Positions 1 to 39,324 of a stretch of 39,324 nucleotides of DNA are shown here, one piece after another. The notes beneath the pieces are model-generated. The model was not told the origin of the DNA. It did not search any database and worked only from the letters and a program-made list of their open reading frames with translations. Source of the stretch: Candidatus Omnitrophota bacterium (GTDB taxonomy: Bacteria; Omnitrophota; Gorgyraeia; Duberdicusellales; 4484-171); the NCBI GenBank assembly GCA_028713415.1, contig JAQTOI010000006.1, forward strand, positions 1 to 39,324, given 5' to 3'. How positions within the stretch are numbered: position 1 is the stretch's first letter; each line of letters starts with the position of its first letter. A program made the translations under genes and the position numbers.

Positions 1-1844
1 CCCGATTTAATAAGGCTTTACTGGGTGTTAAGTACCTTATTGATTTAGCGCTGGTTATCATCAGTTATTGGTTTTCTTATATCATAAGATTTGAGGGCGT
101 CATCCCCAATGAAGATTTCGTTATATTTAAAAAAACAATTATTATCTTCGCTGTAAGCTTCTTTGTGTGCGATTTCTTTTTCGGCCTGGCCAGAGGGATT
201 TGGAGGTATACGAGTTTACGTGACATAGAGAGGACGGGTTTTTTCGTGCTGGTGGCTAACAGCCTTGGTGTCTGCTTGGCATTTATGTTTTTACGCAACG
301 AGATAATAAAGATCCCGCGTTCGGTGTATATTATTGATTTCTTTCTCTTATTTTTTAGTTTAAGCGGAGTTCGGCTTTCCTACCGCGTTATTTTCGATAA
401 GTTGAGGCGTTTGAATAAAACAAGGGAGAACGTTTTAATAGTGGGCGACCAGGATATTGCCGCCAGTCTGCAATATTCAATTCTCAAAGACTATAGTTGT
501 CAATTTAAAATAGCAGGTTTCATTACTTTTAACAAAAAACGTTTAGGTGACACCATTAACGCTACCCCCGTTATCGGTACAATTGGTGATATAGCCTCTT
601 TGGTACAAGAAAAGGACATAAAATATATTTTTATTGCCATAGACAATGCTTCCAACGAAGAAATGAAGAAGCTTATAAAAATTTCTCAAAACAGCGGAGC
701 CCTGGTACGTATCGCTCCTTCCATGCTTGAACTTGCCGGAGGCAGATTCACTTTAAATGAGCTTCGTGAAATAAAGTTTGAAGATTATTTGGATAGAAAA
801 CCAGTTAAATTCGATACGGAAAGAATACGAGAAGCTTTTTACGGGAAAACTATTTTGGTTACGGGTGGAGGAGGTTCCATTGGTTCAAGCATCTGCAAGG
901 AGTTAGTTAAATTTTCGCCGCAGAAATTAATAGTATTAGATATATCGGAGACCAACCTTTTTAGGATTTCTTATGAATTAACGCGCGCCCCTAACGTTGT
1001 TCCTGGCAGCAAAACGGAAGTGATATGCAAAATAGTAGACGTGCGCAACAAACTTTCCTTGGATAAAATTTTCAAAGTAAATGCGGTGGACTATATTATT
1101 CACGCCGCAGCCCTTAAACACGTCAATTTATGCGAGCAGAATACGATTGAGGCCATATTAACAAATGTTTGCGGCACTCTTAATATTATAGAATGCGCCC
1201 TGGAGTACGGCGTCAGCAGATTCGGTTATATCTCCAGCGATAAAGCCGTCAGCCCCGTTTCGATAATGGGAGCGACAAAGAGATTGGGAGAGCTGCTTAT
1301 AAAGTCATACAGCGCTAAAAGTTCTTCTAAAACTAAATTTATGGCGGTTAGATTCGGGAATGTTATAGGAAGCTCTGGCAACGTAATAGAAATTTTCACC
1401 AACCAGCTGCAAAAAGACCAACCGCTTACGATTACAGACCCTGGAATGACCCGCTATTTCATGAGTCTTGATGAAGCGACTAAACTGATTCTGCAAGCGA
1501 TTTCTTCGGGCTCAGGAGGAGAAATATTCGTCCTGGATATGGGTACTCCGGTCAGGATAAGAGACTTAGCATACGATATAGCTTTATTTTACGGAAAACA
1601 CCTTAAAGAAGAAAATATCCTGTATGTAGGAAAAAGAGAAGGGGAAAAATTATCGGAAGAATTATTCAATAAAGAAGAGAGCAAGCTGCCCACCGCGTTC
1701 GATAAGATTTTTAAAGTTGAACAAGTCATTCCTTTTGAGGAAGCGCTTATTAAGGCACGACATTTATGCGAAGGAGCTCGCACTTATGAGGAGGGCGCGT
1801 TAAGGCAGGAGTTATTTTCTATAGTTTCCATGCGGCAAAGTTGA
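1..1844 (+). CDS. Membrane nucleotide-sugar 4,6-dehydratase/epimerase, CapD/WbpM/FlaA1 family (5' partial)
   Basis: The frame is open to the left edge (first full codon at base 3), so the gene starts outside the window; 613 residues are visible. The N-terminal part is hydrophobic with several membrane segments, then a first nucleotide-binding-like domain (visible residues ~140-230), then the catalytic Rossmann domain with TGGGGSIG at ~287-294. The Ser of SSDKAVSP (~411-417) and MGATK (~422-426) give the Ser-Met-Lys arrangement of long WbpM-type enzymes rather than Tyr-x3-Lys. The family converts UDP-sugars such as UDP-GlcNAc to 4-keto-6-deoxy intermediates at the inner membrane for polysaccharide assembly. 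The EPS genes downstream fit this role. The exact substrate cannot be read from the sequence. Confidence 0.9.
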   Translation, partial: RFNKALLGVKYLIDLALVIISYWFSYIIRFEGVIPNEDFVIFKKTIIIFAVSFFVCDFFFGLARGIWRYTSLRDIERTGFFVLVANSLGVCLAFMFLRNEIIKIPRSVYIIDFFLLFFSLSGVRLSYRVIFDKLRRLNKTRENVLIVGDQDIAASLQYSILKDYSCQFKIAGFITFNKKRLGDTINATPVIGTIGDIASLVQEKDIKYIFIAIDNASNEEMKKLIKISQNSGALVRIAPSMLELAGGRFTLNELREIKFEDYLDRKPVKFDTERIREAFYGKTILVTGGGGSIGSSICKELVKFSPQKLIVLDISETNLFRISYELTRAPNVVPGSKTEVICKIVDVRNKLSLDKIFKVNAVDYIIHAAALKHVNLCEQNTIEAILTNVCGTLNIIECALEYGVSRFGYISSDKAVSPVSIMGATKRLGELLIKSYSAKSSSKTKFMAVRFGNVIGSSGNVIEIFTNQLQKDQPLTITDPGMTRYFMSLDEATKLILQAISSGSGGEIFVLDMGTPVRIRDLAYDIALFYGKHLKEENILYVGKREGEKLSEELFNKEESKLPTAFDKIFKVEQVIPFEEALIKARHLCEGARTYEEGALRQELFSIVSMRQS

Positions 1845-1852
1845 TAGCAATG

Positions 1853-1900
1853 GGATTTTTTAATCTTTGTAATCTTTCGTTAATCTGTGTAATCATTCTT
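1853..1900 (+). repeat. AATCTTTGTAATC-type intergenic repeat
   Basis: Short direct repeats of the words TTAATC, TGTAATC and TTAATCTGTGTAATC fill the gap and run to the ATG at 1903, with no Shine-Dalgarno sequence. Related words occur in the gaps at 27590-27690 and 31276-31316. Function unknown. Confidence 0.5.
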
Positions 1901-1902
1901 TA

Positions 1903-3027
1903 ATGAAGATGGTAAAAAATGACTGCGATATAATTATAATAGGAGCGGGCCCAATCGGGAGTTATCTCGCACAACTCCTGAAGCTGCAAGGCGCGCGCCC
2001 CATGCTTATCGAGGAGCACAAAGAATTAGGCCGGCCTGTCCATTGCGCAGGGCTTATAGGCACAAAAGTTTTCCAGGAAGCACGTATACCACTTGAGTCA
2101 GATTGTACACTAAATACCATAAACGGCGCCGTGATTCATTTCGGAGGCGAAACTTTAGTTATCCGCCGCCCAGAGGTTGCTTACGTTATCGATCGTGAAC
2201 GCTTTGATAAAAATTTAGGGAAAAATTTGGATATTGTTTTCGAGAGAAAATTCCTTGGGCTTGAAAAGAACAAGCAGTATTATACTATCGAAACCGATAA
2301 GGGTGACCTTAAAGCGGATATTGTGGTAGGAGCTGACGGAGCAAATTCTTCCGTGAGAAACATCGTCAGGTGCCATAACGGCTTGCAATATATGCGTGGC
2401 GTTCAATTTCGCATGAAATTTGAACCTGTCTATCACGATATGGTGGAGGTATACTGGGAACGGCCATATTTCTATTGGATTATTCCTGAAGGAAAAACAA
2501 CCGTGCGCGCGGGAGTTATCTCGAAGAACCCTTATCAGGACCTTTTGAATTTTATTAAAGACAAAAAAATGGGGCAAGAGATTCTTGAGAAATTTGCAGG
2601 CATAGTACCACTGGAATATTTTTTCCCTCTTTCACGAGACCGCATTGTGTTGGTAGGAGATAGCGCAGCTCAAGTTAAACCATTGACATACGGCGGGTTA
2701 TATATGGGTATGCGGGGGGCGGAGATGCTTTCTGAATGCATCTGCAGCGAAAGATTTACGCGTTATTCATCATTGTGGCGCAAGCGGTTTGGGAATGAAA
2801 TAAAAGTCACATTACGCGCCCGTGAAATTTTTAATAATTTAAAAGACAGGGATATTAAGAAAATATTTTCGTTTATTAAAGAAAAAGTTGATATAATAGA
2901 AAATAAGGGCGACTTCGAGAACCATTCGGTTTTATTATGGGAATTCTTTAAGCACCCGGGGGCGTCGAAAGAAGTTTTGAATATTTTCTTTAAGATAATC
3001 AAGGCAAACTTCACAAGAGAATTTTGA
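1903..3027 (+). CDS. FAD-dependent oxidoreductase, geranylgeranyl reductase family
   Basis: A 374-residue flavoprotein with the family's landmarks. The FAD-binding GAGPIG is at residues 14-19, the CAGL motif typical of geranylgeranyl reductases at 48-51, the GADGANSSVRN dinucleotide motif at 143-153, and GDSAAQVKPLTYGG at 252-265 (compare the usual GDAAG..KP..GGG). Members reduce prenyl double bonds in archaeal lipids, chlorophyll side chains or quinones, and bacterial ones often have unknown substrates. It lies between two EPS/signalling genes with repeat-filled gaps on both sides, so the context does not identify the substrate. A lipid-carrier or quinone prenyl chain is a reasonable guess. 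There is no clear Shine-Dalgarno sequence before the ATG. Confidence 0.8.
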   Translation: MKMVKNDCDIIIIGAGPIGSYLAQLLKLQGARPMLIEEHKELGRPVHCAGLIGTKVFQEARIPLESDCTLNTINGAVIHFGGETLVIRRPEVAYVIDRERFDKNLGKNLDIVFERKFLGLEKNKQYYTIETDKGDLKADIVVGADGANSSVRNIVRCHNGLQYMRGVQFRMKFEPVYHDMVEVYWERPYFYWIIPEGKTTVRAGVISKNPYQDLLNFIKDKKMGQEILEKFAGIVPLEYFFPLSRDRIVLVGDSAAQVKPLTYGGLYMGMRGAEMLSECICSERFTRYSSLWRKRFGNEIKVTLRAREIFNNLKDRDIKKIFSFIKEKVDIIENKGDFENHSVLLWEFFKHPGASKEVLNIFFKIIKANFTREF

Positions 3028-3049
3028 CGGGTATCTAAAACTATATTTG

Positions 3050-3167
3050 ACACCGCTAAATCGCAGAAGCGGCGCAAAATCGCAAAAGAAAACGATAAGA
3101 AACCCAAAAAGTCATGAAATGGGTTATTTTTTTGTGGCTTTGCGCACATTTTGCGTTTTTGCGGTGT
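3050..3167 (+). repeat. Large imperfect inverted repeat in the gap
   Basis: Outer arms ACACCGC (3050-3056) and GCGGTGT (3161-3167) are perfect complements. Inside them GCGCAAAATCGCAAAAG (from 3072) faces a similar complement near 3139-3156. The whole gap therefore folds into one long imperfect stem that contains the weak terminator described at 3101-3133. Confidence 0.6.
3101..3133 (+). terminator. Weak Rho-independent terminator candidate
   Basis: A 6-bp stem AACCCA/TGGGTT (3101-3106 with 3120-3125) is followed by ATTTTTTT. The stem is short, so this is tentative. It would end the transcript of the flavoprotein gene. Confidence 0.35.
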
Positions 3168-3196
3168 AAACTAAAGTTCTTAAGAATCTCTTTACT

Positions 3197-4501
3197 ATGA
3201 AAGCGATTACCTTAAAGAGCAGGATTATTATTCTGCTTACAATATTTACCATACTGACAATTGGAGTATTTGTCACCATCCAGCTTTTTCACGAATTGGA
3301 AGCAGTTAACCGCTATATCGAAACCGCTGCCGCAAATTATGCCTCTGAAATAGAAAATAAATTTGAATCAATCACTAATTCCGCGCTCCTGCCCGCGGAA
3401 AAACTTAATCTCTTAACGAAAGGATTGAATTCTTTGAAAGAATCTCAACTAATCAAGACGGCATACATATTTGATAAGCAAGGGGTTATTATTATATCCA
3501 CTCAATTCGGCTTGCTTGAAGGCAAGGGCGACTATAACGATTTTCATGTACTAAATCAATTAGCACAAGATTCATTTATAAAAGGAGAAACAGTTATTGA
3601 TAAAGCTTCCAAAACCCTTTCTATTTATATCCCGCTAAAGAATCAACAAGAGGTGCAATATATCGCAAGAATATTCTTTTCCCTGGGCGATATATGGACT
3701 GCCATGTCAGGAGTATACCGGCCGGCCTTAATTGTCGGTATATTATTAATATTCATAAACATCATGTTGGGAATTTTTCTGGCACGGTTAATTATAGGGC
3801 CTATCCAGATTTTTAACGAAGCCGCGAAGACCATTGCCGCTGGGCGCCTTGAGCTTACTGTTGATATCGCTACAAACGATGAGCTTCAAGAGTTAGCCGG
3901 TACATTTAACTATATGACCAAAGAGTTGGTAAAGATGAAGGAGAGAGCTGAAAACGCAAACCCATTAACCAAATTACCCGGGAATATGGTTATTATGGAG
4001 GAGATAGAAAAACGAATTAAAGGTAATCAAAAGTTTACTGTCATTTATTGTGATTTGGATAATTTTAAAGCATTTAACGATAAGTATGGAATTCATCAGG
4101 GCGACAAAGCGATAAAATTAACCGCGGAAATTTTTAAAGAGGCGCTTAAGGAAAAAGGAGATACGAATAGTTTTCTTGGCCATGAAGGCGGCGATGATTT
4201 TATTCTTCTCGCCAGCCCCGAGCAAGCCGAAACTATTGCTAATTATATAATCGTTGAATTCGATAGAAAAGTGCGCACGTTATATACCAAGGAAGATCTT
4301 GAGAAGGGTGCCATCGTGGCGCATGCCCGTGATGGCTCTATATGTTCTTTTCCCATAATGACGATATCGCTGGCTGGAGTTACCAATGTTCATAGGCAGA
4401 TAAACAGCTACGGAGAGGTCACTAATATTGCCGCAGAGCTTAAGAAAAAAGCGAAAAAGGAATTACGAAGTTGTTTTGTACTGGATAAAAGAAGCGCTTA
4501 A
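3197..4501 (+). CDS. Membrane sensor diguanylate cyclase (HAMP-GGDDF)
   Basis: 434 residues. Transmembrane segments at ~11-29 and ~175-197 enclose an extracytoplasmic sensor region of about 145 residues. A HAMP domain follows at ~198-250, then a GGDEF-type domain opening with NPLTKLPGN (255-263). The signature is GGDDF at 331-335 instead of GGDEF. This is a known natural variant whose acidic residue is kept, so activity is plausible. CDLDNFKAFND (285-295) supplies the metal-binding Asp region. I see no RxxD product-inhibition site in the expected place. The protein would make cyclic-di-GMP in response to a periplasmic signal. Two PilZ proteins in the window (7034 and 21411) are possible readers, and the EPS machinery a likely target. 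Confidence 0.85.
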   Translation: MKAITLKSRIIILLTIFTILTIGVFVTIQLFHELEAVNRYIETAAANYASEIENKFESITNSALLPAEKLNLLTKGLNSLKESQLIKTAYIFDKQGVIIISTQFGLLEGKGDYNDFHVLNQLAQDSFIKGETVIDKASKTLSIYIPLKNQQEVQYIARIFFSLGDIWTAMSGVYRPALIVGILLIFINIMLGIFLARLIIGPIQIFNEAAKTIAAGRLELTVDIATNDELQELAGTFNYMTKELVKMKERAENANPLTKLPGNMVIMEEIEKRIKGNQKFTVIYCDLDNFKAFNDKYGIHQGDKAIKLTAEIFKEALKEKGDTNSFLGHEGGDDFILLASPEQAETIANYIIVEFDRKVRTLYTKEDLEKGAIVAHARDGSICSFPIMTISLAGVTNVHRQINSYGEVTNIAAELKKKAKKELRSCFVLDKRSA

Positions 4502-4502
4502 G

Positions 4503-4736
4503 TTATACTAGGTCTTCGCAGGAAAGTATTGCGTCGCTCAAGGAAGGCGCTGGGGGAGTTACGGCGTAGTTGGGCATTTCTCCATTATTTTTGGTTTCAA
4601 CGGTTATATTGCTGTTAGACGTGGTTACGCCATATTCCTCTAAATCACTAGGGGCACAAAAAGCAAACATCGCAGCCGTAATGCTTCCGCCTGCTATAAT
4701 TACTGCAATTAAGATTATCCTTATCTCTTTTTTCAT
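4503..4736 (-). CDS. Small exported protein, hypothetical
   Basis: 77 residues on the minus strand, converging on the diguanylate cyclase gene with only one base between the two stop codons. The N-terminus is KKEIR followed by a hydrophobic stretch (~5-27) ending in AFCAP, which looks like a signal peptide; a lipoprotein reading is weak because the residues before Cys (MFAF) do not form a good lipobox. The rest is polar with Thr, Asn and Pro. On its own strand an AGAGG sequence sits seven bases upstream of the ATG. The opposite-strand frame (4570-4764) is hydrophobic mainly because it is antisense to this gene. I recognise no family. Confidence 0.5.
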   Translation of the reverse strand: MKKEIRIILIAVIIAGGSITAAMFAFCAPSDLEEYGVTTSNSNITVETKNNGEMPNYAVTPPAPSLSDAILSCEDLV

Positions 4737-4780
4737 CTCAAACCTCTATTTAAGGATAACATAAAAATTTCATTTTGTCA

Positions 4781-5215
4781 ATGATGCGTAACCCCTTACG
4801 TTATAAGATGTTAGGTAATATGATTCTGGCTAAATTCTATCTTTTTTTGGCCTTATTCCACATAATTTCTTCTTTACTTTTTTCTACAAAGCTCATAATT
4901 GTTGGTAAAGCATGCTCGCCGATAATTGCATTTTTCTTCAGTGTTTCATTCGTTTTATTTTTAATTTGGCTCGCCAGGGCAATCAAAAAGACAAAGCGAA
5001 GTGCCAGAAGAGCGGGGCTTTTTCTTCATGGTTTTTTTCTTCTCAATGTAATTCTTGTATTTTTAGAAATAACACCCTTCTTTGACATACAAGGGCAAAA
5101 TGTTTCGATATGGCCGACGCAAAAAACTCTATTTTTTTCGGTTAATATTCTCATTAACGGCCTTATTATTCTTTATTTTATGTATAGCAAAGACTATTAT
5201 ATTGACAATCTATGA
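4781..5215 (+). CDS. Small integral membrane protein, four predicted TM segments
   Basis: About 144 residues if started at ATG 4781; a TTG two codons upstream is also possible, and neither has a good Shine-Dalgarno sequence. Four hydrophobic segments can be seen (roughly residues 12-32, 41-65, 78-101 and 114-135), separated by short loops. The second loop is basic (KKTKRSARR). No catalytic motif is visible and I recognise no family. Its 3' end overlaps the -35 element of the promoter for the next gene (5202-5229). Confidence 0.55.
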   Translation: MMRNPLRYKMLGNMILAKFYLFLALFHIISSLLFSTKLIIVGKACSPIIAFFFSVSFVLFLIWLARAIKKTKRSARRAGLFLHGFFLLNVILVFLEITPFFDIQGQNVSIWPTQKTLFFSVNILINGLIILYFMYSKDYYIDNL

Positions 5216-5229
5216 AAATATAATATATT
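5202..5229 (+). promoter_or_regulatory. Sigma-70-type promoter, possibly giving a leaderless mRNA
   Basis: A perfect TTGACA (5202-5207), a 16-base spacer and TATATT (5224-5229) precede the TPR gene. The expected transcription start (~5235-5238) is at or just before the ATG at 5239. An alternative TATAAT at 5219-5224 has too short a spacer (11 bases). Confidence 0.5.
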
Positions 5230-5238
5230 ACTTATAGG

Positions 5239-7026
5239 ATGGATAAAAATGTATTTTTTAAAAATATTTTTCCCCTTCTTATTTCATTAATTCTCGCCGT
5301 CACTTTCTTTGTCAGCTACAATCAATATCTTCTAGACAGGTCTTTAGCTAACCTTAAAGTTTCTTTAAGGACTTTGGAAAAAACGAAAGATATCAAAGAA
5401 GTCCAAAAACTCAAAGATATTCTTGATGATACTTTTCTCATGGAGATAACCAAGAAAGATCTCGACCTTTCCGCTCTCGTAAAAATAGAATTATCAAGCC
5501 AGACAATTGAAAAAGTGTTCAAAGACGACCAATTGAAGGATGTTAGCTATTTTCTCGGCGATGTCGTACGGAAAAAAGAGCAAAACCGCAACCCTCTTTT
5601 TGTCGCGTTTGATAGTTTCATTGCTAATATGTTTCCGCAAAAACGGGGCGCAGATGTAGCTGCGGTTAGTCGCCAGATAGAGCAGTTAAACAGTCAGCTT
5701 TCTTTATATAGCGGGGAAGCTCTTCAGGCGAAATATATGGAAATCGCCAGGTTATATATTCGAATTAAGGACTTTGAAAATGCTCGCCAGTTTTTGGAAA
5801 AGGCCTCTAGCATCGTCCCTGAGAGCGAAGGTGCTTTCAAAGCAAAGTTATACTTGGCATTTTTATATAAATTTGAAAAAAACTATGCGAAGACAATAGA
5901 GCTGCTTAAGCAAATAAAGGATAAACTACCCCCTGAGCTAAGTGCGTTTAGCTCCTATCAGGAAGGAGACTGTTTATATAGAATGGGAAAAGTCGATGAA
6001 GCGGTGCAGGTTTTCAGAGGTACCTTCGAAAAAAACCCCACTTTAGAAACAAGCCAATTTTCTCAATTCCGCGCCGGCTACATTAATCTTTATGATAAAA
6101 AAAATGAGGAAGAGGCTTACGGTGATTTTATGAAATTAGAGTCCTTAAAAGTTGACACCAAGGGCCATGCCTATCTTATGCAAGGTGGGAAAAAGATCTA
6201 TGAAGGGTCTCTTGAACCTCTGAACCTTGTTTCTTACAATAAGTTATCCGCGCATATAAACGAAACCCTTATCCCTACCGTGGCCAAGAAGTATCGTAAC
6301 TCCGGATTTAAACTGCTGGGACAGGGGTATCAACTCTTACGAAAAGATTTGCGGGACAATGCTACGATAACCTTTCGTGAAGCTTTAAATCAGTTTAGCA
6401 CGGCGCTGAAATTTTATGCGCAGGATGCTTTTTCATATAGCGGTAGAGCTCTGGCGTTTTATTTTTTAGAAAATAAAGAAGAAGCGCTGAAGGAGGCGCG
6501 TAAAGCCAACGCTATGGGTCCCAATAGTCCCGTGATTTTGGCTAACTTAGCATTTGTTTATTTCGGCATAGGGATGGTAGATGAGGCAATCGATGAGTAT
6601 AGAAAAGCCTTGACGCTTGCCCCTAATTCGGCATTTTTGTATTATAATTTAGGCACTATTTATATTTTAAAAGGAGATGTCGGTTCCGCAACGGCCCATT
6701 TGGAAAGCGCAATAAAATTAAACCCGCAGTTTGCTTATCCGTATAATAATCGGGGTTATCTTCTTTGGAGTAAGGGCGCCTTTAAAGAAGCAAAAGTGAA
6801 TTTTGAAAGGGCCGTGAGTTTGAATCCAGAGTATACGGACGCGTATTATAATCTAGGAATTTTATTCTTTACGCTGGAAGATTACGAGAAAGCTCGTGAA
6901 GAGTTTATGCTTGCGGCAAAACTTGTGCCGCACTATAAGCAGCTCGATCAATACTTAAGCCAAATTTCCGAGAAGCTTAAGGAAGAAATTAATATTAACA
7001 GAGCGCTAGAAAACATAACAAATTAG
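5239..7026 (+). CDS. Membrane-anchored TPR protein
   Basis: 595 residues. One transmembrane anchor at ~9-27 precedes a long helical region. TPR-like helices occur around 165-260, and five canonical TPR units fill ~405-575, with the usual pattern of small residue at position 8, Ala at 20 and Pro near the end (for example YYNLGTIYILKGDVGSATAH). TPR arrays are protein-protein docking scaffolds. Beside Wza/Wzc/Wzy genes this one may help assemble the polysaccharide export machinery, as such proteins do in other EPS loci; that is inference. The next gene (PilZ) starts seven bases after the stop, which suggests translational coupling. Confidence 0.8.
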   Translation: MDKNVFFKNIFPLLISLILAVTFFVSYNQYLLDRSLANLKVSLRTLEKTKDIKEVQKLKDILDDTFLMEITKKDLDLSALVKIELSSQTIEKVFKDDQLKDVSYFLGDVVRKKEQNRNPLFVAFDSFIANMFPQKRGADVAAVSRQIEQLNSQLSLYSGEALQAKYMEIARLYIRIKDFENARQFLEKASSIVPESEGAFKAKLYLAFLYKFEKNYAKTIELLKQIKDKLPPELSAFSSYQEGDCLYRMGKVDEAVQVFRGTFEKNPTLETSQFSQFRAGYINLYDKKNEEEAYGDFMKLESLKVDTKGHAYLMQGGKKIYEGSLEPLNLVSYNKLSAHINETLIPTVAKKYRNSGFKLLGQGYQLLRKDLRDNATITFREALNQFSTALKFYAQDAFSYSGRALAFYFLENKEEALKEARKANAMGPNSPVILANLAFVYFGIGMVDEAIDEYRKALTLAPNSAFLYYNLGTIYILKGDVGSATAHLESAIKLNPQFAYPYNNRGYLLWSKGAFKEAKVNFERAVSLNPEYTDAYYNLGILFFTLEDYEKAREEFMLAAKLVPHYKQLDQYLSQISEKLKEEININRALENITN

Positions 7027-7033
7027 TTTTAAG

Positions 7034-7609
7034 ATGAATAGAATAAATAATATTTTTAGAAGAATGAAAGTAAAGGAGAATAGAAAGTTCGTACGCCTGC
7101 GTATGCATCATCTCCTGAAATATAAAATTATTAAGCAACCAGAAGAAGAAAGAGCTATTTCGTTTATTAGGGATATCAGCGCAGGAGGTGCGCTTTTCCA
7201 CACGCAGGAATACATTCCTCTTGAAAGTATCGTTATACTTGAAATCGTCTTTCCTGCCGAGGCGGAAACTGTTGTCGTGCACGCTCGGGTTGTGCGGGTT
7301 AAGTTTTTGCAAAAGGTAGGAATTTTTGCTATCGGAGTTGAATTTATTGATATGAATCAGAATACCCGGGAGTTTATAAACAAAAAAGTTTTAATGATAT
7401 ATAAACACGAAAAAGAAAGGGAGGTTAAAACTATGAGGTTGTTATCGTCAATCTTCTTATTTTTAGGCCTGGTGGGAGCTGTTCTTGGTTTTTTAATGCG
7501 CTTTACCACGATAAACATTCCAGTAGCGCCAATGAGTTGGGTTAATCTCGTTAACATGATTCTTTTATTTTCTATTGCTCTAAGTTTATTGGCTATTGCG
7601 CGTAAATAA
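7034..7609 (+). CDS. PilZ-domain protein with C-terminal membrane hairpin
   Basis: 191 residues. The PilZ domain (~12-118) has the cyclic-di-GMP-binding pattern: RKFVR (17-21) and DISAGG (47-52), matching RxxxR and D/NxSxxG. After ~134 the sequence is hydrophobic, with two transmembrane segments (~136-155 and ~168-187). A strong internal Shine-Dalgarno sequence and in-frame ATG sit exactly at the domain boundary (see 7416-7435), so the membrane part may also be made alone as a 58-residue protein. The full protein would bring a cyclic-di-GMP sensor to the inner membrane next to the EPS machinery. The start at 7034 has no clear Shine-Dalgarno sequence; ATG 7064 is an alternative that keeps the whole PilZ motif. 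Confidence 0.8.
   Translation: MNRINNIFRRMKVKENRKFVRLRMHHLLKYKIIKQPEEERAISFIRDISAGGALFHTQEYIPLESIVILEIVFPAEAETVVVHARVVRVKFLQKVGIFAIGVEFIDMNQNTREFINKKVLMIYKHEKEREVKTMRLLSSIFLFLGLVGAVLGFLMRFTTINIPVAPMSWVNLVNMILLFSIALSLLAIARK
7416..7435 (+). promoter_or_regulatory. Internal ribosome binding site and ATG inside the PilZ gene
   Basis: AAAGGGAGG at 7416-7424 lies eight bases before an in-frame ATG at 7433. It is far stronger than the site at the annotated gene start, and initiation here gives a 58-residue two-TM protein. Either two genes have fused in frame or both products are made. Confidence 0.5.
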
Positions 7610-7720
7610 GGCGAGACGGTTATTTATACGATAAAAAGAACTAGGCATCAAGTGATTGACAGTACTTCTATAGAAATAAAAATTGATGCAGGGAAAAAAT
7701 TTTTGAGCATAGGCGCATCA

Positions 7721-9088
7721 ATGCAAAGATTGTCGCTGCCCCATATATGCGGCGCAAAGTATTTATTTCTATCGATAGTAGTCTTTTCTGTTTTTTTAGG
7801 TAACGCAACGTATTGCTACGGTCAAATAACGCGTAAAGAGGTGGTTTCGGCTAACCTTGATTATTACACGCTTAAAAGCTCCTCTGATGCCGAAAAAGGA
7901 AAAATTCAGGAATTTGAAAATAAAGTTCTTGAGGAAAAAAAGTTAAAAAAAGAAATGCAACAAAACGCCAATAAAGAACGTTTAGCTGCCGCGGGAAAAT
8001 TTGTTAAAAGGGGTTTAGACGACATCCGTTTAAGTGTTCTCGAAGAGACAAGATATGAAGACAACCTTTACAGGACCCACGACAACCAGGTAAACGCTTT
8101 TATCACAACCGTTGACGTCGGTATGGCTTATACGCCGCGAATACCATGGCGGAAGGGGCACACCAGTGCCGCGTTGAGTTTCAATGCCGGGCCAAGTACG
8201 CATGTTACCACGCGGCGGACATTCGCAAAAGTCAAAGGCGGTTTCAAGTTTGCATTAGCGCATAAGCGGAATAAATACGATTTCGCGGTAAATTATGGTA
8301 TAAGCAAGGATTATAGCACCGCCAACGAAATTAAAACCGGCGCAATATTGCCGGAAAGTCTCATTGAATATTTTAGGCAGGAGTATGGCGCTAGAATATA
8401 TATGGACTGGAAAAATCTGCCGACGGAGATTTCATATTCAAACCAAGCATCGACTTATGAAAAACGGTATAAGTCGTCAGACACCATAACTCACACTGCA
8501 AGTATTACTAACTATTTTAATCTTTTTCCTAAAACACGTTTCCTTTTTTCTTACGACTATGAGGTGGATAAGTATCCCAAGAGAGTTGAGGTTGATAGCT
8601 TTGCTAACACTTTCTGGTGGGGGATTAGAGGGAAAATTTCACCAAAGATAAACGGGCTGACTAAATTCGGTTATAAATTTTCTAAAGTTGAAACGGGAGA
8701 AAATCTTGAAACAGAAACTGTTAAAACGCAGTTAGATTATCAGATGCTTAATCGCCTGGTGCATATTATTGATATAGAGCGTAACATTAGCGTAACTTCT
8801 CTTGAAGATGAAACTTGGGCGCGTACCAACAAGTTTGGGCTAAGCTCCCTATATTCTCCGATTTTCAGCGAGAGAATGAAATTTGGCCTGGATGCCACCT
8901 ATACGGATTATGAGTACTCATCAGGCAGGAAAGATGATCTCTACGAATGGGGGGTGCATTCCGACTATATATTTAAGAATCAACTGAGTTTATCTCTGGG
9001 GTATAGGTATACGCACAATTCTTCAAGTATCAAAAGTTCCACCTATAGCGCCCAAGCAATCTCACTAAAAGTAAAAAAGGAGTTTTGA
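7721..9088 (+). CDS. Outer-membrane beta-barrel protein of the EPS locus
   Basis: About 455 residues from ATG 7721. A GTG at 7652 would add 23 residues ahead of the signal peptide, which makes it less likely. The signal peptide (hydrophobic ~14-30, ending near YCYGQ) is followed by a charged coiled region (~45-95). From ~100 to the end there are alternating short beta-like stretches rich in Tyr, Phe, Arg and Thr, and the protein ends in ...KVKKEF. A terminal Phe is the usual recognition signal for outer-membrane barrel insertion. Similar barrels sit beside wza/wzc genes in EPS loci of other Gram-negatives and may help polymer leave the cell. Its stop overlaps the next start (TGATG), so it is translationally coupled to the export gene. 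Confidence 0.75.
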   Translation: MQRLSLPHICGAKYLFLSIVVFSVFLGNATYCYGQITRKEVVSANLDYYTLKSSSDAEKGKIQEFENKVLEEKKLKKEMQQNANKERLAAAGKFVKRGLDDIRLSVLEETRYEDNLYRTHDNQVNAFITTVDVGMAYTPRIPWRKGHTSAALSFNAGPSTHVTTRRTFAKVKGGFKFALAHKRNKYDFAVNYGISKDYSTANEIKTGAILPESLIEYFRQEYGARIYMDWKNLPTEISYSNQASTYEKRYKSSDTITHTASITNYFNLFPKTRFLFSYDYEVDKYPKRVEVDSFANTFWWGIRGKISPKINGLTKFGYKFSKVETGENLETETVKTQLDYQMLNRLVHIIDIERNISVTSLEDETWARTNKFGLSSLYSPIFSERMKFGLDATYTDYEYSSGRKDDLYEWGVHSDYIFKNQLSLSLGYRYTHNSSSIKSSTYSAQAISLKVKKEF

Positions 9089-10500
9089 TGAGAAAATTAA
9101 TTATAGCCTTATTATTGATTGTTTTTGTCTATCTGCCTGGTTTTTGCGAACAGGAAATAGAAACCAGTGGGCCTATCAAGCCCAATGATACTTTGCAAAT
9201 TTCTGTGGCAGGGCAACCGGATTTAAGCAAAACAGTAATAGTTTCTCCAGAAGGCACAATCCGCTACCCATCAGCGGGTGAATTAACGGTTAAGGGTTTA
9301 AGCGCTGGCGAAGCCGGGAACTTCTTGAGAGAATTTTTCAAGAAATATTACTTTGCGGATTACGACGTTAGCGTGGTTATAACAGTAAGCGCTCAAGGAC
9401 CTCAGGAAATTTCCGCTGCAGCGTCCTTTTCGGAAACAAGTGAACCTAGTAATTTGCCTGTTGCTCAACCTCAAGAATCCAGCGAAGAGCTATTTCCGCC
9501 TTCGCGAATCCCAACCTATAAAGTTTCTCCATACGACGTGCTTAATATATCGGTATATGGCGAGTCTGATTTTGCAGCCACCGTGAAAGTTTCGGAAGAA
9601 GGTACTATCCGTTATACACTTTTAGGAGAGATAGGGGTAGCAGGGCTTACTGCCGAAGAAATAACTAAAAAGATAGAAGGGCTTTTAAAAAAAGGATATC
9701 TACTAAATCCTCAAGTCACCGTAATCATAGAAGAACACGGGAAAGTTTCTGTCTTCGGTGAGGTAATCCAGCCCGGAAGCTATGAATTAAAAGGGCCACT
9801 TACTCTTGTGGACGTGATAGTCCTTGCAGGCGGTTTAAAAGAAAACGCAAATCCCTCCAAAATAAAGGTTATTAGAGTGTTTCAGTCTCCCTCTGAAACA
9901 AAGCCCATCAGAGAATACATTGTCGATTTAGACATCCAGGGAAAAGATTTTTATTTGCAGCCACTAGATAAGATTATTATCGATAAATATGGTTCGATAT
10001 ATGTAGTGGGCGCAATTAAAAACCCGGGAGTATTTAAACTGGAGAAAGTAGATCTCACACCTTACGATGCTATTACATTTCTGGCAGGCGGACCCCTTTC
10101 AAACGCCAACTTATCTCAGGTCACAGTGATTAGAGACGAAAAAGGAGCAAAAAAAGAGTATGTTTTCAATTTAGCAGCCGGACAGAAAGACAAATTTTTT
10201 CTGAAAGAAGAAGATAGAATCCTCGTTCCGCTATATAAAAATATTTCGGTTTTTGGACAAGTAAAAAGATCCGGCAGTTACCCTTATACTCCTGATATGA
10301 CAGTAACTGAAGCGATCAGTTTGGCCGGAGGTTTTACCGATGTCGCCGACACCAATGCCGTGAAAGTAGTGCGTGAAGGCGAAAAAAAGAAAAAGACCAT
10401 CAAAGTTCCCGTAGGCTACATTTTGAAAACGGGGGATAAATCAAGGGATCTACCCCTTCAAGACGGAGATACAGTTGTGGTCCCGGAAAGTTGGCTGTAA
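9088..10500 (+). CDS. Polysaccharide export protein, Wza-like, with two export and three SLBB domains
   Basis: 470 residues from the ATG overlapping the upstream stop, with AAGGAG five bases before. The signal peptide is ~1-20; the Cys at 20 lies in PGFC, a poor lipobox, so lipidation is doubtful. Two poly-export domains are present, ~29-100 and ~144-214, clearly duplicated: each begins with a [V/K]SPYD- or KPND-like turn and carries EGTIRY (55-60 and 171-176). They are joined by a Pro/Gln/Glu/Ser-rich linker. SLBB domains follow at ~219-265, 303-350 and 386-432, each opening with a V-x-V/G-x-[V/I]-x-x-PG-like strand. The protein should form the periplasmic/outer-membrane part of the capsule or EPS channel and work with the autokinase encoded next. 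The domain count exceeds that of E. coli Wza. Confidence 0.9.
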   Translation: MRKLIIALLLIVFVYLPGFCEQEIETSGPIKPNDTLQISVAGQPDLSKTVIVSPEGTIRYPSAGELTVKGLSAGEAGNFLREFFKKYYFADYDVSVVITVSAQGPQEISAAASFSETSEPSNLPVAQPQESSEELFPPSRIPTYKVSPYDVLNISVYGESDFAATVKVSEEGTIRYTLLGEIGVAGLTAEEITKKIEGLLKKGYLLNPQVTVIIEEHGKVSVFGEVIQPGSYELKGPLTLVDVIVLAGGLKENANPSKIKVIRVFQSPSETKPIREYIVDLDIQGKDFYLQPLDKIIIDKYGSIYVVGAIKNPGVFKLEKVDLTPYDAITFLAGGPLSNANLSQVTVIRDEKGAKKEYVFNLAAGQKDKFFLKEEDRILVPLYKNISVFGQVKRSGSYPYTPDMTVTEAISLAGGFTDVADTNAVKVVREGEKKKKTIKVPVGYILKTGDKSRDLPLQDGDTVVVPESWL

Positions 10501-10535
10501 TAAGAGAGAGCACCAAATAGAAAGGAGAATGTAAG

Positions 10536-10587
10536 AAGTAAAAGCATTAAGTATAAAAACAAAGAATTTTTTTACTTTTTACTTTAT
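10536..10587 (+). repeat. AAGTAAAAG / CTTTTTACTTT hairpin between Shine-Dalgarno and start
   Basis: AAGTAAAAG (10536-10544) can pair, with one bulge, with CTTTTTACTTT (10575-10585). A perfect AAGGAG lies upstream at 10522-10527, and the gene's ATG is at 10593, too far for normal use unless the hairpin brings them together. Confidence 0.45.
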
Positions 10588-10592
10588 AACCT

Positions 10593-12425
10593 ATGATACC
10601 ACCCCCAGAAATAAGAGAATTGACCATTAAAGACTATGTAGACATAGTCTTGCGCCGCATTTGGATAGTGGCTGTTATAGTGGTAGTTATACCAAGCCTG
10701 GTTGCATTCCGGGATTTTTCTGCTGTTAAAATTTACAGGACTTCAGCCAAGCTTCTTTTTAAAGAAAGTATGCCGCAGGTTACCGGTCAGGAAGATATTA
10801 TCTATAAAGGAGGCATTCCTTCCAGAGAAGATCAAATCAGCCTTCTTAGTTCTCGCATTTTGGCTGAACGCGTTGTAAAGAAGTTGAACCTGGCCGCCAA
10901 CAAGCAATTCATAGGCGTAAAAGACCTAGAAAGAAATGTGCTAAATATGGTTAATGTCAGCCAGCAGCGGGAAAGCAGGATTGTTTCAATTAACGTTACC
11001 GGCAGAGACCCTTTAATAATTACCAAAATCGCAAATGCCTGGGCTGAAGAATTTATTAGAACCGATATCGACCAACGTGCGGTCACAGCCAAGCATGGCA
11101 TACAGTGGTTGCAGGAACAAATGGGCTCTACTTTGAGCAAGCTGGAAGAGGCCGAGAAAAAGCTTAATGATTTCTTGCAACAAAACAGGATAGTAACTAT
11201 GCCCGAGGTGGGGGGTCAGAAGCAAGGCACCGTTGAGGCGTTACGCAGCCAGCAGAATAAATTAGAAAAGGAAGCAATAGAGGCTTACCAGAAATATGGC
11301 GAGAAACATCCGAAGATAGCAAATTTAGAAGCGGAGCTTGCTGCGGTAAAACAGAAATTAAAAGAAGAACAAGACACCATCTTTGCTCTTCAGAATAAAA
11401 ACCTTGAATATAAAATTTTAGACCGCGACGTAGACACTTATAAAGTTATATACAATGATTTTGTAAAGCGGATTAAAGAACTGGAAATTTCCAAAGAAAT
11501 GGTTACCTCTAACGTGCAATTTATCGATGACGCTCAAATTCCTTGGGCGCCCATAAGCCCTCAACCGGCAAAAGATATTTCGCGAGCTCTAATCGGCAGT
11601 TTGCTTTTGGCCGTAGCGCTATGTTATTTTCTGGAGTACGCTGATTCTACCCTGAAGACCTCGGAAGACGTTGAATTTTATACCAAGATGCCTTTCTTAG
11701 GGTATATTCCTTCAGCGAGAAAAGAAATCCGCAAAGGAGAAAACAGGGATTTAGTTTCTTTCATAAAACCCTATTCGCAAACGTCTGAGGCTTTTAGAAA
11801 TTTACGCGTTTCAATAATATTTTCATTTCCAGAGGATAAACCCCTGCATTCGATTATGATAACAAGTTCTATAGCCAAGGAGGGAAAAAGTTTTGTCGCT
11901 ACCAATCTTGCGATAAGCTTTGCCCAGACTAAAGAGGATACCTTGCTTATTGATGCCGATATGCGCAGGGGAAGATTATCTCAGGTATTTGAGCAAAAAA
12001 ATAAAAATGGTTTAAGTAGCCTATTGGCCGGGGTATGTACACTGGAGCAGGCAGTCGTCTCCACTTCTACTCCTAATTTATACGTTATTTACGCGGGGCC
12101 TTCAACCCCCAATCCGGCTGAACTTTTAAGTTCGCAAAAACTAGTTAATATTTTAGATACAGCAAAAACAAAGTTCAAAAGAATAATCATCGACGCCCCT
12201 CCGGCTTTAGGAGTTTCTGATACTATAATGCTCGGAGATAAATGCGACGGCGTAATTTATGTTATCAAGACGGGAGCTACGCCATTGAAGCTTATTACCG
12301 AAGTAAGAAAGATTTTAGGAAAAAAAGTTAAAGTTATCGGAGCGGTGCTGAATAATGTAAGCGTTGATGCGGAGCACTATTACTCTTATTACCGCTATTA
12401 TCACTACACACCCAAAAAGATTTAA
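10593..12425 (+). CDS. Polysaccharide co-polymerase/tyrosine autokinase, Wzc-like
   Basis: 610 residues. A Wzz domain spans ~8-350, with transmembrane segments at ~23-38 and ~331-347 and a long periplasmic coiled coil (~165-300). The cytoplasmic bacterial tyrosine-kinase domain has Walker A in SIAKEGKS (426-433), Walker A' LLIDADMRRG (451-460) and Walker B IIIDAPP (531-537). The C-terminus is a tyrosine cluster with seven Tyr between 596 and 605, the normal autophosphorylation tail. The protein controls chain length and export of EPS at the inner membrane by cycles of phosphorylation; no phosphatase gene is seen in the window. The ATG lacks a nearby Shine-Dalgarno sequence (see the hairpin at 10536-10587). 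Confidence 0.93.
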   Translation: MIPPPEIRELTIKDYVDIVLRRIWIVAVIVVVIPSLVAFRDFSAVKIYRTSAKLLFKESMPQVTGQEDIIYKGGIPSREDQISLLSSRILAERVVKKLNLAANKQFIGVKDLERNVLNMVNVSQQRESRIVSINVTGRDPLIITKIANAWAEEFIRTDIDQRAVTAKHGIQWLQEQMGSTLSKLEEAEKKLNDFLQQNRIVTMPEVGGQKQGTVEALRSQQNKLEKEAIEAYQKYGEKHPKIANLEAELAAVKQKLKEEQDTIFALQNKNLEYKILDRDVDTYKVIYNDFVKRIKELEISKEMVTSNVQFIDDAQIPWAPISPQPAKDISRALIGSLLLAVALCYFLEYADSTLKTSEDVEFYTKMPFLGYIPSARKEIRKGENRDLVSFIKPYSQTSEAFRNLRVSIIFSFPEDKPLHSIMITSSIAKEGKSFVATNLAISFAQTKEDTLLIDADMRRGRLSQVFEQKNKNGLSSLLAGVCTLEQAVVSTSTPNLYVIYAGPSTPNPAELLSSQKLVNILDTAKTKFKRIIIDAPPALGVSDTIMLGDKCDGVIYVIKTGATPLKLITEVRKILGKKVKVIGAVLNNVSVDAEHYYSYYRYYHYTPKKI

Positions 12426-12439
12426 CTCGCCGCAGTTTC

Positions 12440-12503
12440 GCCGCTTTAGCGGCCCGATGGCAGATTGTTGTTTCGCTTCTGCGCAAAATTATCCGAAGCG
12501 AAA
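12440..12503 (+). repeat. Two hairpins in the wzc-wzy gap
   Basis: The palindrome GCCGCT/AGCGGC (12440-12445 with 12448-12453) is followed by a perfect 9-bp stem TTTCGCTTC/GAAGCGAAA (12471-12479 with 12495-12503). No T-tract follows, so these are RNA or DNA hairpins rather than a terminator. Confidence 0.6.
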
Positions 12504-12535
12504 AATAACCAGCAAGTATAATTTGAGGAGCTTTA

Positions 12536-13831
12536 ATGGCGGAAAAAATAGTTTCACGCCTCATCGAATCTTTCTTAATTTTCCTTATAATCTTTAGCCC
12601 TCTTTTCTATGGCTCGCTTTTAGCCCTGCCTTTAAGCATAATACAACTTATCTCGCTTCTAATACTTTCCCTTTTTCTTTTAAAAATAACATTAGTGCCT
12701 TCATCAAAAATTATCCTGCCTAGTGCCATTTCTCTTATGGCTTTTTTTCTTCTATTGGTAGTTTTTCAGCTACTGCCCCTGCCTTCTTTTTTAGCTACTC
12801 TTTTTTCACCAAAAGGAACGGTTCTAACGCGTGCCTATTTGGGTAGCACTTCTTTATTTAATTTATCCCAAATAACAATTTATCCCTTTAATACTAAACA
12901 AGAGCTTATTAAATATATTTGTTTTTTTTCGATATTCTTTGTTTCATTAAACACAATTCAGGAAAAAAAACAATTCGAAAGATTATTCTCGGTAATCATT
13001 GTTTGGGCTGCGATTCTTTGTCTCTACGGCATCATACAGCGTTATTTTGTCCTTGAAAGAATAGACACATCCTCTTTTAGTGTTTTTGGCAACAAAAATT
13101 ACTTTGCCGGTTATATGTGTTTGATTGCTCCCCTGGCGATAGGCTATACGCTGGCCTGTCATAACCATTTCAAAAAAATTACCTTCGGGTTTTTAAGTGC
13201 CCTCATCAGCGCTTCTGTTTTTATTTCACTCTCAAGGGCGGCCTCTTTGAGCCTTGTATTATCATTTTTTATATTTTTGTTGCTTCTTGCAACCTCTGGA
13301 AAAAATAAAGCGCATTTATGGGGAGTTTTAGTAGTTGCTCTGCTTGCTTTGGGCCTTGTGACTATTGTAGGATTTGAAGCGCTAAGATTCCATTTTCTTC
13401 TCTTTGAAGGAGGCTTACGCGAGCGTCTGTCTCTTTCAGCTGATGCTTTAGGAATAGTCAAGGATTTTCCGGTCATGGGTGTAGGCTTGGGTAATTTTCA
13501 TTTGATTTTCACTATTTATAAAATATCCACCATAAGGGGGTTTTTTTATAATCTCCATAACGACCATCTTCAGCTTATTATAGAAACAGGCCTATTGGGA
13601 GCATTCTTTTATTTTTCATTCCTCTTTAAGATTTTTAAGGATACTCTTACGCATGTGAAATTGCGGCAGGATCCTTTCGTAAAGAATATAGCTATAGGCG
13701 GTTTATGCGGCTGCTGGGGCCTGCTCGTGCATAGTTTTGCTGATTTTAACTTTCATATACCGGCTACAGTTTTTTTATTTTGGCTTATTTTAGGCCTTAT
13801 CAATAAATGTGTATACGTTCATTTTAGATAA
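12536..13831 (+). CDS. O-antigen ligase/Wzy-type polysaccharide polymerase
   Basis: 431 residues with about eleven hydrophobic membrane segments spread from residue ~12 to the end. The diagnostic Wzy_C region is present: GVGLGNF, then a large loop, then LHNDHLQLIIETGLLGAFF (~339-357), the conserved H-N-[DE] loop of O-antigen ligases and polymerases. It would join repeat units or ligate finished polymer on the periplasmic face of the inner membrane. GAGGAG-like Shine-Dalgarno (TTTGAGGAGC) precedes the ATG at a good distance. The gene lies between the autokinase and a TPR protein whose ATG follows its stop with no gap. A polymerase and a ligase cannot be told apart from sequence alone. Confidence 0.85.
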   Translation: MAEKIVSRLIESFLIFLIIFSPLFYGSLLALPLSIIQLISLLILSLFLLKITLVPSSKIILPSAISLMAFFLLLVVFQLLPLPSFLATLFSPKGTVLTRAYLGSTSLFNLSQITIYPFNTKQELIKYICFFSIFFVSLNTIQEKKQFERLFSVIIVWAAILCLYGIIQRYFVLERIDTSSFSVFGNKNYFAGYMCLIAPLAIGYTLACHNHFKKITFGFLSALISASVFISLSRAASLSLVLSFFIFLLLLATSGKNKAHLWGVLVVALLALGLVTIVGFEALRFHFLLFEGGLRERLSLSADALGIVKDFPVMGVGLGNFHLIFTIYKISTIRGFFYNLHNDHLQLIIETGLLGAFFYFSFLFKIFKDTLTHVKLRQDPFVKNIAIGGLCGCWGLLVHSFADFNFHIPATVFLFWLILGLINKCVYVHFR

Positions 13832-14764
13832 ATGCAGGAAAAATTTTTAAATAAAAAACAGAGCAATCTCGTTTTTGGCTTTAGCCTTGCGATTATTGCT
13901 TTATGCGTGCTGTTTATCGTAAGCTCACTAGGCGCCGAACTTGCCTACAATTCAGCTTCCTCAAAAGTCTACCCAACTTTAGCCTCTGAGAGATTTTCTT
14001 ATTATAATAATGTTTTGACTTTGGTGGCATCTGCGGCTTCTCGCAGGAAAGATAATTCACAATACCTGGCTAAAGAAGCCGATTATTTTTTTAAAGCAGT
14101 CGAAGAAGGCTTAGGCCCTATTTTGCACCTTGACGAAAGTAAAATAGAAAATTTATATAGGCGCGCGATACAATTAAACCCCCTTAATTATCAATATCAT
14201 TTAAAACTAGGGTGGTTTTACGCGCAAACTAAAAAAACTCAAGCTGCGGAAGAAGAATTGATTAAGGCTACTGAATTATACCCTACTGACGCACAAGCTT
14301 ATTTATATTTAGGAAAGTTTTACTTAAAAAATAAAAGAGAATGGCTCGGGTTTAAGAACTTGCTTATCGCTTTTTATCATAGCGTTGAGCATTGGCAGAT
14401 ATTTGATGAAGCCCAAACAGATATGATAGGGCTTTCGCAAGTTTCATCGGACCGCGCAGGACATTTTATGCGTTATATTTTTTATCCGCTTCGTAGCACC
14501 TTTGATTTCAAGGAAGAAGGTTTTCCTCCGCTCACAATTGCGCTTAATATAAGAGTTTACATGAAAGATTCTCCCGAAGAAGTCGCTCTTCTTTACCGGG
14601 CTATCCATTACCAGAACTTTAAGAAAATAGAATCGTCCGAAGGATATAATGTATACGAATTTCTCTTGAACACATTTCCGCCAAAAACAGACCTTTCTAA
14701 TTTCAGTATCGGGACTAAACCTTCTTCCCTCATGGAAAAAGTGGAAATTACCTATGCATTTTAA
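13832..14764 (+). CDS. Membrane-anchored TPR-like protein of the EPS locus
   Basis: 310 residues. The ATG directly follows the stop of the Wzy-like gene and has no separate ribosome site, so coupling is likely. There is one transmembrane anchor at ~14-36. TPR units lie at ~108-175 (for example LYRRAIQLNPLNYQYHLKLG and the following repeat with LYPTDAQAYLYLG). The C-terminal third has no recognised domain. TPR proteins fused to, or encoded beside, Wzy-type polymerases are common in EPS loci, and this may be a partner of the upstream polymerase. It is the last gene of the EPS block. Confidence 0.75.
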   Translation: MQEKFLNKKQSNLVFGFSLAIIALCVLFIVSSLGAELAYNSASSKVYPTLASERFSYYNNVLTLVASAASRRKDNSQYLAKEADYFFKAVEEGLGPILHLDESKIENLYRRAIQLNPLNYQYHLKLGWFYAQTKKTQAAEEELIKATELYPTDAQAYLYLGKFYLKNKREWLGFKNLLIAFYHSVEHWQIFDEAQTDMIGLSQVSSDRAGHFMRYIFYPLRSTFDFKEEGFPPLTIALNIRVYMKDSPEEVALLYRAIHYQNFKKIESSEGYNVYEFLLNTFPPKTDLSNFSIGTKPSSLMEKVEITYAF

Positions 14765-14802
14765 ACCACTCCTGAAATAAATAAAATATTTGCTTTAAAC
14801 GC

Positions 14803-14946
14803 TATAATTGCTAAAATAAAGCCTTCGCGGACGCCTCAGGCCTAGATGGGGTGAAACTAAATTATAAATTCTGTGTATAGGGCTAGGGCTTATGATACTT
14901 GTTTTGTTAGTTTCGTAAGCTATTTGCTTATTGAAGGAGGAGAAAA
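14803..14946 (+). promoter_or_regulatory. Leader of the tRNA-binding protein gene, with a -10-like element and a stem
   Basis: TATAAT stands at 14803-14808 without a recognisable -35 at the right spacing. Further down, GAAACTAA (~14853-14860) is the exact complement of TTAGTTTC (~14907-14914), so the leader can fold. A strong GAAGGAGG Shine-Dalgarno sequence follows at ~14934. It matches no riboswitch consensus I know. Confidence 0.35.
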
Positions 14947-15267
14947 ATGATAAGTTACGATGATTTTTCTAAGCTGGATTTACGCATCGGTAAGATTATA
15001 GAGGTGAGCCTTCACCCTAACGCCGATAAGTTGTATCTTTTGAAAGTGGATATCGGCGAAAAAGTTGTTCAGTTGGTAGCAGGCATCCGCGCCTTTTATG
15101 CCCCAGAGGGGCTTATAGGAAAGTTAGGGGTCATTTTAGTTAATTTGGAGCCGAGAGAAATTCGAGGCTGCCTATCAGAAGGCATGCTTCTTGCCGCCTC
15201 TTCCCCTGAACGCATTAGCGTAATTTCTCCGCTAGAAGATGTGGCGATAGGAAGCAAAGTAAAATGA
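14947..15267 (+). CDS. tRNA-binding-domain protein (CsaA / MetRS beta-subunit-like)
   Basis: 106 residues forming a single OB-fold tRNA-binding domain of the kind found at the C-terminus of bacterial methionyl-tRNA synthetases, in Arc1p/EMAPII and in CsaA. Landmarks are DLRIGKI (11-17), HPNADKLYLLKVDIG (23-37), LVAGI and the C-terminal SEGMLLAA. The length matches a free-standing domain. It either helps a split MetRS bind tRNA or acts as a CsaA-like chaperone; no MetRS gene is present here, so the choice is open. The Shine-Dalgarno sequence is excellent. The stop codon merges into a hairpin repeat that begins at its last two bases. Confidence 0.85.
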   Translation: MISYDDFSKLDLRIGKIIEVSLHPNADKLYLLKVDIGEKVVQLVAGIRAFYAPEGLIGKLGVILVNLEPREIRGCLSEGMLLAASSPERISVISPLEDVAIGSKVK

Positions 15268-15369
15268 GGGGTCGGGGATTTTTCCTAATATATCGACCCC
15301 TCATCCTGAAGCCAGAAGGGCTGAAGGATCCCCTTATGAGATCCTTCGTCGTTTCCCTCCTCAGGATGA
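15266..15369 (+). repeat. Nested palindromic repeat (TCATCCTGA / GAAGGATC type)
   Basis: Three perfect stems are visible. GAGGGGTCG/CGACCCCTC pairs 15266-15274 with 15294-15302. TCATCCTGA/TCAGGATGA pairs 15301-15309 with 15361-15369. Inside the latter, GAAGGATC/GATCCTTC pairs 15323-15330 with 15340-15347. The second and third stems resemble a repeat seen between genes in many unrelated bacteria; that is from memory. The first stem begins within the stop codon of the upstream gene. Confidence 0.7.
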
Positions 15370-15428
15370 CCCCTCGCTAATTAGAAAAAGGTTCGCGATG
15401 GGTCAAGTAAAATGATCTTCAAGTTGTA

Positions 15429-16247
15429 ATGGATTTAACAAAAAACATCGACGATGTTGACTTGGTATTTCTGGATCTTGAAACAACCGGTTTGGATGTG
15501 ATAGAAGGAGATGCTATCTGCGAAATAGGGGCGTTAAAGACCCGTGGCAGAAAAATTAGCGACAGGTTCCAGACTCTGATTAATCCGGGAAAACACATTC
15601 CCCATGAAGTATTTCTGATTCATAAGATATCCGATGACGACGTCAAGGATGCACCACATTTCAGGGATATAGTCGAATCTTTGAAGGCATTCATAAATGA
15701 TTGCGTTGTGTGTGCGTATAACGCAGAGTTTGACATAGGGTTTATAACCCATGAATCCCGCAGAATTCAGTATCAATTATCCGAAATCCCCGCGCTAGAT
15801 ATACTTTCTATGGCGCGAAAAACAATAAAATTGCCCGGGTATAAACTGGATTATACTGCAAGATATTTTAATGTTGATTACAGCACCGGCTTTCATAGGG
15901 CGATGAACGATGCTTTTATCGCGTTTCAAGTTTTCTATAAATTAAGAGATATTCTGCGCAGCCGCAACTTTGATATTCTAGGAGAATATCTTTCGCTTTT
16001 TGGAGTCAATAATGCAGTGTTTCGCTTAAAAGAAGAGCCAAAAATCATTGCCATCAAAGAAGCTATCACTAAAGGGATAAACCTAAAAATACGCTATTTT
16101 TCTTATGAAAATACCATGGAGGAAGAAGAAGTAAAGCCTATTAATTTTTTTCAGGAGCATAAGCATTTTTATCTCTGGTGCCAGAATCTAAAAAATAAAA
16201 GTTTCCGAATCAACGTCAATCGCATATTCGAGATAGAAATCGTTTGA
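15429..16247 (+). CDS. DnaQ-type 3'-5' exonuclease fused to a WYL-like domain
   Basis: 272 residues. The exonuclease domain (~8-175) holds a complete DEDDh active site: D16 and E18 in FLDLETTGL, D102 in NAEFDIGF, H156 and D161 in FHRAMNDA. The remaining ~70 residues (205-272) match the WYL pattern: IKEAITKGINLKIRYFS, then VKPINFF, then FYLWCQN and FRINVNRI. WYL domains bind ligands or nucleic acid in regulators and defence proteins. The fusion suggests a nuclease whose activity or targeting is controlled by that module, or a DnaQ proofreading/repair enzyme with a DNA-contact domain. No Shine-Dalgarno sequence is evident before 15429. The neighbours give no pathway. Confidence 0.8.
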   Translation: MDLTKNIDDVDLVFLDLETTGLDVIEGDAICEIGALKTRGRKISDRFQTLINPGKHIPHEVFLIHKISDDDVKDAPHFRDIVESLKAFINDCVVCAYNAEFDIGFITHESRRIQYQLSEIPALDILSMARKTIKLPGYKLDYTARYFNVDYSTGFHRAMNDAFIAFQVFYKLRDILRSRNFDILGEYLSLFGVNNAVFRLKEEPKIIAIKEAITKGINLKIRYFSYENTMEEEEVKPINFFQEHKHFYLWCQNLKNKSFRINVNRIFEIEIV

Positions 16248-16327
16248 TTCGATTGCCCTTTACAAGAAGGGTTTAGTTAATTACAATAAAAGGAAAGCGG
16301 AACGGTTCACTATTATTTTAGGGCTTA

Positions 16328-16404
16328 TTATCCCTCGCCACTAGATATCCGGAAAATTTCCTGGCATACAAGCCTATAAATTTTCCAGAAAGGCTTCGGG
16401 ATAA
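16328..16404 (+). promoter_or_regulatory. Long rod-like structured leader of the Lrp/AsnC gene
   Basis: The DNA folds as one continuous imperfect hairpin. TTATCCC (16328-16334) pairs with GGGATAA (16398-16404), and GCC (16337-16339) with GGC (16392-16394). CCGGAAAATTT (16349-16359) pairs with AAATTTTCCAG (16378-16388) at 10 of 11 positions, capped by GGC/GCC. The AT-rich inner arms also resemble operator half sites. Confidence 0.5.
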
Positions 16405-16432
16405 TTTTTTCTGACGGACGTCAGGAAAAATT
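16403..16432 (+). promoter_or_regulatory. 13-bp hairpin next to the Shine-Dalgarno sequence of the Lrp/AsnC gene
   Basis: Arms 16403-16415 and 16420-16432 pair over 13 positions with one G-U, around the loop GGAC (core TCTGAC/GTCAGG). AAGGAGGA begins two bases later. The arm at 16403 shares two bases with the upstream rod, so the two folds compete slightly. A translational or transcriptional attenuator is possible. Confidence 0.5.
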
Positions 16433-16444
16433 AAGGAGGAAATT

Positions 16445-16927
16445 ATGGATGATATATTAGAAATTTTGGAAGGAAACGCAAGAATTTCTTTAGAAGATTT
16501 AGCCAAGCTTACCGGCAAAAATAAGAAGGATATTGAAAAAGCTATAAAAGATTACGAAAAAAAAGGGGTTATCGTTAGGTATAAGACAATAATTAATAAA
16601 GGAAAGATTAAGAATGGCTCAGGTGTCATTGCTCTTATAGAGGTGCGTATTGCTCCGCAAAAGGACGTCGGTTTTGACGCCGTAGCAGAACGCATCTATA
16701 AGTTTCCTGAAGTAAAGAGCTGTTACCTTCTTTCAGGAACTTACGATTTGCTTCTAACAGTGGAGGGTAAGGATATTAATACAGTAGCAAGTTTTGTCGC
16801 GGAAAAGCTGGCACCTTTGAGTTCAGTAAGAGGGGCGGTTACCCATTTTATGCTTAAGAAATACAAAGTTGATGGTGTTATTTTATCGCAAAAAGAGAAG
16901 AATGAGAGGTTGGCAATAACGTATTAG
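16445..16927 (+). CDS. Lrp/AsnC-family transcriptional regulator (AlaR-like)
   Basis: 160 residues: an N-terminal helix-turn-helix (~2-50; ISLEDLAKLTGKNKKDIEKA, then GVIVRYKTIIN) and a C-terminal RAM ligand-binding domain (~62-142) with VKSCYLLSGTYDLLLTVEG. The family senses amino acids and controls nearby genes. An aminotransferase gene follows after a repeat-filled gap, the same order as the alaR-alaT (yugG-yugH) pair of Bacillus subtilis, so regulation of that neighbour, with alanine or a related amino acid as ligand, is likely. The strong AAGGAGGA ribosome site is preceded by two hairpins (16328-16432), which may be operators or attenuators. Confidence 0.85.
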   Translation: MDDILEILEGNARISLEDLAKLTGKNKKDIEKAIKDYEKKGVIVRYKTIINKGKIKNGSGVIALIEVRIAPQKDVGFDAVAERIYKFPEVKSCYLLSGTYDLLLTVEGKDINTVASFVAEKLAPLSSVRGAVTHFMLKKYKVDGVILSQKEKNERLAITY

Positions 16928-16928
16928 T

Positions 16929-17003
16929 TATCAGCGTTCAGCTGTCAGCTATCAGCTTAGAATTTAAGAAGCTGAAGACTGAAAGCGGGTGACTGACGGC
17001 TTA
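16929..17003 (+). repeat. AGCTGATAGCTG-family hairpin repeat
   Basis: Left-arm words (TATCAGC, CAGCTGTCAGCTATCAGCT) face right-arm words (AAGCTGAAGACTGAAAGC, GACTGACGGCT). This is a somewhat degenerate copy of the family also found at 24468, 26302, 30097 and 37870. The right arm ends about ten bases before the ATG at 17014. Confidence 0.7.
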
Positions 17004-17013
17004 GTAAATAATC

Positions 17014-18168
17014 ATGATTGCAAAACACATCGAAAAATTAGCGCCTTCAGGTATACGACAGTTTTTTGATTTGGTATTAGGAATGCCGGAGGTAATTTCC
17101 CTGGGGGTAGGAGAACCTGACTTTGTAACTCCCTGGAGGATACGCGAAAAAGCCATCACCGCCCTGGAAGAAGGCATGACTTCTTATACCTCCAATAAGG
17201 GGCTTTTCGTATTGCGTAAAGCAATAACTGATTTTTTTGTAAAAAAATATTCTTTAAGTTACGACCCGGAAGAAGAAATACTTATTACCGTAGGGGGTAG
17301 CGAAGCCTTAGATTTGGCTTTACGCGCGATCATTGAGCCGGGCGATAAGGTAATTGTGGTAAGCCCGCATTTTGTAGCGTATCCTGCGCTTACCGAAATC
17401 GCAGGCGGCAGGGTTCTGTCATTACTTACCAGTGAAGAGAATGGGTTTAAAATTGATCTTAAGATACTCAAGAACTTGATCAAAGAAGATCCTAAGGCAA
17501 TAATTCTAAATAATCCCTGCAATCCGACGGGAACGACCTATAACGCTTCGGAATTAATGAAAATATGGAACGTTGTGGCTACCAAAAAAACCATTGTTAT
17601 CAGCGATGAGGTATATGATGAATTGAATTACGAAGGTAAACCAACCCCTTTTGCCTCGTTATCAAAAGAAGCAAAAAAAAGGACCATACTCGTTAACGGT
17701 TTTTCTAAAGCCTTTGCCATGACCGGTTTTCGGCTCGGATATGCTTGCGCGAACAAAGAGATTATTTCTGCAATGACAAAAATCCATTCCTTCGCCATAA
17801 TGTGCGCGCCTATCGTTTCGCAGATTGCAGGTTGTGAGGCCTTGCGCGCGCAAAAAGAGGTGGCTGACATGCGCGTTGAATATAAACGCCGTCGGGCTTT
17901 GATAGTGAAAGAACTTAACCGACTGGGCCTGTCGCTAAAAAAGCCTCAAGGAGCTTTCGATTGTTTCCCTTCTTTAAAAAAATACAAGATAAGCTCATTG
18001 GATTTTGCAAAACGGCTTCTTTTTGAGGAAAAAGTAGCAGTAGTCCCGGGAAAAGCGTTTGGCAATGAATACGATTCGTATATCCGCATCTCCTACGCGA
18101 CCGATTTTGAAGAGCTTAAAGAAGCGGTGGTCCGGATAGGCAGATTTTTGGCTAAACTTTCTAAATGA
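17014..18168 (+). CDS. PLP-dependent class I aminotransferase (AlaT/AspC-like)
   Basis: 384 residues, typical fold-type I length. Seen motifs: GVGEPDF (31-37), YTSNKG (58-63), NNPCNPTG (166-173, with the PLP-contacting Asn), SDEVYDEL (197-204; D198 and Y201 contact PLP), the Schiff-base lysine K232 in NGFSKAFAMTG, and R240 in FRLGY. The C-terminal YIRISYA holds the substrate-carboxylate Arg. It transfers amino groups between amino acids and 2-oxoglutarate. The neighbouring Lrp/AsnC regulator favours an alanine- or related transaminase, though aspartate or aromatic substrates cannot be excluded. There is no Shine-Dalgarno sequence; the start lies just behind a hairpin repeat. Confidence 0.9.
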   Translation: MIAKHIEKLAPSGIRQFFDLVLGMPEVISLGVGEPDFVTPWRIREKAITALEEGMTSYTSNKGLFVLRKAITDFFVKKYSLSYDPEEEILITVGGSEALDLALRAIIEPGDKVIVVSPHFVAYPALTEIAGGRVLSLLTSEENGFKIDLKILKNLIKEDPKAIILNNPCNPTGTTYNASELMKIWNVVATKKTIVISDEVYDELNYEGKPTPFASLSKEAKKRTILVNGFSKAFAMTGFRLGYACANKEIISAMTKIHSFAIMCAPIVSQIAGCEALRAQKEVADMRVEYKRRRALIVKELNRLGLSLKKPQGAFDCFPSLKKYKISSLDFAKRLLFEEKVAVVPGKAFGNEYDSYIRISYATDFEELKEAVVRIGRFLAKLSK

Positions 18169-18182
18169 AGCCCTCCATAACT

Positions 18183-18276
18183 CCACGGTCTAAAGACCGT
18201 GGTATCTGGGTTGGCTCATACTGCAACGGCGCACCTTTTATAATTACGCGCTTTAAAGAGCGCGAATTTAGCGCCG
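18183..18276 (+). repeat. Two hairpins (CCACGGTC and nested CGGCGC/CGCGCT)
   Basis: CCACGGTCTAAAGACCGTGG (18183-18202) is a perfect inverted repeat around TAAA. Next, CGGCGC/GCGCCG (18227-18232 with 18271-18276) encloses CGCGCT/AGCGCG (18247-18252 with 18259-18264). No T-tract follows. Confidence 0.65.
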
Positions 18277-18303
18277 CTGAAGTATAAACAATTGGTCCGC
18301 CAG

Positions 18304-18597
18304 ATGAAGATTGTCACAAAAAAAATTAAAGTCGGTAAAAAAAAGATTCATGCATTGTCAATGCCGCTGGCTACTAAAACCCTTATTGTACTGGTGGGCT
18401 CAAAAGGCTACATTATGTGCGGATATCTTAATCTCGCCGCAGCAAAAAAATTCAATGATACGGCGATAAAAATTGTTGGAGTATCTACGATAGCGCAAGC
18501 GCTTGGTGCAACGGTTCATTCTTGTACCCTCGCCGCTAAAAAATTAGGTATACATAAAGGCCAGCCCGTAAAAGATGCCTTAAGAATTATCGCCTGA
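18304..18597 (+). CDS. DUF1805 (YunC-like) protein
   Basis: 97 residues from ATG 18304; a TTG four codons upstream (18292) would extend it. The sequence follows the DUF1805 pattern: a short basic start, then LIVLVGSKGYIMCGYLNLAA and VVGVSTIAQAL-like TIAQALGATV. The core G-Y-I-M-C-G is the family's most conserved stretch. The biochemical role of DUF1805 is not established. The gene stands alone between repeat-filled gaps. Confidence 0.75.
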   Translation: MKIVTKKIKVGKKKIHALSMPLATKTLIVLVGSKGYIMCGYLNLAAAKKFNDTAIKIVGVSTIAQALGATVHSCTLAAKKLGIHKGQPVKDALRIIA

Positions 18598-18616
18598 TTT
18601 CTCTCCACGCTACGAA

Positions 18617-20968
18617 ATGAAAATAAATTACGCGCCGAATACAATGTTTAAAAAATACTCTAAAGGCATTCTTTTTTGCGCTTTATTACTTTCTTTATTT
18701 GGCTGTTCTTCTTCGCTCGATGAGCTTTCTCTGGCCTATAATAAAACTGTTAGCCGATACGAAAGCCTCCTTGCGCGTAACCCCAGGAATCTGGAAGCCC
18801 GCCTCGCTTTAGCCAGCTTTTATTACCACTTTAATGACTACCAGAGGAGCCGTAAATTACTTCAAGGCGAACAAGCGCAAAGCGCGAGGATTCTTTTAGC
18901 GAAGTCTTTTGCGCGCCTGAAGGATTCCAGGGCTTTAGATTTGTTCGAGAAGTTGGGCGATAATATCAATGACAATGAGTATCTATACCTTTATGGCCAG
19001 GTTTTGGAAGAAAAAAATCTTTTTCCTCGCGCAACAACTATTTATAAAAAAGTAAAAGGTCCATTTGAGGAGCTGGCCATTTCCCGCATAGCCCACATAG
19101 GTATAAAAATAGAAGATACAATCCCCCAAGCTCTGAAAAATTTACTCTCTGACCAAGCATCTTTCATCGCAAACGTTGATAAAGAAGAAGCCGTCACTAT
19201 TCTTTCTGATGAATCGCTTGAAATAAAGAATGATAACACTTCAACAGCAACTATTTACATGGTGCAGAAAGTGCTTAAGGAAAAAGGCAAAACGTTGGCA
19301 GAGATAGAAATCAATTACGATTCTACTTATGAAAAGGTTGAACTGGAATACGCGCGCACCATTACTCCAGGAGGGAAAGTTGTATATGCAGGTAAAGAGA
19401 ATATACGTGATGTAAGTAAATACTTGAATTTTCCTCTCTATAGTAATGCGCGTGTTTTTATTATCTCAATGCCCTCGGTAGACGTAGGCTCGATCATAGA
19501 GTATAAAGCAAAAATTTATTCTTCCAAGCTTATCAATAATGACGATTTCAGTTTTATTTTCAGCTTGAGGGGTAGTTGCCCCAGCGCTAAAGAAAATTTT
19601 AAGCTAATTGTACCTAAAAAGTCGAAAACAAAATTTAAGCTTCTAAATGAGCAGTATAGCGCAAATATACCGTTAGCCCCGTTAGTCGAGGAAACTGAAG
19701 CCAATACAATTTATTCCTGGCATTTTGAGAAAATAGAGCCGATTATTCCGGAAGCGGGGATGCCGCCGATATCAGAGGTGAATCCCGCCGTAATTATCTC
19801 GAGCTTTGATTCCTGGAAGGAGGTTTATTCATGGTGGCAAGGTTTATATAAAGACAAAATAATATTAAACGATGAAGTAAAGAAATTCGCGGAGGACTTA
19901 ACCAAAAATTACCCCGACGATATTTCAAAAGCAAAAAAAATATATGAGTTCTGCGCAAAAGATATCAGGTATGTTGCTATCGAGTACGGCGACGGCGGAT
20001 ATGAGCCGCACCGCGCAGTGGATATTTTCTGGAATAGATATGGAGACTGTAAGGATAAAGCTATACTCCTTGTCGCAATGCTTAAAGCCATAGGTTTTGA
20101 GGCTTACCCGGTGCTTATCCCCACGCGTGAGGTCTATTCAATTGATGAAACATTCGCTTCAGCAAATTTTAACCACGCTATAGCGGCAATGCGCTATAAA
20201 GGCGAACTTATTTTTATGGACGCGACTTCGTCAACTACGTCGTTCGGAGATTTACCGCTGGATGACCAGGAACGCAAAGTACTTGTCTTTTTCGATGAGG
20301 GAGGCAAGGTCCTAACTACCCCGGTTACTAAAGAAAATATTACTTTAGCGCAAACCCTGATGGACATTGATGATAACGAAGACGCAGTTATACAAAGGCG
20401 TATTACTACTACCGGTTACTTTGCGGCGTTCCAGCGGTACTATTTTAAAAATACGCATCCGCAGAACATACGCGACGGGCTTCAGGAAAGGATTTCAGGC
20501 ATCAACCCGTCAGCACAGCTGCGCAGTTACAAAATAGAGGATCTGGACGATTTTGATAAGCCCCCGATACTAAGCTACACTTTTGATGCTAAAAAAATTC
20601 TAAATCCGGCAAAAAATTTAAGAATAATACCTCTTTTTGGCGACGTCGGCGTCGATGTTTCTTATGCCAGTAAAGATGAACGTATTTATCCGGTAGAATT
20701 TGACGGCCTTTGCCGTAAGATTTCCAAAATAAAAGTAAATATGCCCGCACACCTAAGCGTTAAATATCTTCCGGAAAGCAAAAAGATAAGCACGGAGTGG
20801 TTTGATTTCAACACTTCTTATAAGCAGGAGGGAAATTCTCTTGATTTTTATCAAGAATTTGCTATAAAGGTAAGACGTGTGGAAAAAGAACGCTATAAAG
20901 AATTTAAAAAAGCTCTAGAAGAAGTATTATACTTATTGCGCGAAGAAACCATTTTGCAAAAACAATGA
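18617..20968 (+). CDS. Lipoprotein with DUF3857 and transglutaminase-like domains
   Basis: 783 residues; ATG 18644 is an alternative that gives a more typical signal peptide. The lipobox is LFGC with Cys at 30, so the protein should be lipid-anchored. TPR-like helices follow (~40-170). DUF3857 covers ~190-350, then a transglutaminase-like domain (~440-560) with an apparently intact triad: Cys478 in YGDCKDKA, His520 in FNHAIA and Asp535 in FMDAT. A beta-rich C-terminal domain ends the protein. DUF3857-transglutaminase proteins are common in Gram-negatives; their substrates are unknown, and the fold is also used by peptidases. The next TPR gene overlaps its stop by four bases (ATGA). Confidence 0.85.
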   Translation: MKINYAPNTMFKKYSKGILFCALLLSLFGCSSSLDELSLAYNKTVSRYESLLARNPRNLEARLALASFYYHFNDYQRSRKLLQGEQAQSARILLAKSFARLKDSRALDLFEKLGDNINDNEYLYLYGQVLEEKNLFPRATTIYKKVKGPFEELAISRIAHIGIKIEDTIPQALKNLLSDQASFIANVDKEEAVTILSDESLEIKNDNTSTATIYMVQKVLKEKGKTLAEIEINYDSTYEKVELEYARTITPGGKVVYAGKENIRDVSKYLNFPLYSNARVFIISMPSVDVGSIIEYKAKIYSSKLINNDDFSFIFSLRGSCPSAKENFKLIVPKKSKTKFKLLNEQYSANIPLAPLVEETEANTIYSWHFEKIEPIIPEAGMPPISEVNPAVIISSFDSWKEVYSWWQGLYKDKIILNDEVKKFAEDLTKNYPDDISKAKKIYEFCAKDIRYVAIEYGDGGYEPHRAVDIFWNRYGDCKDKAILLVAMLKAIGFEAYPVLIPTREVYSIDETFASANFNHAIAAMRYKGELIFMDATSSTTSFGDLPLDDQERKVLVFFDEGGKVLTTPVTKENITLAQTLMDIDDNEDAVIQRRITTTGYFAAFQRYYFKNTHPQNIRDGLQERISGINPSAQLRSYKIEDLDDFDKPPILSYTFDAKKILNPAKNLRIIPLFGDVGVDVSYASKDERIYPVEFDGLCRKISKIKVNMPAHLSVKYLPESKKISTEWFDFNTSYKQEGNSLDFYQEFAIKVRRVEKERYKEFKKALEEVLYLLREETILQKQ

Positions 20969-21348
20969 AAGAAAGAAAAGGCACAAAACGTAAAGACCTC
21001 GAAATAAGGTTCTACGAGAACCTTATAAAAGAACGGCCAAATTTTATCCAGGCGCTTGTTTCGCTGGGTAACGCGTATACCAGCAAAGGGTTTTACCGTG
21101 AAGGCCTTGAGGTTGATAAGAAGCTGGCTAAGTTAAAACCCGAAGACCCGATAATCCACTACAATCTTGCCTGCAGCCTTTCTTTGTTAGAAGAGGTAGA
21201 GGAAGCATATAAAGAGCTGAAAAAAGCTGTGCTCTTAGGTTATGATGAATTTTCTTATATCCTCGAAGATCCTGACTTGGAGAATGTGCGGCAGCACCCT
21301 CATTTTAAAGAATTCTTCACTAAAATAAAGAATATTAAAGGGAATTGA
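20965..21348 (+). CDS. Small TPR protein
   Basis: 127 residues, overlapping the upstream lipoprotein gene by ATGA, so it is translationally coupled. It has no signal peptide or membrane segment and a very basic start (KERKGTKRKD). Two or three TPR units fill ~15-90, including ALVSLGNAYTSKGFYREGLE and IIHYNLACSLSLLEEVEEAY. The end, DPDLENVRQHPHFKEFF, is the common cap motif of TPR proteins (L-x-x-[L/V]-R-x-x-P-x-F). It is probably a cytoplasmic adaptor; a partnership with the membrane-bound neighbour would need to cross the membrane, so the link may be only genetic. Confidence 0.75.
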   Translation: MKERKGTKRKDLEIRFYENLIKERPNFIQALVSLGNAYTSKGFYREGLEVDKKLAKLKPEDPIIHYNLACSLSLLEEVEEAYKELKKAVLLGYDEFSYILEDPDLENVRQHPHFKEFFTKIKNIKGN

Positions 21349-21352
21349 TTCG

Positions 21353-21408
21353 CGTTTCTTTATTCGCGGTCATTAGCGTTTTCTCAAATTAGCGTTAATT
21401 CGCGTTTA
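21353..21408 (+). repeat. ATTCGCG / ATTAGCGTT direct repeats
   Basis: ATTCGCG(T) or a close form occurs three times and ATTAGCGTT twice in this short gap. The repeats are direct rather than inverted and reach to two bases before the ATG at 21411. No Shine-Dalgarno sequence is present. Confidence 0.55.
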
Positions 21409-21410
21409 AT

Positions 21411-23375
21411 ATGGAAGAACGCAGAGGATATATTCGAATTTCTACGGTTCTGCCGGTAGAGTTTTGCGCGCTCGATGAAAATAAGAAACGCATCACTCCC
21501 TGGTTGCAGGGCTTTACACAGGATATTGGCAAAGGAGGTATCTGTCTTGTGGTAAATGACCTTTGGTGGGGATTCTGGGATAAATTCAATCCATCCGGCA
21601 CGGTCTTTACTCTCAAAATAAACCTCGCACTTAAACGAACTATCGAAACTACTGCGATTAGCCGTTGGCGCACCCAGGAGAGAGGCACTGATTTTACGCG
21701 CTATATAATAGGATTAGAATTCTTAAATGCAGACGCGCGCGACAAACAAGCTCTTTTTAACTTCGCGCTCCTTAAAAAATATCTGCCAATCGCATTAACC
21801 TTGCTGCTGGGCGCGTTACTCATTTTTTCCTTCTCGCTCACCATAAGAAACGCGGTTCTTAACAAAGAAAACCGCCTGCTCGTAGAACAATACGTGCACG
21901 CTATAGAAAAGGGCTCCAATATTATTAACACACTTGATGAGCAGGAAACCAGTAATATTATTTTAAGCAAACGGCAAAACGAAGTGGCAAGCGCAATCGT
22001 TTCCCTGGAAAAACAGATTTCGCAATATTCCGGAGCGCCGGAAGGCTCCCCAGGAAAAAACATCGCCATACTGCAAAAACAGTTAGATGATCTAAAAAGA
22101 GAAAGCATTTTTTTAAAAAATAAAGCTAAAGAGCGTTCTTCCGCAGTTTCCGCCCTTAAAAATGAGGCTGACGCTTTAAGCCTTGCGCAATTTGGATTTT
22201 CCGAAAAGATCTCCGATGGGGTTTATGATTGGATAAAAAATCGCCAGGATTTGAAGCAAGGCCTTGTGATAAGTTTTGAAGGGGATCGTAATCTTGAGAA
22301 AGTCTGTTTCACTTACGACCAGGCTATCGCCGCAATCGTATTTATTGTCAAGGGGGATACTAAAAGCGCCGCAAGAATTTTAGATTTTTATCTACGCAAG
22401 GCAAATTCAGGAGAGAACATTTATAACGCCTATTATTCAAATGGGGAAGTAGCCGAGTATATCATTCATAGCGGGCCTAACGCCTGGATTGGCCTGGCTG
22501 CTTTAAACTATACTAAGAAAACAGGTGATAAGCGCTATTTAAACATAGCCCAATCTGTTGCGGAATTTCTTAAAAAGATGATGGATAGTGAAGGCGGTAT
22601 AAAAGGTGACCCTGCTGATGCCTGGTACGCTACCGAGCATAATCTTGATTCTTTCGCTTTTTTTAAATTGTATAATGAAGTCACCGGGAAAAACCAATAT
22701 TTGGAATCAGCTGAAAAAATTAAGGGCTGGATTTCCCGATACAGCTACACCACTTACGGGCCGCCGGTCAAGCGCGGCAAAGGAGACGCAACTATCGCAA
22801 CCGATACCTATGCCTGGTCAGTAAGTACTTTTGGCCCGAAAGCCCTTCTTGATTTACGTATGGACCCGGACGCTATTTTGGATTTTGCCGTAGAAAATTG
22901 TGAAGTCACCGCTGGTTTCAAGCGTAAAGAGGGCGAGGTAAGCGTGCGAGGTTTTGATTTCGCAAAATTTAAAAATATGCCGCGGGGAGGAGTAGTGTCA
23001 GGAGAATGGACTGCCCAGATGGTTCTTTCATTCGAAATCATGGCAGATTACTACCAAGATAAAGATGCAGATAAATATAATAAATATTTAAAACAATCAA
23101 TCCTGTACTTTAATGAACTGCAAAAAATGCTGATTACCTCACCTTCGAAAGCGGGCAGAGTTGAACCTTGCCTTCCTTATGCTTCAAGCGCATTGGTAGA
23201 TACCGGACATGGATGGCGCACGCCAAACGGAAATAGCACCGGCTCTCTTTCCTCCACGGTATATTTTTTAATCGCCTATTATGGCTATAACCCTTTTACG
23301 GGGGAATTCCTGGATTTCTCATTAAAGAAAATATATGAAAAGAGATCCCATAAAACTGCTGCAAGCGCTCGTTAG
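21411..23375 (+). CDS. PilZ - TM - coiled coil - (alpha/alpha)6-barrel-like fusion
   Basis: 654 residues. An N-terminal PilZ-like domain (~1-110) carries ERRGYIR (3-9) and DIGKGG (38-43), with Gly replacing the Ser of D/NxSxxG. A transmembrane segment (~125-143) leads to a coiled coil (~148-250), then a ~400-residue helical domain with paired-helix repeats (for example AWIGLAALNYTKKTGDKRYL, LDSFAFFKLYNEVTGKNQYL and EWTAQMVLSFEIMADYY). These resemble six-hairpin glycosidase or lyase toroids. The Asp/Glu- and Trp-rich stretches WYATEHNLDS and SGEWTAQ could line a sugar cleft. If the topology is right, a cytoplasmic cyclic-di-GMP sensor would control a periplasmic polysaccharide-active or -binding domain. 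The 3' end overlaps the M20 peptidase gene by 41 bases. Confidence 0.7.
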   Translation: MEERRGYIRISTVLPVEFCALDENKKRITPWLQGFTQDIGKGGICLVVNDLWWGFWDKFNPSGTVFTLKINLALKRTIETTAISRWRTQERGTDFTRYIIGLEFLNADARDKQALFNFALLKKYLPIALTLLLGALLIFSFSLTIRNAVLNKENRLLVEQYVHAIEKGSNIINTLDEQETSNIILSKRQNEVASAIVSLEKQISQYSGAPEGSPGKNIAILQKQLDDLKRESIFLKNKAKERSSAVSALKNEADALSLAQFGFSEKISDGVYDWIKNRQDLKQGLVISFEGDRNLEKVCFTYDQAIAAIVFIVKGDTKSAARILDFYLRKANSGENIYNAYYSNGEVAEYIIHSGPNAWIGLAALNYTKKTGDKRYLNIAQSVAEFLKKMMDSEGGIKGDPADAWYATEHNLDSFAFFKLYNEVTGKNQYLESAEKIKGWISRYSYTTYGPPVKRGKGDATIATDTYAWSVSTFGPKALLDLRMDPDAILDFAVENCEVTAGFKRKEGEVSVRGFDFAKFKNMPRGGVVSGEWTAQMVLSFEIMADYYQDKDADKYNKYLKQSILYFNELQKMLITSPSKAGRVEPCLPYASSALVDTGHGWRTPNGNSTGSLSSTVYFLIAYYGYNPFTGEFLDFSLKKIYEKRSHKTAASAR

Positions 23376-24462
23376 GATAGATTCCCAAAACCCTCCGGGT
23401 AACGAAAAAGCAATAATTGCGTTTATCGCCGCTTACCTGAAAAGTTTCGGCATAGCCTCTAAGATTTACGAGTTTAAAAAAGACCGGCCTAATCTCATCT
23501 GCACAATAAAATCACGCCGCCCCAAAAAAGCAGTTCTTTTTACGCCGCATGTGGATACTGTTCCCGTGACAGGAAAGTGGAAATTTCCGCCATTTTCCGG
23601 GACACTTTATAAGGGTAAACTTTACGGCAGAGGGGCAACGGATTGTAAAGCAAACGTTGCCGTAGCGCTTGCGCTTATCGCGCGCCTGAAGAAAGAAAAA
23701 GCCGTGCTTAATAATCTGGATTTAGTTTTCGCTTTTTGCGCTGACGAAGAGACAGGAAGCTATTATGGCACGATACCCCTCTCAAAGCGCTTAAAGGGTA
23801 TTGACTATGGCGTTGTGCTGGACGCGGATGATTTTAATATCATCGTTTGCCAAAAAGGGCTCCTGCATTTGCGTGTTGAGCTTTTTGGTAGAGAAGCCCA
23901 TGGGGCATATCCGGAACGCGGCGTAAATGCCGTCGCAGGTGCCGTTTATATTCTGAAAGAAATTCTGGATAAGGGTTTCAGTTTTTCGGCGCACCCCTTG
24001 CTTAAGAAACCTACTTTAAATATTGGAAGGTTCTGCGGAGGAGATAAAGTGAATATTGTTGCCGGATACTGTTTTTTCGAACTGGACATACGCTATCTTC
24101 CCTCCATGAATAAAAAAAGGATTATTTCACAGATTGAGGCAATAATAAAGAAACAAAAAATACGCTACAAGATAAAAGTATTAGCTCATCAGGGGCCGAT
24201 AGAAATAAGCAGAGATACGCCTTCGATTAAAATTTTGCGGACAATTCTAAAGGAACGGCATATAAACGCTAAATTAAGCCCAAGTTTTGGCGCTACCGTT
24301 ATTAATTTTCTTGAAGCCAGAGGCATTGAAAGTTTTGCCTTCGGATTTGGCGCAAAAGGAAACGCCCATGCAAAAAATGAACATGTCAGGATAAGCAATG
24401 TTTATAAAGGAGTGGATGTCTTGTTTGATTATGTGCATCGGCTTGATGCTTATTTCGATTGA
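23335..24462 (+). CDS. M20-family metallopeptidase/deacylase (ArgE/DapE-like)
   Basis: 375 residues, starting inside the previous gene (41-base overlap), probably coupled. Zinc-site motifs can be seen: H72 and D74 in PHVDTVP, D103 in GRGATDCKAN, the catalytic/ligand pair E138-E139 in ADEETGS, D163 in VLDADD at the position often held by Glu, and a C-terminal His in NAHAKNEH. The dimerisation domain lies between (~180-290; HGAYPERGVNAV). Family members remove acyl or aminoacyl groups from amino-acid derivatives such as N-acetylornithine or N-succinyl-diaminopimelate. No neighbour points to a particular pathway. Confidence 0.88.
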   Translation: MKRDPIKLLQALVRIDSQNPPGNEKAIIAFIAAYLKSFGIASKIYEFKKDRPNLICTIKSRRPKKAVLFTPHVDTVPVTGKWKFPPFSGTLYKGKLYGRGATDCKANVAVALALIARLKKEKAVLNNLDLVFAFCADEETGSYYGTIPLSKRLKGIDYGVVLDADDFNIIVCQKGLLHLRVELFGREAHGAYPERGVNAVAGAVYILKEILDKGFSFSAHPLLKKPTLNIGRFCGGDKVNIVAGYCFFELDIRYLPSMNKKRIISQIEAIIKKQKIRYKIKVLAHQGPIEISRDTPSIKILRTILKERHINAKLSPSFGATVINFLEARGIESFAFGFGAKGNAHAKNEHVRISNVYKGVDVLFDYVHRLDAYFD

Positions 24463-24467
24463 GAATA

Positions 24468-24553
24468 AGCTATCAGCTCTCAGCTATCAGTCGTCAGCTT
24501 CAGAATCTTAATCTATTCTTCAGCTGAAAGCTGAAGGCTGTAAGCTGATAGCT
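24468..24553 (+). repeat. AGCTGATAGCTG-family hairpin repeat
   Basis: Perfect 11-bp arms AGCTATCAGCT (24468-24478) and AGCTGATAGCT (24543-24553) enclose further AGCTGAAAGCTGAAGGCTG-type words. The right arm ends ten AT-rich bases before the era start codon, which has no Shine-Dalgarno sequence. Confidence 0.8.
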
Positions 24554-24563
24554 TTCTATAAAT

Positions 24564-25481
24564 ATGGACAATAAAGAATTCAAATCCGGTTTCGTGGGTA
24601 TTCTGGGCAGGCCTAATGTCGGCAAGTCCACTCTTCTTAACGCGCTTATCGCCAATAGAATAAGCATAATATCACCTATCCCGCAGACAACGAGGCACCA
24701 GATAAAGGGGATATTAAATTTAAAAGATGCCCAGATTGTTTTTGTGGATACTCCGGGAATTCATTCCTTCCGGGACAGCTTAACTGAGCACTTAAACACA
24801 ATAGCCAAGCAATCCATAGAAGGCTGCGACATAATTCTTTACATGGCTGATGTCTCCCGTCATATAGGCCCTGAAGAACAGGAAGTCATCAATTTTCTTA
24901 TACGTCAGGATGTTAAGATTATCATGGTTTTAAATAAGATGGATTTGGGCGCAAAGTATATGAACGATTATATAGCAGCCTGGAAGGAAGCGCTTGCTTC
25001 TTTAGGCATTTCCAAAGACCCTTTATTGCTCTACCTTCCCTTAAGCGCTAAAAGCGGGAAAAATATCGATGAGCTTAAAAAAATCATCATAGAAAATTTG
25101 CCGCAAGGAGCGGCTTTCTATGACGCGCAAACCGTTACAGATTTTCCCTTAAAATTCCGCATTGCCGATGTAGTGCGCGAGCAGTTATTCCTGCATTTAG
25201 CAGAAGAACTTCCTCATTCATTGGCGGTTGAAGTTGAAGAGATAAAGGAGAAACAAAAAGTTACCGTTATCCTAGTAAATATCTATGTCAACAGGATTTC
25301 TCAGAAAAAAATCATTATCGGTAAAAAGGGTGAATTGCTTAAAAAAATAGGCACCTCCGCCAGGCATTTCATCGAGCAGATTTTAGGCAGAAAAGTTTAT
25401 CTCGAGCTCTGGGTTAAGGTGTTGGAAGACTGGCAGAATAAGCCAAGAATACTACAGGAGTTGGGGTATTGGATAACGTAA
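24564..25481 (+). CDS. era: GTPase Era
   Basis: 305 residues, normal for Era. G1 GRPNVGKS is at 15-22, G3 DTPG at 62-65, G4 NKMD at 124-127 and the G5-like SAKSG near 163-167. The type II KH domain occupies the C-terminal ~100 residues and shows the KKIIIGKKGELLKKIG signature. Era binds the 3' end of 16S rRNA and helps 30S subunit assembly at the membrane. Usual neighbours such as rnc, ybeY or recO are not here. It ends in a good Rho-independent terminator, so it closes a transcription unit. The start has no Shine-Dalgarno sequence and follows a hairpin repeat. Confidence 0.96.
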   Translation: MDNKEFKSGFVGILGRPNVGKSTLLNALIANRISIISPIPQTTRHQIKGILNLKDAQIVFVDTPGIHSFRDSLTEHLNTIAKQSIEGCDIILYMADVSRHIGPEEQEVINFLIRQDVKIIMVLNKMDLGAKYMNDYIAAWKEALASLGISKDPLLLYLPLSAKSGKNIDELKKIIIENLPQGAAFYDAQTVTDFPLKFRIADVVREQLFLHLAEELPHSLAVEVEEIKEKQKVTVILVNIYVNRISQKKIIIGKKGELLKKIGTSARHFIEQILGRKVYLELWVKVLEDWQNKPRILQELGYWIT

Positions 25482-25516
25482 TAATTTAACGGATTCAGAC
25501 AGATGGTTACGGATGC

Positions 25517-25542
25517 AGCGGATAAGTTAATCCGCTTTTTTT
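25517..25542 (+). terminator. Rho-independent terminator after era
   Basis: A perfect 7-bp stem AGCGGAT/ATCCGCT (25517-25523 with 25530-25536) with a 6-base loop runs straight into seven T's. Confidence 0.8.
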
Positions 25543-25609
25543 ATTCATTATGATTCTGTTTATTTTTCCTTTTAAAAATGTAAATGGTATCTTTATTATA
25601 TAAAAATGC

Positions 25610-25637
25610 TTGTCTTTATTGATTTTTTTCCTATAAT
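25610..25637 (+). promoter_or_regulatory. Sigma-70-type promoter for the nitroreductase gene
   Basis: TTGTCT (25610-25615), a 16-base spacer and a perfect TATAAT (25632-25637) lie in an AT-rich stretch after the era terminator. The resulting leader of ~125 bases contains hairpin repeats. Confidence 0.7.
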
Positions 25638-25662
25638 ACCCCTGTTCCCAATTAGTTCGTAA

Positions 25663-25764
25663 GCTCTTAAGCTGATAAGCTCATGAGCGATTTTTAAAAA
25701 CTTATGACCTTAAGAGCGTATGAGCTCATCTTGAGCTTGAAGCCTGCAGCTTGTAGCCTGGAGC
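25663..25764 (+). repeat. Hairpin repeats in the nitroreductase leader
   Basis: GCTCTTAAG/CTTAAGAGC (25663-25671 with 25709-25717) is a perfect 9-bp stem. It is followed by TTGAGCTTGAAGCCTGCAGC and GTAGCCTGGAGC (25731-25764). Inverted and direct relatives of this last piece lie on the other side of the nitroreductase gene (26259-26372). Confidence 0.65.
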
Positions 25765-25769
25765 ATAAC

Positions 25770-26300
25770 ATGGATACATTGAACTTAATCAAATCCCGCC
25801 GATCAGTAAGGAAGTTTACGAAGTACGTCATTCCTCGGTGCACCATAGAAAAAATACTGGAATCCGGACGCTGGGCGCCTTCGGGCCTGAACAACCAGCC
25901 TTGGCGGTTCATGGTTTTAGAGAGTGGCGGAAAAGATGAGCTTGCTGAATACACAAAATATTCGCAAATTATAAAAAACGCGGACAAAATTATTCTCGTT
26001 TTTATTGATAAAAAAGCTTCTTATAATTATGAAAAAGATTTAATGGCAATCGGCGCCTGTATTCAAAATATGCTTTTATATATCCATTCTCAAAAACTTG
26101 GCGCCTGCTGGCTTGGTGAAATTTTAAATAAACGAGATGAGATCAACAAACTCTTTAAGCTTAACGATAATTTACAACTTCAAGCTGCTATCGCAATGGG
26201 TAAACCAGCTACTCATCTTAAGCAAGGTAAAAGGAAAAACCTGGAAAATTTAATACTTAAACGCTACAAGCTTCAAGCTGCAAGCCACAAGCTTCTTTAG
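25770..26300 (+). CDS. Nitroreductase-family flavoprotein
   Basis: 176 residues from ATG 25770; an upstream in-frame ATG (25704) would only add repeat-encoded residues. The FMN-binding start SRRSVRKFT (9-17), WAPSGLNNQPWRF (36-48) and the C-terminal LGACWLGEI are typical of the family. Members reduce nitro groups, quinones, enones or other substrates with NAD(P)H; the substrate cannot be assigned. The last dozen residues (RYKLQAASHKLL) are encoded by an intergenic-type repeat that has extended into the reading frame, so the C-terminal tail is probably not functional. It has its own promoter (25610-25637). Confidence 0.85.
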   Translation: MDTLNLIKSRRSVRKFTKYVIPRCTIEKILESGRWAPSGLNNQPWRFMVLESGGKDELAEYTKYSQIIKNADKIILVFIDKKASYNYEKDLMAIGACIQNMLLYIHSQKLGACWLGEILNKRDEINKLFKLNDNLQLQAAIAMGKPATHLKQGKRKNLENLILKRYKLQAASHKLL

Positions 26301-26372
26301 TGAAGCTGATAGCTGAAAGCTGACTGCTGATAGCTATTGCATCTTGAGGCCTGCAGCCTGTAGCCTGCAGCG
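26259..26372 (+). repeat. Compound hairpin repeat overlapping the nitroreductase 3' end
   Basis: The words GCTACAAGCTTCAAGCTGC and GCCACAAGCTTC lie inside the coding sequence; AAGCTGATAGCTGAAAGCTG and GCTGATAGCT follow, then GAGGCCTGCAGCCTGTAGCC. The first and last pieces are inverted relative to each other and match the repeat at 25731-25764. The element ends nine bases before the next ATG. Confidence 0.7.
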
Positions 26373-26380
26373 TAATTATT

Positions 26381-27589
26381 ATGATTTGTAAACACTTCGG
26401 TTCCTGCGGCGGATGCCGCTTCCAGAATACCCCTTATTCAGAGCAGCTGAAAAATAAAGAAGCGCGGGTAAAAGAACTTATGCTCGCGTCAGGCCTTTGT
26501 GCTGAGCTTAAGCCTATCAATGCTTATAGTGAATGGTTTTACCGCAACAAAATGGAATTTACTTTTTCAGGAGAGCCTATGGCCTGTGGCTTTGGCTATC
26601 GGAAGCCAAACCACGGCCCTCTGGCCTGCGGTTTATATAATAATGCCCTTAAAAGGAGTGAAAAAAAAGTCATTGATATAGAGGAATGCTTGATTTCTTG
26701 CGAATATGCCGGAGAAATTATTCAGAAAATAAAAAATTTAGCGCTTAAAGAAAAATACCCAGCCTATAATAAGTTTTCTTATCAGGGACTGCTGCGGCAT
26801 CTGATTATCAGGGAGAGCAAGTTTTCAGGAGATTTGATGCTTGGTGTTGTAACCACCAGCCGTCTTAAGTTCGATAAAGAAGCATTTCTGAAAGAGATAC
26901 TGTCTTTGCCCTTTTCCGGAAAAATAAAATCAATTTACTGGATTATCAATGATTCAATGTCTGACGCAGTTGTTTTTGAAAAGAAAGAATTGCTCTACGG
27001 AGAACCGTTTATTATCGAAAAACTTGATGGTTTAAGTTTTAGAATCGGTATTGACACTTTTTTTCAAGTTAATCCCGCGGCAATAAAAGACCTATATGCA
27101 AAAATTAGAGGCTACAGCGTACTTTCTCAAGATGAGAGCGTGCTTGATCTTTTTTGCGGAGCAGGTGGAATCGGCATGGCGCTTGCGCCTGACGCAAAAT
27201 TTGTCTGGGGCGTAGAATTACATGAAACAATTGTTAAAGCTGCCCGTGAAAATGCAGTTTTAAATAACCTTAATAATATTTCCTTTTTCGCTTCCGATGT
27301 GAGGAAATTTCTTAATACACAATCCGCCTTTCATAAGAATATTGAGCTGGTAGTTATTAACCCCCCGCGCGCAGGCCTATCTAATAAAATTATCAGGGCA
27401 GTTTTGCGCCTTAGCCCAAAGCGCATTATTTATTCTTCCTGTAATCCTGAAACACTTTTACGTGATTTAGCGGACCTTCGTAAATCTTACAAATTGGAGT
27501 TTATTGAACCTTTTGATTTTTTCCCTCACACCCCGCATATGGAGTGCCTGGCTGTATTAAAAAGAATAAATATGATTACAGAGATTTAG
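26381..27589 (+). CDS. 23S rRNA/tRNA uracil-5-methyltransferase, TrmA/RlmD family
   Basis: 402 residues. The N-terminus has the iron-sulfur pattern C3-x5-C9-x2-C12 (CKHFGSCGGC), with a later Cys in the IEECLISC region. There is no obvious TRAM domain before it. The S-adenosylmethionine site is LDLFCGAGGIGMALA (~255-269). VINPPRAGL and the nucleophile Cys in YSSCNPETLLRDL (~351-363) complete the active site. It makes 5-methyluridine in 23S rRNA or tRNA; RlmD-like is favoured by the cluster, but the exact site is not readable. No Shine-Dalgarno sequence is present and the start follows a repeat. Confidence 0.9.
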   Translation: MICKHFGSCGGCRFQNTPYSEQLKNKEARVKELMLASGLCAELKPINAYSEWFYRNKMEFTFSGEPMACGFGYRKPNHGPLACGLYNNALKRSEKKVIDIEECLISCEYAGEIIQKIKNLALKEKYPAYNKFSYQGLLRHLIIRESKFSGDLMLGVVTTSRLKFDKEAFLKEILSLPFSGKIKSIYWIINDSMSDAVVFEKKELLYGEPFIIEKLDGLSFRIGIDTFFQVNPAAIKDLYAKIRGYSVLSQDESVLDLFCGAGGIGMALAPDAKFVWGVELHETIVKAARENAVLNNLNNISFFASDVRKFLNTQSAFHKNIELVVINPPRAGLSNKIIRAVLRLSPKRIIYSSCNPETLLRDLADLRKSYKLEFIEPFDFFPHTPHMECLAVLKRINMITEI

Positions 27590-27690
27590 GAGATGATTAC
27601 AGAGATTCGGAGAAGCTATCAGACCTGCCTGTGGTAGGGAGTGATTACAAAATCACTGTAATCTTTCTATAATCTTCGTAATCTGTTTTT
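27590..27690 (+). repeat. GATTAC/GTAATC hairpin repeat
   Basis: GATTACAGAGATT words occur on the left and TAATCTTTCTATAATCTTCGTAATCTG on the right in complementary order. At the centre, GTGATT/AATCAC (27641-27646 with 27651-27656) or GATTAC/GTAATC (27643-27648 with 27658-27663) can form. The TGTAATC words recall the gap at 1853-1900. Confidence 0.65.
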
Positions 27691-27706
27691 AAAAAAGGAG
27701 GATAAC

Positions 27707-28360
27707 ATGGACATGCCAAAATCAAAATCGTTGCAACGCATTGAAGAGAAAATGGAGGAGCTTGATCCGAATTCACTGCGCCACCATATTTTAGAAAGCG
27801 CCAAAAATTTTAAAACTTCCTGGATAGCTTTGGGGAGGGCGCTTTATTCGGTATATAAAGGTAAGCTCTATAAAGAATGGGGATACAGCACCGTTGAAAC
27901 ATACATCCTTAAAGAAATTGGAATTAAAAAACCCACAGCGATGAAGTTATTGCATTCTTATTATTTTTTGGAAAAAGAGGAGCCGCAGTACCTTCAAAAA
28001 GAATATGCTGAAAATGCTAATGCCGCCCTGATGCCAGGTTATGAAGCAATCGACTTATTGCGCAGGGCAAAAAATAATAAGACACTCGATAAGAATGATT
28101 ATGAGAAGATTAAAAAAAATGTTTTCGAGATAGGTAAGGACCCGCAATTGATAAAGCGCGATTTGACCACCCTGATACGTAGCCGTAGGGAAATTGACCC
28201 GCAAGTCGAACAGCAGCATAGCCGCACCATTACAATAAAGCGCTATTTAACTACCTTACGCGCCATGAAGCGGGAAATTGAGATAACAAAATTGCTTCCG
28301 CCAAGCCTGCTTAAAGAGACCGAAAGCCTGATAGAGAAGCTGGAACGGGAAGTTTCTTAG
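27707..28360 (+). CDS. Unrecognised 217-residue helical protein
   Basis: A strong AAAAGGAGG ribosome site precedes the ATG, so the gene is real. The protein is almost wholly helical and highly charged (Lys/Arg/Glu), with no signal peptide or membrane segment. Residues ~40-95 (WIALGRALYSVYKGKLYKEW, then TVETYILKEIGIKKPTAMKL) look like a helix-turn-helix-like module; similar W-x-x-L-G...LY..WGY.T stretches occur in uncharacterised bacterial proteins. The C-terminal part (~165-217) is a likely coiled coil. A nucleic-acid-binding role is a guess. It is the last gene before the promoter of the polyketide cluster, with a hairpin repeat between, so it may be its regulator or simply a neighbour. Confidence 0.7.
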   Translation: MDMPKSKSLQRIEEKMEELDPNSLRHHILESAKNFKTSWIALGRALYSVYKGKLYKEWGYSTVETYILKEIGIKKPTAMKLLHSYYFLEKEEPQYLQKEYAENANAALMPGYEAIDLLRRAKNNKTLDKNDYEKIKKNVFEIGKDPQLIKRDLTTLIRSRREIDPQVEQQHSRTITIKRYLTTLRAMKREIEITKLLPPSLLKETESLIEKLEREVS

Positions 28361-28364
28361 TCTA

Positions 28365-28448
28365 ACGCAGATTCTCGCGAAAAAACGCAGATATACGCAG
28401 ATAAAATCATCTGCGACCATCTGCGTGCAATCTGTCTTAGTTTGCGTT
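28365..28448 (+). repeat. ACGCAGAT/ATCTGCGT hairpin repeat
   Basis: Two nested perfect stems: ACGCAGAT (28385-28392) with ATCTGCGT (28419-28426), and CGCAGAT (28396-28402) with ATCTGCG (28409-28415). TAACGCAGATT at the left and AATCTGTC...TTGCGTTA at the right extend the arms. The same family occurs at 30918-30992 and 32919-33004. Confidence 0.8.
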
Positions 28449-28482
28449 AAAAATGGGTTTTCGGTGACTTCGCAAAAAAAGC

Positions 28483-28510
28483 TTGACTTAAAGGAAATGA
28501 ATAGTAAAAT
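28483..28510 (+). promoter_or_regulatory. Sigma-70-type promoter of the polyketide cluster
   Basis: TTGACT (28483-28488), a 16-base spacer and TAAAAT (28505-28510) lie about 80 bases before the AMP-ligase ATG. The -10 element is inside a perfect palindrome (28498-28521). No other comparable promoter is seen between here and the right edge. Confidence 0.65.
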
Positions 28511-28521
28511 TTTACTATTCA
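28498..28521 (+). promoter_or_regulatory. Perfect 24-bp palindrome over the -10 element (operator candidate)
   Basis: The half site TGAATAGTAAAA is followed directly by its exact reverse complement, with no spacer. It covers the -10 element of the promoter, the classic place for a repressor operator. No dedicated regulator gene is visible beside it, unless it is the 27707 protein. Confidence 0.65.
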
Positions 28522-28592
28522 AATTTTCCTATTATGACCCTTAAAGTCTATATATTATAGGTAAAGAAGTAATCAGGTACGGGGGGAGCTAA

Positions 28593-30098
28593 ATGGATAT
28601 TAAGAGACTATTAACGCAGAATGCACTATCACACGCACAAAGAACCGCTGTTATTTTCGCAGATCAAAGAATAACCTTTTCCCAACTCAAAGATAATGCT
28701 TTTACTCTGGCAAATTATCTTATTGGCTGCGGCATAAAAAAGAGCGATAAAGTCGCTTTGTTTCTTTCAAGCACTCCCGATGCACTCTGCAGTTTTCTGG
28801 CAAGTTTCACTATAGGCGGAGTCCTTATTCCGCTTGATTTCATGCTTACCGAAAGCGAGGTAATCCATTTTATTAACCACAGCCAGGCTTCCGTGCTCAT
28901 CACACAGCCAAAAAAAGATGTTAGCCTTACCGCGATAAAGGCTAATTGCCCGAGCCTAAGAGAGATAATTGTCTGTAAGGCTCAAGAAGAAGGCTTTACT
29001 TCCTGGGAAAGTATTTTTGCTAAGCCCCAAACGCATGAGCCGCAAGTTTCCGTAAACGAAAGCGACCTTTCTTCTATTTTTTATACTTCAGGTTCGACCG
29101 GTCATCCCAAAGGAGTAATGCTTACCTATAAGCACCTGGACAATCCGGTTGATACCATTGATCATTTCTTAGGCGTCAGCGATAAAGATATTTTTTTGAC
29201 CGGCGGAATACCTTTCTCGCATTTAGGCGGGCTTGATTATATACTTTTGATGGTGCGCTTTGCTTCCACGCTTGTGTTGATGGAACGCTTCAACCCTCTG
29301 CAGTTCTTAAAAGACATAGAACAGCATAAAGTGACTATTTTCTGCATCGTGCCTTCAATGTATATTGCGATTGTGTCCCTAAAAGAATACGAAAAATTCA
29401 ATCTTTCTTCTTTACGCTACGCGGCTGTCTTCGGCGCCCCCTCATCTCCGGCCCTGCTGCAGCGTTTTCACGCGGCTTGCCCTAAAGCAACGGTTTTAAA
29501 CGGATGGGGAATGACTGAAACCGCAGCCCCCAATACTTACTCACCTTGTGATGAAACTAAAATAAGCAGTATAGGAAAATTTGGTTTTAGAATGACGCAT
29601 AAAATAGTCGATGATGACGGCAATCCCGTAAGTGGCTCTCAAAAAGGCGAATTGCTGGTTAAGGGTGAAGGTGTCATGCCCGGCTACTATAAAGCTCCGG
29701 ATTTAACGGGCGAAGTTTTAACGCCTGATGGTTGGCTTAGGACCGGGGATATTGCCTATTACGATAATGAGGGCCTGATTTATCTGGCAGGCAGAAAGAA
29801 AGATATGATTAAGGTTTCCGGAGAAATTGTATTTTCTTCCGAAGTTGAAGAGAAAATGCAACGGTACCCAAAGATTAAAGAGGTGGCGGTCATCGGCGTG
29901 CCTGATAAGATGCGCGGAGAAGTACCTAAAGCATTTATCGTTGCTAAAGAAAATGAGACTATTGATACGCAGGAGCTAAGAGATTTTTTAAGGGAGAATC
30001 TTGCGCATTTTAAAATACCGCATCACTTTGAGATAGTGGCTGATTTACCGAAGAATAGGGTGGGCAAGATTGATAAAACTAAATTAATTATAAAATAG
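28593..30098 (+). CDS. Acyl-AMP ligase (acyl-CoA/acyl-ACP synthetase, ANL superfamily)
   Basis: 501 residues, full length. The adenylation motifs are present: YTSGSTGHPKG (164-174), GWGMTETA (~304-311), the TGDIAYYDNEG core motif, the hinge with GRKKDMIKVSGE, and the catalytic lysine region NRVGKIDKTK near the C-terminus. The enzyme activates a carboxylic acid as the acyl-AMP and transfers it to CoA or an ACP. As first gene of the run that holds KS-alpha/KS-beta/ACP, it probably supplies a starter acyl unit, as a CoA ligase does in the Gram-negative Photorhabdus anthraquinone cluster. The starter cannot be named. It has a GGGGGGAG ribosome site and its own promoter with palindrome. Confidence 0.9.
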   Translation: MDIKRLLTQNALSHAQRTAVIFADQRITFSQLKDNAFTLANYLIGCGIKKSDKVALFLSSTPDALCSFLASFTIGGVLIPLDFMLTESEVIHFINHSQASVLITQPKKDVSLTAIKANCPSLREIIVCKAQEEGFTSWESIFAKPQTHEPQVSVNESDLSSIFYTSGSTGHPKGVMLTYKHLDNPVDTIDHFLGVSDKDIFLTGGIPFSHLGGLDYILLMVRFASTLVLMERFNPLQFLKDIEQHKVTIFCIVPSMYIAIVSLKEYEKFNLSSLRYAAVFGAPSSPALLQRFHAACPKATVLNGWGMTETAAPNTYSPCDETKISSIGKFGFRMTHKIVDDDGNPVSGSQKGELLVKGEGVMPGYYKAPDLTGEVLTPDGWLRTGDIAYYDNEGLIYLAGRKKDMIKVSGEIVFSSEVEEKMQRYPKIKEVAVIGVPDKMRGEVPKAFIVAKENETIDTQELRDFLRENLAHFKIPHHFEIVADLPKNRVGKIDKTKLIIK

Positions 30099-30172
30099 CT
30101 ATCAGTCGTCAGCCCTCAGCTTTTTAATTCTTTGCTGAAAGCTGATAGCTGTAAGCTGAAAGCTGAAACAAA
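30097..30172 (+). repeat. AGCTGATAGCTG-family hairpin repeat
   Basis: The stop codon TAG of the AMP ligase is itself the start of the repeat (TAGCTATCAG, 30096-30105). The right arm contains GCTGAAAGCTGATAGCTG and AAGCTGAAAGCTG. Here the repeat is followed by a normal AAAGGAG ribosome site. Confidence 0.75.
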
Positions 30173-30184
30173 GGAGTTAATACC

Positions 30185-30910
30185 ATGATGCAACGAGATG
30201 TACATTTACACGCGCAAGGGTTGCTTGGTTCATTACAATTTAAACCGGGAGATTTCGGAGAAATCGGCATTATCTCAGGACAGATGCAGAGAGCCCAGAG
30301 ATGCCTTCAATATCTGGAAAATCCTGTTAAGAATTTTACTTTTTTAGGCTATACTTTCTGGACCGGCACATATAAGGGGAAGAAAGTCACCGTAGGTAAC
30401 GGCGGTTTTTTTGCTCCGGATTCAGCGTTTGTTACAGAAATTTTATGCGTAGGAGGAATACAGCAGCTTATCCGTTTAGGCTCCTGCGGCGGACTTAAGC
30501 AGGAGATGACTACCGGTGATTTTGTAGTTGTGGATAAAGTGATTAGAGGAGACGGAGCGACACGCTATTACGTCGAAGATAACTTCATCCCCCAAGTTGA
30601 TAAAGGCTTAACCAAAGGGCTTGTTGAAATTTTTAAAAAAGTTGGGACAGTATATCAAGGCGCCTGCTGGACTACCGACGCCATGTTCAGGGAGACAAAG
30701 GAAATTGTTAACCCCTACATAGAAAAAGGCGCTATTTGCGTTGATATGGTAACTAGCCCCTTTGTGACTGTCGCCAATATTTATAAGAGAAAAGTTGCCG
30801 CGGTTTTGGTTATTTCCGATAACCTGATTACCGGAGAAATGGGTTTTGCTGACTTTCGGCTTTTTGAAGCGGAAGAGAAGATGACCAAGGAAGTATTTGG
30901 GATTATTTAG
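30185..30910 (+). CDS. Nucleoside-phosphorylase-superfamily protein with altered ribose site
   Basis: 241 residues with the PNP/UDP phosphorylase fold. IIS-G-QMQRA (29-37) stands where the phosphate-loop GDPxR normally is, keeping Gly and Arg. RLGSCGGL (97-104), GDGATRYY (122-129), TTDAMFRE (163-170) and VISDN (209-213) follow the family. The usual V-E-M-E, whose second Glu holds the ribose hydroxyls, is VDMV here (186-189), so the ribose contact is lost or different. The Asp of ISDN, catalytic in purine phosphorylases, is kept. It may cleave or bind a ligand that is not an ordinary nucleoside. Its place inside a polyketide run suggests a role in tailoring or precursor supply; this is inference. 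The Shine-Dalgarno sequence is strong. Confidence 0.75.
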   Translation: MMQRDVHLHAQGLLGSLQFKPGDFGEIGIISGQMQRAQRCLQYLENPVKNFTFLGYTFWTGTYKGKKVTVGNGGFFAPDSAFVTEILCVGGIQQLIRLGSCGGLKQEMTTGDFVVVDKVIRGDGATRYYVEDNFIPQVDKGLTKGLVEIFKKVGTVYQGACWTTDAMFRETKEIVNPYIEKGAICVDMVTSPFVTVANIYKRKVAAVLVISDNLITGEMGFADFRLFEAEEKMTKEVFGII

Positions 30911-30917
30911 TGCAGAT

Positions 30918-30992
30918 GCACGCAAATCTAACGCAGATTTACGCAGATAAATTATCCGCGACTATCTGCGTTACATCAGCGAGAATCTGCGT
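30918..30992 (+). repeat. ACGCAGAT/ATCTGCGT hairpin repeat
   Basis: Left words AACGCAGATTTACGCAGATAA and right words CTATCTGCGT and GAATCTGCGT are complementary. Same family as 28365-28448 and 32919-33004. A GGAG ribosome site follows. Confidence 0.75.
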
Positions 30993-31011
30993 TTTATAAA
31001 GGAGTCAAAAC

Positions 31012-31275
31012 ATGTCCGAAATAACCTGGAGCGTAAAAGCCAAAGAAATATTCGATAAAGTGATTACTAATCTTCCCCAGTTTCACCGCAGTATCGCACA
31101 AAAATTAGTGAAAGCATCAGCCGAAGAAATCGCTAAAGCCAAAGGCTTAAGCAGTGTTGAAGAAAAAGAGCTTATTGAGGCTTTTTTCAAAGAAATTCCA
31201 CCTGCATTTAAGGATATGATGAAAAGATTATTTACTAAACTTAACATTAATTATGAGCAGCATGGCATTTCTTAA
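31012..31275 (+). CDS. Stand-alone PCP_red-like small protein
   Basis: 87 residues with a clear AAAGGAG ribosome site. The first ~60 residues follow the pattern of the PCP_red domain at the C-terminus of the light-independent protochlorophyllide reductase subunit BchB/ChlB: ITWSVKAKEIFDKV, then P-x-F-x-R (PQFHRS), then a helix ending in AKGLSSVEEKELIEA. In BchB this helical domain lies next to the substrate site. Free-standing copies exist in non-photosynthetic bacteria with no known role. Its place between the phosphorylase-like and reductase-like genes suggests an accessory to redox or ligand handling in this pathway. The assignment is by pattern only. Confidence 0.65.
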   Translation: MSEITWSVKAKEIFDKVITNLPQFHRSIAQKLVKASAEEIAKAKGLSSVEEKELIEAFFKEIPPAFKDMMKRLFTKLNINYEQHGIS

Positions 31276-31314
31276 TCTGTGTAATATTTTATAGTCGCTG
31301 CAATCATTTACTTA
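31276..31314 (+). repeat. TTAATCTGTGTAAT-type short repeat
   Basis: The gap starts with TTAATCTGTGTAATATT and later has GCAATCATTTACTTAG, related to the words at 1853-1900. It leads to an ATG without a Shine-Dalgarno sequence. Confidence 0.4.
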
Positions 31315-31316
31315 GT

Positions 31317-32960
31317 ATGAAAATAGCAATCATCGGTTCAGGAGCAATAGGAGCGTTAGTCGCAGGCTACTTTAGAGAAAAAGGCGAGAGTGTAATTCTT
31401 ATCGGCCATAAAGATGCTGTTAGCGCGATAAGTAAAAACGGCCTGAAAATCAGCGGTTGCCGCGGTAATTTTAATATCAAGGTAGACATTTTTGAAAGGC
31501 TTAGCAGCAAAGTTGATTTAATAATTTTAGCCACTAAAACGCAGGACATCGAAACCGCGTTAACAGAAAGTAAAAGCTATCTAGAAAATACATTTATTTT
31601 AACCACACAGAACGGAGTGGAAGCGGACAATATCGTAGCCGGTTTTATCCCCAAAGAGAATATAATTTCAAGTATAGTAATGTTTGGCGCCACTTACTTG
31701 GAGCCGGGCAAGATAATACATAATTTTGACAGAAAATGGGTAATCGGTAAGCCGTTTAGCGAGAACGATAACTCCGTAAAAAAAATAGAAGCGCTGCTTA
31801 GCAAAATTTTCCCTGTTGAAATCAGTAATGACATCAAAGGGATGAAATGGCTTAAGGTTTTCGCTAATTCAAATAATTGTATTCCCGCCATTACCGGAAA
31901 AAGTATGCAGGAATGTTTCGCGAATGCTGAGCTTTGCGAAATAAGCATAGGGATTTGGCAGGAAGGTTTAGGCGTTATCAAAGCCTCCGGCATAAAACTT
32001 ATTGATTTGCCTGATTTCAAGGTTGAACAGGTCAGAAAACTTACCTCTTTACCCATCAGGGAAGCGGCAAGGATTTTCTCTGGGATAATGATAAATTTAA
32101 GCAAAGAGCCCTTATATGGCTCGATATTGCAGAGCATTAAACGCGCCCGGCCTTCAGAAATAGATTATATTAACGGAGCATTTGTCGCTTTGGGCAGAAA
32201 ACATTCCTATCATACGCCATTGAATAAAAAATTAGTAGAATTGGTGAAAAAGGTAGAAAAAGATAATAAATTTTTGAGCGTTGAAGAATTAATCGCAAAG
32301 ACCAAGAATTTGATTCCCCGGCAAGAAGAGGCTAGCGGCGATAAGGTTAATACGCCGTTTCCTAAGCTTAAGCTAACCGTGATGAAAGTCGAAGGTGATT
32401 GTTACCATGGATATAAAATAGGCGATGAAATAATACTGGAAGATTTTACTCATCCACCGAAACATTTCTGCCTTGGCCTGGCGCACGCCTTATTTCCCGT
32501 GATCTATGCCTTGAGTTTCGGCGCAAAATTCCCGTTTAGGGACAATCAGCGTTCTTTGCTCGTAACTTGTCCTGATGGAGGAAAACTTGAATTTAAAGCA
32601 GAAATTTTTAATAAAGAAGGAAAAATAGAAACAATAGACAAAGACCCTAACCATAAGGGGCCTAATCCCAAAGATATGATTCTAGAGGTTGTGCAGGCAA
32701 AAGGAAAATGCGCGTATAAATACAATCTTGGCGATAAATTTGAAGTTAAAGGGTTAAAGTGCCCGGAGGGCTTTTGCGGTGCAGCATATCACTGTGCGTT
32801 TCCGGCACTTTTTGCACTTAACTTCGGAGCAAAATTTTTCTTTATGGACGATCCGAATGGTATTAACACAGTAACCTGTCCGGACGGCGGGAATATTGTA
32901 TTTAAAGTGAGTAGAAAAAACGCAGATACACGCGGGAACAACGCAGATATACGCAGATAA
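31317..32960 (+). CDS. Ketopantoate-reductase-like enzyme fused to two TIGR04076-like domains
   Basis: 547 residues. The first ~330 form a PanE/ApbA-type NAD(P)-dependent reductase: the dinucleotide motif GSGAIG (7-12), LATKTQD (~78-84), TTQNGVEADN and a C-terminal helical domain with KVFANSNNCIPAITGKSM. Two copies of a ~80-residue domain follow (~349-430 and ~453-533). Both show the TIGR04076 pattern: a short strand with V..V.G.C, Y..GD, a central Cys, P...AL.FGA.F, and TCPDGG. The Cys-rich copies may bind a metal or a thiol-reactive ligand; their role is unknown. The last thirteen residues (from 535) are encoded by an intergenic repeat. The enzyme could be the ketoreductase of the polyketide run, but its own family reduces 2-keto acids, so this is uncertain. 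Confidence 0.8.
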   Translation: MKIAIIGSGAIGALVAGYFREKGESVILIGHKDAVSAISKNGLKISGCRGNFNIKVDIFERLSSKVDLIILATKTQDIETALTESKSYLENTFILTTQNGVEADNIVAGFIPKENIISSIVMFGATYLEPGKIIHNFDRKWVIGKPFSENDNSVKKIEALLSKIFPVEISNDIKGMKWLKVFANSNNCIPAITGKSMQECFANAELCEISIGIWQEGLGVIKASGIKLIDLPDFKVEQVRKLTSLPIREAARIFSGIMINLSKEPLYGSILQSIKRARPSEIDYINGAFVALGRKHSYHTPLNKKLVELVKKVEKDNKFLSVEELIAKTKNLIPRQEEASGDKVNTPFPKLKLTVMKVEGDCYHGYKIGDEIILEDFTHPPKHFCLGLAHALFPVIYALSFGAKFPFRDNQRSLLVTCPDGGKLEFKAEIFNKEGKIETIDKDPNHKGPNPKDMILEVVQAKGKCAYKYNLGDKFEVKGLKCPEGFCGAAYHCAFPALFALNFGAKFFFMDDPNGINTVTCPDGGNIVFKVSRKNADTRGNNADIRR

Positions 32961-33004
32961 ATTATCTGCGACTATCTGTGTGCAATCAGCGAGAATCTGC
33001 GTTA
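32919..33004 (+). repeat. ACGCAGAT/ATCTGCGT hairpin repeat overlapping the reductase 3' end
   Basis: The left arm (AACGCAGATACACGCGG, then AACGCAGATATACGCAGAT) lies inside the reading frame and supplies its stop codon; the right arm has TATCTGCGACTATCTG and GAATCTGCGTTAG. Third copy of this family in the window. Confidence 0.8.
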
Positions 33005-33023
33005 GCGACGAAGGAGCTTAAAT

Positions 33024-34280
33024 ATGAAACGAGTCGTCATTACAGGCATCGGTGTTATCAGCGCAGCAGGCGAGGATAAGAATACGTTTTATAATAATCT
33101 TATCGCAGGTAAGCCTTTTATCGAGCGAGTGGAGAATTTTGACGTAAGTTTGTTTGTTTCAAAAATTGCCTCGCAGGATTTGGGTTTTGATCCTTTAAAG
33201 TTTGGGATAAAAGACCATGCGCGCATGGATAGATACGTTCAATTCGGCATAGCCGCTGCAAAGCAGGCAGTCGAGGATGCAAAAATTGATTTTGACAAGA
33301 TAGATACCAGGCGCTGCGGAATAATTTTAGCTAATGCCATTTGCGGGACACGCTTTATGGAAGAAGAATTCCTTCTGGTGACTGACTGGGGCAAGAAACC
33401 CATTGACCCGCGAAAAGGCAGGCCCTATTTGTATGACGCGGCCATGTTTAATACCCCAAGTGCAGAGATTGGCGCGATATACGGCACGCGCGGCTTAAAC
33501 TGTACCGTTTCGACCGGCTGCACTGCCGCCACAGACTCACTCGGTTTTTCTTTTGAACTTATCCGCGAAGGAAAGCAGGATATGATTATTGCCGGAGGCA
33601 CAGAAGCTCCGGTCTGCCCGATAACCTTTGGCGCGTTTGATGTGGTTAACGTACTTGCGAAAAATAATGATGAGCCGCATAAAGCCAGTAGGCCTTTCGA
33701 TAATAAAAGAAACGGATTTGTCATTTCTGAAGGCGCCGGGGTTTTGATTCTGGAAGAGCTTGAACACGCAAAAAAACGCAGCGCGCACATTTATGGCGAG
33801 ATAGTCGGTTACGGCACAAGTTGCAATGCATATCACATGACGGATTTACCTGAAGATGGAGAGGCCATGGAGCGCTGCATCAGGGACGCGATAACTGATG
33901 CCGGCATAAAGAATGAAGATATAGATTATATCAATACGCATGGTTCCTCAACCCGCCAGAACGACGTATTTGAAACTAATGCCTATAAAGCAGTATTCGG
34001 CGATTATGCGTATAAACTTCCCATTAGCTCGGTTAAGGGAATGATTGGGCATCCTCTGGCAGCGGCAAATGCGGTTGAGAGTGTTTTGTGCGCGATGATT
34101 TTTGAAAAAGGTTTTTTGCCGCCTACGATAAACCAGGAAGAGCCTGACCCAAAGTGCGACTTAGACTATATTCCTAATGTAAAACGCGAGTACATGCCCA
34201 AATACATATTAAAAACAAGCAGCGGATTTTCGGGAATACATTCATCGATTATCTTTAAAAGATGGGCGCATAATAAATAA
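33024..34280 (+). CDS. Type II polyketide ketosynthase, KS-alpha
   Basis: 418 residues. The active-site Cys166 lies in STGCTAATDS, the form seen in aromatic type II PKS ketosynthases (compare STGCTSGLDS in the actinorhodin KS) and not the usual FabF form. His306 in NTHGSST, Lys338 and His343 in SSVKGMIGHPLAAA complete the set. The stretch QND..ET (312-318) and DPKCDLDY near the C-terminus are further hallmarks of KS-alpha. The enzyme extends the ACP-bound poly-beta-keto chain together with the KS-beta encoded two genes downstream. Unusually, an exported esterase gene separates the two, where actinobacterial clusters have them adjacent. A GAAGGAG site precedes the ATG. A primary-metabolism FabF is much less likely because of the matched KS-beta, ACP and aromatase. 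Confidence 0.93.
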   Translation: MKRVVITGIGVISAAGEDKNTFYNNLIAGKPFIERVENFDVSLFVSKIASQDLGFDPLKFGIKDHARMDRYVQFGIAAAKQAVEDAKIDFDKIDTRRCGIILANAICGTRFMEEEFLLVTDWGKKPIDPRKGRPYLYDAAMFNTPSAEIGAIYGTRGLNCTVSTGCTAATDSLGFSFELIREGKQDMIIAGGTEAPVCPITFGAFDVVNVLAKNNDEPHKASRPFDNKRNGFVISEGAGVLILEELEHAKKRSAHIYGEIVGYGTSCNAYHMTDLPEDGEAMERCIRDAITDAGIKNEDIDYINTHGSSTRQNDVFETNAYKAVFGDYAYKLPISSVKGMIGHPLAAANAVESVLCAMIFEKGFLPPTINQEEPDPKCDLDYIPNVKREYMPKYILKTSSGFSGIHSSIIFKRWAHNK

Positions 34281-34287
34281 TAGGCTG

Positions 34288-35319
34288 ATGATGAGAAAGA
34301 AAATCGGTATCGTTATAAGTATTATCGCTTTAACAGGAGTTTCCCTTTCCGTGGCAAATGCCCAGGGACTTTTAAGAGAAAGGATAAAAGAGAGGATTAA
34401 GGAAAGAAGAGCGGATTCCGAAAGAAAAAATGATCCCACTTTTTTTATTATGCATCAAGGGATAACAAGAGAATATAAAGTACACCTTCCTTCAGGCTAC
34501 AATAAAAACACGACTTTTCCCTTGGTAATATTCTTGCACGGAGGCGGGGGAAGCATGCAGGAAGTTTACAAAGAAGGGATGGATAAAATGTCTGACAAGC
34601 ACAGTTTTATTTTGGCAATACCCCAAGGTTCAGGTAAGAAAATATTAGGCAAAACAATCGGCTCATGGCATTCGGGAAATTGGAGCGGCTGGAGCACGCT
34701 TAACCCCGGTTCTTCCTGCTGTGGCTATGCGGGCGAAAATAATATCGATGACGTCGGTTTTATCGCAAAAATGATTACCGAAATCAAGAAAAATTATGCC
34801 GTTGATGAAAAAAGAATTTATGCCACAGGAATTTCAAACGGCGCCATGATGTCATATCGATTAGCGTGCGAACTTTCAGATACCATCGCTGCCGCAGCAC
34901 CCGTTGCTCCTCCGTTTGTGCCGGAAGTTTGCGCACAATGTCCCTTGCCTGTTTCGATAATCCATACGCAAGGCACCGCTGATCCTTGCGCGCTTTATGA
35001 AGGCGGTACATGCGACAGTTGTTTGGGAAGCAAACCCATAGCCGCGCAATCAGCGAAAGGCATGGTTAATTTCTGGGCCAAAAAGAACGCCTGTTCCACG
35101 GAGCCAACAACCATATATAAGAAAGGTAATGCACATTGTGAGCTATACGCGCAGTGCCAGGGAGGAACTGAAGTAGAATTTTGCACCATTGAAGGCGGAG
35201 GCCACACCTGGCCGGGCGGTACACAATATTTACCCGCAAGCAAGATCGGCCCAGTTTCTCATGACATATCATTTGATCAAATCTGGGAATTCTTACAAAA
35301 ACACAGGTTACATAGCTAA
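34288..35319 (+). CDS. Exported alpha/beta-hydrolase esterase, LpqC/PHB-depolymerase-like (copy 1)
   Basis: 343 residues. A signal peptide (hydrophobic ~7-23, cleavage near ANAQG) is followed by a very basic helical linker (RERIKERIKERR, 30-41) and the hydrolase domain. The oxyanion region is FLHGGGGSM (82-90). The triad is Ser183 in GISNGAMM, Asp232 in GTADPC and His306 in GGGHTWPGG. Many Cys in the second half suggest disulfide bonds in the periplasm. Relatives are feruloyl/PHB-type esterases that act outside the cytoplasm. Position between KS-alpha and KS-beta strongly implies a role linked to the polyketide, for example cleaving or transferring an ester after export. It starts seven bases after the KS-alpha stop; no good Shine-Dalgarno sequence. 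Confidence 0.85.
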   Translation: MMRKKIGIVISIIALTGVSLSVANAQGLLRERIKERIKERRADSERKNDPTFFIMHQGITREYKVHLPSGYNKNTTFPLVIFLHGGGGSMQEVYKEGMDKMSDKHSFILAIPQGSGKKILGKTIGSWHSGNWSGWSTLNPGSSCCGYAGENNIDDVGFIAKMITEIKKNYAVDEKRIYATGISNGAMMSYRLACELSDTIAAAAPVAPPFVPEVCAQCPLPVSIIHTQGTADPCALYEGGTCDSCLGSKPIAAQSAKGMVNFWAKKNACSTEPTTIYKKGNAHCELYAQCQGGTEVEFCTIEGGGHTWPGGTQYLPASKIGPVSHDISFDQIWEFLQKHRLHS

Positions 35320-35343
35320 CCATAAAATAAGCAGGAGTGATTT

Positions 35344-36576
35344 ATGAAAGAAAGAGTCGCAATTACCGGCATCGGAGTTGTTTCACCGGCAGGCTTGAAA
35401 AAAGAAACCTTCTGGGCAAATTTAAAAAGAGGCGAGTCATTTATTGATGAAATTACCCGTTTCGATACAGCGCTGTATCCTTCACGTATTGCCGGCCAGG
35501 TCCATGAGCTTGATCACTACTCGCATTTATCCAGCCGTTTAGTAAAAAAGATAGATGTTTTTTCGCATATGGCGCTGGTCGCCAGCGAACAGGCACTTCA
35601 GGATGCAAAAATAGATTTAACCATGGTCGATAAAAAACGCATGGGCGTTTTTATGGGTAATGCCATAGGCGGCTGGCTATTTGCAGAAACTGAACTGCGC
35701 GATATGTATATTGAGGGAAGAGAAGGCGTTTCTCCCTATATGGCTTCTGCCTGGTTTCCCGCAGCGCCGCAGGGCCAGATTACGATTTACTACGGCTTTA
35801 AAGGATACAGTAAAACCATAGTCGCGGATAAGGCTTCCAGCGCACTTGCTCTTTGGTACGGCGCAAAAAATATCATTGACGGAAAAAACGATTACATTTT
35901 AGCCGGAGGGATGGAAGCGCCCATTACGCCTTACGCCTTACTTAGCTCTAATTCCTGCGGTCAATTATCAAAAAATAACCTCAACCCCAAAACTGCCTAT
36001 AAGCCGTACGATTTATACCGGGACGGATTTGTGCTTGGAGAAGGCTCGGGTATCGTGAATCTTGAAAAAGAAGAACACGCCAAGAGGCGAGGCATAAATA
36101 TTTATGGGTATATTAAAGGAATAGGCTTTTCCTCGGATGGGTATCATTACTCACGTTACAGCCCGAAAAGTGAAATGTTTGAATACGCGATTGAAGAGTG
36201 CCTGAAAGATGCGGGTTGGTCAAAGAAAGAAATAGATTATATCTGCCTTGACGGTGAGGCAACACCCATGGGCGATTATCTGGAAACTAAAGCATTAAAG
36301 AACGTTTTTGGCAAAGGACTTAAAGATATCAGCTTAAGCGCGCCAAAAAGCATGTACGGCAACCTGTTGGGCGCGCAGACAGCCCTGGATCTAATCGTTA
36401 CTTTATTCTCAATGAGTAATAGCCTGGTGTTACCGACGATTAATTACCAGATGTCTGATCCATATTGCGATTTAGATTATACGCCTAACGTTGCCCGCGA
36501 GAAGAAAATAAGTAAAGCTTTATTACTTGCGCGAGGCCGAGGCGGGATAAATGTGGTGCTTGCGGTTGAAAAATAA
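35344..36576 (+). CDS. Type II polyketide chain length factor, KS-beta
   Basis: 410 residues, a ketosynthase fold with all catalytic residues lost: the Cys is Ala164 (VADKASSALAL), the first His is Asp303 (ICLDGEAT) and the second is Asn340 (KSMYGNLLG), while Lys335 is kept. His-to-Asp and the C-terminal LLLARGRGGIN, equivalent to the LVLARGRWGFN of actinobacterial chain length factors, show that this is a true KS-beta. Typical KS-beta carries Gln at the Cys position; Ala is unusual. It should form a heterodimer with the KS-alpha (33024) and set chain length. A GGAG site lies before the ATG. The esterase gene on each side is the oddity of this operon. Confidence 0.92.
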   Translation: MKERVAITGIGVVSPAGLKKETFWANLKRGESFIDEITRFDTALYPSRIAGQVHELDHYSHLSSRLVKKIDVFSHMALVASEQALQDAKIDLTMVDKKRMGVFMGNAIGGWLFAETELRDMYIEGREGVSPYMASAWFPAAPQGQITIYYGFKGYSKTIVADKASSALALWYGAKNIIDGKNDYILAGGMEAPITPYALLSSNSCGQLSKNNLNPKTAYKPYDLYRDGFVLGEGSGIVNLEKEEHAKRRGINIYGYIKGIGFSSDGYHYSRYSPKSEMFEYAIEECLKDAGWSKKEIDYICLDGEATPMGDYLETKALKNVFGKGLKDISLSAPKSMYGNLLGAQTALDLIVTLFSMSNSLVLPTINYQMSDPYCDLDYTPNVAREKKISKALLLARGRGGINVVLAVEK

Positions 36577-36599
36577 GCCACAACTGTATTTTCTAAAAA

Positions 36600-37613
36600 A
36601 TGTTTAACATACAATCAAACCCAAAGATATGGCTTAAATTTATTATTGTTATAATCATTTTACTCTCATGCCCTATTTTTATCTATGCGCAAACAAGACT
36701 TGGAGAAAGGATACGTGAAAAAATTAATCAAAGGCGTCAGGACCGCATAGCAGAAGAAAGCCTTATCGGTCAAGACATTGAGAAATCAATCGTAGTTGAT
36801 GGAATTAAAAGAACTTATATTATCCATTTGCCCCCACGATACAAGAAAGTTAAAATCTACCCTATCGTATTTGTTTTCCATGGCGGAGGCGGAAACGCTG
36901 AGAATGCAATAATGATGAGCGGGATGAGCGAAAAAGCAGATAAAGAGGGCTTTATCGTTGTCTACCCCAACGGTACCGGAAGATTCAAAAACCGTTTTCT
37001 TACCTGGAACACGTGGAATGGTTGCGGGTATGCCTTCGAGCAAAACGTCGACGACGTTAAATTTATAAACAATCTTATTGAAAAGTTAGGGAAAGAATTG
37101 AATGTAGATTCTAAACGCGTATTCGCTGCCGGCATGTCAAACGGAGGAATGATGGCATATCGATTGGCCTGCGAATGCTCAGATAAAATCGCGGCCATCG
37201 CCTCTGTTTCTGGGGCACTCAATAGTGAAAATCCGAATCCCGCCTTTCCAGTCTCGATTATCGCATTCCACGGCACGGCTGATAACAATGTGCCTTATAA
37301 CGGCGGCACTGGAAAGAGATCTATCGAAAAAAACAGGGTTGATAAGCCCGTTTCTTACGCAATAAATTTTTGGGTTAAATACGATGGATGTAACACAACA
37401 CCTATTCGAGAAGAATCAGGAAATATTATTCAAGAAAGATACACAGGCGGAAAGGAAGGAACTGAAGTGCTGCTTTATACGGTAAAAGGCGGCGGCCATG
37501 CCTGGCCAGGCGGAAAGGCTGGTCGGACCAGTGGCAACGTGGATCAACCAACACAGGAGATTTCTGCCACTGATCTTATGTGGGAATTTTTCCAAAAACA
37601 CCCAAAACCTTAA
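36600..37613 (+). CDS. Exported alpha/beta-hydrolase esterase, LpqC/PHB-depolymerase-like (copy 2)
   Basis: 337 residues and a paralogue of the 34288 protein. The signal peptide (~11-30, IYAQT end) is followed by a basic linker (RLGERIREKINQRRQDR, 33-49), similar to copy 1. Catalytic residues: FHGGGG (93-98), Ser180 in GMSNGGMM, Asp228 in GTADNN, His300 in GGGHAWPGG. Copy 2 has fewer Cys than copy 1. Both copies flank KS-beta, which suggests duplication within the cluster and a specialised pair of activities. The linker may bind an anionic surface or partner. There is no Shine-Dalgarno sequence. Confidence 0.83.
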   Translation: MFNIQSNPKIWLKFIIVIIILLSCPIFIYAQTRLGERIREKINQRRQDRIAEESLIGQDIEKSIVVDGIKRTYIIHLPPRYKKVKIYPIVFVFHGGGGNAENAIMMSGMSEKADKEGFIVVYPNGTGRFKNRFLTWNTWNGCGYAFEQNVDDVKFINNLIEKLGKELNVDSKRVFAAGMSNGGMMAYRLACECSDKIAAIASVSGALNSENPNPAFPVSIIAFHGTADNNVPYNGGTGKRSIEKNRVDKPVSYAINFWVKYDGCNTTPIREESGNIIQERYTGGKEGTEVLLYTVKGGGHAWPGGKAGRTSGNVDQPTQEISATDLMWEFFQKHPKP

Positions 37614-37636
37614 GTATAATCCTAAAGGAGGAAACC

Positions 37637-37867
37637 GTGGCAATAAAAGAAGAAGTCTTAAGCGCAATCGCTGACATTCTTGATGTGGATGCTGCAAAAG
37701 TAACGGCAGATAAGAAGTTATATGACTCAATAGGCGTGGATTCAACCGAGATGGTTGAGCTCTGTGTATCTTTGGGTAAGCGTTTCGGAGTAAAAATCGC
37801 TACCAATGAAATTACAAAGTTTTCAACACCGCTTGAGATTATGCAGGTGATTGAGAAGAAAAAATAA
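37637..37867 (+). CDS. Acyl carrier protein of the type II polyketide system
   Basis: 76 residues starting at GTG 37637, seven bases after AAAGGAGG; an upstream ATG in the same frame (37580) lies inside the previous gene and lacks such a site. The phosphopantetheine serine is Ser36 in GVDSTEMVEL, in the usual D-S-x-x-x-V/L setting. Four-helix length is normal. The adjacent KS-alpha, KS-beta and cyclases make this the carrier of the growing polyketide. No phosphopantetheinyl transferase or malonyl transferase is seen in the window, so these must be elsewhere (possibly the fatty-acid enzyme is shared). Confidence 0.92.
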   Translation: MAIKEEVLSAIADILDVDAAKVTADKKLYDSIGVDSTEMVELCVSLGKRFGVKIATNEITKFSTPLEIMQVIEKKK

Positions 37868-37944
37868 ATAGCTATCAGCTTACAGCTGTCAGCTATCAGC
37901 TCAGAACCAAGAGGCTGAAGACTGAAAGCTGACGACTGATAGCT
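37868..37944 (+). repeat. AGCTGATAGCTG-family hairpin repeat
   Basis: Outer arms AGCTATCAG (37870-37878) and CTGATAGCT (37936-37944) are perfect complements, with AGCTGTCAGCTATCAGCT and AGACTGAAAGCTGACGACTG words between. It ends nine AT-rich bases before the cyclase ATG, which has no Shine-Dalgarno sequence. Confidence 0.8.
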
Positions 37945-37953
37945 CATTATATT

Positions 37954-38751
37954 ATGCAAATCATTGACCTAAGCCTTCCCATTGACGATAAAGCTTTTGA
38001 GGTGCATCACGTAGAGATTGAGCGTGTAACGCACAAGGCTGGCGTTGAGAAGTTCAACCGTGTGCTGATGAGTAAAACCCTCAAGGGCAAACTACAATAT
38101 CTTTTGGGTAAGCGTATAGTTAAAAAAGAAGATTTACCCGATGAAGAGTTTTTATCTTTAGAAATAGTGCATTCCCCGGTGCATATCGGAACGCACCTTG
38201 ATTATTCGTTTCATTACGGTTCAAAATCAGAAGGAAGAGCTTCTAAAACTGCCGAAGAAATCCCTTTAGAGTGGTGTTATCAGGACGGCGTAAAGCTTGA
38301 TATGGCGCATAAAAAGCCGGCTGAAGCAATAAATGCATCTGATATTGAGGCGGCCTTAAAAAAAATAAACTATACGCTTAAGCCCCTTGATATTGTACTA
38401 ATTCAAACAGGTGCTGATAAACTTTATGGTGGCCCTAAATATTTCAGCGACTATCCCGGCATCGACGTTTCGGCGATAAATTTTCTTTTGGATAAGGGCA
38501 TTAAAATCTTTGGCGTGGATACCATGGGCATAGACAGGCCGTATCGCTTCATGCTCAAAGAATTCATGGAGACAAAAGACCCGAAAAAATTATACCCGGC
38601 ACATTTTTACGGCAGAAAAAGAGAGTTTATCCACATAGAGCGATTGGCGAATTTAGAAAAATTACCCAGTTTTGGTTTTAAAATCAACTGCTTTCCGGTG
38701 AAAATAAAATGTACCGGAGCAGCTTGGGCAAGAGTAGTGGCTATTTTATAA
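37954..38751 (+). CDS. Cyclase-family metal-dependent hydrolase (kynurenine-formamidase fold)
   Basis: 265 residues. The metal-site motif H77-x-G-T-H81-x-D83-x3-H87 (HIGTHLDYSFH) is exact for Pfam Cyclase (PF04199). Other family parts are VDTMGIDRP and an aligned His/Glu later in the chain. The family includes kynurenine formamidase as well as proteins named cyclases in antibiotic clusters. Here, right after the ACP and before an aromatase, a ring-closing or product-modifying role in polyketide folding is likely, but hydrolysis of an ester or amide is also possible. The start follows a hairpin repeat. Confidence 0.85.
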   Translation: MQIIDLSLPIDDKAFEVHHVEIERVTHKAGVEKFNRVLMSKTLKGKLQYLLGKRIVKKEDLPDEEFLSLEIVHSPVHIGTHLDYSFHYGSKSEGRASKTAEEIPLEWCYQDGVKLDMAHKKPAEAINASDIEAALKKINYTLKPLDIVLIQTGADKLYGGPKYFSDYPGIDVSAINFLLDKGIKIFGVDTMGIDRPYRFMLKEFMETKDPKKLYPAHFYGRKREFIHIERLANLEKLPSFGFKINCFPVKIKCTGAAWARVVAIL

Positions 38752-38754
38752 TTA

Positions 38755-38890
38755 GAAGCAGAATGTTGCGGATACCTACGCGGAGACACGCGGAAATTTT
38801 CAGCGTTTATCCGTCCGCCTTCGGCGAGATCTCGCCTCAACTTAAGCTGAGGCGGACGTTTTGCTCCGCGTCGATCCGCTTCTACAATAC
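38755..38890 (+). repeat. Nested palindrome before the aromatase gene
   Basis: CGTCCGCCT/AGGCGGACG is a perfect 9-bp stem (~38811-38819 with ~38851-38859) enclosing GGCGAGATCTCGCC, a 14-bp perfect palindrome. AGAAGC(..)GCGGAT at the left pairs with ATCCGCTTCT at the right (~38873-38882). It is a compound structure with a normal GGAGG ribosome site after it. Confidence 0.65.
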
Positions 38891-38902
38891 GGAGGTGAAT
38901 AA

Positions 38903-39324
38903 ATGGGCCATACAGCAAATTCCATAGTTATCAACGCTCCATATGAGAAAATATTCGATATTTCTAACGATATCACCCGCTGGACAGAACTATTCGGAGG
39001 AGAGTATAAAAAGTCGGAAGTAGTAAAAAAAGAAGGTAACAAAATAACGTTTAAGCTTGCTGACGATGAAGGCCGCTCGTGGCAGTCATGGCGCCTGTTA
39101 TTTAAAGATAAATACCTGGCCTACGCAGAGAGAGAAGAACCGAAATTCCCTTTTAAGTTTATGAAAATTATCTGGCTTTATACGCCGCGTCAAAACGGAA
39201 TTGAATTGACCTGGATTCAGCATTTTGAAATGGATGAAAAAGCAAAATTTAACGATGAACAAGTAGAAGGGTTCATTAACAAGCATTCGAAAGATAATTT
39301 GAAGATATTTAAGGAAGTTATTGA
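38903..39324 (+). CDS. Polyketide aromatase/cyclase, SRPBCC superfamily, WhiE-ORFVI-like (3' partial)
   Basis: The ATG at 38903 follows ACGGAGG by eight bases. The frame stays open for 140 residues to the right edge, so the gene is truncated by the window. The protein starts MGHTANSIVINAP and continues with DISNDITRWTELF, SWQSWR, FKFMKIIWLY and LTWIQHFEMD, the order and spacing of single-domain aromatases of spore-pigment and tetracenomycin-type clusters (compare GHTDNEI, TNDIERWPELF and W-Q-x-F-x-M of WhiE ORFVI). Such enzymes bind the reactive poly-beta-keto chain in the helix-grip fold and close the first aromatic ring. This is the strongest single clue that the product is aromatic. Missing length is probably small (~15 residues). 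Confidence 0.9.
   Translation, partial: MGHTANSIVINAPYEKIFDISNDITRWTELFGGEYKKSEVVKKEGNKITFKLADDEGRSWQSWRLLFKDKYLAYAEREEPKFPFKFMKIIWLYTPRQNGIELTWIQHFEMDEKAKFNDEQVEGFINKHSKDNLKIFKEVI

Follow-up and report, generated by a model that had tools for sequence, protein, structure and literature searches.

Streptomyces uses the bacterial aromatic-polyketide machinery to make tetracycline-like molecules; in actinobacteria the tailoring by type II polyketide synthases (PKSs) is mostly O2-dependent, and such clusters usually spread patchily. To our knowledge, type II PKSs have been studied almost only in actinobacteria. A 2023 catalogue included 'Candidatus Omnitrophica' among 14 phyla with pairs of ketosynthase (KS) and chain-length factor (CLF) (PMC10132072); the word polyketide is absent from the main Omnitrophota genome survey (PMC10066038), and the literature searched yielded no account of this cluster, of where it occurs or of the genes that accompany it. 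We conclude that the window, i.e., the whole stretch of 39,324 nucleotides that was analysed, probably carries the initial half of a locus for a type II aromatic PKS, this being the best explanation of the findings as a whole, with the product and the tailoring mechanism being inferred.

Organization of the locus

The genes listed in the first-pass annotation were all recovered on the + strand with unchanged coordinates (Table 1), and its attribution to a Gram-negative, Omnitrophota host was borne out, as nearly all close matches are from Candidatus Omnitrophota. A minimal PKS (KS-alpha, KS-beta/CLF and acyl carrier protein, ACP) is linked to a TcmN-type aromatase, a PF04199 cyclase and an AMP-ligase, and downstream to an exporter, a short-chain dehydrogenase/reductase (SDR) and a B12-radical-SAM enzyme. 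The window ends exactly at the end of contig C6, inside the aromatase gene. The rightward extension proposed in the first-pass annotation proved feasible: the last 127 bases of C6 are identical to the first 127 of contig C131 (G000:C131), which continues the locus with the MFS exporter, the SDR and the B12-radical-SAM enzyme. The second half of the locus is spread over C131 and C102; no end overlap between these two contigs was found, and the 127-base end of C131 recurs on no other contig. In relatives the complete locus comprises 15-19 genes, among them one for an amidohydrolase that resembles decarboxylases and a set for a phosphorylase, an isomerase, an aldolase and an aldehyde dehydrogenase that is reminiscent of 5'-deoxyadenosine salvage. 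The same gene order, which had been suggested as a check, was found in more than 25 other genomes, and the arrangement is thus not due to chance. No RNA or tRNA features were found. Transcription from one promoter, as had been claimed, is unsupported because promoter-like sites occur at chance level (22, against 22.9 expected in shuffles), although the site at 28483 shares the top score of 10/12.

Table 1. Genes of the polyketide locus within the window, with the evidence for each assignment.
Feature	Coordinates	Strand	Evidence
LIG, AMP-dependent acyl ligase	28593..30098	+	PF00501 274 bits; PF13193
PNP, nucleoside-phosphorylase superfamily	30185..30910	+	PF01048 118 bits
PCPr, 87-aa PCP_red-like protein	31012..31275	+	sub-threshold PF08369 and DUF2621
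PanE/ApbA ketopantoate-reductase-like protein fused to two TIGR04076 repeats	31317..32960	+	PF02558, PF08546, TIGR04076
KS-alpha, catalytic type II PKS ketosynthase	33024..34280	+	Cys/His/His, KS tree, PDB match
EST1, exported PHB-depolymerase-like esterase	34288..35319	+	NF050058 153 bits, cut-off 150
KS-beta / chain-length factor	35344..36576	+	K/D/N at Cys/His/His positions; CLF clade
EST2, second exported PHB-depolymerase-like esterase	36600..37613	+	NF050058 184 bits, cut-off 150
Acyl carrier protein	37637..37867	+	PF00550 40.7 bits; DSIGVDS; Shine-Dalgarno
PF04199 'putative cyclase'	37954..38751	+	PF04199 104.5 bits
TcmN/WhiE-type aromatase/cyclase, cut by contig end, completed on C131	38903..39324	+	orthologue, alignment

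The ligase, which reached no NCBIfam cut-off, is present in 21 of the 29 loci of the own family or order (many loci being truncated), and its inferred role, by analogy with AntG of Photorhabdus (PMC6638757), is the loading or activation of an acyl starter. In the reductase fusion, the TIGR04076 part begins at about 32349 and scores 99.5 bits (cut-off 33) over two stretches, each repeat bearing three invariant Cys; its AF2 model has a pLDDT of 88.6, and neither a sequence match nor a fold match was found in the PDB (best E 0.75). In most relatives the reductase and TIGR04076 are separate genes.

The two exported esterases had been counted as cluster genes. They are present in just 3/29 own-family/order loci and in none of the 11 loci of other families; since most relatives lack them, among these G001 from the same genus, they are ruled out as core genes and are read as a local, lineage-specific insertion.

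The ketosynthase pair

The predicted catalytic triad of KS-alpha is intact, with Cys166 in STGCT, His306 in HGSST and His343 in IGHPL, and Cys-His-His is present in all 13 Omnitrophota KS-alpha examined. The aligned positions in KS-beta are K, D and N, so that all three catalytic residues are lost, in agreement with the first-pass annotation. They are likewise lost in all 13 Omnitrophota KS-beta examined, where Lys or Arg invariably replaces Cys; the criterion for a CLF of actinobacterial type (Gln/Glu replacing the active-site Cys) is therefore unmet. In a tree of KS sequences, KS-alpha grouped with the KS-alpha proteins of type II PKSs (support 98/95) and KS-beta with the CLFs (100/100). The top PDB match of KS-alpha was 6smo chain B (365 bits), which we take to be the Photorhabdus anthraquinone KS AntD, and its sister group consists of AntD and an Azospirillum sequence, with weak support (81/79). 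The tree had only 56 rows; references from Gram-negative bacteria were few, and some of the inner forks were weak.

Carrier protein, aromatase and cyclase

The ACP gene probably starts at GTG 37637, after AAGGAGG, the start at 37580 in the list of open reading frames being less apt. The protein has a Pfam PP-binding match and the phosphopantetheine-attachment Ser in DSIGVDS, and a phosphopantetheinyl transferase gene lies elsewhere in the genome, on contig C45. The truncated protein at 38903 had been annotated as a WhiE-ORFVI-like aromatase, a call that an unrelated SRPBCC identity would have overturned. An orthologue with 65% identity to it, L046:12542-12979, has a match to Polyketide_cyc2, and the only credible PDB matches of this orthologue are TcmN and WhiE-type cyclases (8e-33 to TcmN), which upholds the call; an alignment with Firmicutes and Streptomyces relatives retained 17 invariant residues. 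The PF04199 protein, inferred to be a later-ring cyclase, occurs in 27 of the 29 own-family/order loci and in all 11 from other families; genes annotated as 'cyclase family protein' or 'kynurenine formamidase' adjoin the aromatase in the type II PKS clusters of Firmicutes.

Outside the window, some loci encode beside PCPr an additional 150-aa protein, aro2, with no Pfam match and a confidently predicted SRPBCC/Bet v 1-like fold; on the basis of this fold it is possibly a second aromatase.

Distribution and inheritance

KS-beta was detected in 136 of 384 sampled Omnitrophota genomes (94 of 283 genera); we know of no cultured member. The gene set is kept across many Omnitrophota families and is inherited mostly with the lineage: KS and RpoB identities are correlated (Mantel r 0.83, 0/2000 permutations as high), and the KS tree recovers the deep RpoB clades for the most part. 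Against this agreement, f2 is nested within f1, and the KS of G294 is at odds with RpoB, by transfer or mis-binning. The neighbourhood is conserved in the own family and order and rearranged in the 11 loci of other families. The presence of the set in about one third of the sampled genomes, mostly without a haem-copper oxidase (COX1 is absent from 34 of 40 carrier genomes), suggests an old, mostly inherited pathway.

This pattern bears on the nature of the product, which might be a core, non-exported component, e.g., a quinone-like electron carrier or a membrane pigment, rather than a secreted metabolite. We consider this possible, though doubtful. It would fit the lineage-bound inheritance, the retention throughout the family (by our own count 27 of its 35 genomes, and one partial), the persistence of the genes in G122 despite their being split between two chromosomal places, the SCP2 lipid-carrier domain borne by the linked aldolase, and the patchy quinone pathways reported for the phylum (PMC10066038). 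Nevertheless, most complete loci include an MFS exporter gene, no prenyltransferase was seen in the locus, and the cluster is missing from many genomes of the phylum and is therefore not universal.

Radical SAM partners and a proposed deoxynucleoside salvage

The best NCBIfam match of the B12-radical-SAM enzyme is BchE (TIGR02026), but at 178 bits it falls far short of the equivalog cut-off of 481, and the enzyme could be a methylase. PCPr often adjoins it in other families and is fused to its C-terminus in L059 (residues 494-575, 42.7% identity, 3.7e-21); from these sequence relations, PCPr is probably its partner. No O2-dependent tailoring gene was recognised in the locus.

PNP, whose top PDB match is the 5'-methylthioadenosine phosphorylase 1jds (5.8e-22), is inferred to be a 5'-deoxynucleoside phosphorylase, its activity being likewise inferred, and is linked in 26/29 own-family/order loci. 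The linked isomerase is MtnA-like and the aldolase is of class II, and the gene criterion for the DHAP shunt is met, though not in all loci; the aldehyde dehydrogenase (ALDH) matches several ALDH models, none above cut-off. In the DHAP shunt of Rhodospirillum rubrum and E. coli ATCC 25922, a phosphorylase or kinase, an MtnA-type isomerase and a class II aldolase yield DHAP and an aldehyde (PMC10986504, PMC8102628). The Omnitrophota set differs in lying within a polyketide locus, in its aldolase-SCP2 fusion and in the added ALDH. We tentatively propose, as the likeliest reading although short of even odds, that the four enzymes recycle the 5'-deoxyadenosine left by the radical-SAM enzyme in a DHAP-shunt-like manner. 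The genes stand immediately upstream of the radical-SAM gene in several families; they were unrecognised in some loci, e.g., L049, L057 and L109, and the link between PKS and salvage is therefore not obligatory.

The same set could instead build an unusual starter or a sugar-derived unit, for which the fluorometabolite and chloroethylmalonyl pathways are a precedent. Its linkage to the PKS over many families, with shifting positions, is compatible with this; the AMP-ligase could activate an acid made by the ALDH, and the LsrF-like thiolase found in the set in this genome (361.5 bits, cut-off 297) would yield acetyl-CoA. We find starter building unlikely, however, given that no halogenase or other 5'-modifying enzyme was recognised in the locus, whereas salvage needs no additional enzyme because its radical-SAM partner is linked.

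Discussion

A duplicated fatty-acid or aryl-polyene (APE) system, in which two FabF-like KS would produce a fatty acid of saturated or polyene type, is very improbable: both KS match many FabF models, KS-alpha passes the FabF subfamily model NF005589 (433.9, cut-off 387) and the top PDB matches of KS-beta are FabF enzymes, but KS-beta has no catalytic residue, a TcmN-type aromatase and a PF04199 cyclase are linked, no dehydratase was seen in the locus, the genome's own FabF-like KS are separate, and the KS tree, in which a grouping of the pair with FabF or APE enzymes had been set beforehand as the outcome refuting a type II PKS, leaves both families outside and speaks against such an identity. 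Neither KS reaches the cut-off of the FabF equivalog TIGR03150 (452.6 for KS-alpha, cut-off 493.75); the APE reference comprised just two KS of E. coli CFT073, both long-branched.

For the type II aromatic PKS that we favour, the following route may be envisaged. The ligase would prime the ACP or make the starter, which KS-alpha/KS-beta would lengthen with malonyl units; the chain would be reduced by the SDR and the PanE-like protein, and folded and dehydrated into fused aromatic rings by the aromatase and the PF04199 protein. The amidohydrolase might decarboxylate a ring, the BchE-like B12-radical-SAM enzyme and PCPr would oxidise, cyclise or methylate the product without O2, and the MFS protein would export it, while the phosphorylase, MtnA-like isomerase, class II aldolase and ALDH would turn the leftover 5'-deoxyadenosine into DHAP and a two-carbon unit. 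That all this forms an ancient, lineage-inherited pathway in which the BchE-like enzyme and PCPr replace O2 tailoring, with built-in salvage to DHAP and C2, and that it yields no antibiotic but a pigment, redox carrier or envelope compound serving as a core component of the cell, is offered as a speculation with rather little weight.

Among known systems, the ant locus of Photorhabdus luminescens (AntD/E/F and AntG) likewise joins a minimal PKS to an acyl ligase gene in a Gram-negative host; its AntH is described as a tridomain aromatase and its AntI as a hydrolase that serves release or the formation of the last ring (PMC6638757), whereas the Omnitrophota locus has a single-domain TcmN-type aromatase, the PF04199 cyclase, B12-radical SAM, PNP and TIGR04076 genes. 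The plasmid-borne Firmicutes clusters compared (Apilactobacillus kunkeei, Priestia megaterium, Staphylococcus saccharolyticus and Lactobacillus gasseri) also bring together KS-alpha, KS-beta, ACP, AMP-ligase, a PF04199-like cyclase and a TcmN-like aromatase, and share the Lys/Arg in place of the CLF Cys. Unlike the Omnitrophota loci, they are on plasmids and encode methyltransferases and mostly also cupins and alpha/beta hydrolases, and their annotated stretches lack radical SAM, PNP/isomerase/aldolase and TIGR04076 genes. With the tetracenomycin and WhiE spore-pigment systems of Streptomyces, the locus has in common the aromatase family (TcmN, WhiE ORFVI) and the minimal PKS logic; it differs in the CLF Cys position, which is Gln/Glu in Streptomyces, and in the oxygenases, present in the Streptomyces clusters examined and unrecognised here. 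As the anaerobic Mg-protoporphyrin monomethyl ester cyclase, BchE itself introduces a ketone and forms a ring with no need for O2 (PMC13142503); in contrast to BchE, no tetrapyrrole genes were recognised in the Omnitrophota locus, and the substrate is presumably a polyketide.

Many families of Omnitrophota, mostly without haem-copper oxidase, thus retain a type II PKS that has a different set of partners, one that recurs, and that is passed on roughly with the lineage in contrast to the usual patchy spread. The locus offers a CLF lineage with Lys/Arg replacing Cys and a testable case of O2-independent tailoring of aromatic polyketides, and it may exemplify a general principle, that of a pathway bringing its own salvage of the radical-SAM by-product.

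Gene organization of the locus

The gene run at the right end of contig C6 begins with an AMP-ligase gene, followed by genes for a nucleoside-phosphorylase-like protein (PNP), for PCPr (PCP_red-like, 87 aa) and for a reductase that carries two TIGR04076 repeats as a fusion. Next come the genes for the catalytic ketosynthase KS-alpha and the chain-length factor (CLF) KS-beta, each followed by an esterase gene, and then those for an ACP and a PF04199 cyclase and the 5' part only of an SRPBCC-protein gene. The genome (2.17 Mb, 94% complete, 160 contigs) includes the window as the whole of C6, whose final 127 bases are identical to the initial 127 of contig C131; terminal overlaps of identical bases are a usual mark of an assembly-graph break. 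Beyond the overlap, C131 has genes for an MFS transporter, an SDR and a radical-SAM protein that binds B12, and contig C102 holds an isomerase, an aldolase and an aldehyde dehydrogenase; no join was found between C131 and C102.

Features of the locus and of two further loci of the same genome
Feature	Contig	Coordinates	Strand
Gene run, to window end	C6	28593-39324	+
TIGR04076 tandem domain	C6	32349-32957	+
Exported PHB-depolymerase-like esterase, inserted in operon	C6	34288-35319	
Exported PHB-depolymerase-like esterase, inserted in operon	C6	36600-37613	
KS-like protein with decayed active site, then autotransporter-domain protein (L097)	C89	3121-4359	
LsrF-like thiolase and zinc alcohol dehydrogenase (L194)	C102	1930-3834	

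Two elements of the first-pass annotation were abandoned. The single promoter proposed at 28483 has no support, as promoter-like sites are no more numerous than chance gives; and the two esterases, formerly counted as part of the cluster type, are non-core, being present in 3/29 own-family or own-order loci and 0/11 others; only a few genomes have them inserted in the operon (the window, L039 and L040), and a genome of the same genus (G001) does not. Recognisable class IV aminotransferase genes were confined to own-family and own-order loci. In the window and its relatives, each repeat of the TIGR04076 tandem domain contains three invariant Cys; the domain has a confident AlphaFold model (pLDDT 88.6), and PDB searches by sequence and by fold returned no match. 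It may be a metal or Fe-S domain that has so far escaped recognition.

Ketosynthases and aromatase

A tree of 56 ketosynthase sequences was built, with 13 KS-alpha and 13 KS-beta from Omnitrophota set against 11 type II KS-alpha and 9 CLFs; the remainder were FabF, aryl polyene ketosynthases and the other ketosynthases encoded by the window's own genome. KS-alpha grouped with type II KS-alpha (support 98/95) and KS-beta with CLFs (100/100). The residues predicted by the first-pass annotation likewise held: KS-alpha retains Cys166, His306 and His343, and KS-beta lacks all three, with Lys, Asp and Asn instead. The Cys position is Lys or Arg in 13/13 Omnitrophota KS-beta, as in the non-actinobacterial CLFs of the set (Azospirillum, Apilactobacillus, Priestia, Staphylococcus, Lactobacillus), whereas Streptomyces CLFs have Gln or Glu. 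The best solved relative of KS-alpha was 6smo chain B (365 bits), which is AntD of the Photorhabdus anthraquinone PKS. With the caveat that KS-alpha passes the cut-off of NF005589, a model of one FabF subfamily, but not that of TIGR03150, the available sequence evidence indicates that these are real type II PKS enzymes. Separately, the decayed active site of the KS-like protein in L097 (Tyr/Cys/Glu) and runs of ketosynthases in relatives (e.g., four in G017:C23) suggest that a second KS-derived system may exist.

As the window's aromatase is truncated, we searched the PDB with its L046 orthologue (65% identical), obtaining seven TcmN and WhiE-type cyclases (8e-33 to 1.7e-27) and no other match under E = 0.1, which argues against an unrelated SRPBCC member. 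Alignment of Omnitrophota, Firmicutes and Streptomyces aromatases revealed 17 invariant positions, and several Firmicutes plasmids combine genes for a PF04199-like cyclase, a TcmN-like aromatase, an AMP-ligase and a KS pair, as in Omnitrophota. Some loci encode an extra 150-aa protein (aro2) beside PCPr, with a Bet v 1/SRPBCC fold, which may be a second aromatase.

Distribution and inheritance

KS-beta orthologues were present in 27/35 own-family genomes by our count (one partial) and, in an even draw across the phylum at E <= 1e-110, in 136/384 genomes and 94/283 genera; outside the own order they were mostly 53-61% identical. Eleven loci of other families have largely the same gene set in rearranged order. 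Concatenated KS-alpha and KS-beta identity correlated with RpoB identity in 40 genomes (Mantel r 0.83; reached by 0/2000 permutations). This value is probably understated, since the KS-alpha entry of genome G122 was wrongly read from the KS-beta frame and pairs involving it were the largest outliers. G122, a single-contig genome, keeps its polyketide genes despite their split into two places of contig C1: KS-alpha with TIGR04076, PCPr and the ketopantoate-reductase-like PanE at 436 kb (L196), whereas the genes for KS-beta, the ACP, the cyclase and the aromatase lie together at 990 kb (L100).

The KS-beta tree recovered the main RpoB groups, except that family f2 is nested within f1 and that G294, of family f35, has two f1-type cluster copies (L060, L066; contigs C19, C61, C92) conflicting with its RpoB position, through either horizontal transfer or mis-binning of contigs. 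The cluster's history is best fitted by descent with many losses and a few transfers. As for RpoB itself, examined for the own class, most cluster-carrying lineages match TIGR02013 in two stretches, leaving model positions ~220-297 unmatched, perhaps by a lineage-specific deletion or rearrangement; families f31 and f55 do not display this pattern.

Proposed pathway and linked modules

In established type II pathways, a minimal PKS, reductase, aromatase and cyclase yield an aromatic core; by analogy, the minimal PKS encoded here, acting with the SDR, the aromatase and the PF04199 cyclase, would probably do the same. The AMP-ligase may load the starter, as proposed for AntG of Photorhabdus (PMC6638757), and the Amidohydro_2 protein, judging from its family, may decarboxylate an aryl acid. 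For the B12-radical-SAM protein, BchE was the nearest NCBIfam model (178 bits, short of the cut-off of 481) and an apramycin biosynthetic radical-SAM enzyme the nearest PDB match. PCPr is its likely partner, because the two are fused in locus L059 and their genes often adjoin in other families. BchE catalyses ketone formation and ring closure in the absence of O2 (PMC13142503), which makes it plausible that the polyketide is oxidised independently of O2; methylation is equally possible. No monooxygenase, dioxygenase or cupin was recognised among the scanned proteins of the locus, and haem-copper oxidase is absent from 34/40 carriers, including 11/11 own-family carriers tested (cytochrome bd was outside this test). 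COX1 is present in the other six, which shows that carriers include likely respirers as well.

Radical-SAM enzymes release 5'-deoxyadenosine as a by-product. The DHAP shunt, converting it to DHAP and acetaldehyde (PMC8102628, PMC10986504), is matched by the putative salvage set: PNP (closest PDB match, 5'-methylthioadenosine phosphorylase), an MtnA-like isomerase, a class II aldolase with an SCP2 domain and, after it, an aldehyde dehydrogenase. These genes lie directly upstream of the radical-SAM gene in several families, and some loci have no recognisable salvage genes. In the window's genome, the L194 pair lies between aldolase and aldehyde dehydrogenase, the thiolase matching NF006081 (361.5 bits, cut-off 297). 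Here, 5-deoxyribulose-1-phosphate would be oxidised at C4 to the LsrF substrate, from which the thiolase would yield DHAP and acetyl-CoA, an inference from untested activities; thiolase and alcohol dehydrogenase may represent a variant of 5-deoxyribose-phosphate catabolism that forms acetyl-CoA.

This pathway reading does not settle the structure or chain length of the product, how it is tailored or what biological role it has. The mere presence of KS-CLF pairs was already known, as Candidatus Omnitrophica is among 14 phyla listed with them (PMC10132072). Our literature search found no description of the features that, within its reach, are new here: the conserved partner set, breadth and inheritance of the cluster, the CLF signature of Lys or Arg, and the linkage of radical-SAM and salvage modules to the PKS genes.

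Follow-up and report, generated by a model that had tools for sequence, protein, structure and literature searches.

Why does a type II polyketide synthase (PKS) operon of a Candidatus Omnitrophota bacterium hold two genes for exported-looking esterases among its ketosynthase and carrier-protein genes? The window, which is the whole stretch of DNA analysed here (39,324 bases), is one complete contig (C6) of a 2.17 Mb metagenome-assembled genome, itself 94% complete. On its + strand, KS-alpha, EST1, CLF (KS-beta), EST2, ACP, a cyclase and an SRPBCC protein follow one another, closely packed. The first-pass annotation had listed an alternation of KS-alpha, esterase, KS-beta, esterase and ACP, and the open reading frames are indeed found in these places; the range it gave, 34288-37613, leaves out KS-alpha and ACP. 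We consider it likely that the esterases are optional secreted enzymes, a recent addition made twice to an old, class-wide PKS operon, and that they probably act on environmental esters.

Table 1. Genes of the PKS cluster in the window, with the matches on which each assignment is based.
Feature	Coordinates	Strand	Basis
AMP-dependent acyl-CoA ligase; opens the conserved cluster	28593..30098	+	NCBIfam acyl-CoA ligase matches; position kept in most relatives
PNP/UDP-phosphorylase family protein, probable 5'-deoxynucleoside phosphorylase	30185..30910	+	PF01048
Small conserved protein	31012..31275	+	Weak DUF2621 / PCP_red match; position conserved
Ketopantoate-reductase-like oxidoreductase fused to two TIGR04076 repeats	31317..32960	+	Profile matches
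KS-alpha (ketosynthase)	33024..34280	+	PF00109/PF02801
EST1, exported-looking CE1/PHB-depolymerase-like esterase, between KS-alpha and CLF	34288..35319	+	NF050058, 153 bits
CLF (KS-beta / chain-length factor)	35344..36576	+	Lys163 in place of the catalytic Cys; neither His kept
EST2, second exported-looking esterase, separate origin	36600..37613	+	NF050058, 184 bits
ACP (acyl carrier protein), GTG start	37637..37867	+	PF00550; conserved GVDS serine motif
PF04199 cyclase-family protein	37954..38751	+	PF04199; position conserved
SRPBCC polyketide cyclase/dehydrase-like protein, truncated at the end of the contig	38903..39322	+	PF10604/PF03364

KS-alpha has its catalytic residues Cys166, His306, Lys338 and His343. 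In the alignment across loci, His and Lys are present in 50/50 sequences and Cys in 49/50, with one gap. Its top solved match is 6smo_B (3.5e-108), which we take to be the Photorhabdus ant complex, and the actinorhodin KS 1tqy_A follows among FabF enzymes. In the second ketosynthase, the Cys is gone from all 51 sequences (the window and 50 related loci), replaced by Lys or Arg, and the two catalytic His are changed to Asp and Asn; classic CLFs have Gln in place of the Cys. Since this second KS lacks the Cys and both His, the KS-alpha/CLF assignment is correct. A discrete ACP adjoins the pair. One listed frame for it starts at 37580 and overlaps EST2; the GTG at 37637 is preceded by a strong ribosome-binding site, AAAGGAGG, and agrees with the start in relatives, so we place the gene there. 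The operon is thus classified as a type II PKS, with a predicted aromatic polyketide as its product.

The intergenic gaps from KS-alpha through EST1, CLF and EST2 to ACP are 7, 24, 23 and 23 nt, and several genes of this core have clear ribosome-binding sites. From this spacing, the core genes including both esterases are probably co-transcribed. Matches in a promoter and terminator scan were no more numerous than in shuffled sequence. Both esterase genes are similar in GC to their neighbours, and reading frames and spacing run on continuously; with GC and GC3 alike resembling those of the surrounding genes, we rejected a recent foreign origin by composition. The same continuity across the junctions speaks against a mis-assembly that would have placed the esterases in the operon, an idea that arises because the window makes up an entire contig of a genome assembled from a metagenome. 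Two other assemblies hold esterases at the same two junctions, and we regard such an error as extremely improbable. Intergenic heptamer repeats, AGCTGAN, occur in the window at 16931-16957, 24466-24555, 26304-26330, 30109-30166 and 37868-37901; they number 20, where shuffled sequence would give 0.95.

Both esterases exceed the 150-bit cut-off of NF050058, the NCBIfam model for extracellular type-1 short-chain PHA depolymerases. Among solved structures, sequence and predicted fold both put them closest to the Aspergillus acetylxylan esterase 9j07, the PHB depolymerase 8daj and to feruloyl esterases. EST1 was modelled by AlphaFold with moderate confidence (mean pLDDT 68.5, pTM 0.73), so its fold match backs the family and not a substrate. 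The Ser-Asp-His motifs lie on an alpha/beta-hydrolase fold, as judged from the alignment and the fold match of the EST1 model: Ser183, Asp232 and His306 in EST1 are conserved in EST2, and the intact triads claimed at first pass are therefore borne out. The claim of exported proteins is plausible from the sequence: each N-terminus has a hydrophobic stretch and an Ala-Gln junction, followed by a charged R/K/E-rich segment. On the strength of these signal-peptide-like N-termini, EST1 and EST2 are probably exported.

The NF050058 match of EST1 reaches residue 317 of 343, and domain profiles detected no C-terminal polymer-binding domain after the catalytic one. As the match takes up almost the whole chain beyond the N-terminus, there is no space for the binding domain of true PHA depolymerases. 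The genome of the window gave no match to the PHA synthase PhaC either, and with both elements missing we rejected a role in PHA turnover. EST1 and EST2 thus resemble the NF050058 depolymerases and the CE1 acetylxylan and feruloyl esterases (9j07, 8daj, 8jh8) in catalytic-domain sequence, predicted fold, Ser-Asp-His motifs and apparent export; they differ from them in that the C-terminal substrate-binding domain is missing, the genome gave no PHA synthase match and the genes lie inside a PKS operon. We classify them as putative exported CE1-like esterases, their substrate being guessed from fold relatives.

How constant is this arrangement among relatives? CLF occurs in 28/37 genomes of the window's family and in 127/384 genomes of the class, about a third. 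Of the 50 class-wide loci that have both genes, 45 have no more than 300 nt between KS-alpha and CLF; the first-pass remark that the two are normally adjacent, and truly interrupted here, was right. The five non-adjacent cases are the window, L058 of genome G017 (with two tandem esterases), L066, L110 and L112; in the last three KS-alpha and CLF are separated, yet by no esterase. The default operon order in the class is KS-alpha, CLF, ACP, cyclase, SRPBCC. At one locus, L116 (G064), CLF has no KS-alpha found beside it, and the upstream gene is an acyl-CoA ligase on the opposite strand.

When 51 loci were compared with 27 esterases, only the window, L057 and L058 proved to have an esterase in the operon, in three arrangements: KS-E-CLF-E-ACP in the window, KS-E-E-CLF-ACP in L058/G017 and KS-CLF-E-ACP in L057/G034, where a single esterase follows CLF, ahead of ACP, and no esterase separates KS-alpha from CLF. 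The alternation had been taken for a meaningful conserved order, to be checked in relatives; there, PKS genes with no esterase between them prove to be the rule, at 48 of 51 loci. Even within the window's genus, L056, whose operon is complete from acyl-CoA ligase through SRPBCC and whose CLF is 92% identical to that of the window, carries no esterase; its genome, 85% complete, gave no NF050058 match. Unrelated open reading frames occupy the junctions of this operon in other genomes too. Other exported-looking proteins, with no Pfam match, stand directly after CLF in other families (L110 9754-11196 and L125 8472-9863).

The esterase family itself is more widespread. It is found in 41/384 genomes of the class, and only five of its genes, from three genomes (the window's, G017 and G034), lie inside the operon; those of G017 and G034 fall just under the NF050058 cut-off, at 141-148 bits. 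Twelve unlinked esterase loci revealed no common neighbourhood and no link to PKS genes. With so few genes in the operon among 384 genomes, and unlinked loci that share no neighbours, the esterases are not required by the polyketide pathway.

The two esterases had also been described as paralogous. They are homologous, at about 40% identity, and not each other's closest relatives: the tree places them with different partners, which led us to reject a matched sister pair. WIN_EST1 forms a sister pair with G017_ESTa, G017_ESTb forms another with G034_EST, and these four make up one clade (support 100/98); the partner of WIN_EST2 is an unlinked esterase of genome G116, from another family (support 99/97). 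Because the two groups fall apart in the tree, the operon gained esterases at least twice. The CLF tree unites the window, L056, L057 and L058 in a single clade (support 97/97), which leaves two histories: an early gain with a loss in L056 and a later gain of EST2, or repeated gains.

All five operon copies retain the triad motifs in the alignment. Among the esterase-bearing genomes, KS and CLF share about 89-93% identity and the operon-resident esterase clade 44-71%. Purifying selection is measurable in one esterase pair, ESTb, with a dN/dS of 0.11 against 0.03-0.06 for KS/CLF and dS near saturation; synonymous sites of the EST1/G017a pair are saturated. With the triads retained in all five copies and purifying selection seen in this one pair, at a nearly saturated dS, the operon esterases are not decaying.

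We propose that esterase genes were inserted at operon junctions at least twice within the small clade that holds the window. One gene, of EST1 type, would then have undergone duplication, relocation or loss, depending on the member of the clade; a second, of EST2 type and of a different origin, would have joined in the window's lineage. Transcribed with the operon and exported, the esterases would cleave esters outside the cytoplasm, and these esters would most likely be environmental or plant-derived. Synthase genes for the cytoplasm that alternate with exported hydrolases tempt one to see a pathway design; here they reflect gene gain in one small clade. The gains may still not be indifferent. 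Two separate arrivals in one stretch of a few kb, in a genome of 2 Mb, hint, by an argument made post hoc, at a benefit of co-expression. An EST1 clade that stays resident while shifting junctions, together with the separate EST2, exceeds what random insertion would easily give and points to a functional link.

Such a link could consist in a lineage-specific tailoring outside the cell: the polyketide would leave the cell in the form of an ester or a precursor, to be hydrolysed or trans-esterified there by the esterases. This is the first-pass suggestion of a product that is exported and then esterified, hydrolysed or polymerised, narrowed to the present clade. Tight packing with likely co-expression, separate recruitment by one operon on two occasions and the purifying selection all agree with it, and an MFS transporter gene in most relatives' clusters fits export (the window's contig stops before that point). 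The same core lacks an esterase at all the other loci surveyed, the same-genus L056 among them; position and copy number vary, and the family lives elsewhere unlinked to PKS genes. We therefore think tailoring unlikely, and we are equally doubtful that the repeated recruitment marks a clade-specific extracellular maturation, in which the anaerobic polyketide, otherwise common to the class, would for example be deacylated or cross-linked through esters.

Less probable still is a supply of starter units, in which a secreted feruloyl- or acetyl-type esterase would release an acid for the cluster's acyl-CoA ligase to activate as PKS starter. The closest folds are of acetylxylan and feruloyl esterases and the cluster begins with that ligase, but the ligase is conserved even in loci with no esterase. 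Optional esterases with an environmental substrate remain the reading we prefer. Near-identical cores with 0, 1 or 2 esterases offer a natural comparison that could reveal what these enzymes contribute.

The first-pass annotation had suggested a comparison with the hydrolases of Photorhabdus. AntI is a chain-shortening lyase that works on an ACP-bound chain (PMC12186476). Its structures, 6HXA and 9GLF, are absent from the esterases' sequence matches up to 0.001-0.01 and from the 50 fold matches listed for the EST1 model, and we rejected an AntI-type hydrolase. The Photorhabdus anthraquinone (ant) cluster is, like the window, a KS-alpha/CLF type II PKS outside actinobacteria; it differs in that AntI acts on the ACP-bound chain, whereas the window's esterases look exported. 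In its accessible part, a survey of non-actinobacterial type II PKS loci already catalogues KS-CLF pairs of Candidatus Omnitrophica (PMC10132072); that part does not describe the window's gene content or its esterase insertions. Loci of this kind share with ours KS-alpha, CLF and ACP together with cyclase-type enzymes. Omnitrophota clusters typed as 'ladderane' have been reported (PMC9902471). A limited literature search yielded no published description of this PKS-esterase arrangement.

The core operon is more interesting than its esterases and merits a study of its own. In it, a type II PKS stands together with genes of deoxynucleoside-salvage type and a B12 radical-SAM enzyme. The ketopantoate-reductase-like gene and the TIGR04076 repeats, fused in the window, are separate genes in most relatives. 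Genes resembling a DHAP shunt for deoxynucleoside salvage (PNP, MtnA-like, class II aldolase and aldehyde dehydrogenase) occur in the class-wide cluster at L108, L110, L111, L113-L115, L118 and L121; the window's part is the PNP-family gene, whose top solved match is the 5'-methylthioadenosine phosphorylase 1jds (5.8e-22). Most of these loci also carry a B12-binding radical-SAM protein, and the salvage genes may recycle the 5'-deoxyadenosine that such an enzyme releases. In L058, the radical-SAM protein at 14071-15549 has BchE and HpnJ as its closest models, with scores far under their cut-offs, and possibly performs oxygen-free ring chemistry on the polyketide.
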